Assembly (NCBI GenBank): GCA_903813345.2
Contig: CAIIXF020000011.1
Location: 19,203,754-19,267,753, forward strand
DNA length: 64,000 bases
Direction of reading: 5' to 3'
Source of the DNA: Owenia fusiformis
Lineage: Eukaryota > Annelida > Polychaeta > Sabellida > Oweniidae
This document shows positions 1-64,000 of this stretch, in pieces (position 1 is the first letter of the stretch; each line of letters starts with the position of its first letter). The notes under the pieces were generated by a model. It made no database searches and was not told the DNA's origin. It was given only the letters and a program-made list of their open reading frames with translations. A program made the translations under genes and the position numbers.

Positions 1-673
1 TAGTGGATGGGGGGGGGGAGGAGGGTGTCACATGGGCCTGTAGCTAGGTCACTGTCAGAATGTCAGTTGAAGAAGGAATGCTTTGACCTACAGATGTACT
101 CCTGAATGCTCTAAAATATGGACATATTATAAAGTAACAAAGATGCAAAATCAAAACACAAGAATGGCTGATAAGTACTTTCACTATATAATTATTTTAT
201 TAAGAAATGAGTATTTGTATATATCACAGTTGTATAAAATCTCATTAAAGAGAACACATATTCTCCAAGTTCATTCCATGTATAAATCCAATATCCCAGT
301 TACTAGTATATATTCCTTTACTCTGAGATAAGTTTATCAGAAATTCATAAATATTATTCATGCCAAAGTGTTTACTCATATTTTCTAATTTTTATATAAA
401 TCTTTAATTCATACAAAATTCATTCATTTTCTAGTCTTGCTTCAAAACTCTGGACCCTCCCCCCTCATCCAGCAAGACCACTCAATTTGTCAAACAAATG
501 TAGTGAAAACATGGCATAACATGATTCATATGAGAAAAATTTCCTGTACTCTTGCTTTGATAATGTTCCTTTAACTTGCCTTGGACTTGGTAAAGAAGAA
601 TCATCAAAGCCCATCAAGTATGCGCAATCTTTTACAAATGCCCATACAAAAATTTCCGATTGTCACCAAAATC
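1..673. other. 3' flank of the unrecognised minus-strand gene
   Basis: No coding exon is visible here. The stretch lies downstream of the stop codon at 674-676 and probably holds the 3' UTR. A reverse-strand AATAAA (TTTATT at 196-201) is one possible polyadenylation signal. Bases 1-50 (TAGTGGATGGGGG and the following GTAGCTAGGTCAC) resemble one end of the short inverted-repeat element at 62643-62768, so the window opens inside a repeat copy. Confidence 0.4.
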
Positions 674-3600
674 TCAACTGCTTGGGACTTCCTGTTCATT
701 TAGAGATTCAGGCACATTTTGATAATCAGGAACAGTGTTCCTATTTTGATAATCCGGGATAGGATTCCTATTTTGATAATCTGGAATAACGTTCCTATTT
801 TGATAATCTGGAATAGTGTTCCTATTTGGATTGTTTTGTGAGTAAGCTTTATTCAGTGGGGACTCATATCTCGAGTGGACTCTTGTATGAGGAGCGGAGT
901 TTGGCATCCCGTCTCCTGATTCCAACCATTTCTTAATTGAATATTCTGGACCATCTCTATGGAAGTTTTGACTTAAATCAAATAAGTTCATGACGGAAAG
1001 TTTGTTTTTTGGTATGGGTGGTAGTTGTAACATCGAGGGGGGTTGTGTCAGACGCATATCTCCCGCACCTGCAATGATGAACATTATGAGCGATAGAAAT
1101 AATTTTTAAATAAAGAGGGCAGACCAATCAATCTGTGACTATTACAAGGTAAGTGGGATTCTACCGCTGTTGCCATCTTTATATCAGCTCAAAACTGAAT
1201 TTTCTACAGTACGTCCCAAAAAACGCAACAAAGAAAGAAGAATCACAAAACCAGTGATGATTACATCATTGTGTTTTCATACATGGGTGAAAAGGCCTTT
1301 GTGCCAAGTTATGAAATATCTATCAACTGATCCTTATTGTGCAATCAGGTAAATCATTGTGTAATTGGTACTTGGGATTAAATTTTTGTCTCAAGATTTA
1401 AACAACACAAGTTTCTCATTTAGATTCACTAGGAAAAAAGAAAAAATGAAAAGAAAATTTAACTTTAAAGGCCCCATGTAAAGTTTAAACCACTTTGGCT
1501 TATATTGTAGTCTTACCCAATGTTATCAAAGTGTGATATGTGAAACCTTGTTTTTTAATTTCAAAAAGTGGTTTTTGATAGACTTTTTGTTCCAAAATTT
1601 GTGAATTTATTTAAAACCAACTTTTAGAGGTCACTCATATCTTCTAATTAGCCACAATTCATATCAATGCATAGCATACATCCTCCCATGTTTTTTGCCG
1701 AAAAAATTAAGAAAATCGGTTGATAAACAAGCGAGAAATGAACTTATCAGTGCATGAAAATGGTTCTGAGAAAAATGCATTTCAAAATTTTAGTTCTCAT
1801 AGAAACCAATGGTACAATGATATCTAAAACATAATTTATTCTTCCTTTTAACCTGGTTAGACAATCCACATTGGTTTTTATGAAAGTCTAGCATATTTAG
1901 AAAAGATTGACATCGAAAAAAAAAATTCAAGTTTTTTCAAAAAGTTTTTGTTACCTTAGTGACATCACTAATGTTTCAAAATATTTTTGATAAGCTAAAA
2001 CATTGAAGTGGCCTATTAAATATGACATTTTATTATTGAAATAGTGTGTCTTTTGTTCAATCTTTGCATTGGTGTTAAAAATATAATCTTTTTTGAAATG
2101 CATTAAGAAATATTTGATGATTAAGAAATTTCAACTTTTTTGAAAAATGGCGGGAAATTTGAATATTTGAGAAATGAAATGCTCACAACTTTTTTTTCAA
2201 AAAAAGTTTTTTTGTTCAAAAATCTCTAAAATCACTTTTTAAGTCCTGACAAATAGTAAATGAATGATAAAAAAATATTTTCAAACTTTAGACGGGGACT
2301 TTAAGTGTTCATAAGTATCAATGTTGGTTCAGTTAGCGAAACATGGCAAAAAAAGTGGTATAAACAGTCGTTGTCTGTCATCTTATGAAAGATTACTCAT
2401 GAAAGATTACATTCCATGCCCTTTCACATGACCACTATTTCTCTACACACTGTGACTGGCCTGTGTGTCCATGTCGCACACCTCTTTGAATCATCTGGGT
2501 TTCTGGCAGAGAGCATCAACCTCATTGGTGACTCTTTGTTAACTGTTGCTATGTCTAAAACTTGGCCTAGAGCAGTTGTGCAAAAGGAATGATTATTCAG
2601 TGGTCCGTAGTCTTATATGAATAATTGACATACCACTGGAAAGAGGAGACGTGTGGCTTCCTGGTAAACCAAATCAAACTGATGTAATCATCACTGGTTT
2701 TGTGATTTTACAATGTTTTTGTTTGTTGCGTTTTTTTATGGGACGCACTGTATAAGGTTTTGATTTTGGAATGTATATAGGACTGTTACATGTAAAAATG
2801 TGCAAATAACTGTCAAGTGGACCATGGACAGTACAATTATGATTCAACTTATATTACAAAAAGTGATAAAATGGTAAAAACCTGTATATAGGGAACACCT
2901 AAGGAGTCACATAAAAGTGTTCACTGAAGGTAGATGTTCAGTACAAAGAGGAGATTTCATACAGGAACATGTGTAATATTTGTCTTCAAGTAGTGTTCAC
3001 TAAACACAGGTGTTCACTAGAGAGAGAGGTGTTCACTACAACAGGTTTTCCTGTATGTAGTATTTTGTATTACAGTATTTATTTGTCTTTTTACATACAA
3101 ATACTGTACCTGTTGCATGGAAATACTGATGCGCTCTGGGATTGAATACATTCCCACTCTGGAATGGCATGAACACGGCTGGCAAGTTTACATCTAAATA
3201 AAGAACAACAAAATTCTTACTCAGCTGATTTGGATGATATTAATGAATGAGTATAAAATCATAACAAACAGATGATTAAAGTAATGAAAATGGATCTGGG
3301 TGATATTCTGGTTTGAAGATTTGAATCTGTATTTGTCTCTATCCAGTTATCATCAAAAGTGTTCATATGAAAAATGAACTTAACATTTTCAGTCTGGAGA
3401 CAAAAGGTTAATTGATGATGTTATTACTGTATGTGACTTCACATATCCAATTCCAAACAAATAACAAACAATAATAATGTAGAAATTGGTGGTGACATAA
3501 TCCAAAACGTCCATACCTTGCATGACATCATACATGTCTTCTCCCTGCTTGCTACTGAGTCGGAACTGTCCCGCCATTTGTTTCTCTATTTGTTCCCGCA

Positions 3601-6488
3601 CCTCCCCCATAACTTCCTCTTTCACCCTATCACGATTGTGCATGCTCTCCTCCTCATAAGTCTTCATACGCTCAAAAAACTGGAAAATATTTATTAAACA
3701 TTTGATTCCCTCAATTTATGCTAAAACTTTTAAGAACTAGGAAAGTCTTCATTTGCTCAAAAAGCTGGAAAATATTTATAATACATTTATGTTGAAACCT
3801 ATATATATCAGGACAATTCTTTAATTCGAACACCTCACAATGTGAACAGCTTTCCCTACTCCCAATTGTTATCTCCCACTGACTCACATACAAGTATTTA
3901 ATAAACATAAACCTTGAAATGTGAACATCTGCTAATTAGTCTAAATCTGAACAATTTTGGCCAGTCACAATGGGATTCGAATGAGACATGTTTAACTGTA
4001 TTTCTTGAACTTGCCCTCAATGTTTTATACCTCTTGAAATTATCAAATCCATATTTTTGGAATAAAAATATTTCATGTACGATGGTTAATAAACCAGAAC
4101 AACGGCAACGCCAAAGCGTAGCGAATCCCATCGAACAGAAATGACTGGCATTTTTACAAACGAAATATATAGCAAATATCATAAAACAACACACCAGAAA
4201 GGCCACCATTTTCAAAATGGTTGCTCACTAGCCAAGTTGTCATCAGAAGAAATAATATGCTTTTAAGTAGCCACCTATAAAATTTTTGGAAAATCACACA
4301 AATGTACTTGTAAAATAACACACATAAAAATGGTGGCCATTTTTCAAAATGGCCGACTACTCCCCAAAGATTTATGAGCCAATGTGCCATGCTTAAAGTA
4401 TTCACATATCAAATATGAAAAAATCGCTCCACTACTTTTCGAGTTATAGTAAAAAATGTAAAAATGACAGCCATTTTTTAAAATGGCCGCCTACTATCTG
4501 AAGTGTCATGAGACAGTATGCAAGGCTCATAAGTATTCACATATCAAATATGAACAAAATCGCTTCACTACTTTTCAAGTTATAGTAAAAAACGTAAAAA
4601 TGGTGGCCATTTTTCAAAATGGCCGCCTACTACCCAAAGTGTCATTAGACAGTGTGCCATGCTTATAGTATTCACATATAAAATATGAAACATACCAAAT
4701 ATGAACAAAATCGCTCCACTACTTTTAAAGTTATAGTGAATTACGTTAAAATGGGGCCATTTTTCAAAATGGCCACCTTCTACCAAAAGTGTCATTAGAC
4801 AGTGTACCATGCTTTTAGTATTCACATACCAAATATAAACAAAATCGCTCCACTCCTTTTCGAGTTATAGTAAAATACCTTAAAATGGCGGCCATTTTTC
4901 AAAATGGCCACCTTCTACCAAAAGTGTCATTGGACAGTGTGTCATGCTTATAGTATTCACATACAAAATATGAACAAAATCGCTTCACTACTTTTCGAGT
5001 TATAGTAAAATATGTTAAAATGGTGGCCATTTTTCAAATTTTTTTTCAAAATGGCCACCTTCTACCAAAAGTGTCATAGGACAGTGTGCCATGCTTATAG
5101 TATTCACATACCAAATATGAACAAAATCGCTCCACTACTTTTCGAGTTATAGTAAAATATTTTAAAATGGCGGCCATTTTTCAAAACTTCTAGCCCCATA
5201 GGGTATATGTGTACAAAATATGATCAAAATCGGGCCAACGGTATTTGAGTTATTGCCCGGACGGACGGACGGACAGACGGACGGACGGACGGACGTACGT
5301 ACGGACGTAGGTATGGACGGACGGACGGACGGACGGACGGACGGAGGCGTTCCCTATATCCCTCCGAACTTCGTTCGATGGGATAAAAAAACAAAAACAT
5401 GTCAGACTATAAGAAGGTTTACACAAAACATGTCAACAGTAACGTAAGTTAAAAAAATAAATTTAATGTAAAAAAAATTTGATACAATGATTTGTATTTT
5501 AGCCAGATGTATTTTATATTGACCCTTAGTAACTTACTCCTTTCTGAAGCTTCTCTCCCCATTTAGGATTATTTTTGCCGATTCTGAAACTTTTCTTACT
5601 TCTGGAGGCATCACTTCTGTAATATAAATAAACATTAATACATATAAGGTTGTCAAGGTAGTTGTCAATTTACTTCAAAGTACTTTAAAACATTGTAATC
5701 ATTTAATGTACATTCGTTGTTGATACCCGGGTGTTGATACAAATTCAGCAAAGTCTATTTCAACAAAACTAAAGCTGCATTGTACTTCTATGTTATAATT
5801 TGGATACAATAATGATATACTGTACATTTATAGTAACTTACTTTTCTTTATTAGGTGGTTTTGGCATAGATGTGGTACTGTATTCCCCGCTATATGGCCT
5901 TGATGGCGCCATCTGGGACTGGGAATGTGACATGTCTTCACCTCCTTCTGTCCGTACCATGTTGTGCATATTTTCAGCCAATTCTTGCAGACGTCTCCTG
6001 ATTTAAGAGCACAAATTTTATTCAATTCATAATTATATTTGAGAAATAAGTTGATGTTTTATGACACCAATAAATAAGTAAACACACACGCTTAATTTTG
6101 ATTTCCTAAAATGAAGTAATAACTACAAAGATTCAATAATTACTCTGGGCAATTGGGTTAAATTGGTGGCCTTATCATTGATATCGAGCTATAGGTTATT
6201 CTAGTCACTTTTCTGAGTAGATGAGTCAATGCCAGAAAAAGGTAAAAAATGAATCAAGAATCATTCAAGAGATTTTTCCAACTTACTCATATTCCTCCTG
6301 CAGCATGACCATTTCATCCACATGCTGCTGTTTTAATGCATCATACTCACTTTGTGGCACAGTTTCCTACAATGAGAAATAAATCATGTTCAGTATCTAT
6401 GGTTGCCATGGAAACTGTGTTAAACAATTTTCGTCTCATGTTTCATTTGAATTTGAAATTTGCTTTATCATCAGCTAATATAAGGGCG

Positions 6489-6520
<32 letters not shown>

Positions 6521-9500
6521 AAATACAAAGACTTCATAAGACCCATGATCCATAAAGTCATGATCATAACATTTTCTCTTACCTCTATGGGTTCAGGTGT
6601 AAATGATATCGGAGACAATCCTCTCTCCTTGAGATCTTTATGTAAGCTCTTCTTGTCCCATTTATCCAGGTCAATTCCTGTCAGATCATTGACTAGCTCT
6701 TTCAAGGGGTTGGTCTCCCCAGCGCGGGTCAAGGTCAAAGGTTGAACACGTTTTGACCAATAGCAGACTAGTGGCACAGCTCCAACAGGCATCTGAACTG
6801 AATCAGTTCGCCCTACAAATAGCATGTAAATGAGCTTTAAATTCAGAGGAATATTTTGATTTTCAAAGCAACATGTTTAAATTGTTCTTATGCATGATGC
6901 CTGCACACATACTAAGCCTCTGTTACATGTCTTGTTGGCCTACACACATTCTTGGCTAGAGATTGCAAACATTCTTAACTTACTCATCTGATTGCCAATA
7001 TACTTGGTATATACAGATTATTTGCCTTTCAGTATTCTTGGCATACAGATTCTTGGTGTGCCCATATTATTGGTATGAAGATCATTGGACCATGTCATAT
7101 CTATGCAAGTTCAATATTTTAAAAAGACCATACTATATAGGGTGAGAAAAACATTAAGGTCTTTGGAATCAACTAACCTCTATGTTGTATGGAATACAAT
7201 GGGAAGTTCACAGGGACAGCTTTCCTTAACTTTGACGCAGGGTCATCACCACGTGTACTTGGCCTTGATGACGATACAGATTCACGTTCAAGGGTTTTCT
7301 TCTTGGCATCTGATCTCTTGAGCTGTTCCTCCCAGTCTAGTTGCGATAGAGGAGTGTCACGACCATCTAAGATGTCCTCATCTCCTGTTTCTAGTGGCTC
7401 AACTATGATTGGTAGATCCTATGGATAGAATTGATCATTGATAATATAACATTGAAATAATTGAGCAACTAAATGATTAGACCCCCTTCCTCCTCTTATA
7501 AGTGTTAAAGCTTATGGTCATTGAAGTGAAATTAATGTAACATTACCACACGTTTAAATGTTTTTTTTACCATCATAGTCTAGATGTAATTCCTTTTGTG
7601 TAAAAATATCACAATGAACCCGTTAACATGCAAAATGTCACTGCATACCATTTTTTACAGACACCAACCACTGAACGCCTAACATGAACCACCAAACACC
7701 AACCACTGAACACCAAACCTCTACCACCAAAAGCTGAACACCATCCACAACAAAGTTGGATACTATAACAACATGTGACCACTTGTGGTGGTGACATAAT
7801 AATTTAACCTGGCCTGCCCTTACCAATAGTTCCAAGTCTTTCATCTCCACAGTTGCCATTGAGTGCATCTCCTCCATAGGTCCAGTATGAACAGATATTC
7901 TCAGGTTGTCCTCTACTACAGTGGCTGGTCTCTTCGATTTAGTTTTAGGAGGAGGTGCCATTGAAAACTCAAACTCTTCATATTTGTGCATGTTGTTAGC
8001 ACTAGTAACCCGACTGCCAACCCTCCCTGCACCAGCTGCGTAACAAATAAAGTATAGCAGTATGAATATATGTACAGCTTTTGTTCGCTATAATATATAT
8101 ATGGGGGGGGGGGTTCTCCTGAGATAAGGCACATTACTAGGCCCTTAACAAATTAAAAATAAGGCTCATAAAATACATTTTGTTAGTTCAATGTAGTTTT
8201 TACTACCAGTTTGTCTCTAGTTAAGGTAAGAAAGCAATTAAGCCTCTAGGTGTACATAGTTATGAGCTTTTTGAGTTGTTTTTAACAAATATATCATATC
8301 TCAACACGAAGCTACAATAATGAGAAATGTTGCGTCACATTGCATTATTAAACAATCAACAAACAAACAATCAATCAAAAAACAAATAAACAAACAAGCT
8401 GTATTTACCTGCTGCTGGTCTGGCATTAGTTTTTGAACCAATCAATCTGCCACCTTTTGGGCGTTCTTTCTTCTTGTCTTTTTCAGCTTCTTCCTTTTCT
8501 TTACTGGCATTACTCTCTACATCCTGAAGGTAAAATGTACACCAATGATATTAACATGGTTGTCACATTTTTCAATGCAATACAAGAATGTAATGTTAAT
8601 GTTATGAACATTTTGAATTCTATTGAAATTTCATCACATGCTTTATTCAAAACAAATGCAAAATGTCACCACCTGCCATTTGTTACAGACACTGAACACC
8701 AACCACTGGACACCATCCACAAAAAAAAATGATGATTGACTACTGAAAACCACAAACCTGCAAAGTGCAGAAATGATGCCCAAAATAAGCTGATAAGCCT
8801 ATTGAAAATTACTTTTGAGTATTACCATCGTGGACAAAGAATATAGTTATTCTTACAGAATCTGTTGGTAAAGCCATGTCAAGTTGTGACGTCTTGTAAT
8901 AGTTATCTTTATACACCAGATGGCACTTCAGTTCCCTTGAGTCTATATCAACAGGTGTGTAAACACGGACACGCAATGACATTGTCGTTTCTGGCTCATG
9001 AGTCCATGTTGCGCTGTCACTCATTTCAGGTTTCAATTCAGCTGGAACTAGCCTCATATTCTGGAAAAAGTTTGGTATCTATAAGTATAAATTGCCATTT
9101 TGATCTCAAAGAATCAGAGTGAGAATAAAGGAAAATTAAGGATAGTATCCAATTTTGATTTTGTTTGGGGAAGGGTAAATGATGATAATCATTTAGCCAT
9201 TATCAACATTTTTCAGATTTTTTCTAGGAGACTTAACTTAAAACAAGAAACATTTTCTTTTTCCTTGGGACAGCATTCATGAGTAAATTCAGGGATAAAA
9301 TATAGGGAAGAGTTGAAACTCTTATTTAGGCATACAATATACTTCAAAAATATACCGTGAGAATTAATATCAGGTAATATTATATTGTTCATTTTAATGT
9401 AGTACTTTCTGTGTATAAGAGACAATATGATAATTATTTCTCAATATGTAATAATGTATATATAATATGATGAAATTGTAGTTAAAATCATTTTCTTGGT

Positions 9501-12500
9501 TTATAATATTGACTGACATTCCAATAGCATGTGTGCATTTTTAAATTATCATGGTGAAACTAACAACTGTAAATCTATGATATCTACAATAAAAGGGTTA
9601 ACTACTATAAAATACAATAAATATAAAACTGTGTAATAAAAGGGTTAACTACAATAAAATACAATAAATATAAAACTGTGTTAAGTGTAACGTGGAATTA
9701 AGTGTAAATACACTGTTACTGTTGGTTAACATAGTGCAGGGAGTTACTTACTTAGTGAGAGTGACACACTTCATGTTAAAATACACTAAATTAAAAGCAC
9801 TATAATTTGTATGTCCAGCATCAGTACTATACAGTTTTAAAAATATGAAGCAACTATTAGAAAATCTATGGGGAATAGAACAACATGTATGGTAAAATAA
9901 CTATGGGAGAAAATGGTCATTCAAGCGATGATGGTTTCATCATTATGACATCACAGATTTTTCATTCTTGAACAAAGATAATAAAATTGTGCATTAAGAA
10001 AGTCAATAATATGCTTTACATCTTGTACATGTGGTTATATGCACTGTTTGTTGTACATCTATATTTATACAATATATGGTGGTGTACTTTGTGCTTGGAC
10101 ACCATGCAGAGAATTTAGTTCCTTTACTTACATGTACCAAACCTTCTAAAATAATGTTAGAATTTTATTTCACTTTAAACGTCAAACGTTAGTGCTCAAA
10201 TAAAATAAATCGCAGTAAACACTTTTTCATGTAACAATACTGCACACTGTTCTTCAAGTGTGCCAAGATTGTGCTAAAATTTCAACATTTGAATGATTAT
10301 CAACAGCACAGAATCAAAACTCCATGTTCGTTAATCAAAAAATGTCACGGCAGTGCTGATTTTGAGACCTTATCAGATATGCTTGAAGCGCGAGTACTTG
10401 GCCGACCAAAGGTATCAACCCCATCAAGAATGAAATCATCTGTGAATCGGACCATTTTAATGTCACTTGCAGAGTCACTGTCTCCCTCATCATCTTCATC
10501 TCCTCCATCATCTCCTGATTCATCATCGTCTCCTTCACTGTCCATGCCCTAATATGGTAGTGCATTAAGCAAAATGTTAAGGATGAGATTGGATGTATAG
10601 ATAGAATAAAACAATTGAGTATCTTTGCTAGGTAAGCGAAGCTGAAAGGCAAGAATCATTTAGGGAACTGGAAGAAAATGGCCTCTAAATAACCAAAAGA
10701 AGCCACAAAAGCAAAATAAATGTCCTATGTGTATTCCTAAAATATTATGTTTACTCTACAATTAATGCATTAGAAGATAAAACAGTGCATTGACAGTTAA
10801 ATCTGTTTTAAATGGGGAAGGTTCTCACACAATATGTAACGGTCCATATTAGTAACACAGTGAAGTAACTGTTACAATGACTACAATTTCTTTAAGATTT
10901 TTCAAACATAGCGAAAAAAGTTAGAACTGTAGTTTTATAATTCTACAACTGGTTGCAATATAACTACCATCTTGAACATAGTGCAAGTATAGAATTGGTG
11001 AATTGGCATCTCTCTTTAGAAATGGCAATAGAATATTACAGTAATGTAGTTATCATAACAATTACTTCACTGTATGTACATTGTATGTATCGATTAGATG
11101 GTTTATAACATTGTCTCACATCTCGTCCTCTCTACATTCTATTAAATTAAAACAAGCATTTAGAAAAGAAATTGTGGCTTTCGGGGGGGGGGGGTATAAT
11201 AAAACAACTTTATGACACAAGATTGGTAAGTTTGGAATTGTTGTGTTATCAGGAATCAAAAGCATGCTACTCTTCTACAAGCGAGGGAAATAACCCAGAA
11301 TTCATAGATGAAAGACCTATCTCTATTAGCCAATAATGGTTCATCTTTATTTGGGAATAGGTTCTTCTATGAATGCTGGGGTTTCCCCCTCTTCTCCTCT
11401 AACCTGTAGAAAGCTTGACAGGTCTTGATCTATAAGTTAAGCCCATGGTTACAGTATATGTTATAAGCATGTACATGTAGATAATAGATGTCTGATTAAA
11501 CAGAACCATTGGCTCCCAGAGTGTGCTATAAGCTGCTAATGGGGATTCAAAATTGTGGTTATTTAAAGTGACACATTGCAATTGGTCATATTATTTCCAG
11601 CAAATTCCAGATAAAAACACAAAGCATCAATAAATGCTTCCCAGTCTCCTTAAGGAGAAATCAAAGGGAGAAATTATAAATGTATCATCATCAACTCTTA
11701 ATATTCTCCACATTCTCAGATTATTGACAATTGCACAGAAATTAAAATTCATGTTTTTCTGGAAAATGCATGTTATTTCTTGACCAATGTGATATTGCGT
11801 TAACAGGAGGGTTGGATTGTACCGAGTCTGTATCTTCATTACTAGCCGTGTCAGCTATTTCTGCTGGCTCAGACCTTGATGTCTCAGTTCCAATCTCCAC
11901 GCCATTGTCCTAAATACAAATGTTACTTACATTACTTTTTGCATCATTTTGATATTAATTTTTGCACAACCTTAAAAGGGCTCTGTCTCTAAAATACCCC
12001 AATTTTTATTGGTTTTTAACAACCTGGAATTGGCACCATTCATAGTCTTTGATACAAAGCCCTATTCCTTAAAATACCAAGCCTTGAAAAATTGCTCACC
12101 AAGAGGAAGGCATGACATGGGCACAATTATATGCACAATGTATAAAATCAATGAATTGAATTGTAATCCCAATTAATTGATTTTCAATACAGCTATTACA
12201 AAATCAAACAATTTTATCAATTAAGGAGATACTTATGTTTTGCAATTTCTAGTCCTAAGAAGAATTTTTAAAACTTTTACCATCTTGGATTTTTATATCT
12301 TTATTTGAAAATTTACAAATGAGTTCTATGAAAAACATGTCAAAATCTAAAATTTCTTAAAACAGTTGACACACATGACACACATGTAAAAGGGAATAAT
12401 CAAAGAAACTTCAAAGAGTGTTTTACTGAAAATTAATTAGCTTCTTATTTTCAAAATAAAAATAAATGAAAAACATTAATTGATTAGGTGTAGAATCAAT

Positions 12501-15500
12501 GCAATCAATTAATGAAATTTATCATTTATTTTGTCATTTAATTAAACTTCTACATTTCTAAAATAACTCAGAGTCTTTAGGAAGATACCAATCAAATAAA
12601 CAGATTTCTCTAAATCTAAGTCAATGTTTTCCCTGTGCAAAACCTTATTAATTTTTGTTTAATGTAAATGTAATGTAAAGTTTTCAAATAACAGAGAAAG
12701 CATGATAACAAAAACCATGAAATCTTAAGAAAATTTCAATTAAAAAACATGTATTTCAAGTTTATATTATTGAACTTACCGATCCCATTCTATCACTGCT
12801 CGCCATATCTGAGCCCCGACTACCAAGCTTGATGCGTAATTGTTCAGCAAGTTCAAGATCATCATCATCGTCTTCAGACTCAGATGAATCACTGTTCAAC
12901 TCTCCCAACATTGCCTCAACATGTTCTAGTCTGTAACGTGAAGGAAGTAAATTTTCTTCCAGTTAAAGGTACAAGAAAGAGAGAATGCTTGTGATGGAGG
13001 GAGTTTTATTAAGCTATACAGTGAAACTTGTAATGTTGAACACCTCTATAAGTGGAACACGTCTGTTAGTGGGCCACTTCAGAGTCCCAAGATCAAGTGA
13101 CTTAATGTAAAATGAACCTCTATAAGTGGAACACCTCCCAGGTGGAAAACTTTTAAGAGGTACCTAAGGAGTTCCACTGTGACAAGTTTTACTATATATA
13201 TATATATAATGCATTATAATTTACATTACAGCAATGGAGTGTAAGAACTATTCGTTATTTAAACTTATGGCTCAAGAACATGTACGTATCTGCCAATTAA
13301 GAGTAAACATTACGTGACTGGACTTTTCACATGTATGTCATGTGACCTGTGTTCAACCAATCACAGAATGATAAACAGTACAGTGAGATAATTGTATTTC
13401 TACTTTTGTCAAATTTATGCACTAAATTAAGTCAATTAATTACCCCAATTTTGCTTTGCTCTTAAATTCTTCAATCCTAAACTTCCATCGTCGTCCATGC
13501 CCTCGTGCTGTTGTCAGTTTAGAGAACAACTTTTCCCAGTTCATAATCCTTCGGTCTTTGGCTACTTTTTTAGACTAAATTGAAAAGAAATTAAAAGTAT
13601 TATACAATTATCAATTTGATGAAATATTAAAATTGGAAATACAGTAAAGCCTGTTTAACTGAACACCTCCCAATTTCTTAATCTCCCATTGACTTCCATC
13701 TTAAAAAACCTCGAAATGAGAACACCTGTCAATTTTAACACTTTTTGGCTGGTCCCAATGGTGTTTGGATAAGACAGGTTTACATGTAGAGTGAAAGAAA
13801 GTTGAATCACTACTAAATAATCTTATACAGCTTGAGGAGGTTTAATGAAAATGCTTTCTAGCATGTTGAAATATGCGAGCTCTGAGCGATTTGATTTATT
13901 AACTTTTCCCTTTATAAGTTGTATTATAGTGTTATGGTCAAGGGAAATATATGCAAGGCATTAACATGCTAAATTTAACCACCTGCCATTTGTTACAGAT
14001 GCTGACCACCAAACACCAACTGCTGATCACCACCCCAAAAAAGTTGGAGACTATAACAATATATCACCACCAGAATATAACAAGGCATTAACATGCAAAA
14101 TGTCACCATCTACCATTTGTTACAGATGCCAAACACCAAACACCAAATGCTAAACACCAACCACCACCACAAAAAAAGTTGGAGGCTTACAAAATGTCGA
14201 TCACTTGTGGCGGTATAAAAACCAGAAAAATTGCTGAGCCTTATTATAAAAGTTGACTTACATGTGCATCAATAAGCTGAAGCCTCTTTATTGCGATATT
14301 CAATTGGCGTTGTTTGCTTTCATAATCTTCATGAAGCTTTTTTAAGGCAGCACTTTTCTCTTCCCATGGTGTGGAGTACACTCTGACTAGACGTATCAGC
14401 TCATTCAGAGGATGATTTAAGTCACTTATACTGAAAGTAAACAATATTCACCATCATCACATCAGCATCTTGGAAAGCTGTGATATTAGTTACAGTAACT
14501 GTCATCAGAATGGCTACTAATACCTCCACTATGAAGTTCAAATAAAAACAAATGTCCAAATTCCCTATTTGAGATTCAAAATTTTTCCTCTTATTAAGTA
14601 AAGTCCTCAATCTAAGAAATAAAACATTGATTTCTTTTATACTATACCTACCTTCTAAATAGTTTCCCAGACACAGTACCCAATGTTATTAAAACATTTG
14701 GTGGGAGGGAATGCTTCAGTAGTTCATCTTTTAATTCAAGATACTGAAAAAAGAGATAGTGTACAGTACAAAATAGTAAATTGTAAAATGTAATGATTTA
14801 AATGGTTCAAATACAGTTCTTAAAAAAACATTGGTGGAGGAATTTTTCATTCAATACATGTAGAAATGGATGCTATTTAGTGAGTCAAGTGTCAAGTGTG
14901 CAAAACAATGACTCAAACTTATTCACTAACTATTAAATGAGATGGATAAAAATTCAAGGTATGTGTACTGTACAAGATAACTTTTTAAAGGCATGGTGCA
15001 ATACAATGTTTATATTATGTGGCTGAGTGATGATATTGTTGTCATGATGTGCCATAATTGCACATCAGCAATTTCAGGAATAAACAATAAACATTGATGC
15101 ACATCGCGATGTACATCAGGGAAAAGTTAGAGAAAAGGTTCACAAACTCACAGGTTCTCAAAAATTCACAAATCCCAAGAATTTCTTTGAAGTTAGAAAC
15201 AAAGTTCACAAACTCACAGGTTAACAAAAATTCACAAATCCCCAGAATGACTTTTGGCAATGTAAACTGTGATGAATCGATTAATCGCAATAACACTAAA
15301 AATGATAAACAACAATGCATACCTCTTGTACACCTGCATGAACCATTGCTACAGAGTTATGAACTCCATCACATAAATTGTCAAATTTGTTTGGTTCACT
15401 CTTTCTTATTCCCCCATCTTGGCCATCGTCACTCTCTGAGTCGTCCCAAGATTCCTCATCCTCTTCTTCAGCTAAAACATCCAAGTTTCCAGCACCTGAA

Positions 15501-15723
15501 ATATTCAATAAATAATTCATATAAAAAGAATATTTCAAATATGTATCACAATATGAAGAGATTGCTTTCAAAATAAAAAAATATGCCTTGCCAAGAAGAC
15601 TATATCCTAGAGTTCTGACATTTTTTGAAAATTGAATGAAACCATGTCAATTTTGATGACACATCTTAGATTTTATTCTCCTTCAAAACGAGTGAATTTG
15701 AACTTACTTCTATCCAAAGCCAT
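674..15723 (-). CDS. Unrecognised 985-residue acidic coiled-coil protein, 19 coding exons
   Basis: Coding exons on the minus strand, in transcript order: 15708-15723, 15323-15495, 14652-14743, 14262-14430, 13444-13574, 12780-12930, 11823-11909, 10369-10548, 8857-9060, 8409-8523, 7824-8035, 7178-7418, 6583-6812, 6287-6366, 5842-5997, 5538-5616, 3517-3679, 3110-3193, 674-1068. All junctions are GT-AG and phases agree, giving 2958 nt, 985 residues plus stop. Two donors are weak (AAG|GTCTCA at 10369, TCG|GTACAA at 11823). The start is MALDRS at 15723. Residues 10-32 are acidic; 115-150 and 668-705 look like coiled coils; 205-300 are very acidic; 334-401 may be a beta-rich fold (RVRVYTPVDIDSREL); 402-425 are Lys/Glu rich; 933-971 hold 9-residue repeats (NRNTIPDYQ type). 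No signal peptide or membrane segment is seen. I do not recognise the family. The exon structure is well supported; function is unknown. Confidence 0.85.
714..838 (-). repeat. 27-bp coding tandem repeat (9-residue NRNxIPDYQ)
   Basis: Four consecutive 27-bp units inside the last exon encode NRNTIPDYQ, NRNVIPDYQ, NRNPIPDYQ and NRNTVPDYQ. The period is a multiple of three, so copy-number change would keep frame. The repeat sits near the C terminus (about residues 933-971), where the protein looks disordered. Confidence 0.85.
1207..2750. mobile_element. Non-autonomous mariner-like DNA element, about 1.54 kb
   Basis: The two ends are inverted copies: CAGTACGTCCCAAAAAACGC at 1207 and the complement of GGGACGCACTG ending at 2750, both flanked by TA (1205-1206 and 2751-2752). 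Similarity continues inward about 65 bp well (ATCACAAAACCAGTGATG is shared) and more weakly for about 170 bp. TA target sites and a CAGTRCGTCCC end fit the Tc1/mariner superfamily. No transposase frame is present. It lies in the last intron of the minus-strand gene. Confidence 0.7.
1465..2304. mobile_element. Nested element with TTAAAG terminal inverted repeats
   Basis: Inside the mariner-like element, TTAAAGGCCCCATGTAAAG at 1465 and the complement of CTTTAGACGGGGACTTTAA ending at 2304 are inverted copies. The interior is AT-rich and non-coding. This looks like a second non-autonomous DNA transposon inserted in the first. The superfamily is not clear. Confidence 0.5.
2874..3058. repeat. pogo/Tigger-like MITE (AACCTGT...ACAGGTTTT)
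   Basis: The left end TAAAAACCTGTATATAGGG faces the right end CAACAGGTTTTCCTGTA, and the interior repeats GTGTTCACT. This belongs to the dispersed family whose ends read ACAGTAAAACCTGT. Such ends with TA targets are typical of pogo-group MITEs. Confidence 0.5.
3787..4003. repeat. Diverged pogo-like MITE copy
   Basis: It holds GAACACCTCACAATGTGAAC, TTGGCCAGTCACAATGGG and GAGACATGTTTAACTGTA, matching the internal and end motifs of the copies at 13642 and 61602. It lies in an intron of the minus-strand gene. Confidence 0.45.
4190..5215. repeat. Satellite-like tandem array, about 125-140 bp unit
   Basis: About seven diverged units repeat in an intron of the minus-strand gene. Each holds ATATGAACAAAATCGCTCCA, CTTTTCGAGTTATAGTAAAA, a near-palindromic block of the type AAAATGGCGGCCATTTT, and AGTGTCATTAGACAGTGTG. 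Short frames across it are by-products of the repeat. Confidence 0.8.
5257..5345. repeat. (GACG)n microsatellite ending the satellite array
   Basis: GACG units with a few TACG variants directly follow the satellite. They precede CCTCCGAACTTCGTTCGATG, a single-copy-looking end. Array, tail and end may together be one repetitive element. Confidence 0.85.
6489..6521. repeat. (GA)n microsatellite
   Basis: A run of about 16 AG dinucleotides in an intron of the minus-strand gene. Confidence 0.9.
7619..7803 (+). repeat. Dispersed GTCACCA-type repeat, copy 1
   Basis: The family begins TTAACATGCAAAATGTCACC, continues with CCATTTGTTACAGA and a run of ACACCAACCACTGA units, then AAGTTGGATACTATAACAA and a terminal GTGACCA. 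This is the longest copy. It lies antisense in an intron of the minus-strand gene. Confidence 0.7.
8655..8745 (+). repeat. Dispersed GTCACCA-type repeat, copy 2
   Basis: It carries GCAAAATGTCACCACCTGCC, TTTGTTACAGACACTGAACA and CACCATCCACAAAAAAAAA, matching copy 1 but shorter. It is intronic and antisense to the host gene. Confidence 0.65.
9588..9681. repeat. Two-copy 47-bp tandem duplication
   Basis: The block starting AATAAAAGGGTTAACTAC at 9588 repeats at 9635 almost without change, inside an intron of the minus-strand gene. Confidence 0.9.
11288..11391. repeat. Short hairpin MITE, about 104 bp
   Basis: AACCCAGAATTCATAGATGA on the left is matched by the complement of TTCTATGAATGCTGGGGTTT on the right, about 25 of 31 positions. 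It is intronic and non-coding. Confidence 0.5.
13018..13197. repeat. pogo-like MITE copy in intron
   Basis: It runs from ATACAGTGAAACTTGTAATG to GACAAGTTTTACTATAT, with internal ACCTCTATAAGTGGAACAC twice. The ends are inverted copies. It is closely related to the copy at 57062. Confidence 0.6.
13642..13795. repeat. pogo-like MITE copy in intron
   Basis: It starts ATACAGTAAAGCCTGTTTAA and ends GGATAAGACAGGTTTACATG. The interior has TGAACACCTCCCAATTTC and TTGGCTGGTCCCAATGG, shared with the copies at 3787 and 61602. Confidence 0.6.
13957..14080 (+). repeat. Dispersed GTCACCA-type repeat, copy 3
   Basis: It has GCATTAACATGCTAAATTTA, ACCTGCCATTTGTTACAGAT, ACACCAACTGCTGATCACC and AAGTTGGAGACTATAACAAT, then TATCACCACC. 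A second copy follows directly. Confidence 0.65.
14086..14215 (+). repeat. Dispersed GTCACCA-type repeat, copy 4
   Basis: It lies in tandem with copy 3: GCATTAACATGCAAAATGTC, CCATTTGTTACAGATGCC, ACACCAACCACCACCAC, AAGTTGGAGGC and the end GTGGCGGTATAAAA. It is intronic and antisense to the host gene. Confidence 0.65.
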
Positions 15724-15746
15724 TTCGCATTAGATAATACACTTTG

Positions 15747-15820
15747 TTTTAAGGAATTGGATACTGTCTTTAGTTGTTATTCATATTTCTATGAAACATT
15801 TTTAGAAATTTTAAAAAAGT
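15747..15820 (+). repeat. 74-bp perfect direct repeat, copy A (5' UTR side)
   Basis: It starts TTTTAAGGAATTGGATACTG and ends ATTTTAAAAAAGT. It is identical over all 74 bases to 16646-16719. Copy A lies 24-97 bases upstream of the minus-strand gene's ATG, so it is probably in its 5' UTR or core promoter. Confidence 0.9.
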
Positions 15821-15844
15821 TGGAACCATTTTGTTGTAGTTACT

Positions 15845-15854
15845 ATCACGTGAC
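15845..15854 (-). promoter_or_regulatory. E-box palindrome upstream of the minus-strand gene
   Basis: ATCACGTGAC lies about 122 bases upstream of the ATG at 15723. The core TCACGTGA is the type bound by USF/MITF/TFEB bHLH-zip factors. An equivalent site lies near the start of each other gene in the window. Confidence 0.45.
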
Positions 15855-16261
15855 CTAATTGCCGAACTGTCTTAATTGATTACAATTCATTGACTTCATT
15901 TTCATAACATAATCCAGACCAAATAATAAATATGCATCCATTCATTTAGAAACGTGCATATTTTACTCGATTTATGCAATGGTTTTGTATAAAAGTAAGT
16001 TTTCAAAAAGTTGCCGAACTTAAAGTAAACGAGATCGCGCGAGAACTGACATGGCGGCTGAAATTTAATTCATGTTAAATTTCTCCTAATAACTTTAATT
16101 TACATAGTATTTAGACTGTTCATAACTGGTAAGCAATATACACTTGATAGAGAAATTATTATTCTATTCAATTATTACTATTTTAAGTATATAATTTCTA
16201 AATCATCAAAGTTATTGACTAATTCTTGATTTTTTTTAAATATCAGAATTTCCAATAATTC

Positions 16262-16645
16262 CATATATATCTATATATATCTATATATCTATAATTCTGG
16301 AAGAAGGATAGTCCTGTATAATCCAGATCTTTTTATGTATTATTTTCATATCATGTTAAGGGGGGCGTTGTTTAATTGCTCACTGGACATGGGTTAGTTG
16401 TGGTGAAGGAATTTCTGTCTCATCAGGTGCTTGTCAATTCCATTCTTGAATTGATTTATATCTGTGGTGTCTATTACAGATTGGGGAAGATTGTTCCATG
16501 TGTTGACGATTCTATTTCCAAATACATTTTTTCTTACATCGAGTCTGCTATATCTATGGCTTAATTTTTCTGTATTCCCTCTCGTCATCTTATTTTCTGA
16601 TTTTTGTGCAATGTCCATGAGTTTGATTCTGTCATAACCATTCAC
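16262..16645 (-). mobile_element. 5'-truncated LINE tail (CR1/L2-like reverse-transcriptase C terminus)
   Basis: A minus-strand frame at 16645-16394 reads through HRYSRLDVRKNVFGNRIVNT and WNNLPQSVIDTTDINQFKNG to a stop. That pattern (R-LD-RK-FF--R-V--WN-LP) is the usual extreme C terminus of CR1/L2/Rex-type LINE polyproteins. About 130 bases of 3' UTR follow, then a TATATATC-type tail at 16262-16292. The 5' truncation point abuts the second 74-bp repeat at 16646. Confidence 0.75.
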
Positions 16646-16719
16646 TTTTAAGGAATTGGATACTGTCTTTAGTTGTTATTCATATTTCTATGAAACATTT
16701 TTAGAAATTTTAAAAAAGT
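16646..16719 (+). repeat. 74-bp perfect direct repeat, copy B (LINE side)
   Basis: It is identical to 15747-15820 in the same orientation. It starts exactly where recognisable LINE sequence ends, which ties the duplication to the LINE insertion or a later rearrangement. Confidence 0.9.
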
Positions 16720-17133
16720 GAAAAAAAAAGTGAATTCCATGTATAAGGTGAAACGTTATTCCAACGATTTAGGAATTATATTTCATTTATAAAAGTGAAA
16801 CATTTTTCGGTGATTTTCGTTTTGTTGTCTCAAATGACAAGAATTATTTTTATTATATCATTATTATTGTTCACCAAGTTTCTCTTTGTCCTGAAAAATA
16901 AACTACAGTAGAGACAATAAAGAATTACTATAGCTATGAAAATTACATACTGTCGCACATGTAATAAATTCTTACCTCAGTGTATCCAGTACTCTATTTT
17001 CTCCATCCTAGTAAGTCCAGATATAGTGGAATTTGTGTCCATAATGACAAATAAGAACTTAAACATTTGACATGTTAATGCCGACTCTTCAAATGTTGAG
17101 GTAATTTTGGAACCCGATTAAGCCGCAATGAGC

Positions 17134-17247
17134 ATTGGCTCCCAGAATGCAACATGACACATGCCAGCTTTCAAAATGCTGTTCCGCCATTTTGAAACCT
17201 GTCACGAGTAAATAAGGTTAACTGATGTTGCATTCTGGGAGTCAATC
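17134..17247. repeat. 114-bp hairpin MITE with CCCAGAATGCA ends
   Basis: TTGGCTCCCAGAATGCAACA at the left and its inverted copy ATGTTGCATTCTGGGAGTCA at the right form a stem of about 20 bp. The ends contain CCCAGAATGC, close to the ZNF143/STAF core. It lies about 0.9 kb upstream of the TFIP11 5' exon. Confidence 0.65.
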
Positions 17248-17650
17248 CTCCTTGGATCACAAACATGGCGATTCATGAAAACATTTGTTTGATTTGGTAG
17301 GAATTTGTACATCATTTGCAGGTATGAAGCTTTGGATTCATTTATTGTGCTACTTGAAGTGAACGGGAATTATTTTTCTACCACTTTAATTGAGACACAA
17401 AACTTAGAATTTAGCTCATTGTGACAACTTTTGATGGTTGAGGTTTATTTTTGTTCCCTTCTAGTGATTCAAGATCCCTTGATAGTCACTTATGTCTTGG
17501 AGTCTGAGTTGCGCTTTCATGGTCTCTAAACTTTTAATTAAATTTTTATGAGGATTAGACATTTGAGACAGCATTTACAACCATGGCCTCTAATTACTTA
17601 GACACCAAGGCTGTGTCTACTTTCTTTTACTTTTACTGACTCTCGGTGTC

Positions 17651-17836
17651 TTAAAGGGATATTCCTTGCCAGACAGTCTCTCTCATAATATGGCAGCTAT
17701 AACCATATATTAACTTTCCATCTTTAGCAAAACATGGACAAATGTTTTGGTATAGTCAATATTGATTACTTAAAAATGTAGTGCTCAATTCCAGTAGGCT
17801 GCCATCTTTTAAGATTTCACCCAGGAAGTGATGTCA
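17651..17836 (+). repeat. Left arm of a long inverted repeat around the TFIP11 5' exon
   Basis: It begins TTAAAGGGATATTCCTTGCC and ends near AGGAAGTGATGTCATC. It matches the complement of 20258-20442 at roughly 80 percent over about 185 bases. It could be the terminal repeat of one 2.8-kb element or one of two opposed copies of a short element. Confidence 0.7.
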
Positions 17837-17964
17837 TCGACTCTCAACTTTGAATATAGCATTAGGAAAAGAGCTATTAAGAATAACAAAACCAGCAGAA
17901 TATTTTTTACAAAGACCCCCCACGAAGTGGCCTGGGATTTGTACTTTATTCCCACTTGAAGCCA

Positions 17965-18128
17965 TTCACGTGACCTAAAGACCGCCTTTATTCCCTTATA
18001 TGGTAAATCGTCAAGGTAACTATCAAGACATCATACGATTCGATTACGAATCAATTGTGTTTCCAAGTAATGTCGTCATGTGACGTCACCGACGCATCCG
18101 CCATTGCTCTCAAGTTTGGTCTGAACGG
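17965..18128 (+). promoter_or_regulatory. TFIP11: Probable TFIP11 core promoter and non-coding exon 1
   Basis: The region holds TTCACGTGAC (17965-17974), a perfect CRE TGACGTCA (18081-18088) and a CCGCCATT block. It ends in a good donor, GAACGG|GTAAGC, at 18128/18129. The first coding exon opens with an acceptor 4 bases before the ATG, so a spliced 5' UTR exon is required, and this is the best candidate. The start site itself is not visible. Confidence 0.55.
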
Positions 18129-20257
18129 GTAAGCGAATTTTAACATTTCTGTCATTTTAAAGTCTGATTTGTGTATTTATAACCTGATTTCACTTCATCT
18201 TGATTGTAGAAATGAGTAGAATGGTAAATTATGATTGTGCTGAATCATTATTCAGGCCAGAAGTGGTGAAAAAATCATTTTAATATGAACTTGAAGAAAT
18301 TTTGATTTCATTTCTCATGGTCTCACCCTAGGCCAAACTTAAGTCTTAGTCTAATTCAGATGTTCTCATTTTGATTGTGAAATAGGCTAGTATGCTGGTT
18401 GTGCTTGCGCCTGCGGGGCATGTGTCACTGACTGATCGTGTGGGAGCAGCAATCCCTCTGAAGTGTGTATTTCAGCAGTGCCAGAATAAATGAAAGGAAA
18501 ATAAGAAATAAATCAGAACACGTTTCACATGCATTTTGTAAAGTAGTCTATCTAGGCCTAAAGGTGATTAGAAATCAATATAGACTTATCCTATTAATTG
18601 AGAGTATCAATCGCGCTGCATCGTCAATTTTGTATCACACTCTCCACACGACACAGTGGCCGATGTCAAACTTAAATGTTCACACCCCTTTTTGTACCCC
18701 TTTATTTCTTTTTCAGTGACATCAACTACAAAAACATCATGCAGTATAGGCCTAGTACAACAACAACAACAAGTGTAACAACTGCGAAGGCCAAAGTAAG
18801 TAGTATTTCCATTAACCTATTACACTCTGAACGTGTAAGTTGTCACTCGTTAGTTTTTCGTGACTGAAATTCCCTAGGGCAAAATTTCCCTGGTCATCAC
18901 CCTGATTTCCTGATTTTGAGAGAATACATGTATGTTTGACAATCGATAAAAGGTCAGTGAGTCACATAAGAAGGCGGTGTCAAATTACTACATTTGATTT
19001 AGAACTGTGATATGCAGACATGACTTCAAAATCATCAAAAAGTCAAGTGACATTCTAAATGTACATTTCCTCGACTTATGGTACACGTTGACAATAACAT
19101 TTTTGAAAAATTGCTATCCTGCACATGTTATTTTCTGGTACAGAATAAAGTATGAAAAGGGCACGATCCACGAGTGGATTAAAATCATATCACAAGTAAA
19201 TCATAGGATGTTCTTTTTATGTTTCAATATGGGAATAGGCCACTTGACACCATTACTGTACTAATGAGCTTAACAATTGCCTCACTGATTAAAAATAAAA
19301 AAACATGAATATTTTCGAACGAAATGATAAGTGTACAAATAAATGTATTGACAAAGGTCATAAATATGCCTTTTCGTCCTTTACATTTCCAGGGCACACA
19401 AGGTAATCAAAAAGGTTAACAAGTCCAAAATGACATACAGTACCTGAGGATCAATCCAGAATCTCCAAAGACAACTACCAAGGGCAACATTGAGGAAAAA
19501 CCAGTGTCTAGAAGTCATCTACCAGGGTTTAAATTGGACTTTCTGAAATTTGTTGTCCTATTTTTGGGCTCTATGATACCACAATATATGTGCTAAAGTT
19601 AGAAGATTTTTTATGTCACCATGTAGAGATCATGAGATGGTGACATATAATGTTGAAGTTTGTAAAGTTTATAGTCCTATTCCTGTATTCATGCAAGTTA
19701 ACAAATGCAAGTCAATGTAAAATTCTTAATTTTTAACAGTTATCCATTAACAGAAAAGTTTAAGTCTACAAGTTATTTCTGATGTCATTGTTACAACAAT
19801 GCATTTTAGGAAAAGTAAACTTCCTTTCAATCACCCCAGGTAAGTTCTGCATTAGAATACAGTACTTATACGGATGTGGATTTTGTCAAAGTTTTGAATC
19901 TGATTTAAAACTAATAAGGCCTAGTACAAAATGTAACATAAGGTAAAGGAGCATGCATTCCCGTCCAGAACAGTATACAAGTATAAATGGGACTCCTGTG
20001 GCAATGTAACCATTTACTTTGATTCCACTTTCAATTCCCTTCTATCTTCGGGTCTTTGTATTTTTTCAGTGATTTTTCACTGGATTTTCTTGTTCAATTT
20101 GGTCTTTGATCTAAATCCTTCTGAAAATCTCTTCTTTATTTCTAAGTTTACGAGCACTGAAAATATTTTTCCACAGAAGATAAGGGGTTCTTCTCAAGAA
20201 GTGATTTTGTGCTACTTTCCTATACTGTAATGGGCAAGGTTATGACAGGTGGGAGTT

Positions 20258-20442
20258 CATGAAATCACTTCCTGAATGAAATCTTAAAAGATGGCAGCTT
20301 ACTGGAAATGAGTACTACATTTTTAAATGATCAATATTGACCATATCAAAACATTTTCATGTGCTTTGCTAAATATGTAAAGTATATAAATGATTATAGC
20401 TACCATATCAGGAGAGAAATAGTCTGACAAGGAGGTTCTTAA
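20258..20442 (-). repeat. Right arm of the long inverted repeat near TFIP11
   Basis: Its complement reads TTAAGAACCTCCTTGTCAGA at the outer end and ATCTTTTAAGATTTCA-like sequence inward (CTGCCATCTTTTAAGATTTC is shared with the left arm). It lies in the 5' UTR intron of TFIP11. Confidence 0.7.
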
Positions 20443-20773
20443 AGACATTTATTTATCTCCATCAATAATTGGCAATGACTGCGCACAATATGGAATGTAC
20501 TACTTTGAATATTTTCTCCCATGACACAAATATGGCAAGGGTATCATAAAGTTGCTCCCTCTTGAGATATTTCCTTGGTGTATAGACAACCTTCAATCTT
20601 ATTTGTGATTCATCAAGAGAAATGGATTTTATACAGTTGGCACCAAAAATGAATTCACGGTCATCAACTGGTAATAAGGAGCAATTTGTGGGCCTTTCTT
20701 GAACTGAATTCTTACAACATTATATACTCTCTATGAAATTTCGAATACATATCAATGTTTTTCTTTCAGCAAA

Positions 20774-23700
20774 ATGTCTTCCCCTGAGACGGAAAGATTT
20801 GAGGTGACAGAAGATGATTTATACAATGAATTTAACCCTAACAGGCCTAGTTGGAGGCAGACTAAAAATCAAGCAACATATGGTAAAACATTAAACATTA
20901 TAAAACATTGATATTATGACAAGATTTTACTTAATGACCCTATCAGTGACACAATTCTTAAATGTTGAAAGCATGTTAAATTGTGGATAAGAAACAGAAT
21001 AACAGTACAATAGAAGTTGACATAATTTTCTTGAATATTCCTTATTTAGAAGCAAATTAACAATGTAAAATTATTTGTGAAAAACATGTTTATTTCTAGG
21101 TATATGGCATCATGATAGTGATGATGATGAAGATGAGAGACCAGGATTCGGAGGCGGGAGAAAAAAACGTACCAAAGATATGTCTGTGCCTGTCAGCTTT
21201 ATAAGTGGAGGATATAAGGATAAACGTGATAACAAGGATTATAAAGAAGGAGAGGGTGATGGCCAGGTGAGGAATTTTAAGGGAAAAGTTTATTTTTATA
21301 AAATTAGTAACTATGGCAACTGAAATAATTGGAGTGAAATATTACAGACAGATATTATATATTACTAACTTAACTTATCATAGGCGGGTATATGTGTGAT
21401 TTCAGAGAATGCCTTGATATGGTTTCATATTTTAGAAAATCGTTTTAAATGTTCAGTTTTCAATGTTCAAGCTCAAAAGACCATTCTGACTTGTCTTAAA
21501 TGGTCAGCATATATTCTGCAAGATTTATTATGTGCTACTTCAAAATAACCTGTGTGTTTTGCCATTGTCTTGAGAAACATTAGAATAATACTTGTGAAAT
21601 AACATAAAGAAATATATTGTAAATACTTTTATAGGGGGAAGATGAGCCAGTGGACGAAAATAAGACACTCTATGCACGAGATTTCATCCTAGGGGGTCAG
21701 GCAGGGAGTAAGACAGGTACAACATATGGTAAGAAGGTGAAGAAGCCGAAAGTCAACTACCCTGGAGGACAGAGGGTGGTTGGGATGAATCCGGGAGATG
21801 AGTAAGTATTATTGAATTTTCTTGAGTGTGATAAATATGGACCAGGTTAAAGTTTTTGTGTTGTCACACATTCATTTGCATATGAGATTGATATTTTCCA
21901 AATTACAAGTCAGTTTCTTTAAGAAATTTTACTCCTCCCCATATTGTGTTTGTAGTCATGCATGAATAGTCTTTTATATGTAGCAGTTTTGAGTTTTTCT
22001 ATGTATTCTTATACATAATAAGCATAACACACAGAAGAGCAATCCATTTTATTTGTAGTCAATTTGGGAACTGGGAAAAGCATACCAGTGGAATTGGATT
22101 AAAACTATTAGCTAAGATGGGGTATGAACAAGGAAAAGGTCTTGGAAAGAACCACCAGGGAATTGCGACACCAGTTGAGGCATTCAAACGCAAGGACACA
22201 AAAGCTACTATAGGATATCATGGATCAGAGAGGACGCAAAGATCACTGAAAGACTTTCCGCAGCAGGTTGATTCAGAGGAGGAAGAAGACAAACAGTTTC
22301 AACAACAGCTTTCTCAGTGGAAAAAAGCACCTGAGGTATTTCATAATTGTGAATATGTTACATGCAGGTTACATTCTTCATACATTTTGTGTCTATAACC
22401 CTATGTCTTATTTGTTATACTTTTTTTGTGGTTGGCATTCTGCATTCAGCAGTTTGTGTTCAGCTGTAACAAATGGCTGGTGGTGATATTTTGCCTTGCA
22501 TATGTTGCTTTAATTGTTAGCTCTGCTCTGAATGCTTGTACAATGTGTTGATTCTAATTCTAGGCAAATAAGAAATTGAAGCCTAAGTATACGTATAAAA
22601 CAGCTGATGAAGTTATCACAAAGGGTGGCAAGAAAAAATCTGTAAAACAGAGCCATTTATCCAAGGTCAAGGTCATTGACATGACAGGTAGTGAATTTAA
22701 AATATTTATTTTGCAAATATTCATGAAAGGTTAGGTTGCTTATAGTGCAAAAGAGTATGTGTTTGTCTTGTATTTGAATAGACAAAATAAATTCAATGAA
22801 TGAATAAAAATTCTTTGGGGCAGTAATAATGTTTGGGTGTTCAGGCTGACCCAGGGGATGTCATTGTTTCACCCTAATGTTTTTACTTAAAAACATTCTA
22901 AAGTCTTCGGTCAGAGAATCTACTTACATCAAAACATACTTATCTGATTATGCATATCTTTAGGCAAGGAGCAGCGTGTTCTCTCAGGATATCGTGCAAT
23001 CAGTTCTCGTCATGATCGTCCGGATGAGAGCTCTTCAGAAGAGGAGGAGATAATTGACAGAAAAAAGCCGAAGAAGGCATTTGAGATGCCCGAACTGATG
23101 CATAATCTGAACATACTCGTAGATATGGCAGAGGAGGAAATCATTGAAAACGACAGAAAGTAAGATTATGATATGATGCATTTTTATTTTGAAACATCAC
23201 ATATATGTCATGCCACTTCTCTTAATTAACTGAAGTTACCTTACTTTCTTTGTTGATTTTGTTATAATTTAATTGCTTTGTCTCTTTGAAAATTAGGAGT
23301 ACATTTTAATTAAGATAACAGAATTGTTATTTATCACTCATTTGTTATAAGACACTCCTTTATAGAAGGACTTTGTTTGAATTTTTATAAACTCCACCGG
23401 GCAAAATTGTTTGAATTGGGGAGTGTTTACTTTTAGGGTTTTAAAGTCTTTGGCATATTAAAAAAAGGGACAAAAAACATTCACATTGAGGTGTAAAGAT
23501 TAGAGAGGTCTCTTGATATATGATTTTACTGTATCAATCAAATCTTATTTGTAGATTGAAATATGAGAGAGATCTTGTAGTGAACCTGAAATATGAGCAT
23601 GAGAAGATGGAAAAACTTTGTGAAGAGGAAGCAAAGCAATTAAAGAAAATCAATGAGCTGTTTGCAATTGTATCAAGGTTAGTGTTTAAATACAGAAAGC

Positions 23701-26700
23701 TCTAGTTACAACATAGCCCTTGTATCACAATATAGCCCTTGTATCACAACATAGCCCTTATGTCACAACATAACCCTTATGTCACAACATGCTCTTGTGT
23801 CAAAACATAGCCCTTGTATCACAAAATAGCCCTTGTGTCACAACATAACCCTTGTGTCACAATATAGCCCTTGTGTCACAACATAGCCCTTGTATCACGC
23901 CATGCTATGTAATCTGTATTTCTGAAAATCAAAATTGGCTCTCATCTTCATCTTGTTAGAAGGATAATACTAAACTAAAGAGGCATTTAAAAATAAAAAT
24001 AATTTAAATGACCTGTATATGTGTGAAACTCGATGACAGTTATCCAGGGTGCAGTCCCTAGCAAAAAAACATGGATTCCCAAATTAAGCCTCTTATAGAA
24101 TGACCTGTTTTAACATTGCCATTAAACACAATCATGTCCCTTACCCTCCTTACCCTTCGCTGTCTTGTTCATATCCATTGGCATTAATACAAGTATTAAC
24201 ATCTTTTTCTTCAGTTGTGAGGCACGTACAAAAGAAGAGTGTGAAAATCGTATCAGTCTCGATGAATGCGCAGACATCTTTACAGAGCTGCAGGAACAGT
24301 ATTATGAAGAGTACAAGATATATGACTTGAATTCGCTGGCTGTAGCTATGGTTTTTCCATTGGTATATACATGCACTTTTATAAACTCATTCTCAGTCAC
24401 ACTTTACGACATTTCAAAACTCATTTAGACAATAATTGGAAAAATTAGATATGCCAAAGTCGGGAATAATTTGATGAAGAACTTTAATGGATGAAATTGG
24501 TCACCTTATTAATCCTTTGATTACTGTAGTCTCCAATGATTAAATCAAAAACCTATATAACGACTAAATGAATTAAAATTCTGGCCAAACATTGATTGGA
24601 TTCTGTTCTCATATTGACAGTTTTCTTCCCAGTATTTTTCCTAAGAAGATCAAAAATCTCCATTTAACCCTCTCTTGCCCAAAACTGGTTAAAATGTTTG
24701 GAGAATTTCGAATTCATCAACATGAAGCAAATGAAATTTCAACTCAGTGAAAGTTTTAAATTTCAACTCGGTATTAACTTTATTGAATTTATTTTTAAGA
24801 TATTGTTGATTGATTATAGGTGAAGACTTATTTTGACAACTGGGAGCCTTTAAAGAATAATAAAGTGGGACTTTTAACCATTCAAAAGTGGAAGAATATT
24901 TTAGAAGATCCAAACAGAAGATTTACACACAGTCAGAGCAGTATGGATGCCTATGAGAGGCTAATGTGGGAAATATGGATGCCATTCCTGAGAGCTGTTA
25001 TTCAAAAGTAAGTTGTAATTCTTTGAAAATAGAGTCATTTGTTTGGTTCATTCTTCATGTAAAACATAGGGCAAACTATGGGCATATTTGTGCATCTGGT
25101 GTTTTTCTGTTAGTGGGACCCCTAGACTTTCTAATAGAAGTCATCTAATGATATTATGATTTTGAATCAGTTTTGAAGAAATGGGTTCGTCTATATTGTG
25201 TTATATTGTTAAATTTTGATGTACAATAACAAAATGTTTCTAACTTTCAAACAGTGATCTGTTAGGTACTAGTGAAAGAGTCTAATGAGAAAGTTTTGGA
25301 GGGATGTATTTGTTTATGTTTTAATGTTTGATGTGCAAATGTTTCGAACTTCCAGACAGTGGTCCGTTAGGGACAGTGACAGCCTCATAGAGCTCTTAGA
25401 GAATTGGATGCCTGTGCTACCTCAGTGGATCCTTAATAACATCTTAGAGCAACAGGTCATGCCTAAGCTGAATGAAGAAGTAGAGAACTGGGACCCTACT
25501 ACTGATACAATGCCAATCCATGCCTGGTTGCACCCATGGTTACCATTGCTAGGTACGTACATGTTTTGGTTAAAGCCTGCTACTTGAATTATTGCAGTAT
25601 CTGAGCTGTATATGTGTGAATCCCGGATTGTGTAGAAATATGTCTAAGATTTCTTCTCATTGATATCAGGGTTAATGTTAAATCTCACAATTTAGGTTCA
25701 CATAATGATCTTGGTACAATTGAATCAAATGAGAATAGTTTTTGACATACTTTATTTCATTAAAAAAATGTACAACATTGCACAACATTGAGAAAAATCC
25801 TCAAAAAAAACACTGCATGATTTGTATTCACTTTTACTGATGACATCACTTTGGCAGGTGAGCGACTGCAGCCTTTGTATGCCTCAATACGTCACAAACT
25901 CTCCAAAGCACTCTCACAATGGCACCCATCAGATCCCTCTGCGAAGATGATTCTGACACCATGGGTGAAAGTATTCAAACGAGGCCACCTTGATGCTTTC
26001 TTAGTGAAGAATATAGTTCCTAAGTTGTTACAGTGTATGCAGGAGTTTGTTGTTAACCCTCATCAACAGCAGCTAGGTATGTATTCATTTTACTTGTGAC
26101 TTCAGATCAAATCCATCTGCTTTTTTCTTATCTTATTTCATACCTTTTCTTTTAAAAATCTGAAAGAAGTACCATATTTTTTTGTATTTCTATAAAATTT
26201 AAACCGTTGATTGTATGTGTTTTTACTTTTTTCTTCATTTCCTTTTTCAATTAATATTCATTTCTGTATTCCAGACCCTTGGAACTGGGTGATGTCATGG
26301 CATGATATGCTTCCCATCACTAGCATGACAACCATCTTGGAGAAAGCATTCTTTCCAAAGTGGCTGCAAGTTCTTGCCACGTGGCTAGCAAGCAACCCAG
26401 ATTACAATGAAGTGACTAAATGGTACCAAGGCTGGAAGACTATGTTCAGTGATGCTCTTAAGGCTGAACCAATAGTAAAAGGTATTTATAAATAGCAATG
26501 TTGCATTGTCAAAACTGTACAGCAGCCATAGCTTCCCAAAATTGAGAGAAATATGCAGCATAAAAAATAGCGATATACAGTAGATTTTTTATATCAATTT
26601 TTGAAGACTTATTAAGATGATGTAGTTTTGAAAGACTACATTCTATTCTTGCCCAAGTCGGTCTCTTTCACTTATCTTGACTACATTCAAAATTGAATTT

Positions 26701-27861
26701 AATTGAATGAAATATAAAATCTAAGATCTAATATTGGTAATTACTTTTCCAGTAAATATAAGATATAAAGACCTAAAGATATTGTTCATCATACATAGCA
26801 TCATTTTGCCTTTTTATGTTTATTATATGTTCATTTTCAACTTCATCGATATCAGGTACAAATTGTGTATTTACCAAACTTGAAAATTTCTCTTCAGACA
26901 AGTTAAAAATGGCACTGAGGTGACTGAAAATAAATCTTGCCATGATTTAAATTCCAAGAAAACCTTTAGTCAGATTTTCTTCAAAAGTTTACACGTGTTA
27001 GAGTGGATTAACTTTTGGGAAACCATCTTGTTCATTTTACAATCCTCATTTCAGACAAATTCAAGCTTGCACTGAGTTACATGAATCATGCAGTAACCGG
27101 GAAATTTCAACCACCCGGCCCTCCACCAGGCCCACCACCAGTTCCTGCTGCTACCTATCTTGGCCCAATTCCACCAGAGAGAACAGTATGTGTTTGTGTT
27201 TTCTCAATCAAGCAGTTTTCTTTTTATATTTTTAAGATTTATTTTCCATGGAATATGCCACTTGATCACACTTGTGTGCAACTATCATTGTTCTGTTCTG
27301 TTACCATGACTAGATTTGACAAGATGCTATAACAAGTTAACAACCTAAAATTGTTATAAAAGCATATTTAACATTACATTTAATGTATATGTACAGTTTT
27401 ATTTTATTGTTGCTTCAAATGCTAGACTAACTATTATATTGGGAGCTGATTGTCTTAGTATATAAATAAATGCTCTTCCTCCTCCAATTTAAAAAAAAAT
27501 TCACTTCTACTTCAACATCATTATCAGTTCAGATTATAATTAACTTGAAATATAACGTTATCGGATGAACAAGTTTAATAAAATGTTTTACAATATCTTT
27601 CAGGCGTCTCCACTACGTACAGCAGGTGTTACGACCACAAGCGTGCCCAGCAGTTTCAAAGACCTCGTTGAGAAAAAGGCAGCCGAAAATGGACTCATAT
27701 TCCTCCCAATTCCTAATCGTACATATGAGGCCAAACAGGTGTATAAATTTGGCAATGCAGTCATGTATTTAGATAGGAGCGTTATATTTGTACAGGAGAT
27801 GTCACCAATACCTAGATGGGTGCCTATGTCATTAAATGCTTTAGTGACTCGTGCAACATAG
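20774..27861 (+). CDS. TFIP11: Tuftelin-interacting protein 11 (spliceosome disassembly factor)
   Basis: Coding exons: 20774-20882, 21100-21266, 21635-21801, 22059-22335, 22564-22687, 22964-23159, 23555-23677, 24215-24362, 24820-25007, 25356-25552, 25858-26076, 26275-26481, 27055-27185, 27604-27861. These give 2511 nt, 836 residues, close to the 837 of human TFIP11, with GT-AG junctions and matching phases. Residues 1-90 form the TIP_N region ([26 protein letters not shown]). The G-patch lies at about 158-203 ([20 protein letters not shown]). A long GCFC/helical domain follows ([31 protein letters not shown]). A Pro-rich stretch near 725 ([12 protein letters not shown]) precedes a conserved C terminus ([15 protein letters not shown]). 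In known systems TFIP11 (yeast Ntr1/Spp382) activates the helicase DHX15 through its G-patch to release the intron lariat spliceosome in the nucleus. The protein appears complete. Confidence 0.97.
22425..22512 (-). repeat. Dispersed GTCACCA-type repeat, copy 5
   Basis: In TFIP11 intron 4: GTTCAGCTGTAACAAATGGC, TGGTGGTGATATTTTGCCTT and GCATATG. This is the complement of the forms in the minus-strand gene. Confidence 0.55.
23706..23900. repeat. 19-bp minisatellite in TFIP11 intron 7
   Basis: About ten units of the type ACAACATAGCCCTTGTATC, with scattered changes, start 29 bases after the exon 7 donor. They lie fully within the intron. Confidence 0.9.
25224..25288 (+). pseudogene. Decayed duplicate of the TFIP11 exon 10 acceptor and 5' end
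   Basis: TTTCTAACTTTCAAACAGTG and GATCTGTTAGGTACTAGTG resemble the true exon boundary at 25340-25375 (TTTCGAACTTCCAGACAGTG, GTCCGTTAGGGACAGTG), about 109 bases downstream. The duplicate has lost its AG acceptor and frame, and the model does not use it. Confidence 0.55.
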
Positions 27862-30800
27862 CACAACAAATCAGTTTAAGGATCTTACGGGATATGCTGA
27901 TAGGAGGAAGCTCATGCCGAAAGCTGTGTTTTTAATGTACCGATACTTACTTTGTTCACTCTGTATGCTGGACAAGAAATAAGAACTCATCGACAAATAT
28001 TTTTTTAATATTGCATCGAATGAGAGACTGTGAAATTAAAGATATAGACTAGAATCAGAGGGTTGAAAATATCATGACATCTTATATTTTGACGAGCCGG
28101 CAATTCATGTTTACCAATTGAAAGGTAAAGGGTTCCTAAATTGGTACTGAGATTTAACAAGAAGAAATAGGTGTCAAAATGTGTTTTTGGGTGAAAAGTG
28201 TGTTTTTTGCAGAAAATTTTTTTAAAACTAAAAAGATTTTTTTTTGAAAATTTGTTTTAATACAAACAGTCTGATTAACTATAAAAAGTGAAAATAAACC
28301 ATATTTGATTGCTTTTGGAGATTTTTGGGAGCTTTTAAGGAATTTGCTTGTGGTTGGCCCATAAGTGAAATAAATTGTCAATGTACTATTTATATGCATT
28401 AATAATAGAGATATTATTAAGGATTACTACTCGAATTAGCACTTCACCAAGAAAAATAATATATTTTAATTAAATTTTATTTCATACTTCATTGTGTCAC
28501 ATTCCAGTTCATATGTTATATTACTCAAATGTTCATAGAAGTAAAATATTCGAATGTGGTGTATCTATGTCACCATGAATGTATACTTTAATATATCCTC
28601 AAAACATTTGCAGGCACGATGGTTGGTTTACTATTAATATAAAATGGATATTTAAACATATAATGTTATGTGGAAACATATATATTGTCACTATCATCAT
28701 CACAGTCTGTCATCGACTATTTTGAACAGTGAGGTGGATCAGGTCATTTTTACAAGTTTCAATGTTTCCGCACAAATTGTTATTTAACTGAAATCTACTT
28801 CTTATTCTCAGATAAAATGAACCAGCGCAAGCAGTGACAATTGTCAATCATACTTCTGAAAGACATTCGTAAGAAACCTTTAATGACTGAATACGTTCAT
28901 TTTCCCTTATTAATTTAATTTTTAGCGGAGGCTTTTGTTTATTATTTTGAGTGATAGTCAAACGGTTATGCCTTCTTTTATTTGATTAAAACGATGAACA
29001 ATGGGGGAGAGCAAACAATGGGAGCATGAATTTGGACAGCCTTAGCACATCAGTCATGTAAACAATACCAAGTGGCTTGGTAGCTTGGTGCATCAAAATA
29101 TCTCTTCTAAGTTGCAGTGCTGTGTGCACCATCTCCTGAAATGTATTTTGCAATGATATAGCAGGATAATCAATGGTCTTGATCAGCATAGTTTACGGGT
29201 AAAATAACAGTTTATGCCATACCACATACCTTATATAATAGGACAATTAACTTGTAGAACTCTTTTATGTGCAGCTCTAATGCAATTGCAAATGGTCCTT
29301 GATTTTTGTCAACTTATTGTTTAAAATCACCAGCTAATGCATAGTATATTTCTGTCACAGCTGACAAGTTGTTCGTCTTTAGCAGCAGAAGATAGCTCAC
29401 TTGAGAATGTAGCATGTCAAATAATACCGGTGCTAGCGGAAAACTTCTTCATATCACTTTTAAATTTGAAAACAGACTTAGTGATCTATACATTAGGTCA
29501 TTCATATTATTAGTCTTACACCCTATGATGGATGTACCATTGAGAATTACATTACTGATTTGTGTGTACTCATATATTGGAAGTGTATTGTTCTGGAGTT
29601 ATACCTTTCCCATTGCTGAAATTTGTCATAACATTTATCTGTTATCTTATTCTGTTTGGATGTTATGCATCAATCATCTTTTCATCAATATCCCTATATT
29701 GTATACATTGTTATTTGTGTTGAGCATTTCATAAAGTTAAACAGAAGACACATCCTGTTTTCTCTGTTTTATGATATATTGAGATGAGATTTATGATAGT
29801 TCCCATTAACTGAACCAATGACCACAAATCTGATTTGATAGGGAGATTATTGTGTTTAGTGATTATTGGTACTAGTTCAATAACTTTAATCAAACCAGAT
29901 AAAGTGCAATCTGATTGGTTGGCAGGGCTCCAGCCTGGCACATTGACAAGTTGACCACATTTATTTATGTGGGTGATCAACACTGACTGTATATGTTGAA
30001 CTAGTTAAGAAATGAGGAATATTATTTTAATTAATTGTTAAATCTCACAAATCTTTTCTTATATATAAAGGAGTATTTTGATACAGGTCTCTTGCCGGCT
30101 CGTTAAAATATAAGTACTTTCACTTTCTAGAGGCTTTTATCATCATATGATTCTAGTCTAATTGAAAAATAATGAACATTGTGCCAGTGAAATATTTGTA
30201 CCAGTGTGATTGTTTCCTCGCATTGGATATGATGAAACAAAATATATGTTTTATATTAAATATTATACATGTGCTTCGTTTAATTTTTCATTTCTAAAAG
30301 AGTTCGTAAATAAACAAAGGTACTAAATCTTCAAAAAGCATAAACCCAATTATATTTTTGGGAAAAAGAATAGGCAAGACAATCTTGATTGTCATCATTA
30401 TTCTTCTGTCAAAGTGCTATCTATTTAAAATATACTTTGTGTATGCGTGCAAAACTACATCTTGAAATAGTAAATAGGCATTTCTGTTCATACACAGGCA
30501 TTTTTGAATGTGTATTGAATATTTAAGAAAATCAAAGAATTATCCTGAAATAAAGACTGACTATTGATATTTTTTAGAAAATAGCCTTGAGATTGAATGA
30601 TGAGAAAAATATTGTATAAGAATTCTCATTTTGGTACCATACACTTTAGTTCATTAGTTCATTCAATCAAAGATTATTCTTGCTTCACGACTCTGGACCC
30701 CCTCCCCCTGTTTTCTATTGGTTCCTTTCAAATGAGTCAACATATTTCAATGTCCTGTGGTCCCAGATGGCAGCATAGCCATAGCTGTGCATAGCCAGTG

Positions 30801-31554
30801 ATTACTAGACCTTGTGTGTCAAGTAGTGGGATGGGGGTCACAGGAGCATGTGCATGTAGCTAGACTAATCAAAGATGATAATAAATATAATTTATAATAA
30901 TTATATACCATCACATCATACATTTTAATTTAAGCTTTTGTGCCCATGTTACATAATGTCAACCTTCATCACATTTGTCTATGTTACTACCCACGTTACT
31001 ATGACAATACATTGAATAAAATTGAATATTGAATAAGTAAAACTAAAAGTAAATCAGAACCAAGAATGTATATCAAATTTTCTTGAACATTTTTGACTTG
31101 CTCTATTGTCTTTTTGACAGGATTTTTCTTTGTGAAGTCTATATAGTAACAGAGACTTGAATAGAACTAGCCAACCATGTCCAAGGTAATGTGAAATAGT
31201 CTCATCTAAAAATGACCTTTACTATATGATTGACCATTTGTCCATTTGTCAAAACAGGTAATTTCTAATTTACTGAGTGGAGAAGGAAATGGTTGGGCAA
31301 AATCATATTATGAATTCAATAGTTACTAGAAAATATTAGTCAAAATCAAATAATGCCCATTGCACAGCAAAATTATTTGGGTATGATTTAGGTGTAAATT
31401 TTGTTTGAGATATAAAACCCTGATCAAACAAGGCGGATTGCATTAGATGATATTATTCCGAATATTGATTTGCTAAACATATCAATCTGACAGAGGAAAT
31501 ATTTTATATCAATATATTTCACACAAGAATAATATGACAGGTCCCCCATCACCG
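27862..31554. other. Intergenic region between TFIP11 and SNX3
   Basis: The first part is TFIP11 3' UTR; AATAAA near 28290 and 28370 are candidate polyadenylation signals. A 23-bp inverted pair (28081-28103 and 30092-30114, 22 of 23 matching, core ACGAGCCGGCAA) brackets about 2 kb. A repeat copy lies at 30660-30870. Short open frames (for example 29414-29734) have no recognisable protein and no splice context. I see no further gene. Confidence 0.5.
30660..30870. repeat. Copy of the AGTAGTGGGATGGGGG repeat
   Basis: AGTAGTGGGATGGGGGTCAC followed by GTGCATGTAGCTAGAC matches the right end of the element at 62643-62768 and the start of the window. The left part, TTCTTGCTTCACGACTCTGG, is shared with sequence near 434-455. 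Confidence 0.5.
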
Positions 31555-31564
31555 GTCACGTGAC
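31555..31564 (+). promoter_or_regulatory. GTCACGTGAC element upstream of SNX3
   Basis: This perfect 10-bp palindrome lies 245 bases upstream of the SNX3 ATG. It equals the published CLEAR/TFEB consensus, which would suit an endosomal sorting gene. Regulation is inferred from sequence only. Confidence 0.5.
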
Positions 31565-31808
31565 AGTAGGAGGATCCAAAGGAAGTTGATACTCGTTTTA
31601 GTTATAGAAAAGTTGGATAAAAATTTCAAAAATATTAGGGCGATTTAAGTGGTAAATAAGCCACGCACACTGTTTAAGTAATACCACTCGTCATATGGTA
31701 TATGACAGCTTACATAGAGGTTAGTAAACAATCGGAATCCACTGTGATTCGGTAGACATTTGCATTGAACAAAAAATATTGGAAACAGGAAGTGATTTTT
31801 TCTAAAAA

Positions 31809-34800
31809 ATGTCCGGTGCAGGAGCAACAGCAAGAATTTCATCAAAGCCACAGACTCTAGAGGATGCATATTCCCCTCCAGCTAATTTTCTAGAAATTGA
31901 TGTCACAAACGCTGAAACACATGGAATTGGCAAAAAAAGATACACTGACTATGAAGTTAGAATGAGGGTAAGAAAATTTGCTTTGATCAGAACTAGAGTC
32001 CATTTTATTGTTTAACTGCGTCAGTAAAAGCTAAAAATAAGAAATCAAAATATCATTTTGCAATAATATATGGGAAAATATATTCCTATTGTACATGAAT
32101 GACATTTGTATATCTTGGATTGCTTCTAGTTTGGCTTGTAAAGTGTGTGTGGCCTCTTATATTTGGATGCTTTCTTGTGCAGTGTGCAAATAATAAACTA
32201 GTCAATAGATGTCTCAGTCATATAGCCAGTCTATACTATAACTATGTATCAATTTTATTCTATTCATGTCTTATAGATTTACTCACTTCGAGAGCCATGT
32301 TAGATTTTGAAACTTATGGCTCTCAAACGGAGAAGTGAACAGCTGATCAATAGTGACCTTTGAAATCGAATTAAGTCGATCCGCGGCTTACTTTTGGTCT
32401 CTAACTGTGTCTTACATCAGTATCATCAATCCGTGTAAGTATTGGAGCGCTGGAGTACTTCTTTTTCGATCAAGACTTGTAAATTGTTCATCGAGTTAAA
32501 GTTTTATAGACCTATTTCCAATATGGCGGTTTGCTAGATGGAGATACGCAACGAACGAAATGAATTTTGAGAATTAGTTAGGTTCGGACAACCTCCGGAG
32601 ATTTACGAAAATGTCCGAGCAGAAACCGCCATATTGGAATTTGGCAGTAAAACGATTCACTCGACTAACAATTACAAGTCTTGATCGAAAAAGAAGTACT
32701 CAAGCGCTCCAATACTTACACGATGATTTTTATAATTGAGTTCTTTAGATGGAAGTCAAGTTCTGAACATTCAAAGTTGTATAGCAACTATTCAGTAATA
32801 AATGCAGTTTTGAACCTTGTGACAAGATACAATTTATGGCGATATATTGATGAATATTTTTTGAATTATGACCTGATGCCCAAATGTGCGTGGAAACGGA
32901 TTGTTAAAGCACGCATAATGCAGTATGAAGAAGACAGATGGCACTTGTTATGTAACATATCTTACAGACTTAGCGTTTATAGAACGATACAAGTTACGAT
33001 AAAACCATGCGTATGGTGGAGAATCTGTCAATGGAATTGTAAATATATAGGGATGTGTAGGGATATGGTAAAACTACTAACAGGTGCTTTCCCACTCAAC
33101 TATGACACTATTTGTCCTCTGTGTGGGATGACAAATGAAACGACAAGGCATTTTCTCTTAGATTGCCTTGAACTTCATGAAAGTAGGAGTGACTTGTTGG
33201 CAGTTTTAAGTGACAGAATATTTGATGGATATAATATGGTTGAAAAAATGGAGGTTTTACTAGGAAAAAATGAAGCATTAGACTACAGAATGTATGTGAA
33301 GATAATGTTAAGTGTCAAACACATGTTAAAAACAAGAGCTGCAGCTATAGCTCTATAAACTATTAAATCAACACAGTTTGCGTTGTAAATATATATATTT
33401 TTATTTTTATATTTTTAATATTGCCACATTAACTTTATAATTATTATGTACTCATCTGCATAGGTGGAAATAAAGATACATAAACATAAACATACACGGA
33501 TTGATGATACTGATGTAAGACACAGTTAGAGACCAAAAGTAAGCCGCAGATCGACTTAATTCGATTTCAAAGGTCACGATCATTGAGCTGTCCAAATGCT
33601 CCGTGGGAAAGCTATTATATCAAAATCCAAATAGCTTTCGCAGGAAGTAATTATAGATGTCTCTGTTAAATTATTGTATGCATGTATTTTATTTGTTACA
33701 CTTTTTACCATAGATTTTATTAAACACTTGTCAGAGAATAGCGCTTGCGCTAATGTTTTTTGTACACTATAACCGACGTAAAATAAATATTATCTTATCT
33801 TATGCTTCTCTGCCATGTTATTTTCAATAAGATTAACAAGGCTGAAATTCTTCAAATTACAAGACGGCACAGGCTTATTGCCCAAAAACTAAAAAATCTG
33901 AAATATACAAATGTCATTCATGTACATTATGAATACTGTATACTTTTCCATATATTATTGCACAATGGTCTCCCAATTTCTTATTTTTGCCGTTCTACTG
34001 ACGCAATGAAGCAGTGAAATGGACTCTAGTCTAGGGTGAAGGGGTATAATGTTGGTGTCATTTCATTTCAATTAGGGATAACTTCGACGCATGGGGTAAC
34101 TTGACACCTTTTTCTTTATTTGCTCTATTTTCTGATCTTGGGTAAGCCATTTTTTTCTTTCGCATGGATTGAGATCTTGAGAATTTCTAGTTTCTTGCTA
34201 GTAAGTCTTGAAGTTACCCCATATCTCATATCAACATTACCCCACAAGTCGAAGTTATACCCCTTTGCCTTACTTATCAAGCAACACATTAGGTTGAAAT
34301 GAATGCTGGAGATTTCATTGAGACAACAGATCTTAATTATTATGTTATTGGGTCAATCAAAAGCAGAGTTACAAAGGTCCTCCCTCTGGAATATTTGTTG
34401 TTGTGACAGAGACGTCACTAATTCCTCACCAGTTAATTTTCATATTCACTAATGTGCAGACTACGCATTAATTAATATAGTTATTTAATTGAATTCTGGT
34501 TTCTCTCTCATAAATGTTTTATTTTAGCAGTAAATAGGAACATGTTTTTATTTCCCTGATTCTGGAGTCAGTTTATCAATAAATATAACGGGTCATACTT
34601 CAAATTACATGTATACCTACTGTTGTCAGCTTTATCTCCTATTGCTTAAACCATACAAAACCATACATATATGTAAGCGTCTCTTGATAAAACCACAAAA
34701 TAGCTGAGCAGAAATATAATGATGTTTCTTAAAATCCCGTAGAAACAATAACCACAGTTCGTTTAGGCTACATGATCATTTTCTTTCATATTGGCTTTTT

Positions 34801-36111
34801 CTTGTGATGTGACGTAAACAGACAAACAAAACCAGAGATTACCGGAAACCAAATCCAAACATTATCTTTCCAATCAGAAAATTTGAATTAATTGTCCCGG
34901 AAAAACTCCATTTACAGCGTCAATAATTAATATCATGATATCAAGTAACCATTGTAGACAATCCTCAGGGAATAACATATCATGGAAATATTTTTGATAC
35001 ATTTAGTATTACAACAATTTAAGGTAAACAACTAGCATGATTTTTGTTGCTTGTTATATTTTTCAGACAAACCTACCAATATTCCGCGTGAAAGAATCAA
35101 GTGTAAGGAGAAGGTACAGTGAGTTTGAATGGCTGCGAGTTGAACTAGAGAGAGATAGTAAAGTAAGTTTGTGCTCCAAAATATACTTTATTTACCCAGA
35201 ATTCATCTGTTTTACCAAGGTGTTTCTGAGAAAACCATTTTCTACTTTTTGATGAACGCTGACTATCCAAATTGAAAGTCAACACAATTTTAAAAACGGA
35301 CCCTAGGATATTTAATGACAATGCTTATCTTATAATTTGGCCATATGTGATCCTGCTGATTAAAAAGATACTGTCTTTAATTATTGACTTGAAGAGACTA
35401 AATTCCATATCAAACTTTTGATTTCATTATCATCTCCAGAAGTGCCCTTCTGACATGTATGTACTATTAAAATAACTATCCTTTTTTCCTATCCAGATAG
35501 TAGTGCCCCCTCTCCCAGGAAAAGCACTATCAAAGCAACTACCATTTCGAAATGACGATGGCATTTTTGAAGACGACTTTGTTGAGGAACGACGAAAGGG
35601 ATTAGAACAATTTATAAATAAGTAAGTGACATATTTCCCAAAATTGAGAAACACGTGTTTGTAAATGAGAATTAATTTTTATTCATAGTGCTTGAAAATG
35701 ATTTGTTTACGTCTCATATTTGACATTGAGTGCATGGTATGCAACTAGAAAACGTTGATACTATGATTCGCCTAAATGTTTCGCCTAAATGTTGAAAATA
35801 TATTGTGAATAACTGTTATTGTCTGATTCTTTAAAGAAAACACTGAAAATGGTTGCTTACTTTATTACGCAGTATAGTAATGATCTATATGCAGGGACAC
35901 GTAATGCATACTTTCTGAAATACATGTACCATAAAGTTATGACATGCATCTTGTCTTTTGTCTTGTATCAACTTGTTAAATTCTGAATTTTGGTCTGCAT
36001 TCTAGGGCAGCGAACCATCCACTGGCTCAGACTGAAAAGAGTATGCATATCTTCTTACTGGATGACATCATCAATAAGGATTACATGCCTGGGAAAATTC
36101 GTACGGCATAA
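31809..36111 (+). CDS. SNX3: Sorting nexin 3 type PX protein, isoform with last exon 4a
   Basis: Exons 31809-31967, 35067-35162, 35497-35621 and 36006-36111 give 161 residues (human SNX3 has 162). Almost the whole protein is a PX domain. Visible PI3P-binding elements are RRRYSEFEWL (exon 2), VVPPLPGKA (exon 3) and EERRKGLEQFINK (exon 3). The N terminus SKPQTLEDAYSPPANFLEID matches the SNX3/SNX12 signature. In other animals SNX3 recruits retromer to early endosomes for recycling cargo such as Wntless. The ATG sits in AAAAATG context. Exon 4a encodes AANHPLAQTEKSMHIFLLDD and ends KIRTA. No canonical AATAAA is obvious just after 36111. Two further complete last exons follow at 36661 and 38882. 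Only one SNX3/12-type gene is seen here. Confidence 0.95.
32339..33597. mobile_element. Foldback element in SNX3 intron 1, interrupted by a LINE
   Basis: Outer arms 32339-32460 and 33490-33597 are inverted copies (GACCTTTGAAATCGAATTAA; ACTTTTGGTCTCTAACTGTG). Inner arms 32439-32540 and 32615-32722 are also inverted copies (AAGTACTTCTTTTTCGATCA; CCAATATGGCGGTTT). Without the 775-bp LINE, the element is one near-perfect hairpin of roughly 480 bp. It encodes nothing of its own. Confidence 0.8.
32723..33497 (+). mobile_element. 5'-truncated LINE insertion (reverse-transcriptase C terminus)
   Basis: An open frame running to 33358 encodes a zinc-knuckle-like CPLCGMTNETTRHFLLDC, common near the C terminus of several LINE clades. 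About 140 bases of 3' UTR follow, ending ATAAACATAAACATACACG. The short sequence TACACG flanks both sides (before 32723 and at about 33492-33497), a likely 6-bp target duplication. The frame is intact but only the C-terminal part of the polyprotein is present. Confidence 0.75.
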
Positions 36112-36348
36112 ATGGAAAAACAATATGCAGTGATTCTTATACAAACAATGTTATTAATCTTTTTACTCAATGTGTATCTATATTTTTCCAATTTGCACTT
36201 TTAGGTTGATGGTGTTTCAAATTTATTTTCTCATGAATATGCATAAAACCCTCTGTTATGTGTAAGCATATGCACATAGTCAGTGAGCTTGTATTTTAGG
36301 TTTGACGTTTGCGCTTGTCAAGCATTGTTGCACTTTACTGAATCTAGA

Positions 36349-36660
36349 AAACAGATTGCTTAATTTCAGGACTGGGGCCAATTCCCTTGATATCAAGAAT
36401 AATATACCTCCATATGACCATTCCCACCCTCAAGCTTCTACCTTTTTAGAGGTCAAGGATTAAAGCTTTGCCCAGGTGTAAAAAAACTGCTTTATTTCAG
36501 GACTGAGGCCAATTCCCTTAATAACGAGAGTTACCTCCATGTAACCATTTGCACTAAAACATTTATGATTTAGTTCCAATGACCCTCTGCCCTTTTAGAG
36601 GTAAAGGGTGTTAAAGCTTTGTCCAGATGTAATCTAGGATAAAACTGTGCTTAATTTCAG
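36349..36660 (+). pseudogene. Two decayed copies of the SNX3 last exon
   Basis: Acceptor-plus-exon-start segments recur at 36370 (TTAATTTCAG|GACTGGGGCCAATT) and 36501 (TTATTTCAG|GACTGAGGCCAATT). They parallel the intact exon 4b start at 36661 (TTAATTTCAG|GATTGCGGGCCATC). Flanks such as TTTTAGAGGT and TTAAAGCTTTG are also repeated. The two copies have lost the reading frame. They record tandem duplication of about 131-160 bp steps. Confidence 0.7.
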
Positions 36661-36766
36661 GATTGCGGGCCATCCCCTTGCAGAAAATGAGAAATGCCTG
36701 CACATGTTTCTCCTGGAACAAGTTATTGACAAAAATTATGTTCCTGGAAAAGTTCGCAATTCCTAA
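36661..36766 (+). CDS. SNX3: SNX3 alternative last exon 4b
   Basis: This 106-nt exon has the same length and entry phase as 4a and 4c. It starts after TTAATTTCAG and encodes (K)IAGHPLAENEKCLHMFLLEQ, then VIDKNYVPGKVRNS and a stop. The frame is intact and family-conserved residues (GHPLA, EKCLHMFL, VPGK) are kept. It would replace 4a or 4c by alternative terminal-exon choice. No canonical poly(A) signal is obvious nearby. Confidence 0.85.
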
Positions 36767-37700
36767 GCAATTATTCGTCCATTGGTGATGCTTAGACAAC
36801 TAATTTGCCAGACAAAACAGACTTTTGGAAGTGGGATTTTTGGTTTGAAAAAATAGTTCCTTTAAAATGATTTTGGCACTATTTTGTCAACAAAACAACC
36901 TCTAACTTTCCACCAACAAACAATTATGAGCAGAATTTTTAGTATCTATATATATTCTCAATGTACTAACCATCTTCTGCACCAGAAAATCTAATTCACT
37001 ATACTGTACATTATAATACTGGACAATATTTGTGTGAATAACATGAAATAGTAGACTTGTAAACAAGATTTTATTTTCTTTTAACGTTTTATACCATACC
37101 ATTTGCTTTGTCCGTCTTTGTGTATTACTGTTTCCTTGGAAAATAGATTGTATGTTATATTCTTCAACAATTTTGTTTTGTTGTTTACTTTTTGTTACAA
37201 CATAATTTGTTGTATTTATTCTAACTCTTCACTAACTTCTCAAACTGCCTTGTTTCCTCTCTATTTTTATTATTTTTTCTTTTCTTTATTGTTCTTATTC
37301 TAAAAGTATTTATTTCCTCTTGCTGCATGTTATTCCCTCCAAATTGTCCTGCACTTGATTTTTATATTTCTGCTCAGAGTGTATTTTCTCACTCATAATG
37401 TTTGTTTTGCTCAAATCTTGTGAACTTTAGGTAATAATGCGATCAAGTACAGTATACTAATTCCAAATAATACAGACCCCATAAGACAATCCTGGGATGA
37501 ACCATTCAATGCAAACACACACTAGATAATTGATTGCTTATTTCAGGAAATTATAGCAGCATGCACAGATATATTAAGATAATAGGAATGACTCACACTG
37601 CCCCCCCCCCCCACCCTCAATATATCACAGTGTTGGAATAGTCAGCCCACTTTAATGTATTAATACTATTGTAACAATGGTACTATTTCATAGACACTGT

Positions 37701-37950
37701 CAATGTGGCACCATTTCATAAACAGTGGCACCATTGCATAAAAAGTGGCACCATTGCATAAACAGTGACATCATTTCATAAACAGTGGCATCATTTCATA
37801 AACAGTGGCAACATTGAATAAACAGTGGCACCATTGCATAAACAGTGGCACCATTGCATAAATATTGGCACCATTTCATAAACAGTGGCACCATTGCATA
37901 AATATTGGCAATACTGCATAAACAATGATAATATTGCATAAACAGTGGCA
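37701..37950. repeat. 20-bp minisatellite between SNX3 exons 4b and 4c
   Basis: Units of AACAGTGGCACCATTGCATA repeat about 12 times with an exact 20-bp period and point variants. Confidence 0.9.
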
Positions 37951-38090
37951 ATATTGTTGCATAAGTGTTTGCATCAAATTTGAAATGTTTTAGATAGAGG
38001 GATGGTGTTGTTACAATGTTGTGATATGTCATTGATCAGTAGGCCAATCAATAAGAATTTCTTAGATCAATTCACAAAATTTAATTGCCT

Positions 38091-38189
38091 TTTACAATTC
38101 CTGAAAATCAATTGGCTTTTATAATTTGTACAAAGACTTACACTATTAGTACAAATTGTAAAAGCCAATTGATTTTCAGGAATTGTAAT
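38091..38189. repeat. Perfect-looking 40-bp hairpin between SNX3 exons 4b and 4c
   Basis: The left arm 38092-38131 and right arm 38149-38188 pair with one mismatch (ATTCCTGAAAATCAATTGGC against its complement), with a 17-base loop. Weaker pairing continues outward. It may be a small MITE or a transcribed stem. Confidence 0.75.
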
Positions 38190-38633
38190 TTGCAATGATT
38201 TTTGAGAAACATAACCCATCTAGGTAAAAGCTACTCTTGCATCAAAACCTTGCTTTACCCCACTTTTTGACACATGTGCCTCTGAATAGGAACAATGTAG
38301 GAGCCAGAGTAAGATGCAAGCATGCAAGGTCTAATAATCTTCATGATTGTTTTGAGTTTCAGAGGAAACTTTCATCAAGCCTAGCTGTACTTTCAAATTT
38401 CTACATTACTGCATTATGCACAATACCCACTCTCCAGCATAACAGCCATGTACTTTGACACCGAATTAAGGATTTAAATATGTTCCTTAAATCTTATCTT
38501 TGCAGATACAGTATCACAAGTTTGAAGTCTATGAGCAAATATTTAATTCAGCACTTTTGCATACCATTCATTGGAAAACTTACAGCATATCTTACTGTTA
38601 TCTCAGTTCAGACTAAAAGTTGTGATACTATTC

Positions 38634-38830
38634 CTGTTATCCCAAGATGCACTATTATTTTCCCAGAATGCATTACTTGTACCAATAATGCACAATTATT
38701 ACCTATGTACATATTTATATAGTGCTGTATTATTATACCCCAGAATCAAACCTGATTTTAATGATATTACTATCTCCCAGAATATGTGATACATTTTCCC
38801 AGAATGCATTGCATTACTATTTACCCATAA
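38634..38830. repeat. Degenerate repeats of TTCCCAGAATGCAT before exon 4c
   Basis: TTCCCAGAATGCATT occurs near 38660 and 38796, with partial forms CCCAAGATGCACT, CTCCCAGAATATG and CCCATAATGCACT between and after. The motif resembles the ZNF143/STAF core and the ends of the hairpin at 17134. It ends about 50 bases before the exon 4c acceptor. Confidence 0.5.
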
Positions 38831-38881
38831 TGCACTATGATTCTCCTCACACTGCTTTTACACATCCCTCTTGCTTTTCAG

Positions 38882-38987
38882 GGTTGCTGGACACCCATTA
38901 GCGCAGAATGAAAAATGTTTACATATTTTTCTTCAAGAACCTATAATAGATAGAAACTATGTACCAGGAAAGATTCGTCAGGTCTGA
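38882..38987 (+). CDS. SNX3: SNX3 alternative last exon 4c (most canonical)
   Basis: This 106-nt exon after GCTTTTCAG encodes (K)VAGHPLAQNEKCLHIFLQEP, then IIDRNYVPGKIRQV and a stop. It is the version closest to human SNX3 (VAGHPLAQNERCLHMFLQ). AATAAA at about 39062 is a good poly(A) signal 75 bases after the stop. It lies 2.2 kb beyond exon 4b. Confidence 0.9.
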
Positions 38988-39852
38988 GTATATAACGAAC
39001 CTTGAACGTTCAATGGAATTATTGCAATCGCTGAAGGAATGTACAGTATATGATATTGTTAAATAAACAACAATTAAAAGAAGCTTCTGTGTATGTAATA
39101 TGTATATATAACTGGACTCTAGGATACACTGTATGTATAAATGTGTGTGATAACATCAGATAGAATTAATCTCAGATAGACGATCTATTTGACCTTGATT
39201 TTGATTTAGTGGATAGTGCCATCTATGAGAATGCCATGAGTGCCATCTATGTGGAATTTGCTTACTAGTCGGCAGTTCCATCCACTGACCCAGTATCGGG
39301 GGATCGGGTGTTGTTTCCGAGCTCGTAGCCAGCTTTTGCTAAGGGGGGGGGTCACTTTTCTTAATTCAAGGGTGGGTTGGTTCAAATTTAACAATTTGGT
39401 CTCAAAATCACATGAAAAGTGCTCAAAATGGTAAAAACTGCATGCATGATTTTGAAAGAACTTTTGGCAGCTTTAACCCCTCCCCTTTCTGGCGACGGGC
39501 TTGGTTTCCTTACGCAATTGGTCATAATGTAATAAATCTGTGTCTGATCTTTGGGATGTTGATCATTCAGTTCTATGAATTGGATATACTTTACATGTTG
39601 AATGAAACCAGTGCACATATTGGTGAACACCTTTGCTATTGAAGTTTATATACAGTATTATATTATAGGTCAAACGAGAAACAATAATATACATTAGTAT
39701 GATGTAATACTAGTATGAATACTTAGAGGTGTTCACCAAAATAGGTGTTACTGTATTTAGGTCAGATTAATTGATATTTGTATTGTGCCTACTTTGTGGG
39801 TCTTTTCATTTGATACTGTAGAAGTCCATAATACATCCATGTTTTTTATTTT

Positions 39853-40291
39853 TACAATAGACTAGATGCGAGTAGAAATAATCTTGATTTATGTCATTAA
39901 ATATTCAAATATCAGTCAAAGTGATGCCATATTTGAAATCTACACGTAAAAGTACATTTAGAAAGATGGTTTTGAAAATTGTTTATCAACTTTGAAAATT
40001 TTGCTTTTTTGAAAATGTGACTTCTAGTTCAGGGATATTCCCAAATAGACCCCATCTTACAAAATCACAAAAAGTGAACTTTCTTTTCTTGTATTGGAGA
40101 GTTAACATTTTCTTTTACTGGACATTTTTTAATTTGCATAACTATTAGATACATAAGGGTGATATGAAAATTGAACGACTTAAACGCAATTTAAGTTAAA
40201 GGGAACTTTCATCTCCCGCCATGCTATCTGACCCGAACGAGCCACCTGGTGGTGAAACTGGTGATTACCGACTCGCATCTGGGTCATTGTA
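39853..40291. mobile_element. 439-bp terminal-inverted-repeat element
   Basis: TACAATAGACTAGATGCGAG at the left is matched by the complement of ACTCGCATCTGGGTCATTGT at the right, about 80 percent over 29 bases. The interior is non-coding. TA at both ends would fit a Tc1/mariner-type target, but the family is not certain. Confidence 0.55.
40241..40253 (-). promoter_or_regulatory. CTCF-like core motif
   Basis: The complement reads ACCACCAGGTGGC, matching the core of the animal CTCF consensus. It lies inside the 439-bp element, near its right end. Binding is not shown by sequence alone. Confidence 0.3.
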
Positions 40292-40842
40292 GTAGAAATA
40301 TCCAATATCAAATAAAATCAAAGTGTACTTCAATATATATATCTCATATATACAAAACAAGTATGTTACTTCTATTGTATTTGTTTTATATATACTCCTA
40401 AGGAAAAGCAGTGGTATGCTAATGTAAACTAGCTAGGATCTCTTTGTCTTTACTGGCTTTACTACCACTTTTCCCTAGGTTTATGACATATACGGTGTTT
40501 ATGACTCATTCTTTCAAAGCTTGAAAAAACTGAAGGTGAAATATTTTATGATTTTAAAAGTGTATGCAAAATGAAATTGAGGCTTATTTTAAAACATATG
40601 TTTGAAACTTATAAAAAATGTCCCACCTTGCTTTTATGTCTCTTTTAGAATGAAGGAACCTTAAACTATTTTGTTCAATTTTATATTTTGTTTTTCTTGA
40701 ATACATGTATGTACATTTGTGAACATTTTCCAATGTAGTTTAGAAAGCTAACATATTAATTCAATAATGAATTGTGTTTACTCATATATAACAGTATGGT
40801 CGTTTGTATAGCAACATCAGAAATGTTCTATGTTTAGTAGTA

Positions 40843-41010
40843 CTGTAAAACCTGTGTATTTTGAACATTTTTTGCCAAGAAAAAACATTCAATTTTGGTA
40901 GGTGTTCATATACACAGGAGTCAGTAGAGTATGTGCGGAGGAAGGGTGTCCATTAGAGACAGGTGTTCACTAGAGAGAGGTGTTCACAAAGACAGGTTTT
41001 ACTGTATATA
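40843..41010. repeat. pogo-like MITE copy downstream of SNX3
   Basis: It starts TACTGTAAAACCTGTGTATT and ends GACAGGTTTTACTGTATA, a clear inverted pair. GTGTTCACTAGAGAGAGGTG lies inside. TATA-like TA flanks are present. Confidence 0.7.
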
Positions 41011-41456
41011 TGAATTGTTCACACTCTAATTGTATACAACTTCCAGGAAATATTCTATTTACAGTATTATGTACACTTTTCATTGTACAAAATGCAAGAA
41101 AATCAGATGGTCCAATCAGTGAAAAGGGACAACATGTGTGGAGCATGCATGAACAAAGGGAGATTTTAAACACAAAAATATATCTTGTATTTTCTCTTAT
41201 AGTTAGTGTAATAAATGATGTAATTGTAAATCAATTGAAATATATTTAATTGTATATATTCTTCTATTTAGTTAATAGTCACCTCCACAAGCTCTCATTC
41301 TTATTTTACTGAATCCTGCTATTTTCTTGTTTCTTCTGAAATAGGATATATATACAACTAATAAGATTGCTGAAAGGAGGAAGGTTCTTGATGAAGTTGA
41401 AACTAGCCTTCATACACAATTTGTGCTTCCGTACAATATGTTCAATAGACTCCCCA

Positions 41457-42240
41457 AAAAATGTTAAATAAACTCCCATATATCATCCAGACTTCCTTTC
41501 AACATTTAGCCATTAACAGGACATAGTCCCAAACAACATGTATAATTGACCCCTGTACAATATCTACAATTAGACTCCCATATAATGTTTAAAACAGACT
41601 CCCAAACAATGTATACTATAGTGTCCCATAAAATATGTGTAAGAGACCCTTACAACATAGACTATAGACTCCCATACAATATGTACAATAGTCTCCCATA
41701 GAATGTGTACAATAGACTCCCATACAATATGTACAATATACTCCCATGTAGCATGTACAATAGACTCTCATTCAACTTGTACAATAGACTTCCATACAAT
41801 ATGTACAATAGACTCACGTACAACATGTATAATATGACTTCCATAAAATATGTACAATAGACTCCCTTACAACATGTATAATATGACTTCCACACAATAT
41901 GTACAAAAGACTCCCAAACAATATGTACTATAGTCTCCCATACAATATGTATAAGAGATCCTTACAAAATGTACAATATGACTTCCATACAACATGTACA
42001 ATGGACTCATATACAACATGTACAATAGACTCCTATACAACATGTACAATAGACTCCCATTCAACATGTTCAATAGACTCCCATATAACATCTTCAATAG
42101 ACTCCCATACAATATGTACAATAGACTCCCATTCAACTTGTACAATAGACTTCCATACAATATGTACAATATGACTCCTGTACAACATGTACAATTAGAC
42201 TTTCATTCAACATATTCAGTTCGTTTTCCTGTAAATAGAC
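41457..42240. repeat. 24-bp minisatellite array, about 30 units
   Basis: Units of the type TACAATATGTACAATAGACT plus CCCA repeat with changes over about 780 bp. The period is a multiple of three and stop-poor, so several frames stay open on both strands. Confidence 0.9.
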
Positions 42241-42672
42241 GCCCGTGCAATATGTGCAATGGACTCACATACATACAAGACAATAGAATTACATACAATA
42301 TGTTTATTAGACGCCTGTGCAATATGTGCAATGGATTCACATACATACAAGACAATTGAATTACATACAATATGTTTATTAGATGCCCGTGCAATATGTG
42401 CAATGGACTCACATACATACAAGACAATAGAATTACATACAATATGTTTATTAGATGCCCGTGCAATATGTGCAATGGATTCACATACATACAAGACAAT
42501 AGAATTACATACAATATGTTTATTAGATGCCCGTGCAATATGTGCAATGGATTCACATACATACAAGACAATAGAATTACATACAATATGTTTATTAGAT
42601 GCCCGTGCAATATGTGCAATGGACTCACATACATACAAGACAATAGAATTACATACAATATGTTTATTACAA
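42241..42672. repeat. 72-bp higher-order repeat, six near-identical copies
   Basis: The six units start at 42241, 42313, 42385, 42457, 42529 and 42601 (GCCCGTGCAATATGTGCAAT). They differ by only a few bases, such as GGACTC/GGATTC. Seventy-two is three times the 24-bp unit of the adjacent older array, so this is a recent homogenised expansion of it. Confidence 0.95.
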
Positions 42673-44271
42673 AGTTATTAAATTATTTTTTGACTGATTA
42701 TGATGTTTGAACCCAACCTTAGGCTTACCACTGGTTGAATTTTGTTAGGGATAAAGTGAAACTGCCATATATCTAAATGGACTGGTTTTCGTCATCTTTT
42801 GTGGAAAGATGTATGAACTAAATGGTTTAACTCATTTAAATTACATTGTGAACAATCTTCTACAGTTTATATGAAAAAAAGTATATGAGCCATTGAATAG
42901 TTTAGTATCACAGGTGTTCATGTGGTCATCTTTAGGGGCATTTTAGGAAATTCAAACTCATCTTTAGAGGAGTCAAAACATTTAAGTTAACATGGGCTAA
43001 ACATAATTTTAGTGCCTATAAGCTGGGGAGGGGGTCCTGTCCTTCATTAAATCACATTCATGAAAATTGAACATGTTTGATTTTAATGATCTTGTATTTA
43101 CGTGTATACTTGTAATATAACCAGATAGCATGTTGATCAATTTTAAATCTCTGTGTACATTAGGGACTATCAATTTTCAGATGCAGAGATCAAAATAAAT
43201 AAATTACTTTCAAAACTGAAAATAATTACTTTTTTTGTACTATCATTACTTTTTTTGTACTTTAATACAGTCTTATTTTCTCCTGTTTGGTACATAAATG
43301 AATTGTAGCAATGAATCTATGTTGAATCCTGCATTCATAACAAAAGCGACCAGCATTTATTACTTGAGTTCCTTCTTCAGATTAAGTTTAATATGAGCCT
43401 TTAAAGTACTGAATCACTGACTAGATGCGGGTGACATCTATTATGTACATTCTTCTTGCATAGAATATTATCTGGACTTTTATCTCCTAAGCTCGGAAAA
43501 ATTGTTAAATCTGGTTATGAACTTTCAGTGTACGAGAACAAATTCATATTCTCTCAGAGCTTTTAGTTCAGCTATTCGTTGACTTCACAATTCAGTTTTT
43601 CGTCATGTTGTTCTTAGTGTTGTGAACCAGTAAACATTTATTTTCAAGATTTGGCCCAATATGATCAAAGAGAGTTGAGCTTACATAAATAGAATAAACC
43701 TGAAAAGTGAATATTTTTGAAAGAAATTATTCCTGAATTCTCTATCTTGGAAAACTCAATTTAAAAAAGTACCCCATACTTCAATTTTTGAGTTGAGAAG
43801 TATCATATTAATATTGGTATTTACTCCTGCCATATTGATCAATAAACACATATTTTATTGTCCATATGGTCCACATGAATATTAATTATTAAAAAATTGT
43901 AATTAATTTGTTTAGCATATGCACTTTACATGATTTATCATGTTCATTTCTCTCTGAACTTCTATTTGATTTTTATTCTTGTTTTGAGCAATGGAACATG
44001 CAAAAAAGTTTTGCAATCATTAAAAAACTTCATTTCAGGCCAGCTTTTAATGGAATTAGAGAATTATCTTATCATTAAAATTTACAAATTTCATCATCTT
44101 TGCGACTTTTCGATATGTCTTGATGTCTAAGTCTCGTGCCATATTTGTTGACATCTGAAGCATAGAATTGATTTATTCAGTGATGCTTTAATACCTCCTT
44201 TAAAAAAACTACCATTTGGATACTTTTACATAATTTCCTTTCCAGCTGTAAATCATTGTCTGTGGGTTCCA

Positions 44272-44367
44272 GCAGAGACATATATATAAGTTTTATCATG
44301 GGCTTTCAATAGATATCTATTGAATGCCCATGGTATGCCATGAATGCCCATGATATGTCTCTGGTGC
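44272..44367. repeat. Small hairpin element
   Basis: CAGCAGAGACATAT on the left faces ATATGTCTCTGGTG on the right, with a central perfect CAATAGATATCTATTG and flanking CATGGGC/GCCCATG pairing. Confidence 0.5.
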
Positions 44368-44586
44368 CACTGACTGGTATTCAATAGTACATCAATCTAG
44401 ATACCAATAAAAACTAAGTGATATTTTCTTAATCTTTTTATTATTTAGAGATTAAATATAATCAACATATGAGCCAAGGATTTCTTCAAAAGAATACATT
44501 TTCCAATGTTTGAGGTAAATATTGCGAAATAAGCAAGAGCCTTTAACGTGAATCATTGATTGGTAAATAGTAAATGAATTCTCCCG

Positions 44587-44618
44587 ATCACGTGACTTCA
44601 CTTTGACCGCCATCTTGC
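44587..44618 (+). promoter_or_regulatory. PICALM promoter: E-box and YY1-like site
   Basis: ATCACGTGAC (44587-44596) is followed 10 bases later by CCGCCATCTTGC (44607-44618), the complement of the YY1-type AAGATGGCGG motif. Both lie 105-136 bases upstream of the PICALM ATG. YY1-type sites often lie close to start sites of housekeeping genes. Confidence 0.5.
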
Positions 44619-44722
44619 AATTTTTATTTCCACCTCTTTTTCGCTAAAAACGCGAAGGAGGGTCGTTTTTGGCCCTTACTTTGACATTATATAGCTTTGG
44701 ATTACACAAATCAACACCCAGG

Positions 44723-47700
44723 ATGTCTGGGCAGAGTATCATGGACCGCGTTACTGCGGCAAAGCACAGTATAGCAGGCTCCGGACTTGCAAAGTCAATT
44801 TGCAAAGCGACAACCGAAGAAATCAGTGGTCCCAAGAAGAAACATATCGATTGTAAGTTACCATTCTGTTTTATATCGATATTTCCCATATTGTGTGTTT
44901 AAATGACATGCTTGTTTAAATGCACCTTTTATAGAGAAAGACACAAACTGGAAAAAATCAGCAGAGCATTCTAAAAAATATCATAAGCCGGTCGTGAAGT
45001 GGGAGTGTCACTGTACTGTCATAAATGACCTTGGTGACCTGTATTACAAATATTACATTTTGATCTCATATGTCACCCAATTGTTATTTATTTGAACTGC
45101 TCATGGAGTACACAAACTGCTTTTATCGAAATCTGGTGATAATTTCATGTTTCTTCAGTGAAGTTCACAGAGTAAGTCACTCCCTCTCCTAAACTAATGA
45201 CATGGGTTTACATGTTTCACATGTACATTTTATTTTAGAAAGATATGGTTATTGGGGGTTATCCCATGCCAGGACTATAGTCCTGAGAACATCTCAATCT
45301 TTTGCCTGTACGATTACAACATGGGAGAATTTTCTACCCTTCTTGCACCTACTTCAATAGATTCCTTGGTATTTTAGCATTCTTCCCGTGTACAGACTGT
45401 AGTTGAATCCACAATTGTCTGGGTTTATCAGCAGGGCGAAGAAATTTTCATTTTGATTGCAATATTTGCGTGTAATATTCAACTTATTTCAACTGTCAAA
45501 TTCCTCCATTTATTGGTACTTCCGGGCCATTTCTGGGCCAGTCAAACAGGGAATCCCCTTTTAAATCCAACCGCCATCTTGAAAAGTGATGGAATCTCTC
45601 TCGATGAAAAAGAAAAATTTTCCCATTCTGCCGATATACCCAGATAATTGTGGATTCAACTACATGGAAAGAATGCTAAAATACCCAGGAATCTATTGAG
45701 GTAGGTATCTTTAGTTTAAGAGGCGTCGAAAATTCTCCCATGTTGTAATCGTACAAGCAAAAGATTGAGACGTTATCAGGACTATAGTCCTGGCACAGGA
45801 TAAATTGGGGGAGAGTGGCATACTCCAGGTTGGAACAGAGAAATATCATAAGATCTCTAAGTTATAATATAACTCTTACTCATAATGAATTATTGATTGA
45901 TCTGCTAAAGGAAGAAATCCCGTTGTTCAATTCTGTTACAACTATTGTATCTTTTCTACCTTATTTTTCTGGTATGTAGTTATCTACATGTATGGGGATC
46001 ATGTCAGTAAATCAGTCTTGTCTTGGAAAATAATGATTTTCATGTCAGAATGACCCATCCATACTCCTAAATATATATATAAGAATTTCATTGGGTTTCT
46101 TTATTATAGTTTTTGAAATCAAGTTTCCTAATTGAAATTTTAGCTCCTTCCTCCAAACATAATTAATTATTTTTTGGGAGTGTGGAATGGATATATTGAC
46201 TTGATCCCTTATAATACCCAAATATTGACCCCAAATCAATTACTACATCAAATATGTATTTCAATACCATTTTAAACCTGTTATGCTATTTGTGCTAAAT
46301 GTAATACACTTCTGCTAACAGTCCTAATCTCTATTTGAATGATCTGCTTCTACTGGCTGCTTTGTATTGATTTATTATAAAGCGGTAGTACCAATTTCTC
46401 TTTGGTAAGAATGTATGTGAAAAATTGATATGTTTCTATATTTGTTTTGCATCATTTTAAGGAATCTATTTTGTCAAATATTATTTAACTTGTAAATATG
46501 TATTTTGTCAATCAAAATTGGATTGTAGGAATGTTTCTAAATAATTTTAACTATGGGGGTTAATATATTAATATAAGAGTGGTCAGTTATAAGATATTGA
46601 CCATATAAATGCACAACTAGCAACATTCCTATTATACACCAAAAATATTCTGAGTTTTGAAGTACATGTATATTCTAGATTGAGCAAAGGGAAATATTTG
46701 AAACAAAAAAGTATTAACCACCGAATATTTAACATGTATAGGTTCATTTAAACCAAAACTAATAACAAAATTTGTATTAACTCTAAATAAAATGTATAGA
46801 TGTGCACTTAAAATAAGAACCCCATAAAACGTATTCATTTAATTAAATTTGATATAGTTCCAAAAACATGTGAAAAAACTCTTGAGTAAAAACACTCTTT
46901 AAAACTATAATATCAGTTTCAAAATTCATGCACATGTCCTGATACTTCTGAGGTAGATCATAATCATATACAGCATAAGCAGAGTTCATAGAACAGACTC
47001 AGTCATGCAGTAATTAAGATCAGGTTGACATATATTTATGAACTGTTTTAGCATTTTTAATATCCATATGAAAGGTATTGACAGTAAATAGAAAAAATGC
47101 TGTCAAGACTAAGCAAGCATTCGCGAATTCAACCGGCTGAAGGATTAAGCAATATTTTAGGGCAAACTCATTTAAGTATGCTTCTATATGAAAGGTATTC
47201 ATATTAAATGAGTTGGCCATAAAAACTGTGGTTAATGTTTGCTTGTTTGTTTGTCTGTTGAGTCTCTTATTTGTTTATCTGTTGAGTCTCGTGTTTGTTT
47301 GTCTTTTGAGTATACCCATATTCTGTTTAATTGTCTACTGGCACATCAACATCTCTCTAGATTTATGATATCAGAATATTGGTCTTTTCTTTTTGTTCTT
47401 CTACATCATGTATTGTAATGACTTCAGTATGAATTTTTTCTAGCTACACGCGTATTGTACTCAACCTAATTTTTACGTAGAAAACATAAACTCAAGGACA
47501 TTTTACTTGTCTTCATGTGCTAGAACTTTCAGACTATTTGTTAGGATATGTGAAAGTGGCATATTCAAGTAGGCAAAGTGCAGTATGAGTAACATATTCT
47601 TTGACAATAAATTATTAGCGAACATGTTTTTTGAATCAATGACATATTTTAAGAGTAAGAATGGCCATAAGTTAAAATACAGTTTCAGACACAGTCATAC

Positions 47701-50700
47701 TTATACTTTCTTCAGAATTTCTTAACAATTGACATTTTTGATGGTGTGATTTTCTTTTTTAATTTTTGTTCTTTGATCATCAATCATATTGATGTTTTGA
47801 TATTTTCTGATTTTATATATTCTCGCTTTATTAAAGTAAAAATGAAATGTTGAACCAGCTATATTTCACTGATTTATCTCTGTACACTTTCCTTATTGAA
47901 GGTATGTAATTTTTAACTAATCTACAGTTGTATGTTGATAATGCAGTTTCTTCTGTTTGCCTGTTTGATGTCTGTATCATGTCTGTGAGAGATAATAAAG
48001 TAGAGTTTAGACTAAATATGATATTCTGATAATTGCCTGGTGGCGTGACATCTCCTTGCAATCCTCTTCACCAAGCAGCATAACCTTTCTACTACTTTCT
48101 CAAATGATTTACAGTTTTCTGATGCTGATTACATCTTAATGGTCCAAAATGGATTTTTACTGGAATTTCAAATTGTCAAGGTAATATCAAATATCAAGTG
48201 GAAAAAAGTATTCGTATTTTCTGACTACACAGTCTTATTGGATATAAGCTACATGTATATACATCCTTCAACATTTTGTTTCATTGCTTTGAAAAGAAGT
48301 GAAATAACATTGAACTTCACTCTTATTTAAAGAGTGTCAGACAAATTCAATGCTTTTTCAAAGGGTATTGGTCTGACTTGGTCTGGTCATTGATGGCATT
48401 GATTTCAATGATATCCAACCTTTCTTCTTTATTCTTTGAACATTTGAAGAAACATCTTATTTTAGGATGGGTCAGATTGGGATTGGGTCCAAGTTTGACG
48501 GAGCAATGATATGGCCTTTCCACATAGATTGATTGAATTAATCTAAGTGGAGATTAAACTATAGTATAGGCTAGTTCATGGTAAATTGGGTACTTTAGTG
48601 AGGGCACTTTGACCAAAGTCAAAAGGTATTAATTTCACTATTGTTTGTCCCTTTCTCATTATTTAAGAATTATATGTACATTTACATGTACTTGGTTTAA
48701 CATTGTTACTCTTAATTGCATTTACCAAGTGTTCGATTACAGTAATTCTTATCAAGGAATTGCATCCACCAAGTGTTCGATTACAGTAATTTTTATGAAA
48801 GAGGGAAATACAATATGGGGTGTGGCCAGCTCTAATTAAATTTTAATCATGTTATGTTTAGATTGAGTTCTCATTTTAGGTTTTGGGGTTAAAAAAGTCA
48901 AAAGTCAAGATCTTATACATCCTGTAATTTAATATTTAGCATAGATTTTCTAATTAACCATATGGCTATTTATATATGTATGATTGATTGTTCTGCCGAA
49001 TTTGAGTGCATGCATACAGAGACTTGTACAAGAACATGAGTTGTATATCGAAATGGTGCAACCTACTTGATTTGATTATTGTATGAAGACTTGATACATG
49101 AAATCAAATTGTGTCACCCTCCCTTTGTATTACATTATTACATAGAGAAAAGAGCATCTTATAATATGAGCCTGAAAGTGAATTAAGATCCCTTGTAATA
49201 CTGATTTTGATAAAGGTTAAGTCACTGTAGTTGGTAGTAGACATGGGAAATCAATACATGCCAGTTACCAGAATATACTAGAACTGGGAATTATTCCATA
49301 CTTTATTGATCGGCACATGCACCCTGCTCCAATCCTACAATTTCTTCAAACGTATCAAAGAACACTAACTCATTGGGGAATTCTAATTGACTCTCAGGGT
49401 ATGGTCAATCACTGTCTCTTAAATGTTACGGTCAATTCTGTCCGTTTAATGTTTCCATTGAAGTGATGTATATACTATATATCTTTAAAATTTAGATTCT
49501 TGAAGTATATGTATGTGAAAGTATTATGAATCAATAGGAAGTTCAGTCAGAAAGGTCCTATCTCTCTCCCTCATTGACCAATTTATAAAACAGTCCTCAG
49601 TAAACACCTCTCTCTGGGAGCATATCTCTAGTGATATATATCTTCTTTCTCTCCCACTCCCAGTTCATACATCCTGTTAAGATCTCTCTTTGGGAATATC
49701 TCTCTAAGAAACACATTCACATTAAAAAGGTAGTAGTAACCTTGGTCCACATTTTCAAGCTTAACCAGCATGCATCCTTGAATACACTTGTAAGAGCACT
49801 GATTACTGAAGTGCCTATGATATTGTGTGGACAAAATGAGGTAATATTGAAGTGGCTTGTAATATACTGTAGTAGCATTTTCCCCAATCTCTAATCTGGA
49901 TTGATCGCTTTGATATAATAATAAAGTTTTCGGATATCTGCTCAAGTCATTGAGTTATTGAAATTCATACTAGGCTTTAATGGTGAGATGCAGCCCTATT
50001 TAAAGTTTTGGATTGATGATTTTGATATGATGTTTTCTCATTTCTTAATGTTATTATTAGATATGTACATTCTTCCTTTTTCTTAAATTTTTATGACACC
50101 AACACAATGGTGACATATTGTTTTGGCCTCCAACGTTTTTGTGGATGGTGTTCTGCGTTCAGTGTATGTAACAAATGGCATGTGGTAACATTTTGCTTGT
50201 TAATGCCTTATTATTTTCTATTACATATATTCTCCAAGTGGTCAGTTCATTAAGATTCAAAGAGATCACAATTGATGTTCTGCAATTTTCTAACTTCTGT
50301 ATTTCCTATATGTGGAACTCGGTGCCCATACACCCTTTGACCATTTAAGTTTGCTTAAGTCTACTGATGATAATTATCAGTTGTGGTGTAGACCTATTGT
50401 AAACCTTTACAAAGTATGTGTAAGTTGATATATCAATTAACTCAAACTTGAATGTTTGGCATTCTTATCAGTGTGTTTAGAATAAGCAAATTTTTTCACC
50501 TTGTAATGTCTGTTAGATCAATAACCAATATGTCGTACTTGTAATATAAGTCTGATTCCTGTCGTGATTTTATATATCGATTGATTTGTCATATTTTATG
50601 TTTGTAATTTTAATGTCCGTGATTGTTGAATGAAATTTCAACGATTATTGCATCTTTATCACATAGAAAAATGACATATAGAGAGTGGAGTATTGAGAAA

Positions 50701-53700
50701 GTAGTCAGCTTCAAATTGTATTTAAATTAAGGTATTCCAGCTGAAACATGAAAGAAATAACAGAAGATTCTAAGATATGGATCAGTAATAATAAAATACT
50801 GGCAAAAACTGGTCCAAACCTAGATATCCAAATGCTACTCTCTGAATGATGTTCATCAGAACACATCCATATGCTAATTTTCTGCCAACTATGTCAATTA
50901 TTTTTCAGTTTTGAAATATTTTCACCAATGTCCTTTAACTATACAAAATCATCTGGCCCTGTACTGTATATTGAAATTTACGAAACATTATTGATGATAC
51001 TTTGATTATTTTTTCAGATTTATTACAATGTACAAACGAGCCAAATGTCTCAATACCACAAATGGCAGACCTCCTGATAGAAAGAACACAAGACAAAAAC
51101 TGGACCATTGTATTTAAGGCTCTTATCACAGTTCACAACCTCATGAATAATGGCAATGAAGTAAGTTGACAACCTCATGAATAATAGCAATGAAGTAAGG
51201 TCACAACCTTAAGAATAATGGCAATGAAGTAAGTTGACAACCTCATGAATAAAAGCAATGAAGTAAGTTGACAACCTCATGAATAATGGCAATGAGGTAA
51301 GTTCACAACCTCATGAAGAATGGCAATGGAGTAAGTTGACAACCTCATGAATAATAGCAATGAAGTAAGTTCACAACCTCATGAATAATAGCAGTGAAGT
51401 TAGTTCACAACCTCATGAATAATGGCAATGAGGTAAGTTCACTACCTCATGAAGAATAGCAGTGAAGTAAGTTGACAACCTCATGAATAATAGCAATGAA
51501 GCAAGTTCACAACCTCATGAGTAATGGCAATGAAGTAAGTTGACAACCTCATGAAAACTAGCAATGAAGTAAGTTTACAACCTCATGAATAATAGCAGTG
51601 AAGTAAGTTCACAACCTCATGAATAATTGCAGTGAAGTAAGTTTACAACCTCATGAATAATTGCAGTGAAGTAAGTTTACAACCTCATGAATAATAGCAA
51701 TGAAGTAAGTTTACAACCTCTTGAATAAATTGTAAATTCACAACCTCATGAATAATAGCAATGAATTAAGTTCATATCCTCATGAATTATGGCAATGGAG
51801 TTAGTTTACAACCTCTTGAATAATTTCAATGAAGTAAGTTTATACCTCATGAATGATAGCAATAAGCAATGTATAATGGCAATGAAGTAAGTCCATAACC
51901 TCTTAAAGAATAATGGCAATGAAGTGTCACCACCACCGAATAATGGCACGTTTGTCTGGAATGATAGTAATGCATTACTACCTGTGAAGTATAGGCACAA
52001 CCTTGTAGATATTGACAATGAGGTAATTCCTCTGCCTATTGAATACCAATGAGGTAAGCTTATTACCTAATGTATGCCTTTGGCTTTAATGAGGTCATAG
52101 ATTATTATTACACTCAGTTATATTCATTAGTTAACACTGAATAATGACACTGAGGTTTATCCTTAACCTCCGGATGAATGGCAGAGTTGAATAATGAGTA
52201 ACCTTCATGACATCTTTCATTGCCCCTTTAAATCTTTTTGAATTATTAACATGTTTGGATTTATAAATAGATAATAAATTGAAATTGAAAAATAAATTGA
52301 CTTTGAATATATTTAGGCTAATTAATTCATTAATTTGTGTTAATTTCTTTAATTGCAGAGGTTTTCACAGTATTTGGCATCTAACAATTGCAGATTCAAC
52401 CTGGGTACATTTCTTGATAAAAGCGGAGTTCAAGGTTGGTATTCATCTTCCATAGTATACTAGTCTTATCTGGACTAAGTTACTGTCCCTCTCTTTGTGT
52501 GTGTGTTTTGATCTATCAATTAAATGGAATTTTGTATCACATTGGTGATTTTATGGAAGTGATTCAAACAAATTTTCTCAATTTTGTGTGAAATTTTCAA
52601 GCTTGATTTACCCTAATTCAGCATCCTCAGGCCAGATATTGATAACGTAAGATCATTCCTCAATTTGCAGGTCAAAAAGATGCAATCAATACCCTCAATG
52701 TGCTGATTTCTGTAAAAATCATTTTAAATCACTGGTTAATTAAAAAATAATCATTTTATTAATTCGATCAATAGATATTCTCATCGAGTGTCTGATATTT
52801 TACAAATAGATGTTCCCATCCCAGAACTTATTTTCTTGTCTTTCTATGCGTGCTTTAAAACTATGCAGTTTTCATTGTTTCCTGATTTCCTTATTTTGGC
52901 GAAATAATTCTGATTATCTCCAGGCACTTACCTCCAAAACTTATTTTTCTGAAACTGAGCCCAGATAACTGGTGATAAAGGGGGAATAATATATGGTGTT
53001 TCATAGATTGATCAAATATGCCATATTCAAATATGATGAAATGTTTGTGTAACTTTATCAAAATGCTCTTCACTTGCTGGTTATCCTTTGATGAGGATTT
53101 TTTCAACTTTGTGAATGACACAGTATTATTGTATATTGTCTTGTGACCCTTGTGAGCTTTCAATGAGAAGATATGTTCAACAGACCGAGATCAACGGTCA
53201 AAATCGTCAAGGTTTAAATTCATAAAATTTGTAAAAATTATTCTATGTGCTATATTTCGGTTATGTTTTAAAAATGATAATTGGTTGTAATGAGAGGCTT
53301 GTTATTATTTAATGATCAGCTTATCCAAGAAATGTGGAATTTCATTCAGTGTAAAGAGATAACTGTAGAGGACAGCATGATCCGAAAGTGATATGTATGA
53401 GGCACGGGTCTATGTAGTGGATTCTCTGTTTGTCTCTTGTTAAAGCTTGACTTTGTCCTGGACACAAATGGTTATTGACACCTATGTTACAGTGACACAT
53501 ATTTATCATTTGACACATATTATTATCTCATAGTATAGTGCATACAATTATAAACTCCAGAGGCTGATTGTTGAATCATGAAGTTTACAACTGTCATGAT
53601 TTCATTTTAATACTCAACAGCATGGAGTCTATAATTGTTTTGTTTGTCATTAGATAATATGAAATTTACTCGCTATAATAAGAACAAAGACATTTAAACA

Positions 53701-56700
53701 AAAAGTAATAACTTTTGTAATATATTGCATGGTCAAAAGTCAAAACTATTGACTGATCTCTGACCAATCAAATATTTAAATTGGCGTATCAACAAAATGG
53801 ATTAACCCAGTTGCATATATGCATTGGTTACAATAAATACAGTTTCAGTAGTTAATATTTCCTCTGATAAAATTTGCCGCATATTTGCCTTGAATTTTGA
53901 TTTTTCCTTCTATAATCTAGATTAGAAATCAAAATTAGTAGAAATTGATTTATAACCAAATGCATGGAGCTAATTTAAGATGTATGTATTGACAGAAATA
54001 AGTTTGTAACTGATTATTATTAAAATGAGGTGATCACAGGGAATTACATACATTGTAAATGTTATTAAAATTACAAAAATAGATATACATGTAGATTTAA
54101 TGATTAAATTATATTGTTGATTGACATATGATTGCAGCAATGATTGTAATATAACAAATACACATGTTTTGATTTTGATTAACCTTTTTTGGCCCAATCT
54201 GTCAATATATCGGAGATCAAATATTTCAGTACTTAATTCACTCGTTGACAACTTCCTATATTAACAGAATGTAACTACAGGGTGTTCCTGAAAAAATGGA
54301 ATTAATCCTGTAACTTTTAGAAATTTCCTGTAGTTTAACCTGAGGTTAATTGATATGTTAACCATTTGTGTCCTGCTTTTATGCTTCTAGATAAAATGGG
54401 AGGACAAGGTAGGTGTTACCCAGCATTCACAGAAGAGGTCATGTGACCTCATTAGACCAAACAAGCTTCAAAAGCATCTTGGGAAGAGGATTTAGTTCTC
54501 TTCTATTTTCAAATCCTCCCTTTTTATAACCGTTTCTTTCTGTTGTCTTTTTACCACTAACACTTTATTCTTGCAAAGGATTATACACAACTTTTTTTGT
54601 AGCTCTAGAGATGTTTTTTCATATTTAAAAAGTCCAATATTGCAATCATTTTTGTGAGTGTATGGATAGGCGGGTGGATAGGCAGGATAAAAATCTTGTC
54701 ATTTCCTTAACAAACATACTGTATAAGGTGTTTGTTTCAAATCATTCCTATGTCTAAACTCTAGCTCTCCTTAGATTTTTGCCATTCTGGGTAAACTACT
54801 AGACTGCCATATTGACTAGTAAGCTTTATCCGGAATTATGTGACCAATCCCATTCAAAGGATTTATCTTAAATTCTTAAGCAGCTATCTCAGTGTAATGT
54901 TCATCTCTCCAAAAGATATGTTCATTTTCCTTTGTAAGAATGATATACTAACTGCATTATGACAAAGCATGATTTAGTTTTCAACAAATAGGTAGCTGAA
55001 GAGGAGGTACAGCTCATCCCATGATGCAATATATGGAGTATATTAGTTTATTGCATCTTGGGTCGGTTACTAACTCATTATTAGGTTATTGTTTATGTGC
55101 TTTTTAAGTGTAAAATAACAGTGGATGCATGAGGAATAAATTAATCATAATCTGATGATAGGGAATCTAACCTTAACTTTTCTATTTCCATTGAGGTCTA
55201 TTCCAAGGCAGTTCTTTCCTCTATCTACCAGTATTGGGATTCAAATAAGGTGCTATTTCATTGGGATACTTGGGACAATACCTCCTTTTCTGCATCCTCC
55301 AAATGCAGTGCTCCATTCTGTTCCTTCAGAGTAGACTATGTCTAGGCCCTTGCTTTCGGAGGATGCATTTTCTGATCTGTGACTGATCCCAAGTGTACGA
55401 CCCCAATGTCCTTTTGAGTTATAAAACAGATGTCAATATGACAAGGGATACATGGTTACAAACTACTTTTGATCAAATATTACCTACAGTGAATCTATAG
55501 TTACTCACTGAATCTTTATTCTGCCTTTTTGATGGTCATCATTTAGAAAGCTTGCCTTTGGGACCATTCTGTTATTATTTGAATGCCCAAAAATGCTCAA
55601 ATCAGGACATATAAAACCTATGTTCCTATTCGAATCAAACCCTTTCTCATGCTCCTTGTATCCAGCTGCGAAAACTATATTTGTAAGGATCATGCACTAT
55701 TGTGTCGAAAAAACATTTAACAGTACCAAGTTCTACAGTTTTACTTGTAACTTGACAATGTCAGGAATATGAAGAGAACTTGTATTGATCAAACAGCCCT
55801 ATTGAATTCCTTTGTCTTTAGTCTTCTGAGTCAGAACATGACTATTGTTTCTTATTGAGGCTATATTATGTAAAAAGTGAGAAAGATTTTCAGCTTCAGG
55901 CAAACGGATATCTGATTTTCTGATTTATAAATGCATGCTAGAAGTATAGTTTTAAAAAATACAATAGACAGAGATACATTTTAATTTGTCTGTTATTGTT
56001 CGACCATTGGGGATATTTCATCATATGGTTAATACAAATGTATGTCCACAGGGCTATTTAGGGCTATTTCAACCTTAGATTAAAATTAAAATTTCTGAAG
56101 TTGAACATCTTAGTTAAAAAGATTTGATTTATTCAATTTTTGTCGAAATATCCTTTAAGATATAGTCTTCATTTGAAATAACCAAAATTTGAAAGAAACC
56201 CCTTATATAACACAGTTTATTGTCTTAGAAACAAAAGTAGATGTTCATTTGTTGTACAGCACTAGATTTTCAATCATTTAGGTAGTCCAAGTGGGATATA
56301 TTTCTGACTTTCATGTAAATGGTCTAAATGGATCGGTCAACTTGCATTGCCTACCTTAATTGATTTAAAAAACACTCCCTAAATATCTTAATAAGATCCT
56401 TTAAGACTGTTTATATATTTGTACATTCCCAAATAATGATGAAAATAGAAAAAATCATGGAAACTATCCAGACCCCCATCATACCATCAGTTTGCTCACT
56501 GAATCAGCTGCTAACATGAGATAATCACTTCCTAATTTGTGTAGCCCCTCACTTTAGCAATGATGTCAAGAGTCAGCTGATGGTATGGTGGAGTCCTGAT
56601 GGTACCTGGGATTATGCGACGACTGTTCATGAAGGAAAGATCTACTTACTTTCGAAACGTATCTTTGGGCTATGCCTTGTATCTGAAGTAAAATCTTGTA

Positions 56701-59700
56701 GTCATGTTTAAATACTAGACAGACGAATTAATGTATAATATGCTGTAGGATTTAAAGATTTCCACATATGCGCATGTATACTGTATAGTAGTATTTGACC
56801 ATTTTAGGGTATGATATGTCTACATTCATCCGAAGATACTCCAATTACATAAATGCCAAGTGTGATTCCTATAGAGCTATGGCGTTCGACTTCTGCAAAG
56901 TGAAAAGAGGGTAAGTGATCTACTTGATTTTTCCATATTTTATTTGGATTCACATTATTAATGAAGGGCTAGGGTGTATCATCAGAATTTGAATATATCA
57001 TTTGAATCTACTCAGTATGGCTTCATAGATATAAACTGGGAAGTTCTATATTGAGTTTCTATATACAGTAAAACCTGTATAAGTGGAACACCTCGGTACC
57101 TCTAAATGTGTTCTACCTGGAAGGTGATCCACTTATAGAGGTTCATTTAACATTAAGTTTGTTAGTTCTGGGACTACGATGAAAAGTGTGGTGTTTCACT
57201 TCCAGAGGTGTTCCATTTTACAGGTTACATTGTACTGTAAATATAAAACTAAGAAACACCTGTCTAAGTCACAAGATTTGCAATTGTAAAGAACATTCCG
57301 TATACACAGGTTTTACTGTACAATCCATCCTCTACAATGACATTTTCATATCATGGTATAATGTAGACAATTGGAATGGCTGAATATACTAAATCTATAA
57401 TTCTATTTAACTAGACTAATAATTGTGTTGCTTAATCATCGGGGGAATTAATAACCATGTTTACAGATGTACATTTAAGTTGGATCAATGTATTATTGAT
57501 CAGTTATGTAATTTGTCAATGGGAATCAGAACTCATAAGATGTAGTGAATTAAATCCCTCTGAAAACCAGAACTCAGCTAATTTTCCAAAGTAACAAAGT
57601 AGCTAAAGGGACCTCCAATATTAGAACTCTTGTGCTTTGTGGTTCATTGTCTAGACCATTCCAATATAGGTGTGTGGCATTTATAATGTATCAATCTGTC
57701 ATGTCAAAAACTGGAGGGTAACCATACCTTTTGCAGATTTTCAATCTCATCATGTCCGGTGAAATTTTGACAATGATTAAAAAGAAATGAATCCCATTTG
57801 TGGCACCCACTTGCTTAAATGCAAGAGAGATCACTTTATCACACAGTACTAACTTCGACCATTAATTTGAATTTTTGACCTACCAGATGTTTGAAAATCA
57901 AGGATTGCATGCGAGTCTCATACTGCACCGTTTTTCTTCAAACTTGATCCATTCAAAGCATTCTAAAAATGCCTTTCTGTTGGTACATTATTCTGCTATA
58001 CAGAGTTCCTACTTTTAGCGGCATTTTGGGTCCCCAGCTGTGAGAAGGGCTTCTCACAACTGGGGACCAAAACGCTGCTAAAACGAGGGACTGTTTACAA
58101 TAAAGCAATGTACCAACAGAAAGGCAATTTTGTTTTGCTTTGCATAGAACAAGTTTGAAGAAAAACGGTGCAGTATGAGACTCGCAGTCCTTGATTTTCA
58201 AACACCTGGTAGGTCAAAAATTCAAATTAACGGTCAAAGTAAGTACAGTGTGTATATCCTGTCCAGGGAATGCTAGAATAGTAAATATATTGCTGTCCTG
58301 TATTGAATGTTATCTGTGAGGTATCTCTGTCAATTATGTTCAATGGCTCTCATTGGGATCAGGGTACATTGTCTAGAAGATTAGCGTCACTTGAAAACAA
58401 CTTTTAGCCATATTAAGTTATCGCTACTCTTGAAACATGGTGCCTATCATGTATCTAAAAACAATGTAAAACAAAATGTGAATTGCTCGAAGGTGGCACT
58501 GATCATGGGAAGTATTTCAAAATGATAACAACGAATGTTGAAATGTGGAACAGTTTTGAGATGTTCACATGAGATAATTCATGTGCACTTTAGAGAGTTC
58601 ACAATAGGCAGGTGTTTATAAAGTGAGGTGTTTTTTGTTGATAATAAGAGAGTTATTCATAATATAGTGTTGTTTGCAATAAAGAGGTGTTCACATCTTG
58701 CATTCAGTTTCATCTTCAAATCATGAAGCAATATCTACATCTAAATGCCAAACTGAAAATGTCAAGCGTATGTTTGCATCAATACACAATGTCTACAATA
58801 TGCAAAAGTAATTCCATTTCCCTCCATGTAGCAGTAAGAAATCCATTATGGGGTCAGGTGCAGGGGTAGATAACAATTTAAAGCAGGAGTTAATCTCATT
58901 TTGCTGATCGTGGTGTCAAAGCAACTTTCTGCACTGATTGCACATTATGAAAATGCCAGTGATTTTAACCTTTAGCAGACCACCGGCGACCGCGTCCGCC
59001 CATTCAAAATTACCGCCAGAATCCACCGGCGGATCCGGACGACACAAATCTAACTTTTGAAAACTTTACTTTTTCCCGCCGTTCTTATGATCCAATTAGA
59101 TTGCCCGATTTATTCAGTCCTTAGTAGGTGACTTCCTGTTGACCTAGAAATGGCGATATTTCGAAAAATATTTCTCAATTCAACAATTTAAACAGTTTTT
59201 AAGTCGTTTTTAGTGAACAAATCATACAAAATGACGGCCAAATACGATCACAACGAAAATGTGGAGGAAATGGATTGCGATTTCGAGCTCTTTAGGCTCT
59301 TGGAAACCGATAATGGTCATCGAAAATGGAAACTAGAATATTTTCTGAACTGAAAACAAGAACATTCGATCGCTGCAAATTCAGTTTTGGATTCTGACCA
59401 GACGTTGAATCTCCCGAGGGGCGAAACGGCGGATTCCGGAGGAGTATTCATGGTATATTTATGCCCAGTCGTGTTTATGTACGAAAAAAAATCATGAGAA
59501 CATTTTTCTCATGAGCCACACTAGTGTATCTTCCCTTTGTGAAAATTTTATCCAGATTCATTCAGTAGTTATTGAGATATTAATTATTTAGTCCAGGCAT
59601 ATCATTTTTGAAAAATAAGTCAGATGCGTAGGATATATTTGTTAAAATAAGTCAGAGTGCAGAAGGTTAAGAAATGAGGGGATTATTGGCTCATGTAGTG

Positions 59701-62617
59701 ATCCTATGGAATTCCCCACTCATCCGTTTTTTGTCAATCTGTCTGTCAACAATTTTGGAACAAATGAAGACTGCCATTCGTCTGAACTAATGCTAATATA
59801 AATGGGTTCAAACTGTTAATTTTGATACCATTGGTCCCAGCTCCTACTTTTTTTCCTCATTTTTATGAAATCAACATTTTTATTGTTAAAACACAAAAAA
59901 TGAGCATGTGAGCCCAGCAAATGGTGCCATTCTATATCATCAAAATCTCTTGTATTTCATAATACAAAGTTTCTTCCTACAAGATAGAGTTTGGAATAGT
60001 GAAGATCATTTGAGTTAACTTTAGATTTGAATAAGTACAAGAGTAGGTAGTATGTATGTGTTAATTTATTTATGGAATGAATTAAAGAGTAAGGGGTGTT
60101 TATTTTGAGATCTTGAAGAGTTTTCAAAGATTCTTGAGGTTGATGGCAAGCCGTGATACAGTGGTGCTAAACACTATCGAAAATATCTGTTTAAAAACTA
60201 TCTAGAATCTCCATAGTAGATTAGAAGTGGATGCCATGTATTCTGATTAATAAGGAAAATAGAGATTCTGTTAAATAAATGGTGTAATTTGAAGTTTACT
60301 GTTAATTCAACATGGGTCTAATATACTTCATCTAATATGCCTCCTTTTTTATACACTCATGAAACTCTATAAAAAGTGAACTTGTCACTGTTCCTTTGAG
60401 TTTATAGAATTTATGCAGTTCCATATAGTAAATTTTGTTTACTAAAAGCTAACTTGACCTCATTCCTTTGGGTGATCCAATATATTCTAATATTAATCCA
60501 ACATCTGGTATGTGAGTTGTTATTGCAAACAATCAATAATGAATGAACAATGAATCAAATACTCAACAATTCATTCATACAATTTTCTGGAAGTTATGTT
60601 TTTGTCAAAATTTTCATGAAATGATTATCTTTAACAATATATTTTTTCTATATATTTTCTATTTCTTGTAAAATCCTTTCTTGATATGGCATGACTTGTA
60701 CATATATTACCATTTTATTAGGAGACCCGTCATTATTTTGCATTATTGATCAGTACATGAATCTATTGCATTTATAATGGATGACCTCTCTTATGAATAT
60801 GTAAGTGCAAGATTCCCTTTATCCATCTGTTTGTCCATCCTTCCATCCATCAACAAAATTTTGGACTAATGTCATATAGTGACATATTGTTATATTCTCC
60901 AACTTTCTTGTGGACAGTGTCCAATGTTTAGTTAAAGCATTTGGCATTTGGCTGTTTGTATCAATATTTGTATTTGTAACAAATGGCAGGTGGTGACATT
61001 TTGCATGTTAATGATAATACCTTTTTAAATTCTGCACTGGTTCAGCTATCAGTTGCTTCAATGTTAGAGATCACAGAGTAATATAGTCAGGACAATGAAA
61101 CTTGTGTAACTCTCTGGGTAATAGTAATGCCAAACACTTCAATTATATTGAATAAGGAAGCAGTTGGGATTTATCACTTGTACAGCCATCAACAAAATTG
61201 TCATATGGTGACATATTGTTGTATTCTCCAACTTTCTTGTGGACAGTGTCCGATGTTTAGTTTAGGCATTTGGCATTTGGCTGATTGCATCTGTAACAAA
61301 TGACAGGTGGTGACATTTTGCATGTTAATGATAATACCTTGTTAAATTCTGCACTGGTTCAGCTATCAGTTGCTTCAATGTTTAAGAGATCATAGAGTAA
61401 TATGGTCAGGACAATGAAACTTGTGTAACTCTCTGGGCAATAATAATAATGCCAAACACTTCAATTATATTGAAAAAGGAAGCAGTTGGGATTTATCACT
61501 TGTACAGCCAAAATTATGGTTTGAAATTGAATTGGTTCATTATTAGGTGGTTCTTATGAAAGTTGTTCAATTTGAATATACTGTGCCCTTACTTTGAAAT
61601 ACAGTAGAACCTGTCTAATCTGAACACCTCTGTGACCAGCCAAAAGTGTTCAGATTAGCAGGTGTTCACATTTAAACGTTTAATAAACATGTTAGTCAAT
61701 GAGAGATAACAAATTTCTGACTGAGAAAAAGTGTTCAGATTGAGAGGTGTTCAGATTAGAGAGGTTCTCTGTATGGAAATGCAAATATTGAAGCAATTTA
61801 TAGAGAAATTACAGAGAAATGGCATTGCATATGCATGAACAGATACATATTCTAGAAGACATACTTTAAAACCTCAGGATGAGAAGTAACCTTGAGATCA
61901 AAGTGATAGATATAGTGGGAGATATCACATGAACAACTTCACCTCAAATCTCAATTATTTCAATGCCAAACATGAAGTTATCAGTTAAAGTAGATGAAAC
62001 AATGTTAAACTGAGATGTTGCAACATTTAAACATCCACGATTGATATTAGAAAACATGTATGTTGTACAGTGAAACCTGTGTATCGAGAACACCTTGCTG
62101 AATGAATATTTAATATGGGGATTGTGATCAATATATAGGGTTTGCATTGATGTTATTAATAGGGAAATATACATGGTGTCCATAAAGTATCTTTTCAAGG
62201 GTTAGAAACTTTGTATTGTAATTGTAACAAGAGTTTATAGACACCCTGCATATATTTTTCATTGGGTTTTACCATGACCGTCTCCCCGACATATTGCTAA
62301 TGATACCGTTTTTTTGTACAGTGTTGTATGAACATACATATCATACATATATGAAAGTATAAGTAATAGAAAATTATAAATGCACTGTGTTTTTGCCATA
62401 CATCTGGACTGAAATATAATGAGGAAACTTTGCCCCAAAAATGAAGTTCATCAGAAAGCTTTGAAAAAGATTTCTTCATATACTCGCTGTATGTTATTCA
62501 TTCTATGTTATGTGTTATAGGAAAGAAGATGGTCTTCTGCGTACAATGTCAGGGGAAAAGTTACTCAAAACATTACCAGTCTTACAAGCCCAGGTGGATG
62601 GTCTCTTGGAATTTGAT
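44723..62617 (+). CDS. PICALM: PICALM/AP180-type clathrin assembly protein, 5' part (ANTH domain)
   Basis: Exons in the window: 44723-44852, 51018-51160, 52359-52434, 54391-54408, 56808-56910, 62521-62617. These give 567 nt, residues 1-189; the gene continues past 64000. The start [20 protein letters not shown] matches human PICALM (MSGQSLTDRITAAQHS). The PIP2-binding ANTH signature K-x9-K-x-K-H is intact in [17 protein letters not shown]. Further marks are [68 protein letters not shown] and [19 protein letters not shown]. The protein binds plasma-membrane PIP2, clathrin, AP2 and VAMP SNAREs and sets vesicle size in endocytosis. The clathrin/AP2-binding tail lies outside the window. Vertebrates have two paralogues (PICALM, SNAP91), so the symbol stands for the shared ancestor. 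Introns 1, 2 and 5 are rich in repeats. Confidence 0.95.
45253..45811. mobile_element. 559-bp foldback element in PICALM intron 1
   Basis: Arms of about 165-180 bp are inverted copies: TCTCAATCTTTTGCCTGTAC, TGTAATCGTACAAGCAAAAG and TGAATCCACAATTGTCTGGG versus ATAATTGTGGATTCAACTAC. Each outer end carries the perfect palindrome CAGGACTATAGTCCTG. It encodes no protein. Confidence 0.75.
48722..48797. repeat. Two-copy duplication in PICALM intron 1
   Basis: CCAAGTGTTCGATTACAGTA, followed by ATTCTTAT or ATTTTTAT, occurs twice about 49 bases apart. Confidence 0.8.
50103..50212 (-). repeat. Dispersed GTCACCA-type repeat, copy 6
   Basis: GTGACATATTGTTTTGGCCT, CCAACGTTTTTGTGGATGGT, GTAACAAATGGCATGTGGTA and CATTTTGCTTGTTAATGCCT. 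In PICALM intron 1. Confidence 0.65.
51126..51930 (+). repeat. 34-bp minisatellite built from the PICALM exon 2 end and donor
   Basis: The exon 2 end and first intron bases (CACAACCTCATGAATAATGG, CAATGAA|GTAAGTT) form the first unit. About 22 units of roughly 34 bp follow, ever more diverged after 51700. About 15 intronic copies keep a perfect GTAAGT donor after GAA, GAG or GGA. In frame, the intron runs GTA AGT TGA, so using a downstream donor would add an early stop. The true exon end is set at 51160 by homology (NGNE then RFSQ). Confidence 0.9.
54391..54408 (+). CDS. PICALM: 18-nt microexon in the PICALM ANTH domain
   Basis: ATAAAATGGGAGGACAAG sits between TGCTTCTAG and GTAGGTG. Entry and exit phases (1 and 1) match exons 3 and 5 exactly. 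It inserts DKMGGQ between SGVQ and GYDMS. Human PICALM and fly Lap, as I recall them, join those two motifs directly, so it is probably optional. It is listed here separately because it is too short for normal ORF detection. Confidence 0.65.
57062..57319. repeat. Compound pogo-like MITE in PICALM intron 5
   Basis: ATACAGTAAAACCTGTATAA opens the block, ACAGGTTACATTGTACTGT closes a first unit at about 57240, and ACACAGGTTTTACTGTAC closes a second at 57319. AAGTGGAACACCTCGG and CCACTTATAGAGGTTC lie inside. Confidence 0.65.
57836..58256. mobile_element. 420-bp near-perfect palindrome in PICALM intron 5
   Basis: Arms of about 200 bp mirror each other around 58046: AACGGTGCAGTATGAGACTC, ATGTACCAACAGAAAGGCA, TGTGAGAAGGGCTTCTCACA at the centre, and outer CACACAGTACT/AAGTACAGTGTG. 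A small asymmetric stretch near 57958/58135 is the main break. It has no coding potential; this is a foldback MITE. Confidence 0.85.
58969..59666 (+). mobile_element. Non-autonomous piggyBac element, 698 bp
   Basis: TTAA target copies (58965-58968 and 59667-59670) flank ends CCTTTAGCAGACCACCGGCG and the complement of GTCAGAGTGCAGAAGG. This fits piggyBac (TTAA target, CCYTTNGC-like ends). A short frame from ATG 59231 ([30 protein letters not shown]) to a stop near 59353 may be the remnant transposase N terminus. The catalytic part is absent. It is markedly GC-richer than its surroundings. Confidence 0.8.
60849..61511 (-). repeat. Two-copy tandem duplication of about 330 bp, each with a GTCACCA-type repeat
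   Basis: The unit from CATCAACAAAATT through TTTATCACTTGTACAGCC occurs at about 60849-61188 and 61189-61511 with few changes. Each copy holds one dispersed repeat (copies 7 and 8 at about 60879-61022 and 61200-61341: TGGACAGTGTCC, AACAAATGGCAGGTGGTGAC). PICALM intron 5. Confidence 0.85.
61602..61774. repeat. pogo-like MITE copy in PICALM intron 5
   Basis: ACAGTAGAACCTGTCTAATC opens and GATTAGAGAGGTTCTCTGTA closes the element. AAAGTGTTCAGATTAGCAGG repeats inside. Confidence 0.7.
62165..62253. repeat. Short mariner-like MITE
   Basis: TATACATGGTGTCCATAAAG opens and TTTATAGACACCCTGCATAT closes an 85-bp unit. TGGTGTCC-type ends are common in Tc1/mariner MITEs. Confidence 0.45.
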
Positions 62618-62642
62618 GTAAGTACTAAGTACCAGCTCTCCC

Positions 62643-62768
62643 ATAGTCTAGCTACAAGCCTTTGTACCCTCCCAACTACACATCTCTGTGTGAGAAGTTG
62701 TCATACCTGTGTAGTGAAGTAGTGGGATGGGGGGGGTCACAGGGGCTTGTACCTAGAGATTAGCCCTC
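62643..62768. repeat. 126-bp inverted-repeat element next to PICALM exon 6
   Basis: TAGTCTAGCTACAAGCCTTT at the left mirrors GGGGCTTGTACCTAGAGATT at the right. The G-rich AGTAGTGGGATGGGGGG is shared with 30830 and the window start. It begins only 26 bases after the exon 6 donor. Confidence 0.65.
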
Positions 62769-64000
62769 CCTTTTCCAGATGTTGGTGGTAATTTACTAGA
62801 CTCAACCCTTATATACATGAACATGCCCATTTAACACTAATACTGGAGCGTATTACCAGAAAGTTCCCTTTGTTAAGAATTCCTAGATCAAGTGTTCTTT
62901 TACTGTCATCGTAATTTCCATGTTCACTACAATGGAATCGGGAATTTTCAAAGCTGAGAGTATTCTGGTTACGCATCCCTGTTATTTCAATGTAAAGTAC
63001 CATATTTGAGATGTATGTATGCTATTGAAAACTGTTGCCACTTTAAGAGAACATATACTCACGAAGGCTACATTAATCCCTGTTATACTGGGAGTATTTC
63101 TCAGGAGTCGATAAATTAATTTAAGAATGAGTAATACTAATGACTTGGGGATAACCCAGTGCTTGAACTGACACAGACAGTAGCAAGAGTAATTATCAAA
63201 TGAAAGACTTTCCAGTTCATAAATAAGTGTAAAATGCAGAAACTGGGTGTGACAACAGGGCTGCAGCCAGCTTTTGTCGAGGAATGGTTCATATTTCGAA
63301 AACTTCCATTTGGGTTCACATTGAACAACTTTGATCAGAGTTCTGAAAAACTGCTTGATTTTGAAAGAATTTTTGCCAAGGGTATGGTTGAATTCCTAAA
63401 TCCGGCCCCGTCCCCTGACCATGGCCTTGGCAATTAGGCACTGTCCTACGGAGCATTTTGCTACAGGCTAGCTCACTATTGCAGCATGTTTAGTAAGTAT
63501 AAGAAAATAATAATGTCTTTTTTGACCACACACCAATGCAAAAACATGAAATTACAGTGAAACATTGGTATTTTGGTTTAAAATATTACTTACAGAACAG
63601 TAAAGATGTTTCTGCGGTTCTAATAGAGGAAATTATTAAACAAGCTTGATATATGGCCTGTAAAATGCAATTGGATCTAAGCAATCAAAAACCAGTGCAA
63701 AATATCACTATTGATCTCCCTTAGCATTGAATCAAGTGGATTATGAAAAAAGACTTGCACCCATCTGAAAATCTATTTCCTCCCACTTGAAAATGAGAAA
63801 AATCATGAGACTGTGGTCAGAATTGTGAAACTGAGAATTTTGCACCTCCACTTTAAGGGAAACATTCTAGGGAGAACATATTAACTCTACGTCTGATTCT
63901 CTTTGAAGAGAAAATATTGGATTAATTCAAGATTTAGATGAACATGATACAAGCTTTGTTCCATTCAAAGAGGAAAACAACGAAACATATTATATTTATT
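62769..64000. other. PICALM intron 6 (partial)
   Basis: No further PICALM exon is recognised before the window end; the next expected residues (NELTNGVINAAFMLLF-like) are not found. 63250-63440 shares GCAGCCAGCTTTTG and GATTTTGAAAGAA with 39310-39480 and is a dispersed repeat, not an exon. Confidence 0.45.

Follow-up and report, generated by a model that had tools for sequence, protein, structure and literature searches.

We found a complete SNX3/SNX12-type gene on the + strand of the 64,000-nt window (the whole stretch of DNA that was analysed), in which three shared coding exons are followed by three alternative last exons, here called 4a, 4b and 4c (Table 1). The last exons are 106 nt apiece, and all have an AG acceptor and one common phase that matches the exon 3 donor; their first base completes a split lysine codon (AA/G), after which each reads 34 codons and its own stop (TAA, TAA and TGA, respectively). 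A first-pass annotation of this DNA had proposed three complete interchangeable last exons, and these features bear it out. The predicted spliced isoforms via 4a, 4b or 4c are 161 aa apiece from ATG to stop, and all three have a PX-only size (~162 aa) without room for a BAR domain; human SNX3 and SNX12, at 162 aa, are likewise PX-only-sized. Retention of intron 3 would bring an immediate stop (FINK and then the stop codon).

Table 1. Predicted exons and neighbouring features of the SNX3/SNX12-type locus, in window coordinates.
Feature	Position	Strand	Details
Exon 1, coding part	31809..31967	+	ATG 31809; MSGAGATARISSKPQ...YEVRMR; donor AGG/GTAAGA
Exon 2	35067..35162	+	32 codons, phase 0; VRRRYSEFEW motif, PI3P site region
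Exon 3	35497..35621	+	125 nt; donor 35621/35622, AA/GTAAGT; contains PPLPGK, EERRKGLEQF
Exon 4a, alternative last exon	36006..36111	+	AANHPLAQTEKSMHIFLLDDIINKDYMPGKIRTA, stop TAA
CATAAA, possible weak poly(A) signal serving 4a transcripts (putative function)	36242..36247	+	131 nt past the 4a stop
Repeat F1	36341..36479 (approximate ends)	+	4b acceptor region and ~23 nt of exon, then intron-type repeat; not a full exon
Repeat F2	36480..36640 (approximate ends)	+	Second copy of the F1-type unit (4b acceptor region and ~23 nt of exon); not a full exon
Exon 4b, alternative last exon	36661..36766	+	IAGHPLAENEKCLHMFLLEQVIDKNYVPGKVRNS, stop TAA
Exon 4c, alternative last exon	38882..38987	+	VAGHPLAQNEKCLHIFLQEPIIDRNYVPGKIRQV, stop TGA; nearest of the three to human SNX3/SNX12
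AATAAA, probable poly(A) signal serving 4c transcripts (putative function)	39062..39067	+	75 nt past the 4c stop

Exon 1 matched the N-terminus of human SNX3 (57% over 47 aa, E 3e-17, tblastn). In a PDB search with the protein of exons 2-4c, SNX12 came first (E 5e-57) and SNX3 had E 7e-56, both well ahead of the next kind of sorting nexin, SNX11 (E 2e-14). This best match over other sorting nexins places the predicted gene in the SNX3/SNX12 subfamily. The available text of PMC12024572 names residues 69-71 of SNX3 as critical for PI3P binding and residue 72 as a phospho-site; human residues 69-72 map to the common exon 2, so that the predicted PI3P-critical region (69-71) falls outside the alternative exons. 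The 32 codons of exon 2 are also the size of the segment missing from the human/mouse isoform SNX3-130, which, according to the same source, excludes exon 2 of four.

According to the first-pass annotation, the last exons also encode different yet homologous PX-domain ends, and the PDB confirms this: searched alone, 4a, 4b and 4c each had human SNX3/SNX12 as best match (E 1.9e-8, 1.8e-13 and 3.7e-14, respectively). Pfam searches with single exons gave only a sub-threshold UPF0147 hit for 4a (E 0.15) and no match for 4b or 4c. When every one of the 63,896 34-codon frames on each strand of the window was scored against a profile, the three exons stood out (z = 14.1 for 4b, 14.0 for 4c and 12.8 for 4a, with next-best scores of 4.3 on the + strand and 4.7 on the - strand), and no fourth last-exon copy was found on either strand. 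The profile was built from 4a, 4b and 4c together with human SNX3 and thus includes the three exons themselves, so that independent evidence comes from the PDB search. Amino acid identity is 18/34 between 4a and 4b, 20/34 between 4a and 4c and 24/34 between 4b and 4c, and 14 of the 34 residues are identical across all three and human SNX3. Identity to human SNX3 falls from 4c (24/34) through 4b (21/34) to 4a (20/34). Within the first 30 residues of the last exon, human SNX3 and SNX12 agree at 23, and of these common positions 20 are kept in 4c, 19 in 4b and 14 in 4a; by these alignments 4a has diverged most. At the DNA level a resemblance is visible between 4b and 4c (score 52, maximum of 300 shuffles 31), and neither 4a-4b (score 21, maximum 26) nor 4a-4c (score 27, maximum 28) rose above 300 shuffles; because the DNA scores of 4a stay within the shuffles, its kinship emerges only in the protein comparison. 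The flanks of 4a, 4b and 4c had no convincing mutual similarity in six comparisons, in which 18 to 429 of 500 shuffles reached the score, the lowest figure (18/500) being that for the regions downstream of 4b and 4c.

Relatives elsewhere were few. At E up to 10, exons 2-4c found 10 places in the assembly, and five of these are exons of the SNX3/12 gene itself; the remainder comprise two PX regions (C6 and C12) that are 42% identical and three weak places with E above 0.6. We take the C6 and C12 regions, from their translations, to be SNX9/18/33-like and SNX7/30-like. The 4b peptide found three places in the assembly, all of them 4a, 4b and 4c. There were 17 PX matches in the assembly, and no second SNX3/12 copy appeared among the best-scoring candidates of the assembly searches; because these searches score best candidates only, a single SNX3/12 copy in the assembly is supported rather than proved. 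The viral contigs searched for relatives gave no match, and the prokaryote genome contigs gave 1 distant locus (on a bacterial MAG contig, L018), with 52% identity over residues 44-69 of a 76-aa query, which is uninformative for animals. A COX1 search of the assembly gave no match.

We compared the three exons codon position by codon position (34 sites each) and found differences at first, second and third positions of 13, 4 and 24 for 4a-4b, 10, 8 and 24 for 4a-4c, and 8, 4 and 24 for 4b-4c. Third positions thus differ at 24/34 in all three pairs, near saturation, as against 17, 18 and 12 differences, respectively, at the 68 first and second positions (third vs. first/second positions, Fisher p=1.4e-5 for 4a-4b, p=3.5e-5 for 4a-4c and p=4.2e-7 for 4b-4c). 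Estimated dN was 0.32 (4a-4b), 0.29 (4a-4c) and 0.19 (4b-4c); with third positions near saturation, NG86 returned no dS. In neutral simulations, in which decay started from one exon and ran down to the observed nucleotide identity of the pair, the frame stayed open and amino acid identity was no lower than observed in 4, 0 and 0 of 20,000 runs. As third positions are near saturated and first and second positions far less changed, all three exons appear to have been under protein-level constraint for a long time, and because the 4a-4b pair, without 4c, gives the same pattern, this constraint is not owed to 4c alone. The codon-position contrast and the neutral simulations, taken as sequence evidence, show long-term protein-level constraint on 4a, 4b and 4c, and selection, which had been suggested earlier from kept family residues, is upheld by them.

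The splicing and 3' end signals of the three exons are unequal. Pyrimidines occupy 11/17 of the acceptor positions from -20 to -4 for 4a, 9/17 for 4b and 14/17 for 4c, so that the 4b tract is poor and equals those of the F1 and F2 repeats described below. Canonical AATAAA or ATTAAA hexamers were absent within 300 nt past the 4a and 4b stops; the nearest are an ATTAAA 348 nt past the 4a stop and an AATAAA 1,051 nt past the 4b stop. We considered whether 4c alone is used, with 4a and 4b being decaying exon copies; in favour of this, 4c has the top polypyrimidine tract of the three, the sole AATAAA less than 100 nt past a stop, and the sequence nearest to human SNX3. This reading is improbable, however, in the face of intact frames and of amino acids conserved despite near-saturated third positions in all pairs, 4a-4b included. 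It is likewise unlikely, in our estimate, that the main role of 4a and 4b is to provide acceptors leading to long-3' UTR or nonsense-mediated decay products and thereby to dosage control. Conservation of amino acids is not expected from such a role, and although GTRAG donor-like sites at 36262 and 36283 do lie more than 50 nt past the 4a stop, there is just one GTRAG between 4b and 4c (at 38309, 1.5 kb from 4b), against a background on the + strand of the window of 1.48 per kb.

Two repeat units, F1 and F2, lie in the stretch between 4a and 4b and form, with the 4b acceptor region, one local tandem repeat. Both resemble the 4b intron, acceptor and ~23 nt of exon (0/500 shuffles reached the score in either case), and they are alike also in their downstream intron-like part (0/500 shuffles). 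Their sequence past this point has no similarity to the other 83 nt of 4b (458/500 and 421/500 shuffles reached the score for F1 and F2, respectively), nor does that of F1 to the remainders of 4a and 4c (121/500 and 344/500 shuffles). The fossil copies that the first-pass annotation placed at 36370 and 36501 are therefore not complete exons, there being no trace of the remaining 83 nt of 4b; its description of these copies as frame-lost is inexact as well, in that 31 and 24 codons can be read without a stop from the F1 and F2 acceptors, respectively, with the split lysine codon counted. Since F1 and F2 lack homology past ~23 nt of exon, they hold no record of the origin of 4a, 4b and 4c, which they had been thought to show. 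Genome searches found the repeat unit at this locus and nowhere else in the assembly, and the array is best read as a later, younger partial duplication around the 4b acceptor. One might still suppose, given the tandem kinship of F1, F2 and the 4b acceptor region, that the same local repeat process recently made 4a, 4b and 4c themselves; we hold this to be very improbable, as the repeats contain so little of the exon, F1 and F2 are 84% alike over 50 nt where the three exons have near-saturated third positions, and the flanks of the exons are without convincing similarity. What stands of the earlier interpretation is thus a set of interchangeable last exons under selection in the sole SNX3/12 gene found by the assembly searches; what falls is the account of their origin.

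We consider it highly probable that the locus is a single SNX3/12 orthologue with an anciently tandem-copied last exon, in which exon 3 is spliced to 4a, 4b or 4c. Points against it are the variant or distant hexamers past 4a and 4b, the poor 4b polypyrimidine tract, the divergence of 4a both in DNA and at positions common to human SNX3 and SNX12, and a duplex test (below) that gave nothing above shuffles. The arrangement is most likely a terminal exon triplicated in tandem and used in a mutually exclusive way. The ancestral last exon would have been copied in tandem long ago, exon 3 would join one of the three acceptors, and the chosen exon would give the last 34 codons and the stop. The three 161-aa proteins would have exons 1-3 in common, with the region of the PX domain that binds PI3P, and would differ only in the stretch matching human residues 129-162, where the PX domain ends and the C-terminal tail follows. 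One gene can thus probably make three proteins that differ in their tails. All three last exons may be used in transcripts, exon choice may be coupled to the choice of 3' end, and the tails may tune membrane or partner specificity. The same proteins would result if the choice were simply among acceptors and all transcripts ended at a common distal poly(A) site.

The likely effect of the swap can be narrowed by comparison with what is reported for SNX3. The legend of Figure 2 in PMC12024572, citing Mizutani and others, reports that SNX3 residues 147-162 permit preferential PI5P binding, and SNX3 is described in the available text of PMC7990337 as binding at the VPS26-VPS35 interface with a membrane loop inserted. 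As the PI3P-critical residues lie in the common exon 2 and the PI5P-linked residues 147-162 in the swapped exon, the swap would most plausibly affect how stable the domain end is, along with secondary contacts to membranes or partners. That these PI5P-linked residues sit in the swapped exon would make the locus a natural test of the function of the SNX3 end.

Homologous tandem terminal exons used in a mutually exclusive manner are reported for Drosophila pip and PGRP-LC (PMC9013439, available text), and the last exons here are tandem and homologous too, being adjacent, of equal length and phase, and each ending the frame. Those, however, are different genes in a different lineage, and exclusive use is a prediction here. 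The same source reports competing RNA structures for PGRP-LC, whereas one coarse whole-length duplex test here, in which intron 3 was paired with the sequence ahead of 4b and of 4c, gave no signal beyond shuffles (172/200 and 60/200 shuffles, respectively, were as stable or better). The isoforms described for human/mouse SNX3 in the available text of PMC12024572 arise by exon skipping or truncation, in contrast to the swapping of homologous last exons predicted here. SNX3 and SNX12 are separate vertebrate proteins with 79.5% protein identity, as given in the available part of PMC3376135, in agreement with the first-pass annotation; that pair too has slightly different SNX3-type ends, but from two genes, where here they would be alternative exons of one. 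A human survey, by its available text, left terminal-exon candidates aside (PMC5740500). Among the matches listed, by title and abstract opening, for SNX3/SNX12 isoforms, sorting nexins with mutually exclusive exons and Owenia splicing, there was no description of duplicated SNX3 last exons. This kind of architecture is already known, and an SNX3 last exon in three homologous versions is new in so far as it is not described among those matches.

SNX3 and retromer return Wntless and other cargo from endosomes, and to our knowledge invertebrate SNX3 is usually regarded as a one-form adaptor. If one gene has three selected C-terminal ends, adaptor diversity can arise by splicing. More tentatively, and as something less likely than not, we suggest that the swap of PX end and tail yields three retromer adaptors from one SNX3/12 locus, which would do work that vertebrates gained with SNX3 and SNX12; the arrangement would then be old, as the near-saturated third positions suggest, and might perhaps be present in other annelids or spiralians.

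Within SNX3 intron 1 lies a repeat that, by its appearance, looks like the 3' end of a LINE, and we regard this repeat as young: of the 42 matches listed for it in this genome, 19 show 97-100% identity across 656 nt or more (the window copy is itself among the 42; 40 of 819 candidates were scored). Two 105-nt arms (32336-32440 and 33490-33594; 92% complementary) flank the repeat, and a Pfam search with the open reading frame that overlaps it (32681-33355) returned no domain.

Repeats and hairpin in the window
Feature	Position	Location	Description
Repeat	32723-33380	SNX3 intron 1	LINE 3' end-like
Minisatellite	37705-37950	between SNX3 exons 4b and 4c	20-bp unit, 12.3 copies
Long hairpin	38077-38203		58-nt arms, 11 nt apart, 86% complementary
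Minisatellite	41527-42669		periods 24/48/72 bp
Minisatellite	51130-51863		34-bp unit, 21.8 copies

The minisatellite between the alternative last exons 4b and 4c carries hexamers that resemble poly(A) signals (CATAAA, n = 11; AATAAA, n = 1), and the long hairpin is possibly a small mobile element. Long open frames on both strands cross the minisatellite with 24/48/72-bp periods, part of which is a 72-bp unit repeated six times at 97%. Outside this genome, an SNX3-like PX end (52%) is encoded at positions 5001-5087 of L018, a contig of an Oscillospiraceae MAG, and probably represents eukaryotic contamination of that bin.
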